From contig NW_026570236.1 of the NCBI RefSeq assembly GCF_019649055.1, positions 186,001 to 250,000 on the forward strand: a DNA stretch of 64,000 nt. The letters run 5' to 3'. The notes beneath the pieces are model-generated. The model was not told the origin of the DNA. It searched no databases and saw nothing but the letters and a program-made list of their open reading frames with translations. A program made the translations under genes and the position numbers. Of this stretch, positions 1 to 64,000 are shown piece after piece (position 1 is the first letter of the stretch; each line of letters starts with the position of its first letter). This stretch comes from Paramacrobiotus metropolitanus (lineage: Eukaryota; Tardigrada; Eutardigrada; Parachela; Macrobiotidae).

Positions 1-247
1 CGGGATACCGCAGTTTATGAGAAAAAGTTTTATTTGTCAGAAGTGGTCGTTATAAGTTTGGCTGTTACGCGATTGAATTTACTTTTGCCCGGTGTTTGCA
101 TTCAAAGTTCAGGGATGATAAGGGTTTGAGTATTGTAATTTGGCAAATATTAGCTGCTGATAACAGCCTTACAGAGGGCAATAATATGGATATCCTGAAC
201 GAACTCTGTGTACTCGTGGAAACATGACTAACCGGTGTTTTACATAG
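1..247. other. Intronic sequence upstream of the first visible exon
   Basis: No convincing exon is seen here. The stretch ends in an acceptor (TACATAG) that feeds the first visible protein 4.1 exon at 248, so it is best read as intron of that gene. The N-terminal half of the gene lies before the window. Confidence 0.6.
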
Positions 248-3200
248 GGGTATGGCGCCCACTGAAGCGGATTTACGCTATTTGGAAAATGCTAAACGTT
301 TGGCGTTCTATGGCATCGATCTACACAAGGCCAAGGTAATGCTAATTAATCATAATTCACCTGGTTGCGTGCCTGGTAATACAGATAGCATTGTATAGTC
401 ACTCTCACCGACAGCGACAGGCATTAAACGACATTAGAAAAAAATTCAGAAAAATTCATTGTAGATTCGGAATTTAATTTAGCAAAATATTTTAGGATAA
501 GGACAATACAGACATCAAAGTGGGTGTCTCTGCCAGCGGAATCCATGTGTACCGCGGCAATCTGCGAATTAATCGTTTCGCATGGCCGAAAATCCTTAAA
601 TTATCGTATCGCCGTTCGAACTTCTACATTAAGATCCGCCAGATGGAGTTTGAAGATTCGGAGAAAGAGATCCAATTCAAGTGCCCCTACGAGAAGGCGG
701 CCAAACGGTTGTGGAAAGTCGCGATCGAGCATCACACGTTCTTCCGTATGCGCAGCAGCGAAGAGCCCAGTGATTATTCGACACTGCGCTGGCCGCGTCT
801 GGGCTCCCGCTTCCGTTATTCGGGCCGCACATATTCGGAAGCCAAGGCCAGTAGTGAGAAGATTGACCGCCAACAGCCGGAATTCCAACGAACATGGAGC
901 AAACGCAATCCGTATAGCGTCAGCGTTGATGGTATGCTGGAAAAATTCGCTGCGTTAGCTGTTATATTGTGCCCGAATGCAGTGCTGGTGTTTTTCTGTT
1001 TATTGATTTTGTTGCCGTTTTGGTACTTGGTTTATAGTAGATCGATAAACACACGTGGTGCTTTTTTTCTCTCCAGGATTAAATCAACAAACCACTTTAA
1101 CCCACCGCCAGCAGTCCCTGGATGGTACGGGACGCCCGGTGTCCGTATCGGACTACGAGAGTCGACGCCGTGAATTGGCTAATGGATCGAACAATGTATA
1201 CGATCAGCCGATCAAGGGCGGGCGGGTGGCCATTGCCGAGGGAGCACACGGTGGTTATGGATATGGAAGCGGGGCGGGCGGTCTGGGAGACCGAGTGTAC
1301 CAGACAGACTACACGAAAACAACATTCCATGATGATAAGGGAAGTCCCACGGGTGGAGGGGCGCAGCTGTTGACGAATAATTCCGTTACCCAAGAGGTAT
1401 GTTGTGCAACCGTATTTGCGGGATAATTTATCACCCGAAATGGCAAATTAAGTGCCCCCATAACAGGCCAGTAATAAAAAGCGGTTACAAAAATTTATTT
1501 TCCTACTGAGTTCATTCGGTTCTTTTATCATGCTGGTTTGTGCAATTTGCTCCTCTGATTTTAAAGAATGTCTTTGAAACGAGTTCTTTATTTGGAATGC
1601 TTTATTATTTCTTTTGATGGAATGATTTTCATTGTGAATGCATTTATTTATGTACCTGAGTTCCTTTTGATTTGGAATGTGCATGCCTTTTACCGTCTGT
1701 GTTTTGTGTTCGTTCCACCACTCTAGTCTCGCACGACGGTGGGCGGTGTCGGTCCTGATGGTCTATCACGTGGCTCGTCCGTCTTCTCCTCGCCGGACGG
1801 CACACTGAAATCCCGCACGGAATTTGAATACATTCCCAATGCTTCGTGGCGCGGCCGTGATGCCGATTACCCGAGCAGTCCCACATCCGGCGACGGCCGG
1901 GGTTATGATTTGGGCGGTCCCTACCGGGGCTACGGCGATGGCCGGGGCGCCTATTCTCCCACATACAGTACCGCGGTTAAGAACTTCGGATTGGACGGCG
2001 AGGGTAATCGCAGTCCAGGGGGAACACTGACCGTAAGTGCATGAAATTATGCTGGCATTAGGCTTGTTGTGGACGGTCGGGTTGCATGCGCGCGCGCGTC
2101 GGCGCTCTCTCTGATTTCAGCATGGGATATTTGTTTGACTTTGAATTTCAGTTCCGTTTACTGATAAGACATGGCTTGTTGGGGGCTGTAGTCGGTGTAG
2201 GTAGTAGTGCGCCGGGGTGGTGTTGACATAGGAGCGGGTAAACATTTTGTCCGGCGTTTACATTTACATTGTAAGCCCACGGGGGACGTAGATTATTGTG
2301 CAAATAGTGGAATTTATCTCGTCTACTTGAGCTAATGCAAAGGCCAGTGTGTTGATAGTGCGGTATTGTGTTACAGTCGACCCGGTATAATCGACAGGAA
2401 TATTATACGAATGCCGATGGTAGTGGCGATGATGCGACTAAGGTGGGCTAATTTATTATAAATTTATTTAATTTATAGGCCTGTTTTTAATTGTTTTTTA
2501 TTTATAAAGGTGTTGAAGATTCCGGTGGGCGGTGTTGGAGTGATGACCACGACGTACGGCAATGTGACCGAATACACAACACGTACCAAAACGACCACGA
2601 GTACAATTAAGAGCACGATCGAGAAGTATCCCGGCGCTGGTGGTGGTCCTGGCGGAAATGTAAGTTGACAATGTTGGAGAGTGTTGCTGCTCTGGAAATA
2701 ATGGTTGTTTTTGTTGGTTGGACAGATGGATAGCACGACGTTAACGACGCGATCCATCAACGGACCTTCCATGTCGCCTAGTGCCAGCGATCCACTGGGC
2801 AGCCCTAGGCGACGCACCGAAACCCATCCGTTTGGTGCAACGGCACCCAACGTAGTCAGCACCAAAGTGAAAACCACCGAAACCACCACGGTACGAAAAA
2901 TAAATAGCTTTTTTTCACGGAGTTTGTTAAGGGTTTTTGCTGAACTAATAGCGCCAGATATTGATGTATTTAATTAATACATACCTTATTTGGTATTGAT
3001 TTTTGATAAATGACGTTCGCACTGTCTCAAATAAATATTCATCAATTATGTACTGTACTCGGCTTACTCATTATGAGAAAAGAAACACTGCGAAATAATT
3101 CATGAGAACTTTGAAATGAAATATATTTACACGTAAGGCTATCTGGCAAATATAGTTGTTGATGTTCGTGGTGTTGTAGTTCGAAGTGGATCGTAACGGT

Positions 3201-3356
3201 GAAAAAGAAACACACGTGGAGGAGCGTGTTACCATCCTTACCGATGGCGAAGATATTGATCATGATCAAGCTCTCGCGGAAGCCATCCAGAATGCCACAA
3301 ACCTCAACCCTAAAATGAAGGTTGAGAAGATTGAGATCGACCACGCAGAAGGATAA
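248..3356 (+). CDS. Protein 4.1 / coracle-like FERM cytoskeletal protein, 3' part
   Basis: Membrane-skeleton adaptor of the band 4.1 family, which links transmembrane proteins to the cortical cytoskeleton and, in arthropods, to septate junctions. The gene is 5'-truncated by the window edge. Exons: 248-335, 496-931, 1077-1396, 1727-2032, 2377-2442, 2510-2659, 2726-2890, 3180-3356 (TAA); all phases match. The first exon carries [15 protein letters not shown], the F2/F3 FERM junction. The second carries the F3 lobe ([42 protein letters not shown]) followed by the FERM-adjacent motif [14 protein letters not shown]. Then comes a long Gly/Ser/Thr-rich, poorly conserved linker. The last exon matches the 4.1 C-terminal domain ([20 protein letters not shown]). 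No spectrin-actin-binding segment is obvious, which is more like coracle than mammalian EPB41. Family is certain; orthology to one paralogue is not. Confidence 0.93.
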
Positions 3357-3879
3357 GCGGCTTTATCTTCAGTGCAGTCCCAGATGAACGGTATGGAAAT
3401 TTTCAGTAAGCGATAAATCTTGTTGATTCTGCTGGAGCGAACGAACGTTGCCAGTCGGCCGTGTATAGCGCCGCTAAATGAATGCTCTAATATGCAAAAC
3501 CCTTTCGACCTTGGCATTTTGATGATTTTGTCCTAAACTAAAAATGACTATCAAATTAGAAAGTGGACTTATAAATACTGAAAAGCGAGAAATTCTTGAC
3601 TTAAAGGGCTATATTTAATCCGCTGCAGTGAATATTTGAATTTTTTTAAATGGTTTGGTTACTTATATGTATTCGGTGTTTGATTTGTTTAGGTATATTT
3701 CCGGCGCCAAATGCATGTATCCATTTATCCAGTTGGACAGATTATAATGATGCAATCCAGAATACGAATTTTAGCCAACATTTACGAAAATTGTAGTATG
3801 GTGGATTTTTTACTGCTTTTGGAAACTATTACGTTATGAGAATTGATTTGATAGTATAAACGAGTACGGTTTTGAAGTG
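3357..3879. other. Intergenic / 3' UTR of protein 4.1
   Basis: AT-rich sequence with no open exon that I can support. It presumably holds the 3' UTR of the protein 4.1 gene and the promoter of the small gene that follows. Confidence 0.5.
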
Positions 3880-4550
3880 ATGGATGGTACTCTTGTGCAG
3901 CTGTTTTGGGTCTTTTTTACGTTTTTGTTACCCTATGTACGTAGCATATACACACCGCATTCGCTCCTATGAACTTGGGCAGCTTACAAAGTGTACTATC
4001 CAACGCCACACTGAAATACACCGGCAACTACGTGTTCTTTTCATTTTTTTTATTTTCGTAGTTTTCATCTCGCAACTGTTGTTTTCCGATTCTGTTAGTG
4101 ATGTGGTGCTTGCTGTAAAAAATATTGCAATAAAACAGTTAAGAAATGGCATCTGCCGTTAGCGTGCTCGGAATCGGAACGGAAATCCAACCGTCAGTTA
4201 GTCGCCGCTTGTTAACAGACGCTGTTACAGTATTTTCCAGAAAGATATATAGGAGGATGTACGATCGAGAAATGCTTAATTAAGTATGCAGATACTGATA
4301 AACATTACGAAGTTCTGGAAACTGAGAAATGCTCGTTTGTCCCGCATACAATGGCAATTATGACAAAAGGACTGTATTGGCAAATAGGTGCGTACGTAAG
4401 GCGAGCTGATGACCATTCCTCCCGTTTTAAATCTCAGGCGTATGCAACTATGCATTAGTCAGGTTCTTCGTTGTCGATCCACACAGAGCGATAATTTGGA
4501 TGGTGATGTCCAGTGTCCACATTTGCAAAAAGATGTGTCGCGGACAATAA
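3880..4550 (+). CDS. Candidate three-exon gene for a small secreted six-cysteine protein
   Basis: Not recognised as a known family. Exon 1 (3880-3936) encodes a 19-residue, strongly hydrophobic leader (MDGTLVQLFWVFFTFLLPY) and ends at a GTACGT donor in phase 0. Exon 2 begins after TTAACAG (4219) or TTACAG (4231) and ends at 4387; it includes RYIGGCTIEKCLIKY and HYEVLETEKCSF. Exon 3 (4438-4550) follows a 50-nt intron with a pyrimidine-rich acceptor and ends in TAA. Phases close (0, then 1), giving about 108-112 residues. The mature part has six cysteines, suggesting three disulfides. AATAAA overlaps the stop (4546-4551). A distant lipocalin resemblance (CTIEKC..., NYALVRFF) was considered, but the protein is too short and lacks a clear GxW. 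The gene model rests only on splice signals and codon-like composition. Confidence 0.42.
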
Positions 4551-5333
4551 ATCATAATAATGCCATGAAATTGACAAATACCCGACAAGCGACAATTTTT
4601 ACAAACATGAATTTACGCGGTCAGTAATTGTTTAAAAAGGCAGCGATGAAAAAGTAATTAATAAAACAATGTGTAATCTAACGATTATCATGTACGAAAT
4701 TGTTCAGAGTTTACCATTAGGTGTGGTTCTTTACTTCAACCGCGTCGTACAGGTTCAAATGCACAACAAACAAATTAAGTAAATAAATAAGAAACCCTAA
4801 GAAAACTGATTAAAAAACTTAAAAACCCTAAGAAAGCTGACTAAAACTTCCATAAAATTCGAATGAACCAAATAATGCCTTTAACCGAAGGAAGCCGCTT
4901 ATCTTTACAGTCATTAATATAGATATTAAGATTCTATCATTAAGGTACTATTTTACTCGTATATATTGTGACACTTTTGAGAGCGATGTTTGTGCTATGT
5001 GCCACTCATTATCCCTGTTGGCGATTATTCCAGCTGCACACTCTGCAGACATTAGGTGCAATAGTACCTGTTTTTGTATTTCAAAACTGGAGCAGAAAGT
5101 GGGCCCGGTGCACATTGGTACAACGATACAGTAGAATTAAATGCCGGCAGCCATCTTCGTCTATAAAAAAGTGTTTTAATTTGAGCCCTGCAGGCTCAAC
5201 CACGCCGCTAGCCTATACAATTATACCCGACGCGCAAACCGTCGAAGGTCTTAGGTGAGAAAAAAATCTCGCATGTTTTAAATTATTTCACAAGTGGGGT
5301 GGAGACTGTTACCTTAGTTTGCAGTAATCAATC
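4551..5333. other. Intergenic, no gene seen
   Basis: AT-rich spacer between the candidate secreted-protein gene and the tetraspanin gene. An AATAAA-type signal lies near 4660. A 96-codon open frame at 4968-5258 has no splice support or recognisable motif, and I do not call it. Confidence 0.5.
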
Positions 5334-7558
5334 ATGGCGCATCCAGAACTGACCGGTCCCCGCTATGCGAGGTACGATGTAAATGTGCCATAAATTTCCA
5401 TGTACATCCTCCAGCATCTTCTACAATTTGATTGTAATCCGTTTTACCTGTTCTTTTGTATATCTATATGTCTATATTATGTTTGCAGGTACTATTTTTA
5501 TGCGATGAACACGATTGTGCTCATCCTAGCATGCGTAGTTCTTGGAGTGGGAATAGCGTTAAGCGTAAGTAAAAATAATATCTTTACAGTGCACTTTTGC
5601 TTTTACATATTATTACATGTTGCCAAAAGGTTTAGCTATCAGCATCGTGGGGCACTATAATTATAAGTGACAACAGTAGTTGTCTACGGTATAAATTTGT
5701 ATAATACTGTATAATACGAATATATGTTCGATTGCAAGTTGGAACGACATTTTGTCTGGAATCTGGGAATATACTATAAATGATGATTTTTAGAACGGAG
5801 TGTCCAGTTTCCTCAGCAGTCTGAATCCCTCTCTGGATCCGACGTTCGGCCGGGGAATGCGCACCCTCGAAGAATACCTTTCAGCTGGATTATACCATAT
5901 CCAAACGGTGTCCAGTGTGTTCATTTCGGCCGGTGCTGTCACCTTGCTAGTGACTCTTGTCGGCTATTACGCGGCCTACAAAAAGTCCCGCTCCATAACC
6001 ATAGCGGTAAAAACTACTGTCGTAAAAAATAACAGGCTTTGTTAATAAACTATTGTGTTTCTGCAAAAATAATTTTTCCGCCTTATGGTTGCAGTATTCG
6101 GTTGTTTTGTCACTGATTGTCGTCATGGAACTGGGTGCTGGAATCGCCTTTGCGGTAAACAGGCCGGTCACCACGAAGAGCATCTCGCAGATGTATCATA
6201 GCGCCCTCAACAAATATGATTACGTGTCTACCACTCTGGACACTGGGAATCACTTGGTTGTAGTGCTGGATCGGTTTGCTAATAACAATACACTTGTTCC
6301 CACACTGTTGGTCAACGTTGTGCAAACTTGGGTATGGAATTTAGCTTACATACTTCATCTTGAAATTTCTATGGAATATTCAGAGTTGCATACAAATCAT
6401 GCTTATCTTGTAAAATTGCCTTCGATCATGACAAAGCAATTAAGAAGTAGGGCGTTGCGTTTTACTTTAGTGGGCTAAGCAAAGTAAAAAAGTTTCGCAA
6501 AAATTTTTCTTATTAATTTTTGAGATATGCGTAATTTCAAACTAGTCAGTGCAATGTGTACTCGTATCAGTTACTTTCAAGGCTAATAAAGTCACCGTCC
6601 TACAATATTGGTGGTTATGCATTCAGTGTAACTAGCAACAGCCAGCTAATGTTGCTTGTTAAAAATGTGATGGAAATTTGCAATTCAAACATAGGAGCTG
6701 TATTTGAGCAATAAAATTAAAAATTTCTCAATTACTCAAAGTGTGTACGGAATGCAAACATGTGAGGGAATATCGCAAAGATGATTTCACAACGCTTTTT
6801 GTTGCAATTTTAGTTGGGTTGCTGTGGCGGTGAACATGGGTACACGGATTTCCACAATTCGCCGTACTGGATTAAAAACCGAACACCTCCGGTCTTCTGC
6901 TGCAAATTGAAGGATCACAAAACACTTGAACTCGAACAGCCGACATGTCTACTGCACAGAAATCCCGACAACTCCTGGATGAACACTGTACGTTTGGCCC
7001 ATGCATGCATATAAAAATTAATATGGATAATTGATATACGAATATTACAAGCACAGTACAGTAGTGGTAGCGTACATCTGTATATAGCTGCAAGTAGCCG
7101 ATATCGACAACCACTGGCTATCGTGACCTTCTGAATGTATTGAAGAATGGAAGAACATCCACAATTTCTTTTGATATTTAGGTTATCATTATCGAGCAAA
7201 AAAAATCATTGCAGTTTTTTACAGGGGTGTGATGAGAAAGCCATGGAGATTGTGTCGCAAAAAGCTCCGTCAGTAATCGGTGTGGCTGTCGGCGTTGGAG
7301 TCGTTAATGTGAGCACGCTACTGCATTTAGTATATTTAATTTAAAAGCCAGTAGGAGGAGCGTTTTTACCGTTATCGGCGATGCTTATAACTCGTATGTA
7401 CATTATACTGTATCACGGGAGCAGAATAGCGAAAAACATATGCTGTGTTTTTGCAACTTTGCCCGGAATAAATCACTGCGTTTGTATTGCAGATTCTTGG
7501 AGTAGCAGTCGCGGCGTATATGTGCTACAAATTCACAGCGGGATACGAAGAACTTTGA
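5334..7558 (+). CDS. Tetraspanin, CD63-like
   Basis: Four-pass membrane scaffold that organises membrane microdomains; CD63 types sit in late endosomes and lysosomes. Exons: 5334-5371, 5489-5564, 5794-6006, 6095-6331, 6814-6987, 7225-7308, 7493-7558; 295 residues with all phases consistent. TM1 is NTIVLILACVVLGVGIALS, TM2 is SSVFISAGAVTLLVTLVGYYAAY, TM3 starts YSVVLSLIVVMELGAG and TM4 ends ILGVAVAAYMCYKF. The large extracellular loop has the CCG signature (LGCCGGEHGY), a CC pair (VFCCKL) and two further cysteines (PTC, GC), six in all. The C-terminus is AGYEEL, a GYxx-hydrophobic sorting signal like the one that ends CD63. The usual cysteines in the short loop after TM2 are absent. A polyadenylation signal lies about 300 nt downstream. 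Confidence 0.93.
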
Positions 7559-8386
7559 TTAAATAATGGTGTGTTCATGCGTGTGTAGCACAGGCATTTT
7601 CGTTTTCGGATCTCAATATTTACCGGTCATTACTTCAATGCGAATTACCAATGATTCGTAAACTGAAAGTTATTCTTGTTTTTTGTCGCGAATGAAAGTT
7701 ATACAAGTACAAGTACCAGCTCCGACACTGAATGCTGCTTCTGTTCTAATCGTGCGACCGTATTTTTGGCAACATCGGGCTCCGGATAGTGGATACGCGT
7801 ATATAACTATTCGGTAAATGTCTTCGGTTCCGTGGCTTTGCGTCACGGGAAAATACGGAATAAAATACAAAAATTTAAAAAGATCTTATGAGTTATGATG
7901 ATGCCGATTCTCGTGAGATGAAGTATAGATACCTATTCGTCAATAACCACGACCAATTTCTTCTTATATAATCTTTTTATTTCACAAGACACAGATACAA
8001 TTGAGAAACAATAAAAAAACACCCCTCTGCTTCCTCGGACATAGTCCGCTCACTCACACAGCTGTTGTAACAGTTCCAGAAAGCGCTCATTATGCGTGTC
8101 GCAAAGCACACAGCACAGGCCACAGACTTATGCAAGCGCATGTGTCTCCAGGATGCCAGCACGTTATCGCAGCTACATGGATAACTAAACTGCACTATAC
8201 ACTATGGAGTTTATCTGACTCGTTTGTTAAGTAAAGTTTTCACCTTCGCAGGATCATTTGAAAATTTTCCCCTTCAGAGGGGCCAGGAAACCCGAAAGTG
8301 GACTATTTAGCATTGACGACAGTCTGTGCTTATAAATAACCATGTCATAAGATAAACGGCCAGTGTGAGTGCGTACGTAATCCAAC
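7559..8386. other. Intergenic, no gene seen
   Basis: Holds the tetraspanin 3' UTR (AATAAA at 7859-7864) and the promoter side of the ACBD5-like gene. No supported exon. Confidence 0.5.
7859..7864 (+). terminator. Polyadenylation signal of the tetraspanin gene
   Basis: Canonical AATAAA 300 nt after the tetraspanin stop codon, on the same strand. Nothing closer was noticed. Confidence 0.4.
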
Positions 8387-10759
8387 ATGTCGGATTATGT
8401 CGGGAACGGAATTGAAGACCGCTTCAATGCTGCCGTCAACGTTATTCGTACCCTTCCAGCAAATGGTAAGAGTCTAGCTATCTCTACCCCTAATTTAAGA
8501 ACCGGAGGTTGCTGTTCCACAACTATAATGTTCCTAACACGATTCTGTCGTTAAAGGCTCGTTCCAGCCGTCCAGGGAGATGATGCTCCGCTTTTACGCC
8601 TTGTTCAAACAGGCGACCGTGGGTGCGTGCACGACACCGCGTCCGTATTTCTTCGATCCGAAATGCGTGAAATGGTGAGGCTCTGGATGGCTTTGCTAGA
8701 GCACACTGCGACAGAAATTTTGTTTCATAGGGATGCCCATAATAGCCTGAATGGCATATCGCGAGAAGAAGCCATGGAAGAGTACGTTACGGAGCTGAAA
8801 AAGGTTAGGTGAATTTAGAGAAACATAAGTTGGTGGGAGACCCGGAGACTTGTGTCTGAGTTCGAATATTTGCAGATAGTGGAAATGATGTCCCTGACGC
8901 CCGAAGTTTCGCAGTTCTTGGATAAGTTGGGTTCGTTTTATGAGCTGGTGAATGATGAAGGGAAAATCATCGGTGGTGGGGAGCGCAAACAAGCACCGCT
9001 GCCAGTGGCCACCATCAAAGCCGAGCCTGACTCGTCATCGTCAAGGTAAAACCGTGGTACCACTTCTGTCTATTACGCAGCATACTTTATGGAAACATTG
9101 AGACATTGTTTAAATTCGCTGCTGATGTGAATTTCAACGTTTTGATATGTATAAGATTTTTCTGTTTCTTTGCGACTGGAATTTTAAAAAAGTTCAACAA
9201 TTTTGTTTAAAAAATAAATAATTACGAATTTGCGAGTCTTTTGTGGGGCCGTAATGAGTATTCTATTAAATATATTTATTGGTTAACTCTGCAATCAGGG
9301 AGGTGTTTTAGGATAGTGCGTACTTGTTTATGTAGAGAATTACAGTTTTTTACTTTTTATATGTGACAGTTCACATGCTTCTGGTTTCTCTGTTTTGCCA
9401 TCAGGGACCTAAATAATAAGTAATATTAATTAGTTTAGTTAAATTAGGTAATTCTTTAGTGTGGGATGTTTTGGGATAATGTTAATGGGTGCTGCAACTT
9501 TTTCCTTGTTTCACATTTCGATCTTCCGCTATCATAGGCTTGCTTTTTGGAATTTTGAATGTTTTGAACAGGTTATAGTTTTGAATTGAGATTCTTACAA
9601 GCCAAAATGCTTGAGACTGAGTACAGCTTAGCAGCTGCAGAAGATCACGAAAGAGTGAAGGGCATAGAAATAATTTCACTGTTTCAAGGAAATGAAATAA
9701 CCTGATTTGAGGACACGTTTTTACACATTTGTCTCTTTTAAGCGGGGACAGTCAACTCTCGTTGGTGAACGGCTTTTCCGGGGACGCCAGGCGTTTACCA
9801 CAACTAATGGAAAGGGTTTCCAACATGCTGAATGCAGTGGAAATCTCCAGCGAGGAGGACAGTGAGGATCTCGAAGTTGAAGCATTCCAGGACGCGGTAC
9901 ATTCTGCACCACAGGAACGGCGCCTGTCCGGTGATTCCTTCAAATCGCAGCCGGTTTCTCCTGAGCCGACGCGTAACGAGGTGGTGGTGGCGGATTTGAG
10001 TGTCTTTCAGACGTTGTATCCCGAGCTGGAGCACCTGAAGAAGCGCACAGAGAATCTCGAGCGACGAATCATGCAGCACGAGCAGAGACTACTTGTGGTG
10101 GAGGGGAAGGTGGACAAAATTACCAAAGACAAGGGAATGGCGCACTGTAACGGGACTGTACATTCGGATGCTGGGCGCCCATTATGGTCGCAGTCTCAGG
10201 TAATTTGATACAGCCTACTTTTGTATAATGAAATGGAATAATTACTACTCTATTAGTTTCAGCAATTAAAATCAACGTTTAATAACGACGTCACTTAATT
10301 TTTTGATAAATTTGTCTCAGAATGTTTTGCAGTACTTACCATGATCTTTTTATATCTATTTAATTTTTTTCAGACAAGATTCAAATTTCATTTAAAAATT
10401 CAGTAGATAATAACTGATTTGAAATGGATCACTGGATGTTTGTTAGAATCCTGTACAAATATAATGTACCGTCACTACCGTGTTGTGGAATTTACCGTTG
10501 TACGGTAGTTTGTAATGTACAGGCAGCATTGTTTTCGTTATAAAAATTTGACGTGCGTCTGTAGACTTCTTAATTCTTAATTTGAGGTACCTTATTTTTC
10601 CCACAGAACTCGGTAATCCGCTTGCTTGGCCGCTATTTCCATCTGATCGAGATGAGGCTTCGCCGGTATCCAGCTGCTGTATTCCTTATTGCCATGGCGT
10701 GGCCTGTGGTGCTGCATTTAGTCATTTATTTTTCTCATCGCGTTCGGAAACAGCGCTAA
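8387..10759 (+). CDS. ACBD5: Acyl-CoA-binding domain protein, ACBD5-like, tail-anchored
   Basis: Binds long and very-long-chain acyl-CoA. In mammals ACBD5 sits in the peroxisome membrane and tethers it to the ER through VAP proteins. Exons: 8387-8465, 8557-8674, 8731-8803, 8876-9045, 9743-10199, 10607-10759; 349 residues, phases consistent. The N-terminal ACBP fold is clear: [35 protein letters not shown], then [20 protein letters not shown] and [12 protein letters not shown]. The middle is acidic and disordered, with a coiled coil ([20 protein letters not shown]). The last exon is a single C-terminal transmembrane anchor ([20 protein letters not shown]) followed by the basic tail SHRVRKQR, as in ACBD5. 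An acidic tract followed by AFQDAVH resembles an FFAT (VAP-binding) motif. ACBD4 is the alternative paralogue name; both share this layout. Confidence 0.92.
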
Positions 10760-13511
10760 GCGCTCGAACGTTTGTTTTGAATCTTATCTAGTCAGCCTTT
10801 TGAGTTATTTATGACGCCAAATGACAGAAGTTGCAGTCGGTAACTGTATGCCTGTTTTTGTGGTGCACAAGATGAAAATTTCTTGTGGCGGTGCCCATTC
10901 TGGAAAGTCTGTTGTAATTAATAAAACCGGATGGTATGATATGCTTGAATGGGTTGTTTTTCGGTGAATTTTCTTATAGAATTTTACGATTTACGGTTGT
11001 CAAGATGACACCGTCGGAAAAAGAAATGGGGCAAGGTTCAAAATTCCGAATTAATCCACCAGAACCTTGCGTTGACCTAGAGGTAGGTGAAATAGTCGCA
11101 AAATGCCGTTAATTAACAATAAATATCTGCATATACTGTATCGTAGTGCGGCAGTTGTACAGTACAATATTATTATTACCAAAATAAGTAAGTGGTAAGT
11201 ACGATATTATCTAACCCAGTGGGTTAGCCGATATGCAGTAATTATTCATAGGCCGGTACTGGCCCGGATTATGTTTTGTAATTTTTATTTAAAGTACGTA
11301 CTTGTAGACTATAGGTGTACAGCCAGTTCAGCGCATTTTTTTAAAAAATCGTTAACCGATAACAAGTAAGTTTTTTAAGCCATCGAACTGGATTATACTT
11401 ATTAAACTGACCAGGGACCACATTCACCACACAGGTGCGTAGACACACTGGGCAACCATGACGCGAAACTCTGAACGTGAGCAGTACAGGGAAGGTGTGT
11501 TACAATGCGACAGCATATTCCTCTGTTATAAAATTCTGAGCTTTAGCCAAATAAGGCCCAAATTTGAATGGTTTTTATGCAGCATTTTCGAAGCAGTATT
11601 ATGTAGTTTTATACCAAACTAAACGCTTACCCCTCTTGCCGCTACCGGTGTTTCTTGACCGCTTGATGGAGAAGGAGAACTGACTTGTGAGAGAACAAGT
11701 GCCGTGGTTATAAACAAACTATGGGGAAATGCCTACCAACTTTCACTACCGTGTAAGCTTGTTTGGATCAATGAAATTAAAATGCGCTCTGGTCATGCTG
11801 CGCGTGTACATGGCGCACAATCTTTGGGGCCAAGCCGCTGATGTTACAACTTGTTTTGCTGGCATATGTCCTGTGGAAGATACCGAAGTGCATGCATAGT
11901 TGCATAATCACCGGCAGGGCAAACGGGCCAAGCGTGTGCCGTGTATGGTTACTCACAACAAAGAACTCTCTGTGTTACAGTATAAAGCTTGTTTATAACA
12001 GAAAATAATCCGTTTTCCTAAATACGTCGATATTTAAATTAAAGTTAAAGGCCAAACTACAGCTACCACCCGTACCGGCTAGGTAGTACGAGTACATACT
12101 TACTATTACAGTAATAGTAACATAAAACACAGGAAGCATTGCTCGGTGTAGGCCGTGTAGACGGTGTAGTCACCGTATATATATAGATATTTATAGTATC
12201 AATGGAGATACACTGTTGCTACTGTAACCCAGAGATATTGTACACTGTACAGTACATACAGTTTGGTACACTAATACAAAATCTATGCTCTTATTCTATT
12301 GTCTAGAACAAAAATAAAATAATTTTTAATATACCGTATCCAAACAAAATGAAGCAAGTACGTACTACAACAGAACTGTAACAGAAGTACGTCTATTATA
12401 CTTACCCTGGTTTAATAATTGACAGAAATTTGATGCGTACGGCGTACGTACTTTGCTTACGCGTTACCATTGCTTTGATTGCGCAATGACATTATGCGAT
12501 GTTTAATTCGTAAAAGTATTATGAAGTTTTGTTAATTTTTGTTAATATAAATGCAGTCGTAAGTAATTTTTTACGAGCTACGGTATAGGATAGACTGCAT
12601 AGCACTACTATGACATTGTATCTATGTGTTTACATTAGGCGGTTCCAAAGCGTGAGCGATTGGCAATTTGGATTGGTCGATGTTTACGCTTCACAGTTCA
12701 CACCAGGTCGACGGCTCGCGTAGCTATGTGAGACGGATTTCTTGGAAAAATCCATTCACGCGCCACTCCAGTACGCTACCAGGCTAACAGCTAACTCGTA
12801 ACGCAGTAACAAAAACAGCTGTTTTTCGCCAAAATTTTGTCTCTTATTGCCGCGAAGCTCTGGATTTGCATCGTACTTTTGAGGATGTCCGTTGTGATAT
12901 TAAGTTTTGGACAGTAAATTTGGAATAAAAGGGTTAGAAGGCACTAATCGCAGTTCACTTTATTAGTTAATCCGTAATAGGTAAGCAGCAATATTGATAT
13001 TATTCTTTTGCCTGGTTTATTGGGATTTGCCACTTTTTCGCTACGGATGTTTTACGAACATTCCCCTTTAGCCGCAACACGTTAGAATTTCTCGATTTTC
13101 CTCGCCTTTTTTTTCGAATGTGTTGACAATTGTAAGTGGAATTATGTGGGTAATGTTGAATGCATAGCTTGCAGTTACGCAGACATAAAGACTGGAAGAT
13201 TTGGTCAGCTTCGGCCAATCCTAAAACGATCCTAGCATGTAGTCTATTTTACCGTAGCTGGCTGCTTGTCCACAATTCACACCCTTCTTTTTCTCAGTGC
13301 TGTGATCAATATTTTTATTTCAATTTTTTCGCAACCAGTGAAACTAATTTGATTTTAACGGTGAAAATTTAACCGCTTTAATTAAAGGGGTTGTCTTAAG
13401 CGATAGGACTGAAGTCAATTTAAGACAGAAAATCTCTAATATACAGTAATGATTGGAAATTACACAGAATTGCAGGATCTGATCTCAAAAGCTGATTTTA
13501 TCTAATCAACG
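10760..13511. other. 2.75-kb intergenic region with weak small-ORF candidates
   Basis: Mostly AT-rich, with many short TAC/GTAC-rich stretches. Two weak items are worth noting. An ATG frame at 11005-11082 ends exactly at a GTAGGTG donor and could join an open segment at 12639-12731 after ACATTAG in phase 0 (56 residues). A 54-codon ATG ORF lies at 11458-11622 (MTRNSEREQYREGVLQ...). Neither has a recognised domain. The region also holds the ACBD5 3' UTR and the NFAT promoter. Confidence 0.4.
10920..10925 (+). terminator. Polyadenylation signal of the ACBD5-like gene
   Basis: AATAAA about 160 nt after the ACBD5-like stop codon, same strand. Confidence 0.5.
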
Positions 13512-16500
13512 ATGCCTTCGGATGGTATCCCGGCTGCGCGCCAGTATGCCTCGACTTCGGACGCGTGCCGGCAGAAATCCTTCGTGCGGCCCCGTTGTAA
13601 TACTATGGGCTCTGTGCCCGGCAGTTCGGATGTCTCCGCGTCATCCGCCATATCGGACGCTTCCCCCGACTCCCGCTCCACCATTAAACGGCGCTTCAGC
13701 AGTATGGATGAAGTCGCTAAGGCCAGCCGCCACATCGAGCAGCTCCGGCTGAGCCATGCCGACGATGAGGAACCGGCCGAAGAACAGGAGAAAGAGGATC
13801 CGCCCGTTGTGCCACAGTATGTACTGTAATTTAGTATGTTGTTTAGGAAGAATAGTGTAATCGCCATTTTATGCTATGTATAGGGTCATTTATATTTTGC
13901 GTATTTGCAGTAATAAAATGTTCAACTGTATTAATGTGGTATATATAAGTACGGCTATGTGAAATTTGTAATTAAGAATTCCTAGGTACAAGAAACTGAG
14001 AATTATTTTTACAGAATTATTGTAAACTTGAAATTTGTGTCGTGGGACTCGTGGCCACTGGCATTACAGTACGATATACCTATCTGCACTTGTAGTACTA
14101 CGAGTATCTATATATATATACTATATACAGCTATGGTATACAGTATACAGCTATGGTATAGTACTATAAGTATGCAGCTATGGCACGTGGACTGATTATG
14201 GTTAATAAGTGTGATATATATATCGCATATAACGCTTTTATAACCCACATCTCTTACCACTAACTTGCAATAGTAATCTACAGATTACAAGTATACATAA
14301 TTAAGACCGACATTTTGAGCGTTATCATTAATTTGTCAGGGAATACATTTTTGAAATTTTTTGGTACACTTTTGAAAGGTTAGAAGTTAACTGGCAGATA
14401 CATTCAGTAGAAGACTAGAAGTATAGCAGTTTGTAGAAATCGTTGATAACGACGCCCATTGTTCGTATAGGGTTTCATCGTTAATCAAGGCGTATCCATC
14501 CAAAATAGGCGGCTTAGAACTGGTGATACTCCGTCAGCCGGAAGATCACCATCGAGCTCGCTATCAGAAAGAGGGCAGTCGCGGCTGCATCAAAGATCGC
14601 ACGGGGAACACCTGTCCGGCTGTCCAGGTACCTGTAATAATACTTCTTTTGTAGTATGGGATTTTTTGGTGTAAATTGGTTTATTTCAATAATTTAAGCT
14701 ATATTAAGATCGTGATATTATAAAATAATAATGTACCATTATTTCATGAGGGATGAAACTATAATCGCTGGCAGAATTTCAGCTCTTAATAATTCATGGC
14801 AAGATTTGGTGTTAGCAAGCAAAAAACTAACAATGGGTTGTATACTATATGCAGGTATATGTTTACTTTCCGTGCAGCTAAAAGGTTATTGCGGAACGTC
14901 GGCGGTGCTGCAGGCTTTCATTGCCATTGAATTTGGTCGTATACGGCCGCATCATCTGTATCGCGCTTGCCGGGTTGGCGGCAAACACAGTACACCATGC
15001 CGGGACCAGTCCATGGAGAACACCCACGTACTGGAGATGGACATGCTCCCGGAAAACAATTGGGTTGTCAAGTAAGACATTTTGCCCACACCTGGTCAAA
15101 TTCCGTATGTTATTCGCCACACCAACGCATATATCAGTGTTTCAGTGTGGATTGTATGGGCATTTTAAAGCTGCGCAATGCCGATCTGGATGATGGCCAA
15201 CAGAGTGATAACCGGCGCAAGAAGCGAACGCCGCAAGTGCGGATCGCCTTCCGCGCGGTTGTCCCAGGCGAGAGGGGTGCTGTGCGGACTCTGCAAGTTT
15301 CCTCCACTACGATTTGCTGCAGTAAGCGAAGAGAATTTCACGGTTCCAGTAATTCCTACTTTCTAAAAGGAATTTAGTTTTTCCACCTTTTGAATAATTT
15401 TCTGAACAAATAATTGTGAGCCAGCATGCTGATTATTTTCACCGCGTTTTTACTACTTCCTGATATAACCAGTTTTATGTTTATAAAATACTTTTGCACT
15501 AGTTAGGGAATGATATTTTGTTTCCTATCCGTCTATCGGAAGACGAAAGCGAAAAGGTAGCTGAAGACGAAATGCGGGTAAGACTTCATTAATAAATTTC
15601 TTCGTCAATGCATGTTTTCATGATTTCTTGGTTACAGTCCATGTAAACTCAAAAGCAAGCGCGGTCTCACTATTTGGTAGTTAGAAGCTTCGACACTGAA
15701 AAAACTAAAATCTCGTTTCATACTTTTTAGGTTTCAAATGTAAACCATGTAAAATTACTTGATGTATTGACAGTATACCCTGGTTTTTTCAGCACCATCT
15801 CCAGGAATGCCGGAAATTCACCGAACCTCGCACAGTAGTTGCCCCCCGTCGGGCGGGGGGAAGTGATAATACTCGGGCGCAATTTCATCAAAGACGAAAC
15901 CCGAATCTACATGAAGGAAATTAACGAAGGTTGTCGAGCTAAATGTGACTCTTGGCACACCATGACAGGCCTTTGATTTTTTGTTGTTGTTTTTAGCGGA
16001 AGAAGTGGTCTGGGAAGCCGAACTTCCGGTCGGGAAGAGGCATTTTCAGGGAGTGCATCTGACCGCCACTCTGCCGGCTTATAAAGATTTGAACATTGCT
16101 GAACCGGTTAATGTCAGTATAACCGTCAGGAACAAGAACAAAACCAGCGAGCCGTATCCGTTTCAATACGTACCAGGTGGTGGTGCTTACGATTAACGGT
16201 TACCTGTGGGAAGTAATAATACGGTTCGGCTGTAAAGTATGACATTATTAATTGCGTACTGTTTTACGATTTTTTAAGCTGTTCGTATTACAGCTCATGT
16301 AGCCAGTTGGCGGCCGAGTAACAAAAAGTGCGTTGGCGACGACACTACTTTTCATTTAAAAGTTTTTAACTAACGTTCTATTACAGATATACATAGTATT
16401 GTGGCATACTTGCCGTATTTTATCAATTAGCGCCCCCCTCCCTCCCTCACGAATAGAGTCCCCTCCCAAAAACGCATTTAGAAAAATCCCTCCTTTGGAA

Positions 16501-17507
16501 GAACTAATACAGTCCCCTCCTTGAGGGCTTGTGAAAATATAGTGACCCCGGGACACTGATGCATTAATATGGTACATATTTTAAGCCGAAATTAAATCTC
16601 GCAGATAACAAAATAAAGCATGTATGTGCATTAGTATAATGGTGTTGTGTTTTGTAGCCTTGACCACCAATAGCGGCGAGGATGACGGTTTCTTTTCGCA
16701 AGATGCGTCAGGCAGTAGCATGGAGCAGTCAGTAAACTCACCGAGTGCGTCCCCGGACGACGCTCCGGACCCGGTGACCTCGATGCCGACTAGTCCGATC
16801 AGTGAGGTGTGTCCTGACACTGCATCCAGCACCGGCCCAGATCATACTAACACGGACCAGAAGACTGATGACACTCTTGATCCGCTCGTGCCCTGCACCA
16901 GCGTTGTTTCCAGCACGACGACATTGTATCAGTATCTCATTAATCCGCCGGGCGCTTCTTTTCCCATCATTATTACCATTCCACAAGTGGCCACAGGGAA
17001 CGAGCAACTAAACCCTGTCCCGGAGGTTGGGCTTAGTGGAGACACACAGATCGTGCAGAGCGGGTATAGTGGAATGTGGAATGAGAATGAGGAAATATTG
17101 GGGTAAGTTTTGAAGATATGGAAAGAGAGAAAATAACATAATATAATTGTTGGATAGGGGTAGCTAGTATTAAGTAAAATATCAGTTTGATTGTACCTTC
17201 GGTGGAGTTGTAAGCGTGTGTTTAACATTTGGAACTTTTATTTATCATAAGCGCAAAGACCAAAATATGAACACTAAAATTGTGAAGCGTTAGACTTCTG
17301 TGTCTTCCTCATATTTGGTGTGGAAAATATCGTACATGGCGCAGTTTTGCCACTGCAAGATATTAATTGTTTTGGTTGCGTATGTGCAGTGGTCCATCGA
17401 GTTCGAATGCCGAACAGCCAACCGATGAACAGATCTTCGACGACATTCTCCGCGATATAATGGCACATCCTGATTGTATACGGGACAGTCCCGATTTCTT
17501 CCGATGA
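13512..17507 (+). CDS. NFAT5: NFAT5-like Rel-homology transcription factor (one frame break in the sequence)
   Basis: DNA-binding regulator of the NFAT branch; NFAT5/TonEBP is the tonicity-responsive member in vertebrates. Exons: 13512-13816, 14471-14627, 14878-15071, 15146-15321, 15793-15929, 15997-16176, 16658-17102, 17390-17507; about 570 residues. The Rel domain starts with the DNA-contact motif RARYQKEGSRG. It continues RIRPHHLYRACRVGGKHSTP, VDCMGILKLRNADLDDG and RRKKRTPQVRIAFR, closest to NFAT5. The IPT domain follows: EVIILGRNFIKDETRIYM, VVWEAELP, AEPVNVSITVRNKNK. The C-terminal tail is Ser/Thr/Pro- and acid-rich, ending IFDDILRDIMAHP. The start ATG is the first after an in-frame stop. 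In exon 5, upstream and downstream frames differ by one base across C6/G6 at 15842-15860. I suspect a homopolymer miscount, but a true frameshift is not excluded. No calcineurin-docking PxIxIT was found, as expected for NFAT5. Confidence 0.9.
14106..14184. repeat. TA microsatellite plus three imperfect copies of ACAGCTATGGTATA
   Basis: A (TA)n run is followed by tandem degenerate copies of a 14-nt unit (ATACAGCTATGGTA, TACAGCTATGGTATA, TGCAGCTATGGCAC) inside the first NFAT intron. It looks like simple tandem slippage. Confidence 0.7.
15503..15577 (+). other. Exon-like 75-nt cassette in NFAT intron 4
   Basis: The segment is bounded by an acceptor (TTTTGCACTAG) and a strong donor (GGTAAGAC). 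It is exactly 25 codons and open in its own frame 0 (RLSEDESEKVAEDEM). The flanking exons join in phase 1. Inclusion would therefore read A-TT AGG GAA TGA, an immediate stop. It may be a poison cassette exon, or chance. Confidence 0.3.
16431..16530. repeat. Polypyrimidine / CCCCTCC-rich low-complexity tract
   Basis: Repeated CCCCTCC, CCCTCCCT and AGTCCCCTCC strings lie inside the long NFAT intron 6. Pyrimidine-strand asymmetry is obvious by eye. Confidence 0.7.
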
Positions 17508-18059
17508 AGTGCTTCATATTGGGGACAACATATGCTGCAATTTTGGATTTTAACTGGCTACTATTGTAATATGTAATAATCATTGGTTTAATTATGGATT
17601 TCGATAATGCTTGTGACAAATGCTGTATTGAATATTATCCACATGGCCGCCAAATAGCACAATTGATCGGATATTTTTTGTGGTTTCTTTAGACTTAAAT
17701 AGAATAAAGGGTTGTAGGACTATTTGTCGATTATGCGGAGCGCGCATATCTTTTGAACGGAACCTAATTTTTTTGTCGATCTGATAAAGACGTCATTATC
17801 TGAAACAATAGCATTGCTCATTATTGTCAGCACCAAAATACAGATCACGAAAGCCTTATGCAGAGAGCAGCTGCGAATGCACAGCTGATTAGCAATTAGA
17901 AACGGTAAACATTACTTCAAAAACAATTTGTATTACTACCATCAAAATGGAATCCTGTACCTTAAAACGGAACCGGCAAAAAACAGCAGAAATAACAGCA
18001 TTATTGATGTAGTCTTCAACCTTGATTCCAGAGTGCACCTGCAGGTTCTCCGCTATCGT
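17508..18059. other. Convergent intergenic region (NFAT and CRYZ 3' ends)
   Basis: No gene seen. An AATAAA at 17703-17708, about 196 nt after the NFAT stop, is the probable NFAT polyadenylation signal. The CRYZ-like 3' UTR enters from the other side. Confidence 0.5.
17703..17708 (+). terminator. Polyadenylation signal of the NFAT5-like gene
   Basis: AATAAA in the sequence ATAGAATAAAGGG, 196 nt downstream of the NFAT stop codon. Confidence 0.5.
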
Positions 18060-19935
18060 TTATGGGATGAGCACGATTTTCCCCTTGGAACCTCCGGTAT
18101 GCTGCATAACCGCCTTGTGCGCCTGTAACATATGCACCTTGTAGTTGTAGCCAATATACGGTACATACAATATAAATACTACTCGGTAGCACAACTTAAG
18201 TAATAGCAACTGGGCAAAACTTGCTTGACGTTTAATTATTTAACTTGTAAATCATACCTCAGCGGCTTGATTCAGAGGGAATTCCTGGTCAATAATGGGC
18301 CTAACCCAGCCCTCATTGATGCCCTTGACCAGTTCGTCACCAATCCGCTTCCACTCTTCATCCGTGGACTTCATCAACAGTACACCCACACACATAGCTT
18401 CCTTGCCCATCATGTACACCGGGCTGCACTTGGCTTCCCCGCGACTGCCAATAATCACGATACGACCAAACTCCGCTACCACTTCAATATCGGTTCCCAG
18501 GTTCTCATTGGCCAGCATCTCCAGGATGACATCAAATCCTTTACCACCCGTTGCATCCTGTGACAAGAATCTTACAATATAGACATATGCAGTTACTGAT
18601 TACCGACACGCGTTAATTCAACAACAAAATGAAAGGCAAAGGTTAGCTGGAGAAGTGTACGGAGAGACTCTTACCATTAGATTTTTCTTGTGATTCTTAT
18701 CGTGATGGTCAAAAACGGTTGCGGCTCCGTTGTCGCGGATGAGTTTTAGTCCTTCTTCCGTACCCGCTGTTCCGAATACCTGCATCTTCCATGCCGACGC
18801 AATCTGACAAGCTGCTAATCCGACTGCGCCTGTAACAATCCAAAGCATTTGCAGTGCCGGTTTGTAAAGGTCATGCTTCCGACAATAGGTCTTAGTATCA
18901 TACCACTAGCGCCATGAACGAGCACAGTTTCATTGGGTTTAGCGTTTGCCCTGCAACACAATATCATTCACATTAATTTATGCTGTTTGAAATAATGGAT
19001 TGGTGAGTTGGCAATGACGTTCCGGTTGCCGTTGCATACTTTATCATAAGACACCGTAGAGCGGTCAGATACGGTATACCTAGGGCGGCGCCCTGGCTGA
19101 AGGACAGAACATCCGGCAGCGGGAAGACATTACGCACCGGCACCAACGCGTATTCAGCATACGCGCCCGTCAGCGGGTCAGCGCCTTCGCACGTAAACAC
19201 CCGATCACCCACCTGCCCAATTGTCAATTACTAAAATAACACTACCATTTTTTAACATACATACAAATGGAATTAATTTTTGAAATACGATTATATCCAC
19301 TGTAACAGAAACAGCAGCCGTACTTCAGCTGACTGTATACCGCAAAACGTCTGTGATTTGTGGTTAGATTAGTGAGTACGTACCGCAGAACTTATCTGTC
19401 AGTAATACAGATTTCTGTCAGATTTATGTTATATCATAAATATAAATTTAATTTTTTCATTTTGAAAACTGAGATAAACGTGCATGCAGCCTTTGCCTTA
19501 TTGCGAACGGCTTACTTTAAATCGGCTTTCGCCGGCCGGTACTTCTGCTATAACGCCGGCTGCGTCGCCACCCATTCCCATCGGCAACGTATAGGAACCG
19601 AAATGTCCTTCCCGGACATAAACGTCCACGGGATTCACTCCGGCGGCTTTAATTTTCACTAGCACCTAATGGCATACGGTTACTGCATGCCAGTGCATGG
19701 TACAATTTATAATATCGTAGCTTTTAATGGTAACCCACTTCAAAATAATTGTACCCTTAAAGATATTTTGGCCTGCCGTTGTATTATTCTAAGCTTTTTT
19801 CTGATATGCATAATGCATGAATTACAAACTCACTTGTCCCGGTTTTGGTACTGGCCTGTCCATCTCCTCAAGTGTCATCACTTCGGGGCTCCCCAACTTG
19901 CTAACCTTAATCGCTTTCATTTTGTTTGCTGCCAT
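18060..19935 (-). CDS. CRYZ: NADPH:quinone oxidoreductase, zeta-crystallin type
   Basis: Zinc-independent medium-chain dehydrogenase that reduces quinones by one electron using NADPH, in the cytosol. Exons on the minus strand: 19935-19834, 19665-19516, 19212-19055, 18950-18904, 18829-18675, 18557-18258, 18122-18060; 324 residues, the usual family length, all phases consistent. Key segments: MKAIKVSKLGSPEVMTLEE (start), KIKAAGVNPVDVYVREG, GDAAGVIAEV, VGDRVFTCEG, the nucleotide-binding loop GASGAVGLAACQIA, GTAGTEEGLKLI, FDVILEMLANENL, GRIVIIGSRG, and the end HTGGSKGKIVLIP. The AxxGxxG motif (ASGAVG) is intact. It is the convergent neighbour of NFAT and divergent from the P450 at 21.6 kb. Confidence 0.95.
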
Positions 19936-21556
19936 GGTATCCTTGATTTGGTTCTGACAATCCTGCAACGATCAGGCACATGTAAGTACTTAATTAAATA
20001 CACCTTCACTGTGCGCTACAAAAAAGTTACCAAGGTACATTAATTTTCTACTTACCAAATAGATATTTCAGAATGATGGTGGCAAGACACTACCGCGTTA
20101 CTTGCAGTTTGATGTTCCTAAAGGTGTACTTCAGTAAAAGCAGCTTCGATCGTACAGGTACTGATAACAGGCAAGAAAATCACGAAAAGACTTTTGCTGA
20201 CTATGAAATTTGCGACTTCTAGTACAGATAGATAAATAATATCAATCATCACGTCTTTTAATAAGTCGATTAATAGATAAAACGGCATTTCTTAGTCCTT
20301 ACCTAGTTAATAACCTTATCAAGTTATACCACAGGTACACAACAGCCTTATCAGTTCGGCTTCGAAGTGGTAAAAGAACAGCGTGGCGACTATACTCGAT
20401 GCATACTTCTACATAGTATAGATGTCTGCGGTGAGTTTCATTCAGTTGTGAATCTTACTTACGGTTAAAAAAAAGTATTCGGGACATGCAAACTTGTAGT
20501 AACAACAGAATCGTTTTCCAGGTGTTTTATACGAAAATTTCTGTCGGAATCCATGCATGTGTTAGTGAATCTATTTCTGACCTACCGTACTATGTTCTTT
20601 TCCGGATATGCCTCTTTTTTAATACCCTAGTACTGGATTTTGATTTTTGCTGGATGACTGACATATGTATTCTCCGAACCACATACGGTCATGTTGTCGA
20701 GGGCGTCGGCTAAAAACAAGGAAAGGCGCGCAGGCTTCCAAGCTTTGCAAAACATGTGAAAAGTGCTATGCATATTAACAAAAATTGAGGGCTAATTAGG
20801 GGTGCTAATCATAATACAAGTGTCGTATTGACGGAAGCGACCACGCCACGGCACGTGGAGTGATTTCGTTAAATACGAGTATGTCTTTATTTATTTTCAG
20901 ATACTGTAAATATCTTTCAGATACTTTCAGATATTACAATTTATTTTAGATACTTTACTATATCTCAAACAATGATGTTGAAACGATCAAATGCCATATG
21001 TAATACGACTGTCCCCAGTTTCCGGGCATAGGCCACTGTCAAAGCAAGTATATCAACAATACCATACTGCGTACAATACAGTATCTTCACAAAAACGTGA
21101 GTAGAAGAGAACATTTGATTGTGTGAAGCTTAAGCCATAGAAAACTACTTTATATACGAACTACTGGAGCGAAGAGTTTTACCAACCGGTTTTAACTTAC
21201 GGTAAAATAACTCAGCGGTTTTTAGTTATGCTATCATCCCCAGAAGCATAAATCATCCGCTAATGCTGTCCAATAAATTCAATAAAAGCACCAAACTGCA
21301 GTACTCGTAAGCTTACATAACATGTACTGGTGGTAATAAACTGCATTTTAAAAGTCTACACTTATTTACAGTTGTTTGCTCTACAGTTGTCATTGCACAG
21401 CAGGTGAGGTAGCGTCGATACAAGTGAATAAAAGTGTTCTCTGGAGTATAGAAATTTACCAGTTTTGGTTTCTTCTTCTTAACATTACAATATTTCGCCG
21501 GTTGCAGTAAAGAAAATCTCTGTCTATCAGATCTGCTTAATAGCGGTTTAGCAAAG
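19936..21556. other. Divergent intergenic region between CRYZ-like and P450 genes
   Basis: About 1.6 kb, AT-rich, presumably two promoters back to back. No supported exon; an open frame near 20486-20713 lacks motifs and splice support. Confidence 0.5.
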
Positions 21557-24500
21557 ATGATGCAAACATTTTTGGGCAAAGCGTTATCAGAATTCTACAG
21601 TTTTCCAGCTCTGATATCCTTGATTGCTGTACTGCTAATGTTTTGGTTCGTTCTGGTTGGTCGGCCAATGTTCGCTCCCCCCGGGCCGCTAGGTTGGTAT
21701 GCTGTTGCAGCTGATAAAGTGATCGTTTCCTTTACACTTTTTTCTTTTACCCAATGTGTATTAATTTTTCATGCAATGCGCATTGTTCGCCTAAGTAACC
21801 ACACAAGGTAAAGACAATTACTACTCGTAAAGTTTGTGTCAGCATCGACTTTGATTGTAGTATAAAGCATTTAAATAAGTTTATAATTGAGTTAATAAAT
21901 CAAGGACAGGGACGATCAGATAGTTAGATAACCATAAAATCAGTATGGTCTAAACTGATGCTTGTAAAATGTTTCTAGCTGCCAATAATTTTCAGCCGTA
22001 CAGCGTCTAATAATTATTCGTTTTCTCACCGTTGCCCCTAAATTATTGCTACGTTTATCATACAGGAGTCCCAATTTTTGGTTATGCACCATTTGTGGGG
22101 AAGTATCCATGGATCGCTTTAACAAAACTGAAAGAAGCTTATGGCCAGATTGTCGGCTTATATCTCGGGTCGAGATTTGCTGTGGTCTTGGAAGACTACG
22201 ATACAGTACACACGGCATTTGTTGATCAGGGCGATGTATTCGCCGGTAGAGGAGAAAATTTTGTCCTTGAAAAGATGGCAACCGGCAAGGACGGTCGCGG
22301 AATACATGGTAACCCAATGGAAAATATATGATTAATATCTGTTCTACATTTTCGGTGAAACTTATGGTTAGTACGAGTAACAATGCACTAATAATGATAA
22401 TGGAAAGATGTAAAAAATTCGTCTGGAAAGTCTGTATAAAATTCGTATAAATTTGTAGGAATTACCGCAATGGAAGGTCCAAAATGGAAAGACACCCGTG
22501 AATTTATTGTGACCACATTGCACGAACTGGGCGCCGGTCAAGGCAAACAGAAAATGGAGAAGATCGTCCTGGATGAAGTTGACCGCTTATCGCGCACCAT
22601 TGCAGCGCACAATGCATGGGCGTTCAATCCACGGACGCTTCTCCGCCCAGCCATGGCCAGCATTATGGCGATGGTGCTGTTTAGCCGGCGTTTTCAGTAT
22701 GAAGGCGATGAATTTCGTTGTCTTATGGAACATATGCCCGACGCCATCGGTGCAATGGGAAGCGTGACCATTAATGCGTAGGTGCAAATTAAAAACTGTT
22801 GCTAAATATTAAAATATATATGCAAACAGATGGTATTATTCCGTGCTCTCTCATGAAAAAAATAATCATTTGAAACTTAACTAATCATGCACGCAGATTC
22901 CACTGGTTGCGGTATATTCCGGGATGTTTTAAAAGACACTGGAACGGCATGATACGCACTGTCGACAATTTGCGGGCATTTGTCGAAAACGAAATGACCA
23001 ATCGAGAGAAGGAGATGGAGTTTACCTTGATTGAAAATAGCACTAACAAGGCTGAACCAAAAGATTTTCTGGATGCGTACTTCCGGCACATCAATAGTGA
23101 AGGAGCCAAACAATCTCTTGCTATGACCGGTAAATATTACTATTATTACTATTATTATTAGTAAATATTACGAGTAATTAATTACTCGTACAATTATCTG
23201 TACGGTTGAAACGTTTTAAGTACGTAAGCGTAATACCCACAAAATACGTACAGTATATGTGACACTAGAACAAGTACGGTGTATACTGTATAGCAAAAAC
23301 AATACATATGTAGCTGCAGTTTTTGCTTCTTACGTTAATTCCGAACTAAATTAACATAATTTTATATATTAGTGTGCACTTATTGAATAAAATTAGTCTA
23401 CGAACTGAGACGCATGTGGTAAAAGCGCGTGGTTCACAGCGCACAGCTCCTCCTTACGAATACTTACGTTACAACACATGTACATCCGGTGATCACTCAC
23501 TAAGCACCCAAACATGTATATTTATCCACTAGCATAAAACTTGAATTCTTCTATAGTTTTTGTAAGAGCAATAAATTTGTCCAAATAGTTTATGTTCTTG
23601 AATCCGAAAATTAAAAAAAAGATTTTGTCGCTTTACCCGCTTAGTGATAGGTTGTCGGCTTGTGTTTGCCAGCGGATAGTGACATATTTGTTTTGCATAG
23701 ATGGAAATGATTTCGTTGCTTCCGCTTCCACAATGTTTATTGGAGGCACGGAATCCACTACGCTGGGTCTACAATGGCTGATATTGCTGATGTGCCGCAA
23801 TCCAGTGCACCAGCAAAAAATTCAGGAAGAAATGAACAGAGTTATTGGCCACAAACGCTTTGTTGGTTGGGATGACAGAGGTTAGCATTAAAATAATTTT
23901 CTCGATTATTAGCAAAGCTTCAGGTTTCTGTGAAATTTTAAATTTAACGCTCTGGTTTGAATAAAGTTTACTTTATGAAAGTTCGACAGTTGTAATTGAG
24001 AGTGTTATTACAGCTGCTGGGTTGATGGTAGATGATTTGCCGTTGACTACTGCAACGTTTCTGGAGTGTTTAAGACTGAGCGGACTAAGTGCCGGGAATA
24101 TCCCGCGTCGCAACTTGGAAGCAACGGAACTTTTGGGTTATAAAATTCCGAAACATTCGTTAATTTTTGCAAATATTTGGTCGATACACAACGATCCTCA
24201 GTATTTTCCTGATCCACTGGCTTTTAAGCCCGATCGATTCCTTGACGGCGAAGGCAATGTTAACATCCCAGACCAATTTATGCCCTTCTCAATCGGTATA
24301 CATATTTTCAAATGCTATGCCTGTTTAATTTTTTCATTAAAAAAAACTTGGCAACAGTATGGTTTCGAAGACTAAAAAAGCATTTGTTGAATTTCAGGCC
24401 AGAGATCGTGCCCAGGTCAAGCGTTGGCTCAGATGGCTTTATTCCTGACCTTTGCTAATCTTGTTCACCGATTCGAATGGAAGGAGCCCAAAGGCGCTAC

Positions 24501-24594
24501 GTTACCGCGTATAAACGAATTTGGCCCGGCTTCTTTGGCGGCTACTCCTGCACCGTACAAAGTTCATGCCGTTCCTCGCTTTACCTTTCTATGA
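21557..24594 (+). CDS. Cytochrome P450, microsomal CYP2-like (first copy)
   Basis: Haem-thiolate monooxygenase anchored in the ER. Exons: 21557-21692, 22066-22308, 22459-22777, 22897-23129, 23701-23880, 24014-24295, 24398-24594; 529 residues with consistent phases. The N-terminal anchor (LISLIAVLLMFWFVLVG) is followed by the proline hinge FAPPGPLG. Helix C is GPKWKDTREF. The I-helix has the oxygen-binding motif GGTEST, the K-helix has ExxR (ECLR), the PERF region is FKPDRFLDGEGN, and the haem loop is FSIGQRSCPGQALAQ with the cysteine ligand. All functional motifs are intact. Family-level naming needs a phylogeny; it resembles clan 2 (CYP2/CYP18/CYP15 type). The second P450 at 60.5 kb is only distantly similar, so this is not a recent tandem copy. 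Confidence 0.94.
23141..23163. repeat. (TTA/CTA)n trinucleotide run
   Basis: Short TACTATTATTACTATTATTATTA run just after the fourth exon of the first P450, inside the intron. Confidence 0.7.
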
Positions 24595-25130
24595 GCTTTC
24601 TCACTTTACCAGAATAAAATCTACAGTATTCAATCTGAAAATTTTGCTGTTACATTTAAACTAATAGTACAGATACAACGTCCACGGCAATACTGTAGCG
24701 ACCTGAAACACATCAAATCTGCAATGGTTTATTTTCTTTATTCGCTAAATCTTGACACAAGATAAGCTAAGCAGATTTATTATTTATATACTTTTTACCT
24801 ACTTTTTTATATAGTTTTTACCCGATTGCGCCAAAAACATGTACTTTTTGATCAAGCAGCCTTGAACCTGAAAATTGCTCTTCCAATTAGAAAAGTCATA
24901 TACTTTGACACTTTCATTTTGTTCATGGAGTAAATTGTGCTACTTAGACGACTCATGCAGTACTCGTATTATGCAAGGGTTAACAAAGGTCACGAAGCTG
25001 GCTGAAACGTGTTCTGCTTCCTCAACGCTCGCAGCTACCATGACTTTAATGAGATCTTGTTCAGAACATTATAGTATTAATGCAACACGGAATTAATGTA
25101 GGACCTCTATGGTGCAGTACACACGTAAAA
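24595..25130. other. Convergent intergenic region (P450 and pseudo-astacin 3' ends)
   Basis: AT-rich; nothing coding is supported. Confidence 0.5.
24613..24618 (+). terminator. Polyadenylation signal of the first P450
   Basis: AATAAA only 19 nt after the stop codon, implying a very short 3' UTR if it is used. Confidence 0.5.
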
Positions 25131-26825
25131 TTACAAAGATTCGTAAGCCCGATGTTTGTAGGGCATGCACATGTAGGCCCGCTGCTGGAGTGTTGCTGTT
25201 GTCAATAAACTGAAAAATGAACAGTGTAATGGTTAATTACATCTTATCTTTTAATTTCAGTTGTTTTTTAGCTTCAGGAAAATGCAAATTTTAGAACGAT
25301 ATACAGTACATAAATATTATATTGGCGTTACTTCGAATGCAGTACTTACAAGTAGGACATTGGATCATACAGTTGTACACAGCACTCAACGCCTGGCAAT
25401 CACGAAAACTCAATCGGCCCGCGTTATATATCGTTCGGCCATTCCGAGCCGAAATGACCGGAAGACCTCCTCTGACACTGTAGTTTGTTGGTTCAATCAT
25501 GGTTATAGAATTATAATCAAAATCTGTGGCGTTGAACTGAATAAGGCGTGGATCGTATTCCGTGAATGCTCCAATCTGAACAGCCGCTATCAAAATGATT
25601 TGTATGTTGAAACAACGCCAATATTTTTAAATTTCATAAGTATTAAGTAACTACAACATCTGCTAATAAATTACGCCCCACAGTTCGAGATTTCAGAGAT
25701 AATGTGTTTAAAAAAAAGCCATTTTTTTGCTGCCTAGTTTGTACCTGGATGGATAAGTTGGGTGTTGAGCTGCAGGAATAAATCTCGTCCCGGCTTGTTG
25801 TGCTCACTGCGTAATCCGAGAAGGTCGCAGAAAAATCGCATAACTTGCCGCACACTGGACAGACATCCATTGGGTCCGTTCATGATGGCCATGTGCTGTC
25901 CATATGTTGTGGGCGGGTTGGATAAGGGTAGCACTCGGCCCGGAAACGAATAGCAAGTTGGAGATGGCACCCTAAAATATAGAATATCATGTTTTTGAAA
26001 TTGTTTAGCCAGTCACGATTTTCTGGCGCCAAACCAACCACGGCTTTGTTAATTTACGAAGTTAACTAAGTCATAATTAATTAGATAAAACATTTGCTAA
26101 TAAGATAGCGGGAATACCCTGAGAATTTTTATTACCCTGGTCCACCGGTTGGAGAAATTATAACGAAACTTGTTGCTGCAGGTATTGGTCCGGCACCCAA
26201 ATCCGTAAAACGGATGCAATTGCCCATGTCTGCCTGAATTTGAGCGGCAGCCATCCGGATAGTGTTGATTTCCGCCTCACCTGTTGAAATCATAAAATGT
26301 CAACATTTCGTGCAATGGGTCCATTTATGCCACAAATAAAAAAGGGAAATAGTTGTTTAGTAAAACTGATAGAACAAATGCATTTTATTTATTACAAAGC
26401 TTGTTTAATTAATACGCAAAAATCCGGATATTCGTTCCATTTATGGTGTGTCAGGTCCGGCCCAGCTAAACTTTCTAAACATTTACCATAAAGCTTTTAC
26501 ATCTAATCGCTTGGTAGAACTCACTTTTGTGATTTGTTACATCAATATGTGGTTTTTATTACTAGTACATAAAATAGCATTGTCTTATCTATTTATTAAT
26601 GCATTATTGTTGGTTTTTTTTACGTAAAATAATGCATTGAAATAATAATTCTTTGTGCTTAAAAGTTATTAAAGCAGACATACTGTAACCCGGAGCGATT
26701 ATGTAAGGAACTGTATTTCCAGGCCATTTGGAATATCGAGTGTCAGTGGAAACCACGTATCCCACAACATCCTGCCAAAGCACGTTTGCGAAAAAAATAA
26801 TACAGCTAATCCTTCCACGAACCAT
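25131..26825 (-). CDS. Astacin-family protein lacking the zinc-binding site (pseudoprotease)
   Basis: M12A astacin-fold secreted protein. Exons on the minus strand: 26825-26684, 26280-26136, 25971-25745, 25586-25350, 25195-25131; 271 residues, all phases consistent. The start encodes a short hydrophobic leader, then the mature-domain N-terminus with WPGNTVPYII. No propeptide is seen. Next come EAEINTIRMAAAQIQADMGN and CIRFTDLG. The family zinc motif HExxHxxGxxHE is replaced by RFFCDLLGLRSEH: all three histidine ligands and the catalytic glutamate are gone, but the tail EHNKPGRD survives. The Met-turn SxMHY region reads FDYNSITMIEPTNYS. The end matches astacin (LSFRDCQALSAVYNC). The open, spliced frame argues against a dead pseudogene. 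The final exon (acceptor at 25196) is less sure. Confidence 0.82.
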
Positions 26826-27960
26826 GATAAATTAACCAAATTTTAAATAATAATACTACGGCAATACTTCTGATTAATAGAAACTATGTAAATTCACCAC
26901 TTTCGAAACTTATAAAGCGAGAAAAAGCTTTGATTACCAGTCGTCTTCTCTAGTAATTTACTAAGACAAATGTTAACGTTAAGTAATACAGTTTACAATA
27001 AGAAGCATGAAGTAATGTTTGTAAATCTTGTTAGTCATTCGAATGAGAAAATGGGATACTCGTTGTTTGTTAGTCGAAGACACTCCAAAAAGTGCGGACT
27101 ACGCTGATTATTCAAATGAGCTGCAACATTCCTAATCATGATTAGATCAGCGATAACTTAGTGTTTTACCTATAAGGTGTGCACTGTGCAATGTCATAGC
27201 GTAATGTGGTAACAATCACTTTTAAATTGATTTACTTCCGGTTGCGAATAACTGGTTGTCTTTCGCGGCGCGGCATGCTATCGTTTTTAGAAATATATCA
27301 GGAACTGAAAAACGGCGCTGAAATATTATTTCCTACTGCTTTGTTAAATTTTACGAGTTGGAGTCTTTTTATCCTCTTGTTGATAAAATTTTGACTTTAC
27401 ACCACTGCTTCCGTATGTGGGCATTTATTTTCCTTCTCGTACCAATTCGAATCGTTTTGAACAACATTTTTTAAATTGTTAGCATGCACATGCATTAAAT
27501 TATATTAAGCGATTTGTTTTGCAGTCAGAGAATACTCGTGTAAAATAAAACGAAAACAAAAAAGTCACTATTTACAAAATCAAAACTAATGACTTTTGAA
27601 CGGCCTGTGCACAAGAGGTTAAAGGTCAGCCATGAAATTATTCCCGAGCACGGAATAATGGCATCGACCCAATATACTGTATACTGAACAATAAAAGCTT
27701 CAGCTATTACAGATAAAACGCTTATAACAAAAATAACAAAAAAAGTATTTGGACCAAGCGTTATCCTACATAATACGGCAGAGCAATAAGGAAACTCAGG
27801 ATTATATCAACGTATACCAGGGACGTTTTGGCGTTTGGGGGCATTGAAATTAAATTCTGTAATGTGATTTTGCCAGGCTTTAAGGAAAACACTCGGACAG
27901 TGCTCTTGTATGTGTTGTTCCAATCGGAAATCCTTAACACCCATCCGAGATTCTCCTTCT
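26826..27960. other. Intergenic, no gene seen
   Basis: AT-rich spacer between the pseudo-astacin start and the neuropeptide gene stop. An open frame on the minus strand overlaps the last neuropeptide exon but reads another frame, and I reject it. Confidence 0.5.
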
Positions 27961-28852
27961 CTATTGCCCAGTACATTTCTGATCGGCCACACAGCCCTCT
28001 GTGGAAAACAGGAGAGAAAGTGAACAGGATGATATAAATAATGCAAGGGAAGTTGGGAAGAAAAAAAGTGATGTTCGCATTCCCACTTACGCTCATTACA
28101 GCAGATACCATCTGCTGCACAGATTCCTTTATCATTCTGGCCGCAACTGCTGCCCTGATTGTAGCATGGCGTGCGGATGTAGTTCTCCTTGACACACACC
28201 GCTGTCTCCTCTGTACCCATCAGACAGCCAAATGATTCACCGCAGCAAATGTTCGAACCGTAGCAGTGACCTTTTCCACCAGGACCACATTTCATACACT
28301 GTCACAAACAATTCCTGTTAATTATTCGCACTTACCCTTTATTATCGCAATAGTAGGTTTCCGGTGTGAGTTTTACTTACTGAACATTATGTATGGCACA
28401 CCAATATTAATCTGGGACCTTTAAATGCTAGAAAGTTTTTTAACCAGGTGTACAATTAATCCTTTCATGTATTGTTCTTTGAATTAAATAATATGCATGC
28501 GCTATGATTTTAATTTCATGCAAGAATTAAGCATGCCAAAGAGAGGAAATGTGCCGAACAAATTAGTCAAATTTTAGGTGTAAGAACGTTATGAGAAAAG
28601 CATAATAAAAGTATATCAAAACGCGCTGCAACAACTCGTATTTTAGGTAGTTGAAGCGACATCCGATATGATCTAATCCTGCGCGCGCAACCGAAGCGCT
28701 ACTGAGTATCATACCTGTCTGCGATAAGGACTGGGTGCAAAACTGTAAGCTGACCTTTTACCACCCGGTGGACAGTTCGTGATAAAGCAAGCAAATGATC
28801 CTTCCATGATAAATAAACACAGAAAAACACCGCAAAACATAAGACTTGCCAT
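27961..28852 (-). CDS. Oxytocin/vasopressin-type (inotocin-like) neurophysin precursor
   Basis: Neuropeptide prohormone. Exons on the minus strand: 28852-28715, 28298-28091, 27998-27961 (TAG); 127 residues, phases 0 and 1. Residues 1-21 are a signal peptide (MASLMFCGVFLCLFIMEGSFA). Residues 22-30 are the nonapeptide CFITNCPPG, followed at once by the amidation and dibasic cleavage signal GKR. A 13-residue spacer follows, then neurophysin with all 14 cysteines (CMKCGPGGKGHCYGSNICCG ... GICAADGICCNEQGCVADQK). The three-exon layout, with cuts in neurophysin, resembles that of vertebrate genes. The Thr4-Asn5 core is arthropod inotocin-like, while position 8 is Pro rather than a basic residue. No copeptin follows. 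The short third exon was found only by splice logic. Confidence 0.96.
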
Positions 28853-28945
28853 TTTTAATAGATTATTCTACGATGAATGTAGAATATGTAACAACGGTAT
28901 TTTGCGGTGAGGCGAAAATGATGTGGAGTGTTCACCGGAAACGCA

Positions 28946-28953
28946 TTTATATA
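28946..28953 (-). promoter_or_regulatory. TATA box of the neuropeptide gene
   Basis: TATATAAA on the minus strand, about 95 nt upstream of the precursor ATG at 28852. The spacing allows a transcription start near 28920 and a 5' UTR of roughly 60-70 nt. Strong TATA promoters are common for peptide-hormone genes; use here is inferred. Confidence 0.5.
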
Positions 28954-31900
28954 GGAGATGTCTTTGGTGTACTCGCTAATTTGGCATATTTTTCTAAGAG
29001 ATCAGCTAGTGTTATCACAATATACCTAATCTCGAACGGCACTCGGAATTAAACCGTGTTCAACGTCAAAAAGTGGGATAGTTAGGACAATGCACGTCGC
29101 ATCGACTGCGTAATTGGTCCAAATGCGGAAATATTATGTTATTTTTGCGTCATTCTATAGAATTAATGAGTTTTCGTTTGGGAGACATTTTGCGGATTTT
29201 CTCCTAAAAGTGTATTTGTCACTTGCTGTGACCTCGCTATTCCCGATAGTAATCGTGAGTGCGACCACATTTTCTGGGGATTTCGCAGATTCTCCGGCAA
29301 ACAAAACCTTCGAGCTACTAACTGGTTAGAATGATTTTCAAAAGAAGATTAACTACAGCAATTTACGTGGTTCTACAGGAAAAAGTTTAGAAACAATCTT
29401 TTCATCTTCTATGGTAAATGGTACTGTGCTTGATTAAAGCTAAGTACTTCACAAAATAATGCTCGTTTCTTGCGCATCTGCACATTGCTGAACGGTCAAA
29501 CTTTTTTGTCGGCTCTATACATGGTGCCCAACAAATCCTGCGTTTCTATGCTTTAAGAATTTAATTGTAAAAGCATGTATGCACTTATTTTGCATTGCAC
29601 TGTTAAAAGTGGGATAAACTAAATTAGTTGGTTTTTAGTTTTTACGCATGCAATGTACAAGGAAACAAAGAAAACACTTAAAAAAGAACTAATATTCCTT
29701 AGAGTCGTTTTTAGCTTCCTATCAATTCAGTTTTGCGAACACAATAAGGTAAATGTCCAAGAGATCGTAGAATTACTGTATTAGAATAGTTCTTATTAAT
29801 GAAGAATGCTGTGATGTATCTGTAAGTAGCCATCGTTTTTTTGTTTGTTCAACTCGGTACGCATACGAAGGCGTTGATTTCATTGCCAGTACTGCGTACT
29901 GCGTATGAAATATGAATTACGCATTGGACGGGATTAAAATATACAGCGGCACACTGAGTAAGAGGCGGCAATCTTGGGAAAGCTGTTCACTGCGGGTTAT
30001 ATAGACAGCTTGCCGGCGTTGGACAAAAGATGGGAGCAAGCATCTCCTTATCTGCAAACTTTATTGTCAAGGATGATCCAAAGAGGCCAACGGGGAAATG
30101 GTGCTTCCTGACTGGAAATAATCGGCTGGATATCATTTTACAGCTCATTTATCAAGATAAAATTCCGGAATGACTGCTCCGAATCAGCAAGAGTTTCTTT
30201 ATTGACGGCTTCGGTTTGATTGGATTGACGTCCAGAAAAACTCAACCATAATTCCTTTGCGCACGCTAGTTTCCTTTTATAAATTTTTGTCTATATTCGA
30301 TGCGTAACTTCCAAATACATATTATATAAGTGCTGTGTACACTGTACAGATATAATAATTATGCAGACTGCACATGCACACTGGCTAAAATGGAATGTCA
30401 AGTAATCTTTCTAATCGAGGTAAATCGACCACATGGATATATAAATTTAATTGCAGATGTTGGGAAATCACCATAAACATACTTTTTAAACATATTTCTT
30501 TTTCAGTTCGAAGAATCTTACTCAGTAACCGATTTCGTAAATAAATAGTTTAAGCTTGTTTGCACCTTTTTTCAAAACATATCGCCAAAAATCGAAGCAG
30601 TTGATAAAAAAATTTGAAATAAATTAAATGTTTTAGTTAAAATGTATTTGCAGAAGCAGAAATTAAAGGTTGTATTTCCGCAACGCAATAATGTTTTTTC
30701 TTCAGCTGCACTGTTTAACATAGCCGACACTGTCTGATGATTGCAATGCGGACCCGCGCCTAAATATAAGTTATGCAGTTTGTATCTATTTAGCATGCCA
30801 TCAAAAAGTGTTGGATGTGCATGATCTGTTCGAATAACCTTGCTGATTGACTGGCTGCCACATTCCAGCGACGCCTGGGACCGGCGACAGGCAGCCCATC
30901 ATCCAACACTGAACATATTATACACCGAAAGCACAGCAGCGCTTATGTATATTGCTCCCGCTATACATAATCCAGCATGTTACTGTTTTTTTCTCAGCCA
31001 GTAGTAAAAAAGCCAAGCACGGCACTTTACACTAATCGACAGCGCATTTAGCCTGGACCGCTTCGCAGCAGACACAGCCGGCAGCCAGTGCCATACCGCC
31101 GCGCAGCAGCCGGGTGCTAAAAGAAAGACACTTTCTGTAATATTGTCCATTCCGGCTATAATTAAACACAGCCATGGCAAATCGTCCTAATAATCTAAAT
31201 TTAAAAATTAAGCGCAGACTAATCCGAAAATAATTTCCACAACCATGTTGCCACTGTGTATATGCGTGTGTGTTTAAGAGATCCCAATCGTTCAGACTAA
31301 GGAAAACAGTATCCGTCATTTAGTAAAAGCCCCGTATTTGCCGACAACGCGATTACTAGTTGAGTCTTGAGAGCATGGAGCCAGTTATAACGATGCATGC
31401 TGTATATCTATATATGTGTGCTGGCCAGGGCTTTTCCCGGCTGCTTCCATCCCGGGGAATGGAAATTTGCTCCGGCTGAAATGACAGTGCTACGGCCATG
31501 TAATTGAATTTGTTCTCTTTAAGCAATTTCCAAGCTGGAAACTATTTATTAATCTGCCCATGATTTTCTTGGCCAACGCTTGATTGATGTCTGGGCCACT
31601 GTACGGGGATCCAGCCATTTGCAACGATTGCATCTCTTCTTGCTCTTCTGGCTGGAAAACAATTTTTGGGTTGCTTTGCCGTATTAGGCGGTCGCCTGTA
31701 AGTGCTAGCCGAACTTTTTTTATTATTTTTAAATTAAAGAAATTTCATCAACTTGCATGCCGGTCTCGGCTGTCTGTAACATGAAAAATTAACGCATTTA
31801 GCCTACTCTACTAACTGAAAGAAAACACACATAAACCTGAAACATCGCATTATCGTAAAGCATTTCATGTTTTTTAATTATCATACATTTTTTTAAAAAT

Positions 31901-33600
31901 AACGTTGTTTTGACATTTGAAGCGTAGTGTACGTAAGCATTAATACTTTTAATATTTGGATTAATGCGTTAGCTAAGAAAGTTTATTCTTGCATGCTTAT
32001 TTGAAAATTAGCGGCTTTATGAATGTGTTACAATTGGCAAACAAGTTCTGAGGCAATGGTCAATGGATATCTTTGCTATAGCAGCGTTCATCGTATGCAG
32101 CAATAAAGGTCATTGCATATTCAGTGCAATAAAAGTTGCATGGTACAACTGTTTGTGTGAAATCACAAGCTGTCAATGATGGATGTAAACATGGGCAGTG
32201 GAACAGTTGCCGCATTATATTGTTCCGTATCTGTTAGAATGCGCCGGGGGAAGAGAGTTTGGACTGCCTGAAAAGTCTTCCTCCCGGTATTGTTCCCTGC
32301 CCGTAACGCCGGCATGCATACACCAGCAATATACCCCGGCACATGGGGGAAATGAATGATGGAACGGATGCCAGACTGGACTGGATGGGAGATGTGACCC
32401 CGTTGCATACGTTAACATATCCAGACCAGTAGTGTACATAGAGCGCCGGCGCACTGCATGGCATACAGCACATCACGTACTCCGTTATACACATAATATA
32501 ACAGAGGGGGGAAAATATCCCCATTTTCATTCCTCTGGAGTACCATCGTCCCTCTTTTTGGCTCGATAGATTGGCATCGCGTCTAGCATATAATATTATA
32601 TATCCCCCTGTCTGTAGTTGCATGAGAGAAGTCAGGGAGTTTTGTGTCGGTACTGTGTGTATATATGTGTGTGTGTGGCGCAGGCAATGGAGTGACGGGA
32701 TCTTTGCCGAGGAAAGTTAGTTCATCGATCGGTTTGTGCTACTGTCATCCTGAATTACTTTGGCCTTTTTGGCAATTGGGAGGACAGTTGTGTGTGTTGT
32801 GTGTGCGCAGTGCGGAATTACTTTTCCTGCTCACTAGTGCATGCCTGCTTCTATACTCTTACACATTGTACACATACCGATATATCACCGCAATGCTGCA
32901 TTCCCGGGGAAATTTGACGCACTCCGGCAGATGAGATTCGCCAGAAATTTTCTGCAGTCCAAAACAGTGGCATTTTTCTTCGAAGCCAGGAAAAATTAAA
33001 GTAGTTTCGAATGCCATTTGCAGCTGAATTTTGCATAGATAGAACAAAGGCAAAACACCAAGATAGCTTCCGGTCGGTGTCAATTACAAGTCAACACTAA
33101 TTTTATCAATGTTACTTATGGTTAGCTACCTTAACCAACCGGTAAGGATATTATTTTATTGGTGCTAAAAGAATCGATATTTTGCTTTATTTTGAAAACA
33201 GCGGCTTACAAAATTCCAGAATTTCAATTGTACCGGTACTTCTGCATTGCTTTTCCCTTTGGCTAACATTTCTTTGAGATCCATTTTTCCACGGTTTCCA
33301 ACAAGCACTAATCTTTTTACAAGCCATTTCATCGGAATTTTATTAAGCCATATTGGAATACCAGAATTATTTTTTATTAAGGCCCTAACTAAGGAAATGT
33401 ATTTACGTTGTACGCTTTTGATTTTCCATGCACTTCAGTTGGCTAGTTGTTTAATTGCCGCTTGCATAACAAACTGCACGTTTGTACTTCGGAGGCTTTT
33501 GGCTTGAGCAACGCATTTTGGTACTGGACAGTGTACATTTTCTTACTTTTGTACATATAAGTACTAGTAAATGGTTTTGTAACTGGCCCCAGTCATCCAC
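28954..33600. other. Gene-poor region, first part
   Basis: No supported gene. The DNA alternates between AT-rich sequence and more GC-rich patches, near 30.85-31.1 kb and 32.2-33.0 kb. A TG-rich run (TGTGTGTATATATGTGTGTGTGTGG) lies near 32,655-32,680. Open frames here lack family motifs and splice support. The patches could be distal regulatory DNA or non-coding transcripts. Confidence 0.45.
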
Positions 33601-33950
33601 CATTCGTGTGCCGTATCCCGTAAATTTTGACTGATGAAGCGATATCTCCCTAACATCCGGCCAGCTCGGAAAGGGGAGAGTTGTGTGCACTGCGCGTGTT
33701 GGCCACATTAATGCCGCCTGCGTACATGACTGCTGCCACCGATACACTGTCTACGATCCGTTCCACTGCGCTCCCACAAAATACATATATAAATCCTAGC
33801 ACACATCTCCCTCGTCCATACATATATAAAACCTTCCCAACCCGGGAAAGGCGATGGCCATATTGGCATACATTTGCCCAACTCCTCTTCGGGATGCCGC
33901 TGCATCGGCACTCAGTGTGTTAGTCAAATCTTGTGTTTTTTCCCGTATAG

Positions 33951-34052
33951 TTACAGCCGCCCCGCCAACACACATCCCCTGACTTTATGTCCACCTAATC
34001 CCCCTGTGCATAGCCCATCCGCTCCCCGAACGCAGCCAGCCGGATTACGGGA
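33951..34052 (+). other. Possible exon, proline-rich or untranslated
   Basis: The segment lies between a good acceptor (TTTTTTCCCGTATAG) and a good donor (GGGAGGTAAGTG). One frame is open throughout and proline-rich (YSRPANTHPLTLCPPNPPV). No partner exon could be assigned, so it may be a UTR exon of an unseen transcript. Confidence 0.25.
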
Positions 34053-37000
34053 GGTAAGTGTGCTTGGAAAAAGTTTTCATTAATTTTTAATATAACACTA
34101 GTGTATTTTCCGCACCGGTTCACACTTGCAGTGCTTTGGGCTGCTTTTATGCGTAAATTTTTCTTCCTAATACAAACAAGAATATTATTGTTTCGACGAG
34201 GAAATCCCAGGAAATGGGAAGCATTAGTTCGGTTTGCGTCGGGATGATCTAGGAGAGCATGCAGTACACTGCAGGCGGATACTGTGTGACATGTGTTCGA
34301 ATTTAAGCTCTTAACGATGGCTCAATATGCAAATGTTATTTTCCATTCGACCGGGTCAGTGCAATGCTACTTTTCCGGGATATTTGTGGTCCATGCACTT
34401 ATATATGCACTGCGGCTCTGCATGCTCTGTTATGATTGAGTACATTTAGGAAGATATTTCGCGATGCAGTCAGACGATAAAAATGGGACGATGGGATATA
34501 TCGCGGGGATCGGGGAAATGTCCAACTGCAAATTGTATAGATTGAAGCGATAATTAGATTATTGTTGGGGACTGACCTGAATTTATTATCAAAACAGTTT
34601 TCGATTGCAACTTTTCCTGGTCGTATGACACTGTACATTTTAGTCTCGATTGCAAAAGAAAGACAGCAACAGGAATCAAATTAAGTTAGACATTGCAACT
34701 ACCGACGTCAAGATTGCATGGCTAAGTTTTTCTAACGATAATAATGTAAAGTTAATTTTTGAATTTCGGTATCACTCCGAAGAATTTTTCTTATATACGA
34801 GTGTACTTCTATCGAATTCAGCTGGAAAATTATCTGCTATACCGGCATCAAATATACTGTACTGGTTTACAAAATGAATTCATGCTCTAGTAAATTAAAC
34901 ATTGGTACGTTTTATTTGAAATTAATCGGAACAAGCTGTGCCTCTGACAGTACACAAAAACAACGTTTTATAACGTTTTAAAACTGGTTTTGATTGCAGA
35001 TAGAATTACACGAAGTGTAAATATTACGGAAGGTCACAAAATATTGCATTGTTGAGACTCGTATGCATTGGACAGTTTACTTAGAGCTATCAGAATATCG
35101 AATCAGAATTATGTACGAGTACTATATCTTACATATATTGCAATGTTATTTTCTTAATGGTTAATCACTATGGGTTGGATATAATTAGACTGCTATCGGT
35201 GCTGGTACGAATATTTTTCGAGGACTCGAAAAAACCCATTGAGAGCCGCACACACACACAGCCCCATTACTCAAGTCAATTCCATGCAATTTAATCCATC
35301 CGCGTCAGTTGCCCGGACCCGGCATCGTATCCCGAAGGATGCTGCCGCCATATAAAACCCCTCCGCGTATTTGAGGTCAAAACTTCTCTTAGCCGAAAAA
35401 CTAGCCGGTCGATATTGTTGTGAGTGATAGAATTGCCGGGGACCTACATATAGTATACGCACTTATGTACAACGTCTCGGCCCTGTATGATTACGCGTAT
35501 TTTGCCAGCCAAGTGGCGCGTAGATTCGGGGAAGAGGGGAAAAGTTTTCCTTGGCCATAGTTGTATCTATCTCAGCAGCGGGCGCTGAGAGGACGTGCAG
35601 GAGCAGCACAGCAGACCGAGAACGACAACGTTGATTGTCCAATTTATCAAGGCAAACTAGCGCAAATTCAGGGAACGATGCTTTTAGAGTAATGTGCCCC
35701 GTCTATTGTAGCCATTCTAGCCAGCATCTTCTCCTTGCTGCGCGCGTCGTCGCTCGGTCGGTACTCGTCGTCTAGAGTTCGTTTAGCAAATTGCCCCCCA
35801 ACACAGGATGAGCCATGGAGGAAGAAATTGCGCCCGGGCCGCTGCTGTGTGTCGTGTGTAGATGTTAATGCTGTCATTGAGGATGGGGATGGACCGGGCC
35901 AAAATGGGGGATGTGTGTAATTTACTTACGAGACTTACTTTACTCTTTCAGTCCCGGTAGTGTAGTGTCATGGCGCAAGATAGAACGTTACATTTTACGC
36001 TCTGTCAATATAAGTCCAGCGTTCTTGTGGGACTTTTTAAGGGCAAGCTTTTATATACTAGTGCAAGAAGCCACTCTCAAGAAGTGCCTTTAGAAAGTAT
36101 AAAACGAATGTCTATAAGAAAAATTTATTCTTTCTCATTCGTCATTTTGAGCAGTTCCAGGTTCAGTTTGACTTTCGCTTTACGTAGCAGTAGATCGACG
36201 TATAGTTAATCACTTTCACACGGTGCTTAGTCGGTGGGAGCGAGATAACATCGTAGTATTGTTTACTGTGTTGACTAGCATTATGCACAGAATATTCTAA
36301 AACTTTTTCGCACAGTACTCTTTTTCGGAATCACATACGTTTTCTGATTGATGTAACTTTTTATCAAAGTTCACCAAAATCCAAAAATTTTTATCATAAT
36401 AAATTATTAATTTCATGGAAGTCTTTGTTTTTACTCGTACATAAATTTAGTTCTTACAGATTTTGGTGGGAAAAGAACTTGCTGATACAACTACATGTTT
36501 TTCTAATGTTTGTTAGTACACACATACTAAATTAGTTGTCAAACACAAAGCTGTATGAAAACATTAAACAGACGTAAATTAATGCAATGGAGCACTGCTG
36601 CCAAATTATTAATATTACAAGCTCGCAATAAGAATTATGCACATATAAAAACTAACACGTTCATGTGCTGTCTGTACATATGGTACAACCGTATAACATT
36701 TGAATAAGCAGTGTTATGCCGATTCGACGGATGGGAAGCGGCAATCTAGTTTCACCAGTGCACAGCCGTGGACTGATTGAATTATTGTTGACTCACTGCA
36801 GCTCATCAATGAAATGTAATCAAAGATTGTCCCAGCAATCATAATATAAGTGTAACGGAACGACTGAAAAGACGCCCCATACCCACTAGCATTTGAGGTC
36901 AGGCGGGGGTATTCTTCTCTTCCAACGGGCCGGAAGATGAAAAATGAGAAACTTTTACAACGGAATGTGTGTATATCCCGGAATGCATTCCCTTTTCTCC

Positions 37001-39071
37001 CCGTGGCTGTATTTGAGTGCTACTAAATGGGACATGAGCCACCCGGCAGCTGCGCGGAGGCAGAAGAACTGCACATAAAAAGTGAGCAACTATTCAGTTA
37101 CAAATATTTGGCTAAACTGCAAAGTTTTGTAAAACGCCAGAAATCAGACGAATAACAATGGCGTATTGGCGGCGATTCATAAATACAGAGTTCGCCAATT
37201 TTACGTGGCGTAAAAAATCACGATTAGGTGTAAACTGTAGAAATTTGGTTAGATGCTGAGATGAATCGTCAGTTTTCGAATGTTATTAAAGTTGCAACAT
37301 TGGATTATAATTTTACAATACAGTTCCCTGTAATGCTGCCGCCAATAAAAACGTTTCGCATGATGCATGTCGATGTGTATATGTTCTGCCGAATTTCGCT
37401 GTGTGATGTGGTCAGATTTTTAAACTATCCCATATATGAATACTTTTTAAACTTCACCGGCGTGCTTTTCAGACACTGCTTCGACTGGCCATTCCATCTT
37501 GATGTGTAGTTGTTGAAGATATTAGGCTTTACGTAATCACGTCTGCATGTACACTCCATGCTGGGTAATGTTGTATAGGAGATTATTTTTGAGAATCGCT
37601 GGACTATTAAAGCGGTTTAATATCGGTGATTGCACACATAGTGCTTATTTATTGCATGCCATGATTACCGTTCCACGCAGTCCAAAAAGCGAAATTCCTT
37701 CTAGCGGTGCAGCCAGATGGGAGGCCTATCTGTGTCGCACTCGTTATTATGACATTACAAAATCTAAATAAGTACAAAATGGGTTCTTTTACCGGTGGCA
37801 TGGGCAATATGTAAAAAACTTCTTAAGTGACTCTTCCAGCCGATAAAGGATACATAGTCTGTGCTGATGACAACTGCAGTTTCCGGAAAATTATATGCGC
37901 GGGCATACTGCACGATGCATAAAGCATGATACCTACGATAACCGGCTTTGAGAGGTGTGTACGGTACTACTCTAGGGTATTCGGAATATCGTTGGATAGT
38001 TTCAGGAGCCGAACTTAAATTATCTTGTTCTATTGCTCACGGCCGTTTGCTAAGAAAAGAAAAAATAAATGCGCCAATTAGAAAACCAGTACTTTAATTT
38101 TTACACTTGTTACTGTGATGAAATTAATCATTTAATTTGTCGTTTCTTCACACGTCTCCTTTCCGTCTAGGCTAACATACTGGCAGCCTGGGAGTGTAAT
38201 TCAGTTCAATATGTTCCTGTCTAAACTGAAATCACGTGAATGGAACACATACGCAGTAGCATATCAAAAAAGCCGGACCATGTGCGCTTGATTTATTTTC
38301 TGCTGATTAATGCTCCGTGGACGCAAAATTATCCTGGAGCAAGCGACATACTGCAGTTATTAATAAATCCATCGCCGGGTGCATTGCTAAAGTTCTCACA
38401 TAGATCAATGCCACACCGCTGCTGAACGCTTTTCTTCGATATATAATATGAACTCAGTAAAGACTAAAGAGTTCAAATCTTTTCCTTTTTTATGGCGCTT
38501 TATAGCAGATGCGAATTTGCAAAGTTTTATTGCTATAGTTTTTTTTTAAAACTGACATAGAATGGCTAAATTTGTTTGGCATTTAATAACAGCGTCCGGT
38601 TTCGACAGCTGTTGTAAACCGGTATCCAGGCATGGCGCGCGCTAATTGGCCACAGGTTTTCAAGCCCGCCTCGCACTGCGCTAATACCGCAGCCCGCTGT
38701 TCGCTACCTCATTCTGCTCATTTACGAATGCTCCATTTTTTCGTTTCGAGCGCATACTGTGGTAACGGTACAGACTTTTATTAGTGCGGCAGTAAGGTTT
38801 TGTTTATTTGTCTCGATTAAGTTATTTGCAGGAAAACTCTTGACATCCTTGTTCATCTGCATTCGTCATCTTCCGTGTTTCAAATTCCGGTGATCCTGCA
38901 TACTGCATAGCCCTGATCGATCTGCGTGGATGCTCTTTTTTGTGGAAGTCTGTTTTGTATGATGTGTTGTGTTCGCCTGTTCGGACACGGAAGGATGTTG
39001 CTATTCTTCCCCATCTACGCTTTCGCCACTTAGAATTAAAGTAGTGGACGGAGTGTTAGATTAGGGCAAGA
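34053..39071. other. Gene-poor region, second part
   Basis: Largely AT-rich with GC-rich islands at 35.3-35.9 kb and 38.6-39.3 kb. ATG ORFs of 60-82 codons occur at 37261-37509, 37547-37771 and 38240-38425, but none shows a domain or splice support. See the separate entry for the ORF at 35668-35877. Confidence 0.45.
35668..35877 (-). CDS. Hypothetical 69-codon ORF in a GC-rich island
   Basis: ATG-to-TGA ORF with a balanced, charged composition (TLDDEYRPSDDARSKEKMLA). The opposite strand is also open across much of the same island (PWRKKLRPGRCCVSCVDVNA) after an acceptor-like CCCAACACAG. High GC makes chance ORFs longer, so coding status is unclear. No family recognised. Confidence 0.2.
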   Translation of the reverse strand: MTALTSTHDTQQRPGRNFFLHGSSCVGGQFAKRTLDDEYRPSDDARSKEKMLARMATIDGAHYSKSIVP

Positions 39072-39570
39072 ATGCACATCCTACGGAATATCTTCCCCAG
39101 TTTAATATCTGTGAAGAATTACGGATATTCGTGCCGGGCGGTGTGCGGCGAAGGCCGCTGCATAGCGGCATCTTTGAAGAATCCCAGCGGCCGAATTTGT
39201 GTAAGTCACGCCGAGATGGACCAACCCGGTGGCCGTCGGATGAATTTGGATGAACGCCAGAAATGGCCGTCGGTTTTCGATCCGCTTCTTTTGTACCGGT
39301 ATTGGTGAGAAAGTCGGTTGCTCAGATGAAATGTCAATATTTTTTAAAGTAGATTGAGTAAAATGTAAATTATTTATACAGTTATTTGTAATTTAAGTAA
39401 GTAATACCATAACGATAACGTAGAATTAAACCTAGTGACGTATGATTGTTGTAAGTTTTGATTAATTGCAGTTTCCGAAAAGCAGTTCAAAAATTCACGA
39501 GCATACCGTTGCTCGACTTACTGTTGCTCGACTTGCCAAAAGACAATGTTGGAGGAAAATGCCAATATAA
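39072..39570 (+). CDS. Hypothetical small two-exon gene, 75 residues
   Basis: Exon 1 (39072-39200) encodes 43 residues beginning MHILRNIFPSLISVKNYGYS and ends at a perfect GTAAGT donor in phase 0. Exon 2 (39472-39570), after GATTAATTGCAG, adds 32 residues ending CWRKMPI. The product is basic and could suit a mitochondrial presequence, but I do not recognise it. Without splicing, the first frame runs on to 39308 (78 residues). It sits convergent to TXNL1. Confidence 0.3.
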
Positions 39571-39794
39571 GGTTCAAAAAACACGAAAATGTTTGATAAA
39601 TTTTGCAATATTTTACTGCTTTTATATGGTTTATTGGAGATTCGGCGGGTCTTATCTGAATAAATCCAGTGACTCCAAATCCCCCGCGATTCGTTGCAAT
39701 TCTTAGAAACTTGGTTTGGTTTCTCATGTATTTGACTTTTTAAAAGTGCTCACCTATTTTCTGTAAGATTTATTTTGGAACTCAAAACTGTGTA

Positions 39795-39900
39795 GATCTG
39801 TGGTACCACGCCATGATCTGTGGTATCACAGCTTATGGCGTGGTAATACGCCATGATCTGTGATACCATGGCGTATTACCACGCCATGGTATCACAGATC
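39795..39900. repeat. Nested perfect palindrome cluster
   Basis: Two overlapping perfect inverted repeats. Positions 39855-39874 pair with 39881-39900 (20-bp arms GATCTGTGATACCATGGCGT, 6-nt loop). Positions 39836-39853 pair with 39868-39885 (18-bp arms TGGCGTGGTAATACGCCA). Further copies of GATCTGTGGTA lie just left. The block can fold into alternative hairpins or a cruciform. Confidence 0.92.
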
Positions 39901-40245
39901 ACTAACAGATACAGTAAATACTGCACTTATCACCGAAGAATTGGGAGTGAAGTGCGGAAATATCAGGCACATGCTCTAAAACCGTGGTTTACTTCCGAAC
40001 TCTGGGTTTACATTTTTAGAAAACTTCATCAAACTTCAAACTTCATCGAACTTTTTAGAAACTTCATGGATGTGTTAATGAAAACTTAGCAAAACTCTCG
40101 ACAGTGTCAATTATCCGAAAATAAATTTTCACAATCCCGCACAATCATCTTATCCCATCCATACTTACCAGGTTAGTTAAACAATGCAACACCAAACAGC
40201 AGTACAAAAGAGAAATTATAAATCCAAATCCTCCAATATCCCAGT
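39901..40245. other. Convergent intergenic region before the TXNL1 stop
   Basis: About 350 nt with no supported gene. It should contain the TXNL1 3' UTR on the minus strand. Confidence 0.5.
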
Positions 40246-42818
40246 CTAGTCTGTTTCGCCCTTCTTTCCGGCAACCTGTAAAGTAAAATTGCAGCAACCG
40301 ATTCTTGAACCATGCAATGCCATAGGTGGAATTACAGACAGATTACTATACGAGTAGTACAATTTACATCACCTGCTCACTTCTCGACAATACAAGACGT
40401 TTGTTAAGCACAATAAAATCAAATATCCTACAAGTGCGCCATCGGCGACAGAACATCGTTTTGTGCATTTTATGACTTTTAGCAAGAAAATCCACTGGGT
40501 TTACATTCTCCTACCCGTTTGAAATCGCCCATATTGGTGGCTGAAATCGGGATTCCCAACAGACTCAGCGAATCCAACCGTGTCGTTTCAGCCCCATTCT
40601 GGTTATCTTTTATAAAAATCTGCGAAAACGGAATAAGCAAAGTAACGCATATAACGCATACATGATTTTTGAAACAATAAATAGCTAATGTGATGAGCAA
40701 TACGACTAATATGAGTAATATCTATGAACATTGAACAGGACTGTTGGCAGCGTCCAGCTGATTGATTACCTGCAAATTTTGGACGTTCTGGAACTTGACG
40801 TATTTCAACGGGACAGGATCTTCACCGGATAAATCAGCGTGCGAAAGCCTGCAACATAAGACAAGCCATTTTAAGTTACAAAATTACAGTGCTCAGATAA
40901 ACATGGTGTACAGAATTTGCCTCTCTGCTCGAATTCCGGCGCGTGTAAATTATAATTCCCTTTGCGCCCGTAAATCCTGGAGCACCAGGTTCACCTTTTT
41001 ACGCAGCTATACTGTTCCCAATAATTTTATCAAGGCCTGCTTACAGTATTTTTTGTTTACAATTCGAACACCAGAAATGTATCACGAAAAAATTGTTATT
41101 ACAACATGCTTAACAGTTAACAACAAAAAACACCAAATAATAAAATGCTACAACGGAAAACGACAGCATCCAGCTGATAAAAATAAACGGTCACTAAGCG
41201 GCTTTTCTTTTAATTCTTCTTTAAAACCGCGCTTGCAACGACTGACCACATAAAATGTCTTTCGATATTTTTATAACACATACTCGTACCGATAAACGCT
41301 TTTGCGTCTTACAAACTACAAATAATAATTATTAAAACAAAAGAACGAAAATACGAACCTTTCTTACTGTAATTCCAACTCAAAAATCGCCATTTAATAA
41401 AAACTGTGAAATAATTTTTCATCCTAAACACATTCAATGTGGTCAGTTGTCAGTTAGTAAATTATCGGTTTTATTACATAGACAGTGAAATTAATTTAAT
41501 CTGAATATTATTTTCTTTAGAAGTTTTGGCTCAGTAATGGATATTAAAAATTACCGTAGAGTATTAAAAGCGCAATACCACGTACGTCAGTTCTTGTACA
41601 CTGTCCATTCCCGTCGCTTGGTCAAAATCCAGTGTACGAGGAAGATTTGTAAACAACTTGACGCTCTTCGGACCATTTTGACCAGTTGTCTTGAATTTCA
41701 GCGAGTGTAGTTTCACTGGCTGATTGAAAGCGACGGCAATAATCAACTGAAAAAAGAAACAATTCAAACTAAAATAAAATCATGATGTTTAAGTATCGTT
41801 CATGAATCGGGATTAAACACTGCGCAGGTTTACTAACTTTAAATGATTATCAAAATCCAAAATTTTTCTAACTAGACTTAAGATACTTATCAAATTCGAA
41901 GTTTTTAAAATAAGCTGAATTATATCAGACAATACTATAATAAATCATTACAAATTCATTACCGATTACGTGTATATCGATTACGTGTAATTCATAATTT
42001 TCAAATATCTATATACTACACACAAACGTTTATTTACGAAATAAGCTAAAAACTCGAATAAGAAATTTTTTTCGCCTGTTTTCATGTCATTACTTGTTCA
42101 TCACAGTCAGATTCCAAATATCCGTTATCCTGGAACAAACTGGTAAACGTATGATCATCCGCTTCGTTCAAGCATTCACACTTGGATTTATCAATCGCGC
42201 TGGCCAAATCAAACTGCAAACAAACAGGGTATTTTGCCAGTGATTCCCCATTTTTCGCACAATCAGTTGCTGCTTTACCATGCCATCCTTACTCTCCTGC
42301 CCAGCCGGAGCATCCGCCGCCGTCGCATGCTGCTTAATGTTCGACTCAATGGCGCCTACATTCGCGCCCTGCACCGTGGCCACTTTTTGCATGTTTTTAA
42401 AGAACAGGAACGTTGGCATGGCCCGAATACCTTGAATCCGGGCCGTATCCTGTCAGAACACTCGTATTCACGCAAATGTATGTGACTGCGAAGCGTAGAA
42501 CGCGGAGACACCTCGAAGAACCAGAGGCAGTTCCTGACACATCTTGAAACGTACCTGCATCTCGTCCACGTCAATTTTCAAAAACACCACATTCGGATAA
42601 CGCTCGCTGAGCTGCTCAAACTGCGGGGCTACTACGCGACATGGCCCACACCTAAAGAAAAGGCCATAAGTTCGAGATAAGGGTCAGTGTCAAAAGGAGA
42701 GCTGTGGAAACCAGGAAGCGCACCATTGAGCGAAGAAGTCCGCCACAACAAGACGACTGCCTGCTGAAGACAGCTCCTGGGCAAACTGAGCATCATCATG
42801 CAGGTGCTTGACTGGCAT
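40246..42818 (-). CDS. TXNL1: Thioredoxin-like protein 1 (thioredoxin + PITH domain)
   Basis: Proteasome-associated thioredoxin (TXNL1/TRP32) of the cytosol. Exons on the minus strand: 42818-42724, 42651-42555, 42449-42279, 42213-42094, 41746-41586, 40848-40770, 40619-40515, 40275-40246; 285 residues, nearly identical in length to vertebrate TXNL1, with all phases consistent. The thioredoxin domain (about 1-105) has [10 protein letters not shown], the active site [16 protein letters not shown] and MPTFLFFKN. The linker leads to the PITH domain: [68 protein letters not shown] and the end [17 protein letters not shown]. The redox dithiol is intact. Placement is certain. Confidence 0.97.
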
Positions 42819-43727
42819 TTTCGATGGCGGCTTAATTATTAATGATACGAAAACAAAACAAATATGAGATTCCTAGCACACCAGCTGTCAATAAACAGAT
42901 AGATAAGTTTGTATTTTATATTTTTATCCGATTTCGAATTTTCGCGTAAACAAAACTTGCGGACGAAGAAAGTGCTTCGCAACTGGTGAGTAAACATTAT
43001 ACACTGGAAAAGTCGGCTTTGGCTTTTGGCTCGTGTGAGCTGGCGGTTTGAACCCGAAAGTTTGGAGCCGACCAAAGCGGCAAAGCGACAGCGCCTTTGT
43101 GTTATCTTGTACTGCCTACGCAGGTAGGTTGCCCAAGTGACTGCTGCTAGATTGCGCATGTGACTGTCCGAATGCGAAATGCGATTTGTGTAATGGGTAC
43201 GATCCCCGCTCAGGATAGAATACAGGAAGTGTTTTTGTTATAACAATTACCTTGTTTTTGGTACTTAATTTGTATCCGATGTCGTTACTTATTAAAGGAA
43301 AGCCAGCCGAACAGTTTTTTAACGATAACAAGAGACAGGAAGTATGTACAGTACCTACGGTAGGGAGTACAACTTACGGTATTACCGGTATATGTATGCC
43401 GGCATAAAATATTATTTTATTAAACAAGTTTTTATGTTCAATAATGAATAAAGGCACGTTGCTTTTATAACAATAAAATCGTTCCCTTCATTGCCCCAAG
43501 AAGCGGATGCCTCATCGCCCTTTGCAAATTTAAATGAATTTACTTACCCTTAGTGTATACTTACTCAACTCTGGTGCGGCACTGAAGAACTGAAAAGGTT
43601 TTTAATTACCAAATTAAAATCACTGAACTCAGTGGACACAGTGGTTAATACTAGAATGTTAGCAATTCAGCTTAATCTGGAGATTACTGAACGAGGGAGC
43701 ACTTCAGCGAGGCATTGCTATTAAAAA
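42819..43727. other. Intergenic, TXNL1 promoter side
   Basis: No gene seen. On the minus strand it holds the TXNL1 promoter and the GLUT-like 3' UTR; a minus-strand AATAAA lies near 43412-43417. Confidence 0.5.
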
Positions 43728-45420
43728 TCAGCAGCGCGATGACTGCGATCCGCTCTCAGACATCGTACCAGCCGATAAGCGGCCATCTCTTCCCAAACCA
43801 AACTTCTTACGAAGTTCCGCATCGATCATCTCGAATGGCTTCCCTTTCGTTTCGATCGATGCAAAATACATATAAACTACTCCGACTACTGTACATCCCG
43901 CAAAAACAGCAAAAATCCATTCCCCTATTATAACTTCCGCGATGGGGGCAACGAAGATGGTAACCAACGAACCCAGATAGCAGAAGGCAGTTGTTATGAT
44001 CATCCCCACACCTCGCGCGTTGGCGGGGAACAACTCCGGCGGCCAGATCCACGGGACACTGGCCACTCCCAAGCTGAACGATAGCATGAAAATTAGTAGC
44101 GCGGATAAACTACCGTACGCAAACGCCGACGAATAACCGGACAGTTGGATGAAGATGACAAGGCCTAGACAAGACACCGCGCATCCGGCACAGCCAATCA
44201 GAAATAAGAGCCGTCGGCCAGCGCGCTCCACTAGAAACATCGACAGCACGGCCCCGAGATTTTGCAATCCAACAAGCGAAATTGATCCGTAGAGAGTGCT
44301 AGTTTTGTCCAGGCCAGCGTTTGCCAAAATGGACGTAGAGAAGGTAATCACGACAGAAAAACCAGTGAGCTGCTGAATCACCATCGCCATAACACAGATA
44401 TACAGCGTCTTGCGAAGGATCGTAGTTTCGAACAGTTCAATCATGGAAACCGAGGCTTTCTCTGCGGATCTGTCACATTCCAGCTGTATTTCATTGAGCT
44501 CTTCTTCCACTTTGTCCGTGTTGCGCAGCCACTGCAAGGAATGTCTTGCCTCTTCGTGGCGTCTTTTGGACAGCAGGTACACCGGACTTTCCGGACAGAA
44601 CGGCAGCGTTGCAAAGGTGAACACCACACCGATCAGTCTGGTCCATGTGATGAACGACCATAAATATTCGTTGCCCAGGACATTTGGCAAGCTGACCAGG
44701 ATGGCCGTCAGCATGCCCAAATTGAAGGTTATCACGGGTGCGCTCTGCATGGCGCCGCGAAATTTTACTGGACTGACTTCGGCAATGTACACCGGTACGA
44801 AGATCCCGATCAATCCATGGAATAGCCCAAGCAGGAATCGTCCCACAATGAGCAACGTGACTGATTCAAAAGCGGTGCAGAGACTGCAAGCGACCGTTCC
44901 CAGCACGGCAATAATGTTCACCAAATAAATGGAATTCTTGTTCCCTATGCTGGCCAACAAGAGACTAGAAGGCCAAACTCCAACAAATGCGCCTAAAACA
45001 AAATGCAAAAAAATTTAAGCGATCCCTAAAAAGGGTGTCAGGTAATTATTTGCTTTGAAAACAAGAGGAAGAATTATTCGGCTTTTGCTTGGGTGTTGGG
45101 TCATAATACTGACCAGCTGATAGAACAGATCCGATTATGGCCCACAAAGTGCTGAGTTCCGTGTTGTGCGCCAACATTGTATCCTCATCTCCGGGAGAAA
45201 TCTCTCGGCACCAAAGGTTGTTGTAATCGGTTTGATTGTACGCATACAGGGTGTCGTTTTGCGCGGCATGCTCATTACAACGGACTTGTCGAATCCATCG
45301 TAAAATGACAAACTGCGGGACATTGACGGAAGTGACCAGGTATCCCATTTGGAAATTGTTACCGAAACATGTGGTGAACACTAGATACAACAGCCGCAAC
45401 GTGCAACCACCGGACTCCAT
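43728..45420 (-). CDS. GLUT-type (SLC2) facilitative sugar transporter, first copy
   Basis: Twelve-helix major-facilitator sugar uniporter in the plasma membrane. Two exons: 45420-45114 and 44992-43728; 523 residues. I chose MESGGCTLRLLYLVF as the start because it sits directly before TM1, although the frame stays open further upstream. Loop 1 carries IRQVRC and N-glycosylation sites (NDT, NQT). SLC2 motifs: GRFLLG before TM5, PVYIAEVSPVKFRGA, PESPVYLL, QQLTGFSVVITFSTSI in TM7, ERAGRR, PWIWPPELFPANARG in TM10 and ETKGK at the end. Compared with classic GLUTs, TM7 has QQLTGF for QQLSGI. Substrate (glucose, fructose or trehalose) cannot be told from sequence. It is related to the second copy at 49-54 kb on the same strand. 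Confidence 0.92.
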
Positions 45421-45756
45421 TCCGACTTGTAAGAAAGATTTTGACCTTTGGAAACTTCTGGGCTGGTATGTGGTGATGTACGGAAAAACAATGCCTGTTA
45501 ATTCTACTCGTAATTTACAATCTGAAACAGACTTGCTGGCTTGGATCTTTGAGAGCGGGGTCATGATCGCGATCTTTTTTAAGTTTGTGGCACCCTTTTT
45601 ATTAACACCGCAATGGATCATAACTTCGATTTTATATCGCTTTTATCAAGTTCTAAGCTAAGTTGGCTCGTTACCCGAATATATTGTCGCGCTTTACGAA
45701 CGTTCTCTTTTCGTCGGTATTAGGCTGTGAACTTGGAAAATCAAAGGTCACATTAT
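45421..45756. other. Short intergenic region between GLUT-like and dermatopontin-like genes
   Basis: No gene is supported. It contains the first GLUT promoter and the 3' UTR of the upstream gene, both on the minus strand. Confidence 0.45.
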
Positions 45757-47397
45757 TTAATCGATGTCATTCACATTCATTTGCCACGAACTCAGTAAGA
45801 GATCATCATAATTTGCATTAGAATCGTTAAGGTAAAATCTAGGCATCATACTTTCCGATACATCATAAAAACCGTAATCTCGAAATTGATTTTCACCTAA
45901 CGACCGTCTCGTGCGCGCTTTGGCAAGATCTGCAGCTACCCCGCCATTTATTTCCCAGGATAGAGATAGCGGATCAATGTATACACCACTGTAACCGATG
46001 CGACAGCACTGTAACCATTCCAGATGATAATCATCGTCATAAGGATTTTTGCGTCTGGCCAGTCCCGTTAGAACGTAGCCGCTGTCGCAGAAAACCAGAA
46101 ACTGTTGAGCATCGTAGTACTCCCAGAATCTAGAAACGGCAAAGGCAATCCTTTAAATAATTATCCAGCAATCTACTGTAACTAGCGCCGTCAACAGTTG
46201 AGTCAAAACTAAAAACTTCCACAAAAGCTGTGTTTACTGGTCATGTGTGGGCTTGTACAGGCACGTGGTGTAATCTATGTAGTATCCCGGCGGAGTGCGA
46301 CAGCATTTATATGTATTAGGAGCATCCTCTCCCTTAGATCGAAATATCACGAAAGCCGCATCATTATCCCAGAAGCCTACGTCAATGCATAAAATTATAC
46401 CAACAACTTGGTTGGACATCACTTTTACCTGTGTAAAACCCATATATATATGTGCTGTACGCAGTTATCCATATTTATGATTTTACCAGTTATAAACGTG
46501 TTGACGGTGTTTGTAGCATTTTTTGGGCTAAAGCAAAATGCTTCCGTTGTCAAATTTCGCATAATACATCCGGAGTAATAAGGGTATAAACCGTTGAGCT
46601 GTGGTTTATATGGGAATAAAAATCTGCACCATATTACAGTAAGCCTCTGTAAAAAGCACACAATTTGTTGCATACGACAGTGACGGTTTCAGTAGACAAA
46701 TTATTGATAATGCAAAATAATTTACATTGTAATCAATCGATTTCATGCAAAAGCCGGTTGTGTGTTTTACGCTATCGTAATCAATTTTGCTGTATCAACC
46801 ATCATAGAATTAAGCACACAAAATAAAATTTACTACGCTGCATGTAGTGGTAATAATTATAGGATTCTATTAGTCCAGTCTGTCACTATGCACCAAACCA
46901 TACCTTAAAGTCGTCGTTGTTATCCCTAAAAAATGAACAAAGATGAGAAATACGTCTTGTATACGTAAAAACGTTTTTCGAGAATAATAAATTAAAACTA
47001 TAACTCCAGTGGTCAAATGCCCCAAAGGAAACCTAGTCACCTTATTCCGATGACCCCCTCTCCGTCCAGACATTCGACATTCCATTTCCGCAGTACATCT
47101 TTGGGACCACCGTTTGTATGAACAGTGTCAATAAACGTGTCACCCTGCACAGTAAATTTAAAAAGCGCGTAAAACCAGTTGGCGCGAATATTATAAAAAA
47201 TGTATTCGGGTGAAAATAATTTTTTATAATACTGGTACAAGACTGGGCTGAATCTGAATTCTGAATGCATTATATTTTCGCCTGCTTACGGTTCCATACT
47301 GCAGATAGGTGCCATAATAACGCATGGTACACGAAACCACTGCGAGTCGCATGATTAGAATTATCCCAACAAGAAGAAAAGCGCAACGCAGTGGCAT
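45757..47397 (-). CDS. Secreted protein with internal CCR repeats, dermatopontin-like, unassigned
   Basis: Not firmly recognised. Exons on the minus strand: 47397-47290, 47144-47041, 46925-46904 (22 nt), 46428-46238, 46129-45757; 265 residues, all phases consistent. The N-terminus is a signal peptide (MPLRCAFLLVGIILIMRLAV). Three repeat-like units follow, each a hydrophobic strand, a charged W- or Y-containing strand and cysteines: DVLRKWNVECLDGEGVIGI; TYKCCRTPPGYYIDYTTC; LEWLQCCRIGYSGVYID. The pattern of a D-rich segment, W or Y and C/CC recalls dermatopontin (DRxWxFxCC), an extracellular matrix protein, but identity is low. The last 80 residues are acidic without cysteine. An upstream in-frame ATG (47598) exists but would bury the signal peptide. 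It sits between two transporters on the same strand. Confidence 0.62.
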
Positions 47398-49073
47398 CAG
47401 ACATTTGATATTAAATAACGATGCAAATTTTGAAATAAGATGTTTATGGTGTTGGTCCACTGCAACAAATAGGTAACGCTGGAAAATCGTTGCCGAATCC
47501 ATGCTCGAATGATGAATGTGTACTGAATATAGAATTTTAAAATCGGTATCTGGTGTTAATGGACAATTTTGATGTACCATAACCACAACGATATTCATTA
47601 TGGTCAGCTATCTATAGAAGTACTTCTAAGCATGGCAGTTTTTTAAATCTGTTGAATAATCCCAAGCATGACGGTAAAATTCCATTGCTAAAACGTGCCA
47701 ATCTGTATACAAGGGCAGACAGAAGAAAGGTAAATTAGAATATCAGCTTCTAACCTCGCGTAAAGCCATTCGTTCGTTTGTTTTATAAGTTGTAACAAAT
47801 GCATTAAACAACTTAATGTAAATATAACCGGCGTGACCAGCAGCATTCCCTGAAATGAAATTAAACCGTGAAATATTACCGGTCAACGCCACCAGCTCGT
47901 TAGCGATGCGTGCGTTTTCCTTATAAAAATTGCCCAGTAACATAATAATTATAATCACCGTAGACGTACGCGATGTACAAGCTTGTCCGGTAATTTCTGC
48001 CGGTTCAATAGAGCGAAATACACAAATTTGCGTGTTACGCCAAACGTAGTGTAGTGGCAATCGCTATAGCGCAAACTTCGCGCTAAATATGTGCTTTCAG
48101 AACCTTTACGACAGAAATTACCGTAATCCTATCGTTTTTTGAGGAACCTAATATTTGTCCATAAGCAGAGTATTCGAAAATTTTATGGCAAATACCAAGT
48201 ACTATAGGTATGTACTGTTACGTTGTAGGTAAAATTCTGAAACGTAAAGATTTAGTCAGTCTTATATGGTGTATATGGAGTTTAAATAATTGTTTGCTGC
48301 TGGTGTTTGACATAGAAAATTTGAAATGTATGATAAAAACAACAGCGAATTGAACACGTTAGTTCAGTGTTATTTCACGTCAATATCTCATTACATGTGG
48401 ATAGTCTTTGAAGGCATACGTATACCTACTTCCATTACCTGCACCTAGAAGAAGCGAAAAAAAAACAACTTTCTGTCAGCCACTAGTCGAGACCGATTAA
48501 AAATTGCATATTCTTTGTTTGAAAACTAAGTCAGTTTATATTCAGACGAAGGTTTAGGTATATATAATATATAACTAATTGAACCGTATCGTTGATACAA
48601 ACAGATGTAAAAAATTTGTTAATACTAACTGGAACATTTTGCAGCACTGAGAGCCTGGGACCGATTACAACAATTAATAACTAAAATAATTAACTATTAT
48701 TTTTAACTTCGATGGCCGAATCGTGGATTAACAATGAAACCTTTATTAACGCAATCAAAGACCGTGCGAAGTCGGAACACTGTATCCAAGATGTTCACGC
48801 ATCACGGGCAGGTTTTGAACCAATATTGCAACCGAATTCCTGTACAGACAAAATGCAACAGAGCAATAGTAATTTCTATCACAATTTGAGCAATGCGCTG
48901 GTGAGACGGACCTGAAACTGGGAAATGCCGGTGCAGTCGCGATAATGCGAAGCACTAGGGATACTTGTAGTACTTTGTGCTAATGTGCAATATATACAGA
49001 ACAACAAACACAAACACTACAAAAATTCTTGAGCTGAACAGACAGTTGATATGTACAAACCAAGAACAAAAAT
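47398..49073. other. Intergenic region with weak ORFs
   Basis: AT-rich. A 67-codon ATG ORF lies on the plus strand at 48712-48915 (MAESWINNETFINAIKDRAK) and a minus-strand open stretch at 47743-47943 (MLLGNFYKENARIANELVAL). Neither has a recognised domain or partner exons. Nothing else is supported. Confidence 0.4.
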
Positions 49074-49079
49074 TTTATT
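49074..49079 (-). terminator. Polyadenylation signal of the second GLUT-like gene
   Basis: AATAAA on the minus strand (TTTATT on plus) 10 nt after the stop codon at 49090. Confidence 0.45.
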
Positions 49080-49089
49080 ATGATTGCTT

Positions 49090-52000
49090 TTATTTGTAGC
49101 GCGAGTGCAGTTCCGTCTGAATTTCTTCGAACGTTTTGCCCTTTGTTTCTACGGCATGCGACCAGACGAAGAGGGCGAACAGTCCCGAGCAAACGGCAAA
49201 GGCCGCAAAAACCCACTCATCCATGGCGGCATGGAGAATGGGGAACAGGAAGACGATGGCGATGCCGGCTAAATGACTGCACGTCGAGACGACCATCATC
49301 GCTACCCCACTGGTCCGCTTCTCGAACATCTCTGATACAAGGATCCACGGCACAAATGCTGGCCCCAAGTTATACACGATCATAAACACGAGAACGCATC
49401 CGATACTGATATATCTGGAAAAAATAAAAAGCATTAAAAAAAGACATTAAAAAGGTAAAAAAATATCTGGAAATTATGAAATTGTTAAATTATGTTACTG
49501 GTATTTTATTGCTATCGTTAGGTTTCAATCGATTGGAGCACAGAAAACTGAGAAAAGATATTTTTATGCAACAAAATTTCAAACGTAAAAGTATCTCTGT
49601 TACGTGTCGCAGCAAACGTCAGTTCTAAAAGTATAACTGAAAAGGTCACCAGTGTTAATTTTTGTATCAGGATTTATATTATTGTAATCTCCGCATAATA
49701 AACTTATAAAAATTTCTCAAATGACGTACGTTGTAAATTATTGTGGTATAATATGATTTGACTGGATTAGTTAAGAAAAGTTCTTATATTCTTGTGTTAT
49801 GGAATGCCAATGCACGCGAACGTGAATTATTCTGGTTTTTTTAACTGCTTGAAGTCCAAAAAACTGCGGTACTTACTGCGCCCCTGGGTGTTCCTCGGTG
49901 GCATAGGTCATGGCTCCCACCATAGTCCCATTGGTGAGAACCGCCCCGGCGTATCCGATGACCAGCAGTATTTTCCTGCCGGCTCGATCCATGAGCAACA
50001 ATGCCGCTAGCACGGCTATTATCTGTAGACCCATCAACCCCACGGTACCCCAAATTGCATCCGATTCCGGCAACCCGGCAGCGGTAAATATCCCGGTTGA
50101 ATACACCAGAAAGGCTCCGATGCCGGTTAACTGCTGGCTGAGGATGATGATACACGAAAGAAAGACGGTGGAACGGAGCAGTGCATTGCCGAAAAAGCCG
50201 GTAATGGATATTCCTTCTGGAGTATCGCCGTCGTGGTCGCGTTCCGTTAGGATCATTTTGATTTCGCCGGTAACATCAGATTTATCACGTAGCCATACCA
50301 GTGCTTTCTTGGCTGATTTTTGGTCGCGCTTATTAATGAGCAGAAAGCGTGGGCTTTCGGGAAAGAAGGGTAGTGTTCCCCAGAGGGAAAAGTAAGGAAC
50401 AAGAAGGACAAAGGATAGATACGGCCACCACTCGGTAGTACCTATAAAAATAACATGCGTAAAAATTTTTAATTCGAATGTAGCTCAACAGTAGTATAAC
50501 TTCCAGAAGCTTTACTCCAGTTCGCCTATCTCTGTTTAAATTATTTATTATTATTTATTTATTACTAACTTTTAATTTCACTTTGGAAAGAACTTAAAAA
50601 AATTTTTAAAACACAGAAACTAAAATCATACCTAAGAGTTCGCGAAGACCAAATATGTTGGCAATAAGTGTGCCGGTTACCAAAAACAGCCCCGGTATTG
50701 TGCCCATCATTCCGCGCAAATTTGAGGGGCTGATTTCGGCAACATACAAAGGAACAATAGCAATAGCTAATCCTATATTCATCCCGATGATGATGCGGCC
50801 CACAATGAGCACTTCGAATGATGCAACCAATCGGCATATCCCTGATAGAACCGCTCCCACAATACCGAAGATATTGGTAAATAACAGCGTTTTCTTGCTG
50901 CCGTGTGTATTAATGAGGTAGTTCATAAACCACACGGTGATGCAGGAACCCAACGGCATAAGGGATGCCACCAGTGCCCAGATTGTGTTTAACTCGGTGT
51001 TGGATGCCAGAAGGTCCGCTTGACTAGTGCCGTCGATGTTACTGCACCATAAGGTGACGTCATCGGCGTCTTCGCTAAAAGCGGCAACTGTTCTGTAAAA
51101 GAAACACAAAATTACATTTTTTTCTGTTGTACGCTAGCGCGCGATGATTTCAATCGCAAGCCTAATTGGAAGATTTGCAAAGCTTAACTTGTGAGAACAT
51201 AAAAAATATGAATTAGAGCAGCGAATGACCAAACCGGAAGCCCGGCGCCACCTTACCTTACGGCCTTCCGTATATTTTATCTTAGTCCGATTGTGAGCTT
51301 TATGCATTACACGTATAAAATTATATTGCCAGTCACACAACAGCTCCGTGGCAAAATTATAATAAATGAAACCACATAAGGTATGTACGGTAACTGTTGA
51401 AGTAAACATTTTGAAAAGTTCGACTTTTCTGTAAGTTTTTAAGGTCAAGTAATAAAATCAAATTTTATTAATTATTTGACACTATACTCCTCTTTCAATC
51501 GAGTATCCATGAATGGTGTTTTTGAAAATAAATTATATATGGTTTAGCGTAATATACACTACTCAGTTGCATTTTCTACAATTTATTTCCCGTATTAAAC
51601 AGTTATTCGACGTATCCGTCGCAGTGGTTTGTTTGTCTACGTTTGCAACTGAAAACCCATTATTTTATTGTGTGTACAGGAAAGGTCGTTTCGCTTGAGT
51701 AGAAAAACCGAAAAAGTAAGTACAGCGTAGCATGCCGATATACAACACACGACTATATCTTACACGTATACGCATGCCAGTCTTTGTTCTTTGGTGAAGA
51801 TTTCGATAAGACATTTGTGCGCAAATGCTTAAATATTTATAAGTAGTGTACTTATTTGGTATTCACTTACATCTATTAGGAATAAATGGTTGTAATGAAT
51901 AAATTAAGTAAGGTTACAGCATATTTCCAGCGGCACTAGCGCAATAATTAATTTATGCACAATTATTGGAATCCTGTGCTAAGCTTTTGCGTGCACGTGT

Positions 52001-54103
52001 CGTTGTAAGAGAAACCGTAACATAACAGCGCAGAGCCGATGCAGTTAAGAATTCAAGCCATCGAAAAGAACAAAATACAATTTGTATGCTGCAATACATT
52101 CTCTTTGAAAATTTGTGCAGAATTGCATGCATTCATTATTCCCGACAGTGTTGTGTTTACTATTGCCCCAAAACCTTATTTACTTTTTACTTTTCGTCTG
52201 GCTATTGACTTTACTATTTACTTTACTATTTACTTTTCATAATCTTTCTTCGTTACTTTTACTTACTTTTTACTTTTTTTATCGTATCCTTACTTACTTT
52301 CACTAACTTAGTAATCACTAGTAAACTAGTATTTAGTATTCGTGTTTTGCGATAAATCGCAGTATGCAACAAAAGTTTTCAATTTTGCCATAACTATTCG
52401 TTTCTTAAGCATATTACGTATCTAAAACAAAAATAACTGCTTGTACTTTGCGACAGTGTGCACACCGATTAATTTTAATTTGTGCTCAGAAATTTGTTTC
52501 AATGAAACGATTTGGTTCTGTGTAAAATTACAGTACTTATTTTTTAACAAAAATTAGCAAAAAGTAATTACACCGTATCCGGTGCCAAGTTAAGTATTGC
52601 AGTGAAGCAGCACTAGCTGATACGCCTGGCAGTCACGTAACTCGCCCACCTAAGCGGTTGAAGGCGTCTGCAGTGCAGAAATTTTAGCGCTTCAGAAGAA
52701 AACCTGTACTGCCAAACGTAACTGCTATAGAAAAAAGCATGTTCAGCAGAATTCTGATGATGCCCGTCACTTTTATCTGTTGCGGATGCTTAGGAAAAGG
52801 ACTGCTTTACTAATTAAACTATTCCCGTTTCGCGCCTCTTACTTTTACTTACTATTTACTTCTGAATTACTATTTACTGCCCCGGCTGCTCTTACTTTTA
52901 CTTTACTTTTCACTTTTCCGTTTTGCTGCTTACTTACTTTTTACTTAATTAGTAAAAGGCAAAAACGGCTTACTAAGTAAGGTTTACTGTTTACTTTTAC
53001 TAAGTAAAGCAACACTTATTCCCGAGTTTTATCACGTTTGCTTAATTATAGCGATAGCGTTCCTGCAATAATTACAGTATTTTGAATGCAAGGCGCACAC
53101 ACCATTGTATAATTTTTCTGCAGTTTGTTAAGGAAAGAAATATGTTACAAGACCGCAATTTATATCAAAATTCGAGGTTTTCGTACTTGGAATTAAACAT
53201 TTATTTAGAATGAAGTTGTGTCCACTACTATCACTCACTAATATTGCAGGCCTACAGATATTTCGTATTTACACTGCTGAATTCCGATAAGATAACCGGT
53301 CGAAGGTATACAAAAGTAATACCGTGTCCTAAGCTTTATGTTCACAGCAAATACTTCAAGATTCTAGCTGCAAAGATAGACACTTCAGTTCTTAGGAAAT
53401 ATTTGGATCAATAATAACTAATAAGGTACGTTATTACGTTACATTTTTTTGGTCAGAAAAATAATCAATGATGAAACCGACTGGTCAGCAACAGCCATAC
53501 GGCGTGCATAGGTTAATAGTCATTCATCGCATTTGTGAATTGTGCAAATATCGCAGCAAGGACGATTATACGAGTATATGCAGAACGTCACCGCTACAGA
53601 ATAAATTACGTTCCAGAAAATGTCGAAAGTCTTCTACAATTTTGCAAACTATAGAATCGCCGGTAAGTAAAAGTAGGACTTACACGATCGCAGCCGTTCT
53701 ACATACCTGAATGAGATTGCACAATTACCGATTTCATTCATGAGCATAAGTGCATAGCCATGAATAATTATTAATTAATATGGCGCCTGCTAATTGAACG
53801 ATACCTGTTGCATAAAACATTCGTGTCGCCGACAGCCGATCCATTGACAATAATCCCGGCTGCGGCTGGCTCCGGTGTCTCGCCTAATCTCTGACACTTC
53901 ACCTGTCTAATCCAGTGAATAATCTCCCGTTGCGGCGCATTGACAATGCCCATAGCGAATCCAATAGGGAACCACGTCCCGAATGCTAGCGCGACCACCA
54001 GCATTAGCAGTTTACATGTTAAACGGCCCTCATCATCCGTGTGATGAGCCTCGTCGCTGGTCATTCTGAGCAGTTCGTCTTTCCTCTCTTGTGTCCGACA
54101 CAT
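49090..54103 (-). CDS. GLUT-type (SLC2) facilitative sugar transporter, second copy
   Basis: Major-facilitator sugar transporter. Exons on the minus strand: 54103-53805, 51092-50632, 50441-49877, 49414-49090; 549 residues from 54103, or 536 from the ATG at 54064. A TATA box at 54127-54134 would start transcription near 54103, so the ATG at 54064 is the likelier start. TM1 ends GFAMGIVNAPQ, matching GLUT TM1 (GxxxGVINAPQ). The first loop is unusually long, with three or more cysteines and an NGS site. Other motifs: GRIIIGMNIG, PLYVAEISPSNLRG, PESPRFLL, QQLTGIGAFLVYSTGIF, DRAGRK, GPAFVPWILVSEMF and the tail ETKGKTFEEI. The first intron is 2.7 kb; none of its introns matches the one in the first copy. 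Substrate unknown. Confidence 0.93.
52178..52310. repeat. Degenerate TTTACT / TTACTTTTTAC tandem repeat, first tract
   Basis: Dense head-to-tail copies of TTACTTT, TTTACTA and TTACTTACTTTTTAC. Low complexity, strongly pyrimidine-biased on the plus strand. Confidence 0.8.
52838..53015. repeat. Degenerate TTTACT / TTACTTTTTAC tandem repeat, second tract
   Basis: Same motif family as the tract at 52.2 kb, ending in short inverted copies (ACTTAGTAAA/TTTACTAAGT style), so the right end can fold back on itself. Confidence 0.8.
53468..53662 (+). CDS. Hypothetical nested exon opposite the GLUT-like intron
   Basis: 65 codons from tandem ATGs (MMKPTGQQQPYGVHRLIVIH) to a GTAAGT donor, phase 0. Basic, with a CELC pair and two more cysteines. 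No second exon could be assigned; unspliced, the frame stops at 53710. Unrecognised. Confidence 0.2.
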
Positions 54104-54126
54104 TTTTCCAACGGCTGGACGCTGGG

Positions 54127-54134
54127 CTTTTATA
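54127..54134 (-). promoter_or_regulatory. TATA box of the second GLUT-like gene
   Basis: TATAAAAG on the minus strand, 24-31 nt upstream of the ATG at 54103. Typical TATA-to-start spacing puts the transcription start at about that ATG, favouring the next in-frame ATG (54064) for translation. Confidence 0.5.
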
Positions 54135-57100
54135 CACTCACCCCGTGCGGGAACCGGTTCTCTAACCGCAAACGGCACCGCGAATGATGTAAGCCTGAAC
54201 CGTCCACTTGAGGAATTTACCGGTAATTGGCTAACTGCAACACCGCGCGCGGTGGTTCTCACTTAATCAAGGCTGGCCATGACTGGGTCTGCGGTTTATG
54301 GTTTCGTTGACATGACCTGTAAAATGGTATGGATCGAATTATGCAGAATATAGTATTTCCGGTAATGCATTATTCTTGCGGCTCTTATTAACCACTTTAC
54401 ACAACACTGCAGGCAACATGCTAAAACAATGGACAAAATCTGGTAGTTGTAACTTGTACGAGCCGAATACAGCTCACACGTGCTGCATGCAAAACCGTAA
54501 ACATTCCATTTCCACTTACCGTGCATGGTTATTTGCATCGGATAATTTCCATTGGTTATGCAACATCGAATGTATTCTACTAGCGACACTTGTTATATTC
54601 TTTTCTTAGCATTGTAAAAGAAGCACACAAAGTCATATTTTTTCTGCAACGTATAATTATACTCGACGCGATTCATGCTTGAGTGGCGTTTTATATCGAC
54701 GTGAAAAAGATTTTCCTACTCTACACAGTGACGACGTTTGTAGATCATGCCGGCTATGGCAGCCGTTGTCGGCCATGTACTTGGCTGGAAAGTTTATCGC
54801 GGACGCGGAGCACCACTCGCTCACTCGCTATCTTGGTGAGCTGATCGGTAATATTTCTCCGAGTTCTGTTGTGTTGCCCTGGTGGGGTAAGTTTTTTACT
54901 AGGTTGACAGTACCGTACGACTTCCGCTCTGAACTGGGCTACATGGTACATTTTCTGTATGTATCTGTACAGAGTGCAGTTTGCACAGTGGCACACAGGC
55001 GTCGTGTGCGGTACGAGTGGCAGCAAACGTGATCGAATATTTATGCTGACGGATTGGGTTATTTAAGTGGTTATCCAGAAGCGCGCTGATTAGAATTTTA
55101 TTTCTCCGACGGAAAAAGCCTGGATGTACAAAGTGGTAATAGCGGCATCATTATATAATGTTTCGTAGTGCGGTCACGCGAATGACATTGATTATGATCA
55201 CAAAAACACTGCTGCGTTGCTATACAGCACAGACAATATTAAAGTTAATTGTCGATAAATTGGAACTCTTGTGGATCGCAGTATCATTTAGGAAAACTGA
55301 ATAAATTAATGCACAGCATGAAACTGATACTGTACTTGAACTGATACTTTAATTGCTGTTGTTTCCCGTCGACGTCTGTGATATTGCACTTAATGTCTGA
55401 TGCAGAGTAAATTCAACAAAACTATGTCAGATCTCTCACAGTACTGTACTTTGCGTCTGTAGTTACGCACCTAGTAGTGACGGTTGTAGATCTATCAACT
55501 ATGTACGAGAAAATTTTGTTATTTTACAATTTTTATTCTGTAGATATTACTGCTCTGTTCTACACTATCACTAGCTGATTTAAAACAGCACTTATATCTG
55601 TATGCTAAAACGGGAAGTCTCGTTCAGCCAAAAAAACCCACTTCTCCATGCGTTTTACAAGCAGCTGGTTTTACAAGAGGAGATATCTAAATTCCGAACG
55701 CTAATAAAATAATAATAACCGTAAAATAAATAATGTAGGTGGCTGGTATACATACTATCATTGCATAACTGGTTGTCTTGCACTTCAACTGCTGTTGCTG
55801 ACACTGGTGTGATATTTTCGGGATAAGCGGAAGCTGAATCGGGCTTCGAGCCGCTTGCATGTCAGCACCGTACTTGCCGGTTAGCGCAAATACACACCGA
55901 TTTTCAGGATCGGTGGCGATTCGTGGTATTGTTGTTTTGGATTTTAAATTGCACAGTAGTGTGAACGAAAGGCGGCTAAAAATATTGCCATGCAACATCA
56001 CCGGCGCACATGCACAAGCTCCTCGTTAGTTGCACGCGGTACGTTTAAACCACCAAAGCCATGCTCGTATCGATCCTCTTCAGTAGAAAAAAAAAACAAC
56101 AGCGTGCATGTGCCAACATTACTATCATAAATCAACTACGATATTTCTTGCAGAGGACCACGTAATAAGCGTCTACACAAGCCATGCAGCTGATCGCCGT
56201 GCGGGGGTTGCGGCGGGTCCGAGTAGATAGTGCATTAATATTAATTTTTGTTGGCAGCTCGAAAATTTAGTTAGTGTTACCGGTGCATGTTGTTTGCAGA
56301 GGGTTTAGCCACAACAAAAGGTTGTACCTTGAAAATCGGAGAAATCGATGATTATTTGCTCTACATTCAAACGAGGGTTTTAATCTTCATAATTTATTCC
56401 TCTAACTTACGATTATTATAAATGAGTGCCGGCGTCGGTTGTGATAATATGCTGTACTTTATAGTTGTATCTGCATAGTCCCATCATCTATGCATGTATA
56501 AATTTCATCGCACGGCGTAACCACAAAGCGATAAACAACAGTACATTTGTACTGTTGTTGTTGTGTATAATTACGTACAGTAATGTTATTATTTTGCTGT
56601 ATAGGAAACTTTTGCACGTGCATTTAACAATCATGCGTAAGAAGTCTGCAGGATCTTTAAAAATAATAGGTTCCATCTATACAGATATATGCAGGTATCA
56701 GTTTATGATAATTATTAATATACTTTGTGTTATTTTCAATTTTATTTTTTATGCATTTATGCTATAGTGCAACCGCGCCTGCGTTTTTGTTGGTCGCATT
56801 GGTGCCGGCTGCTGTCTATTAAATTATCTACAATATTCCTTGTAGCTTTTGAATTAATGCTACCTAGGTTGCTGGGGCAATGTTTGCGGTAATGAAGCGT
56901 GAGCATAGAACGCCAAATGAATTGGATTTGCGAGATCTCACCACCGTGTTCCACGCATACGGAGTATTAACAGCTGTCAGAATTCGCAAGAGAAACTTGT
57001 GTCTGGTTTAAAAGTTGAGACAGTTTTATATATCAGGCCGCTTATATGCCGGAAGCCTGTTCTTCTTTGCCTTCAAGGCGCATTACGAATCAAGTCTAGT

Positions 57101-57231
57101 CGAATTTACCGGTTTCTGATCCAAAAACGGCGAGCACATTTCTCGATCCATTTTAATGTTCATAAAGAGGTACATCTGGGCGTTTCATATTATTTTGCTG
57201 CAATAATTTTTTGTACAATTGCCCGACAAAG
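54135..57231. other. 3.1-kb intergenic region
   Basis: Separates the second GLUT-like gene (-) from the aldo-keto reductase (+). Apart from the small candidate at 54747-55049, I see no supported exon. The sequence is AT-rich with scattered TACAGTA/GTACTG motifs. Confidence 0.45.
54747..55049 (+). CDS. Hypothetical two-exon microprotein, 49 residues
   Basis: Exon 1 (54747-54835) encodes MPAMAAVVGHVLGWKVYRGR and onward to a GTGAGC donor, phase 2. Exon 2 (54989-55049), after TTTGCACAG, ends in TGA. Alanine/valine-rich with a basic patch. Unrecognised; supported only by splice signals and codon-like composition. Other acceptors in the same stretch would introduce a stop at once. Confidence 0.2.
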
Positions 57232-59617
57232 ATGCCTTTCTCTAAATTAGATCACGCTCAAGAGCTGACACTGAACAGCGGACATAAAATCCCCGTTATC
57301 GGCTTAGGCACCTGGCAGGTAGGATAACATTTTTTTTACCGGCTCAAAGGATTAATGCGATGTAGCACCACAATTTGCTTGCATATACGTTTTCATCTAA
57401 TTTGCATTAATACTGTTATTTGCATTGAAAAAATTTGCAGTCGAAACCGGGAGAAGTGCAACAAGCCGTGGAAGATGCCATTGATTTGGGATACCGGCAT
57501 TTTGATTGTGCTCTGGCTTACGAGAATGAAGGTGAAATCGGTCAGGCTATTGCCAAGAAAATACAAGAGGGTGTCGTTACCCGGCAGGAGCTTTTTGTTA
57601 CCACTAAAGTGAGCGAGAATTCGTTTATGCGTCATAAATTATGCCATATTATTAAAAAATAGTTAAAAATAATTTTTTAAATGAACGTTTTTGAATGCAT
57701 TCCGGTAATTTTCCAGTTACCTCCGGTCTTGATCGAGCCAACGTTAGTCCGGGAAGGATTCAACACATCATTAAAGCGCCTTGGTCTGGATTACGTCGAT
57801 TTGTATTTGCTGCACAATGCTATATCCATCAACCGTGACTACATCAAAACACTGCGTAAGCCGTAATGTCTACATTGATAACATTAAAGTAAGAATCAGG
57901 GGAAAAAATAATAGTTATATGTATTATCAACAGAGTGCATGCGAAGTAGGATGCTTATATAAGCGACTATGAGATTTTGTAACTGTATTCATTCTTTTTA
58001 ATAGCACCTGGATCCGTTTTGAAGCGCCCGGAAGACCCGAGCAAATTTTTCCGGAATGTGGATCACGTTGCTGTCTGGCATGTACGTGAGGCATTACTGC
58101 TTTAATTACATAAGTTATTGTTTTTAATCGCGGATAGCAGTGATTTGTTTAGCACACAAAAAGCGATGCTTACTGCATAGTATTATGATATTGATGTTCA
58201 GGATTATTTGTGCTATGAACCGACAACCATTTATAATAATTATAATTGTATACATACACTGTTCTGATTTCACCTTTTTTTGATCGAATATTTTAAATCT
58301 GAATATTTTGACATTTTCAAAACCAATCGCCGTACTTCGTAGTCGTAATCGCGCTCAGGTTAAACCTGGCAAATACCTAATTTGGCTAAACAATATAAAC
58401 ACAACAAACGTAATCTACATCGGTGATCGGTCGATTAACAGGAACTGGAAAAATTAGTGGACGAAGGTCTAGTGCGCAGTATCGGCGTATCGAATTTCAA
58501 TCAACAACAACTGCAGCGTCTGATCGATCATGGCCGCATCAAACCAGCCGTTTTGCAGGTGAGCGCATATGTCAGCGTCGCGGACTTCAGTCCAGCCGTG
58601 TCTGATAGCGGTGTTCTTGACCTTTGTGGTGTTATTGTTGACTGCAGGTGGAATGCCATGCGTATTTCCCACAACATGATCTGCTGGCGTTCTGTCAACG
58701 CCATCACGTCGTTCTGGAGGCGTATTCGCCGTTGGGTAGTCCGCAGCGATGGGGCGGAAATGCCAGCGGCCCCGTGCTACTGGAAGATCAGGTGAACTAC
58801 GAGAAATGTCTAGTTGGCACACACCAGCAAAAACGTGATCAACACAATATTTACTAAAACTGTGCAGTATTAATTCAAACTAAAGCAAACGGTTTCATTC
58901 ATCTATGTATCAAGCCATCGCTGACTGACTTTTACTAGAATGCTAAGAAATCGTAGTATAGTGGCTTGTTCCGCTTGAGGCAATCTTTAATAACCGGCAC
59001 ACGCTGGAGTTGTATCGGTTAAAGGTTAATTAAAGCGCATTGCGCAGTAAACGTTTCCTACTACTTTTTACCTGACATGTGTAAAAATGCATTCAAGACG
59101 TGTAAACAGGCTCTGTTTTAGTTCTTAGGTTTACTGTTTAAGTGTTAACAGGTTTTAACGGACATAGCCAAGAAGCATGGCAGAACACCGGCGCAAATTT
59201 TGCTGCGTTCGCTCGTTGAGCGCGGCGTCGTCGTTCTCCCGAAATCGGTCAATAAAGTCAGGTTGCAACAAAATTTGCAAATCTGGGATTTCCATCTTGA
59301 TGATGATGACAAACACAAAATGGAGCACATGGGCAAGAACGGAAAGCGGCTGATCGACTACGCGACGTATGTATATGTCGCTGTTGATATCACGTTATTT
59401 GCGTTTTTTGAGTTACTTAATTAAAGTTTGCATAGTAGGAAAAGTCTCATATTATAAGTACTGTAGCACAGTACAATAAATAGTTAGGGTTGACATTTTT
59501 GGTTTTTCTAAGATCTTCTTTGACGTACAGTTGTTTTTCTTTCATGGCTTTAAAGACTGCCTTTCTCATTTTAGATGGGTCGACTCCCCAAACTATCCAT
59601 TTCAGGCGCTGCTGTAA
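57232..59617 (+). CDS. Aldo-keto reductase (AKR1-type)
   Basis: NADPH-dependent carbonyl reductase, a TIM-barrel cytosolic enzyme. Exons: 57232-57318, 57441-57608, 57717-57855, 58005-58081, 58442-58558, 58648-58791, 59152-59366, 59575-59617; 329 residues, all phases consistent. The catalytic tetrad is complete: Asp in GYRHFDCALAYENE, Tyr in the same motif (LAYENE), Lys in LFVTTK and His in DYVDLYLLH. The usual His-Trp-Pro of AKR1 is His-Asn-Ala (LLHNAIS). Family signatures also present: LVDEGLVRSIGVSNFN, VECHAYFPQHDLLAFC, LEAYSPLGSP and the cofactor motif VVVLPKSVNKVRL. The C-terminal exon gives NYPFQALL, the conserved YPF tail. It is a convergent neighbour of the second P450. Confidence 0.95.
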
Positions 59618-59697
59618 TGCAGCAAACTGGAAAGAGAATTTGCATGAAAATCACCGAGGGACAGCATTAACATTGCAATGGCTGCTATGACGTTTTA

Positions 59698-59703
59698 AAT
59701 AAA
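59698..59703 (+). terminator. Polyadenylation signal of the aldo-keto reductase
   Basis: AATAAA 80 nt after the AKR stop codon. Confidence 0.5.
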
Positions 59704-60234
59704 TCTTTGGCTGTTAAGCTTTTCTAGTTTGTCTTGTGGATGTTTTTAAAAAATGAAACACGGAAATTGTTAAAAAAAAATGACGAAAAGCTCAGTGGGG
59801 TCCTTTAGCACTTTGAGGTTTTATGATTTATAATGAAGTGACCGATGCTACAATACGATGATTCAGGTGACATTTATTTTTATCATAAATTCGCAACCGT
59901 AAAATCTGCTCGTAATTAGTATAACAGGCCTGCGCGCCTGTAAATCCGAATAGAAAATTTGGAAACAATCAAATACGCATTAAAAGCTGTTTTTTTTTTA
60001 AAAATTACTTATTCTAGACCTGTAAGGTTTGACTGTGTGCAGTCTGAACTGATCTACATAGATATTGCACAACCATTCTGCTTATGTTGTGACTGCACTG
60101 TCATTACAATCCGCTTGTACTTTGTAGTCACTCACGGTTTCATCGCGAGCAACAAAATACAGTAGTTAACCTTGACTGTGAGTTTTAAAACTACGAGCTG
60201 AAATACATATGCAAAATAAAATGACAGGACGTCT

Positions 60235-60240
60235 TTTATT
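60235..60240 (-). terminator. Polyadenylation signal of the second P450
   Basis: TTTATT on plus (AATAAA on minus), about 226 nt after the P450 stop. Confidence 0.4.
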
Positions 60241-60465
60241 GCAATAGCTTCACCATTAAAACTAATTAAATGATATTACCACCTACGTTGACGTAGTTAC
60301 TTACTACAGCCTGTACTGTAGGGCTAGTGCAGTGAGCGAGAGAAAGACCGTGACAGCACTACTGAAGAAAAAGCACTTAGTTGTCAAATACGTATGCATT
60401 GTAAAAAGGTCTAAGCGTGAGCATTTGTTTCAGTGACATCATCGGAGTCGTGCCCGTAACGCGGA

Positions 60466-63400
60466 TTAAATCGGAATGGATGATCCGCCGTTCTTTTCGT
60501 GATGGACATGACCGTTGCGGCTGGTGTGTCGGGGAACGAAGACACACTTGTAGGGCCAGGTGGTGCGCGCTAAACCGGTTGTGAAGACCTCGGAGGAGGC
60601 CGGGCATCCTTCGGCTTTGCGGAATTCATACTTGTGCAGCATATTAGTCATGTACAGCCAGACTTCCATTTTGGCCAGCGGCTCACCGTTGCATAATCGT
60701 TTACCTGTAGGGAACGTACAATTATCAAGTATGTATGCACTGGAATTTTCGAGAAACACAACGATGCAGTATTATCATTAAGGTTATACCAATAATTTTG
60801 TTCTGCACTGTATGAACCGAAATTGGCTATGCATCAGTATTATATGAATGCGTCATTATATTAATAAAAAAATCATTTTTATAGCAAAATAGCAACAGGT
60901 TTTATAGCAACAGTTTTTCGGCCACGAAAAGCCGCATGAATCAGTTACTGCCTCCTCTGATTCCAAATCCAGACACAATTCGTAGAGCAATGGTTGATTC
61001 AAAAGCTGTGCAAGCATACCACGCAACTTAAAGAACACTCAAATTGCACAAAGCTAACGCGACTTTTTTGTTTTTATTGATTACTGTTACTATAGTGTTG
61101 AAGTCCAGCGTTTTATACTCGTACATTGCACTTTGTGCTTAGATGTGATTAGTTAAAATTACTTGCGTAGTTTACCAATTCCGAAAGGCATGTAGCCGGG
61201 AGGTGACTGCTTGACGTTGCCTTCCTTGTCCAGGAAGTGTCCCGGGTAGAATTTGTCCGGGTGCTCCCAGTAGCGGGGATCACGGTGAATAGAGTAGACA
61301 CTGGCACTCAGGAGACTGCGTTTGGGAATTGTGAAGCCGTCAATGGTCATTTCCTCCAGATTCTGATGGAATAGACCGAGTGGCACAATGGACGCCAGAC
61401 GTTGGCATTCCATGAGGGCGGCATCGGTGTACTTCAAGTTGGCTAAAATTTTAAACCAGTTAATAATCTTTATTTTTTAAAACGATTATTACCATCCAAA
61501 TTGATGAAATTTGGACGATTTGCAGACACTTTTACTCCGACATACCTCGGTCTTCCATACGAACAAGCTTATCCGGCTCCACAATGCTATCGATTTCAGC
61601 TTGGATCTTCTTCTGCTCTTCGGGATTTTCCAGCATGTAGAGGAAACACCACAGCAGGGTGGTGGTGACGGATGCTGTTCCCGCGGTGTACATGTTGATC
61701 ATGGAATACAGCAGCTGGTCATCTGGACAGTAAAATCACACAAATAAGATTCTAGACAAGTTTCGCGTTTCTTCCAAATTACACTCGGTAAATCGCGCGC
61801 GCAGTCTTTAGCCCTTGTTTAGCGCCCGGCGAAGTCATTTTCCCAAGATTGACTAAATACACTAACTGAGCGGCTAATCCAAGTAACTTATTTTGTGCAT
61901 CAACACCAGTGGAAAATTACCGTTCAATTAGAAATCCTTAATTAAATGGTCGATAAGTTCCACTGAAGCTTCGTATAATCAGTGACCTTTACGTACCGGT
62001 AAATGTATTATTTGGTTCGCCCTGATGCTTCTTAGCCTCCTCAAAGTAGCTGTCCACATAGTTCTCTGGTGTATCCGACTGGATGGAATGCTCCTTTCGC
62101 TCCTTGATACGTTTCTCGGCAAAGGGCATGTAGGTGCGCCAGTTGTTGTAAAACTTGTTCCAGTTGGCTTTGTACTCGGGAATGATGTGTTTGATCCAGG
62201 GATACAGGTACACCGGCGTCAGGGGCGGTCCCAGCAGACGGGTGTTTTGGGCGAAAGCCTCGGTGAAGCGGTTATACTCTTTGTCGTTGATCTCGTAGCG
62301 TTTACCAAAGGCCAACAGTGAGACAATGTTGGCGGTAAAGTGTTCGATGTAGCCGCGCGGATCGACGGGATCCTTGGCATGCTTGGTGAAGTAGGTGAAG
62401 TTGTCTTCGATCTCGTTGAGAATGGTGTCCTGCAGCCAGGATTTGCCCAGACCGTAGTCGCGCAGCGTGCGCGTCATGAAGCGGCGGTGTTCGCGCCATA
62501 AATCACCTTCCGACTGCTGGATACCTGCAATCGTTAGGTTCTTTGTGTGATTGTGTTGCCAAAGCTTTATAATTTCATGGTTATGTCTCTATAACGCTTT
62601 AAAAATAAATAATTCGAGTGCGTGACATTTGTATTTAAGTAATCATTTTCAGGACAATCATGTCGGCCGTGCCTAATTCTTTTATTATCACGTGTTATAT
62701 CCACTCGTTATGTATCTTTAGAAAGCGTCGTAGTGTAATGGCAGCACGTACGAGCCTCCCACTGAACTTGTGCAGCCTAACGTTGCAATTTTAAAGGATT
62801 GGATTTGAGCTTTATAATTTTTTGCAGATAAACAATAGAGTATGTACTTATCTTGCATTGCACTTACATTATCGATGAACTGATATCAATACACGTACCT
62901 CGCCCTTTGGCAAAAGTGTTCTGCGGGTAGTCAGGATCGCGACCGGTTGTGATTTCTTCGTTGAACATCTTCTTGGCGGTGTCGAAGTCGTGCATGACCA
63001 CCAGCAGTTTCGGTCCATATTGCACGCTCACCGTATCGCCGTATTTCTTGCTCCATTTGGCAATGGCGGCAGCGGGATCCGGGAATAATTGCGGCAAATG
63101 CCCGACAATCGGCAAAGCTAAATTCAAACAAGAAAAAAGTTTCTATATTAAATAAGAGAATAAAAAAGAAATTTGTATAATAAGTATAATGCACTGTAAT
63201 ATTTATATGCGCATGCAGACGGCGCCGAGATCACACATTTTTACTAAGTCTTGACGCTCGAATGTTAAAATGTTACTGATTTTAGTTATTTACTGCAATA
63301 CCGGTACAAAAATTACTAGAATCGTCTTACCAGGTGGTCCAGGTGGTAAATTCTTTGGAAACAGTTTCCGCAGTAAAAAGAACGCTGCCACCGCTAAGCA

Positions 63401-63478
63401 CGCAAAGGCCGCGCCCAACGTGAAATATGTGTTCAAGGCGGAAGCGTTGCTGTCGGTGGCCATCTTTTCCGTGGCCAT
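60466..63478 (-). CDS. Cytochrome P450, microsomal CYP2-like (second copy)
   Basis: ER-anchored haem monooxygenase. Exons on the minus strand: 63478-63331, 63117-62899, 62524-61997, 61722-61546, 61442-61176, 60704-60466; 525 residues; every intron is phase 1. The anchor (TLGAAFACLAVAAFFLL) leads to LPPGPPG and ALPIVGHLPQLFPDP. Helix C is LWREHRRFMTRTLRDYG, the K-helix is ECQR and the haem loop is FGIGKRLCNGEPLAKME with the cysteine ligand. Two deviations stand out. The I-helix reads AGTASV instead of AGT(E/D)T(T/S), so the acid/alcohol pair is altered. The PERF motif reads YPGHFLD, with His in place of Arg. The C-terminal tail is His-rich. Activity is likely but chemistry may differ. Confidence 0.94.
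62714..62790 (+). other. tRNA-like fragment in a P450 intron
   Basis: GTAGTGTAATGGCAGC matches a tRNA D-arm / A-box, and an anticodon-like CCTCCCAC follows. No B-box (GGTTCGAxxCC) or pairing acceptor stem is seen, so this is at most a tRNA-derived relic. Confidence 0.2.
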
Positions 63479-64000
63479 TGTTACACACCGGTGCTCTACG
63501 GGTTAACTTTTTTACGCCACCCTGTCTGGGCTGACTGAGTTACCTTACCGAACACGACAACGTGCAAACTGGACTAAATGCGAGAATCTGCTTGGAAGCC
63601 ATACCGGACCAGTTACCGTTGTTTTTGGCAGAAATTCGACATCAACTAAAAATTGCCGGCAGCGGTCGGTGTTTATGTACAGAGAAATTTTGCGATAACA
63701 GTCATTAAATTGTTATCTGCCGAAGAATTTAACTTGTTGCACATGCATGTGAACCACTGAACTGAACCAAATGACACCGTAAGGATAAAAACATTTTGTG
63801 GAGTACAAGGAAGCTCGTTCAAATTTTATTATTTTCATACGATGCTTGTAGAGAAATCACGATATCATATAGTACGGTTTATTACACAATAAGAGACTAT
63901 CGAGAAACATAAAAATAAACTGTCTAAATTAATATAAAAATTAAATAACATTACAGTTTTTTATACTTTCAAATTGGAGTGTTTTTCCCAATGATGGTGA
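63479..64000. other. Intergenic, promoter side of the second P450
   Basis: No gene seen up to the window edge; AT-rich. Confidence 0.5.

Follow-up and report, generated by a model that had tools for sequence, protein, structure and literature searches.

The minus strand of the 64,000-nt window analysed here (the whole stretch of DNA under study, bases 186001–250000 of contig C16) carries what we read, with a probability of roughly 95%, as a vasopressin/oxytocin-type neurohormone gene of the eutardigrade Paramacrobiotus metropolitanus, the only one found in this genome, with a proposed amidated cyclic nonapeptide and two receptors. The anatomy of the gene, its family membership, its occurrence as a single copy (within the reach of the searches) and the presence of receptor exons with family motifs were established at the level of genomic sequence. 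The gene is the expected tardigrade counterpart of a known hormone, and what is new is only its sequence in this host.

The coding sequence extends from the start codon at 28852 to the end of the stop codon at 27961. A complete oxytocin/vasopressin precursor in three exons had originally been predicted at 27961–28852, with no strand given; these limits proved exact for the coding sequence, and the three exons (28852–28715, 28298–28091 and 27998–27961) splice into an open frame. The splice model was obtained by trying GT/AG combinations within set ranges, an open frame and four neurophysin landmarks being required; one combination among those tried satisfied both, giving a spliced coding sequence of 384 nt (127 amino acids and a stop). 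The features of the gene, in the order in which they are read on the minus strand, are as follows.

TATA-box-like element TATATAAA, 28946–28953, minus strand: 101 nt before the start codon; the evidence is weak, and the element may be due to chance.
Exon 1, 28715–28852, minus strand: 138 nt; leader MASLMFCGVFLCLFIMEGSFA, CFITNCPPG, GKR and the start of neurophysin to ...RRQ; found again as residues 1–47 in the genome search.
Nonapeptide CFITNCPPG, 28763–28789, minus strand: 27 nt; coordinates by counting from the start codon at 28852.
GKR amidation/cleavage signal, 28754–28762, minus strand: directly after Gly9.
Intron 1, 28299–28714, minus strand: 416 nt, GT-AG, phase 0; falls after Gln, immediately before the first cysteine of neurophysin.
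Exon 2, 28091–28298, minus strand: 208 nt; neurophysin core with 12 of its 14 cysteines.
Intron 2, 27999–28090, minus strand: 92 nt, GT-AG, phase 1; after CysCysAsnGlu and one base.
Exon 3, 27961–27998, minus strand: 38 nt; end of neurophysin with the last two cysteines (GCVADQKCTGQ) and the stop codon.

The splice donors read GTATGA and GTAAGT, and a pyrimidine tract is clear at the second acceptor and weaker at the first. The nearest AATAAA is located 531 nt past the stop codon and may be there by chance. Exon 3 contains no copeptin-like extension.

Of the 18 cysteines in the precursor, 14 belong to neurophysin, and the leader and the nonapeptide have two each. The leader is hydrophobic (9-residue mean hydropathy up to 2.94) and ends in SFA before Cys1, which makes it a predicted signal peptide, called by hydropathy alone. 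CFITNCPPG has the Cys1, Cys6, Pro7 and Gly9 expected of vasopressin/oxytocin-type nonapeptides, and the expected glycine and dibasic pair are found in the GKR lying immediately 3' of Gly9. The precursor matched Pfam PF00184 (Hormone_5) with an E value of 1.4e-25 over profile positions 1–79 of 79, and bovine neurophysin II with an E value of 1.5e-22, all 14 cysteines being aligned in register; given these two matches, the first of them over the full profile, membership of the family is far beyond chance. The ENY segment of bovine neurophysin was kept in the alignment, as was Arg-Gln before the first cysteine; we take ENY to be Glu47-Asn48-Tyr49, part of the neurophysin hormone-binding pocket. 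Nonapeptide, GKR and 14-cysteine neurophysin were present in the translation and intact, as had been predicted. Also upheld was the description of the peptide as inotocin-like at Thr4-Asn5, with a Pro8 that leaves position 8 without charge, both of which can be read from CFITNCPPG directly.

The position of intron 1 is apparently as in vertebrate genes, judging from a coelacanth primer for a product with a complete second exon, which starts CTG CAG TGT (PMC2315648). Intron 2 apparently shares both place and phase with its counterpart in human AVP, to judge from a human exon 3 primer that includes TGCTGCAACGACGGT (PMC8440291). The tardigrade gene thus resembles those for vertebrate vasopressin/oxytocin precursors in its three exons, its 14-cysteine neurophysin and, apparently, both intron positions, whereas it differs in having no copeptin, a Phe2-Ile3-Thr4 ring and Pro8.

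By analogy with the family, the precursor would enter the secretory pathway, where the neurophysin domain would keep hold of the nonapeptide while folding and granule packing take place. Processing would then consist of cleavage after GKR and of amidation by way of the extra glycine, and would yield cyclic, disulphide-closed CFITNCPPG-NH2. The targets of this peptide would be two V1a/oxytocin-type G protein-coupled receptors (GPCRs) that the genome encodes on a different contig, a pairing that we again infer from the family.

PF00184 had a single match in the whole assembly (169,799,020 bases in 533 contigs), a size in line with the published figure of about 170 Mb for the P. metropolitanus genome (PMC13389832, PMC11191345). 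A search of the genome with the full precursor found nothing beyond exons 1 and 2 of this gene, even with an E-value cut-off of 10, and no second hormone gene was found in this way, although a miss in such a search does not show absence.

A receptor-motif query gave 22 matches in the genome, and the sequences of the best 12 were extracted for closer reading; two of these best 12 of 22 resemble vasopressin/oxytocin receptors, both on contig C18 (L004 at position 1561054 and L008 at 1106654). For L004 the best solved structure was the vasopressin V1a receptor (2.1e-28), followed by oxytocin and V2 receptors, while the first receptor outside the family scored 5.1e-07; L008 was assigned by motif alone. 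Two motifs, PQx2Wx5-6F and CxNPW, are described as separating vasopressin/oxytocin-type receptors from CCAP receptors (PMC5153645). A longer piece around L004 (L018) contains PQMIWDITWRF and CTNPW, and the corresponding piece around L008 (L019) contains CSNPW and a first motif completed across an intron, PQM/AWDITWRF, which was joined by eye. Read as exons only, at least two receptor genes in the same genome appear to carry the diagnostic motifs of the family.

These observations bear on two other readings of the locus. That the gene is a pseudogene or silent copy of a hormone gene seems to us most improbable, since the frame is open, the splice sites, the processing signal and all 14 cysteines of neurophysin are present, no further copy was found, and the receptor exons of the same genome are open as well. 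Contamination of the tardigrade assembly by a crustacean, mite or other animal sequence might be suspected from the identity of the peptide to a crustacean one. However, the gene lies inside the long contig C16, flanked on either side by genes of animal type (P450, sugar transporter and others), several of them exon-split; its neurophysin match is the only one in the assembly, which also contains the matching receptor exons, and such a set of hormone and receptors has been reported in tardigrades (PMC7181382). A crustacean, mite, copepod or myriapod as the source of the genome, which the peptide taken alone would suggest, is likewise countered by the CAHS and trehalose-6-phosphate synthase matches given below. 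We consider it highly unlikely that the sequence is foreign, and treat the gene as the tardigrade's own vasopressin/oxytocin-type hormone gene in what follows.

The claim that proline at position 8 is rare in invertebrates did not hold. According to Table 1 of PMC5153645, CFITNCPPG is the second commonest peptide among arthropod precursors (32 of 121), the commonest being insect CLITNCPRG (57 of 121); counting from the same table, Pro8 forms sum to 34/121 and forms with a basic residue at position 8 (Arg, Lys or His) to 73/121. A review records Pro8 for two crabs, one centipede, one mite, two tardigrades, the scallop Mizuhopecten, the annelid Platynereis and a Sepia precursor (PMC7181382); in the published tardigrades, Hypsibius and Ramazzottius, the peptide is CFVTNCPPG and there are two receptor genes (Koziol 2018, as summarized in PMC7181382). 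The string CFITNCPPG itself occurs in six papers of the literature searched, PMC7181382 among them. With Pro8 in 34 of the 121 arthropod precursors and in both published tardigrades, this residue is not rare; it is commonly found in this branch of animals, and tardigrades were already known to have it.

A scenario raised with the original prediction, in which position 8 would be Arg, Lys or Leu in related species and Pro8 would be a sequencing error, fared no better: both published tardigrades instead have Pro8 (PMC7181382), and for a peptide that so many animals share a sequencing error seems very unlikely. Alternatively, Pro8 could be a genuine replacement specific to one lineage, the related inotocins carrying Arg, Lys or Leu, and could alter receptor choice. 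It does remove the charge of insect inotocin (CLITNCPRG in 57/121 arthropod precursors; PMC5153645), but a residue common to both published tardigrades, crabs, a centipede and a mite, quite apart from its overall frequency in arthropods, leaves a lineage-specific origin with very little probability. Pro8 as a shared state is the reading we retain; it corrects the impression of an exotic Pro8 and leaves established views unchanged.

Compared at the level of the mature peptide, the published tardigrade CFVTNCPPG is like that of Paramacrobiotus in Phe2, Thr4-Asn5 and Pro8, and likewise comes with two receptor genes, but has Val3 where Paramacrobiotus has Ile3. This one difference seen from the published tardigrades makes the predicted peptide identical to the arthropod CFITNCPPG of crabs, the centipede Scolopendra and others. 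In the mud crab Scylla paramamosain, where the identical peptide is likewise accompanied by GKR and a 14-cysteine neurophysin and was used as a synthetic amide (PMC7178253), the precursor is 158 amino acids long, versus 127 in the tardigrade. Insect inotocin, CLITNCPRG, has the same precursor plan and the same Ile3-Thr4-Asn5 in the ring, whereas the tardigrade peptide has Phe2 for Leu2 and Pro8 for Arg8.

The comparison with the Pro8 oxytocin of New World monkeys that accompanied the original prediction seems less apt. The ring of the monkey peptide is Tyr2-Ile3-Gln4-Asn5, unlike the Phe2-Ile3-Thr4-Asn5 of the tardigrade, and because the rings differ in this way the likeness looks superficial.

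Since it is identical to the arthropod peptide, CFITNCPPG may reasonably be proposed as the hormone of the panarthropod ancestor, on the basis of few species. A broader proposal, to which we give somewhat less than an even chance, is that CFITNCPPG is that ancestral hormone, that Val3 in hypsibioid tardigrades and Arg8 in the inotocin of insects are derived, and that the peptide and its two receptors could take part in water balance at entry into or exit from desiccation. The water-balance role in tardigrades is, for its part, a guess; a review has proposed testing desiccation resistance in view of work in ants (PMC7181382). A tardigrade peptide equal to the arthropod one, together with two receptor genes, makes vasopressin-type signalling testable in a desiccation-tolerant animal. 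Among the papers listed from the literature searched, in which subscription journals were thinly covered, none was by its title a study of a Paramacrobiotus vasopressin-type peptide.

Other neuropeptide loci were seen in the course of this work. Two AKH-type precursor genes encode QFNFSPNWGKR after the leader and have different flanks (L002, G000:C2:2750239-2750264; L003, G000:C22:204574-204599); as a string, QFNFSPNWGKR was not found in the literature searched. The SIFamide core PFNGSIFG, searched as an exact DNA-coded pattern, had no match in the genome, and may vary or be intron-split. Among the receptor pieces read, L005, L006, L009, L010, L012 and L013, and also L007, L011 and L014, looked by eye like receptors of the AKH/GnRH/corazonin group; nine AKH/GnRH/corazonin-like receptor genes, if true, would amount to a sizeable expansion.

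Within the window, cytochrome P450 exons flank the hormone gene on both sides, at 22440–24372 (plus strand) and 61992–62588 (minus strand). Sugar_tr transporter matches were found at 43731–45014 and 49876–50484 (both minus strand), one of them a 428-residue open frame, and a weak astacin peptidase match covering the end of the domain at 25294–25626 (minus strand, E 1.5e-05). FERM C-terminal and FERM-adjacent domains at 496–1170 (plus strand) presumably belong to a band 4.1/coracle-like gene. Zinc-binding dehydrogenase and aldo/keto reductase matches are located at 18255–18599 (minus strand) and 58439–58792 (plus strand), respectively.

Elsewhere in the assembly, no match was obtained for mitochondrial COX1 or for Hemocyanin_M, where again a miss does not show absence. 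A piece of a CAHS protein, used as the query, gave 18 genome matches at E values up to 0.001, some of them pieces of one gene, the best having an E value of 3.4e-56 and 67% identity; an in-frame stop was present in 3 of the 18 matched stretches (the matches include L020 and L021). CAHS genes are reported from all eutardigrades and are seemingly absent from heterotardigrades (PMC13389832). PF00982 (trehalose-6-phosphate synthase) had seven matches, distributed over the three contigs C67, C84 and C208. Taken with the CAHS matches and the genome size, these indicate that the host is a eutardigrade, most likely P. metropolitanus or a very close relative; the trehalose marker would not suffice by itself, since Ramazzottius also has a TPS-TPP gene (PMC8277472). 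In Paramacrobiotus sp. TYO, which from its strain name and from the citation of the same paper in PMC13389832 and PMC11191345 we take to be P. metropolitanus, three TPS-TPP genes have been described (PMC8277472).
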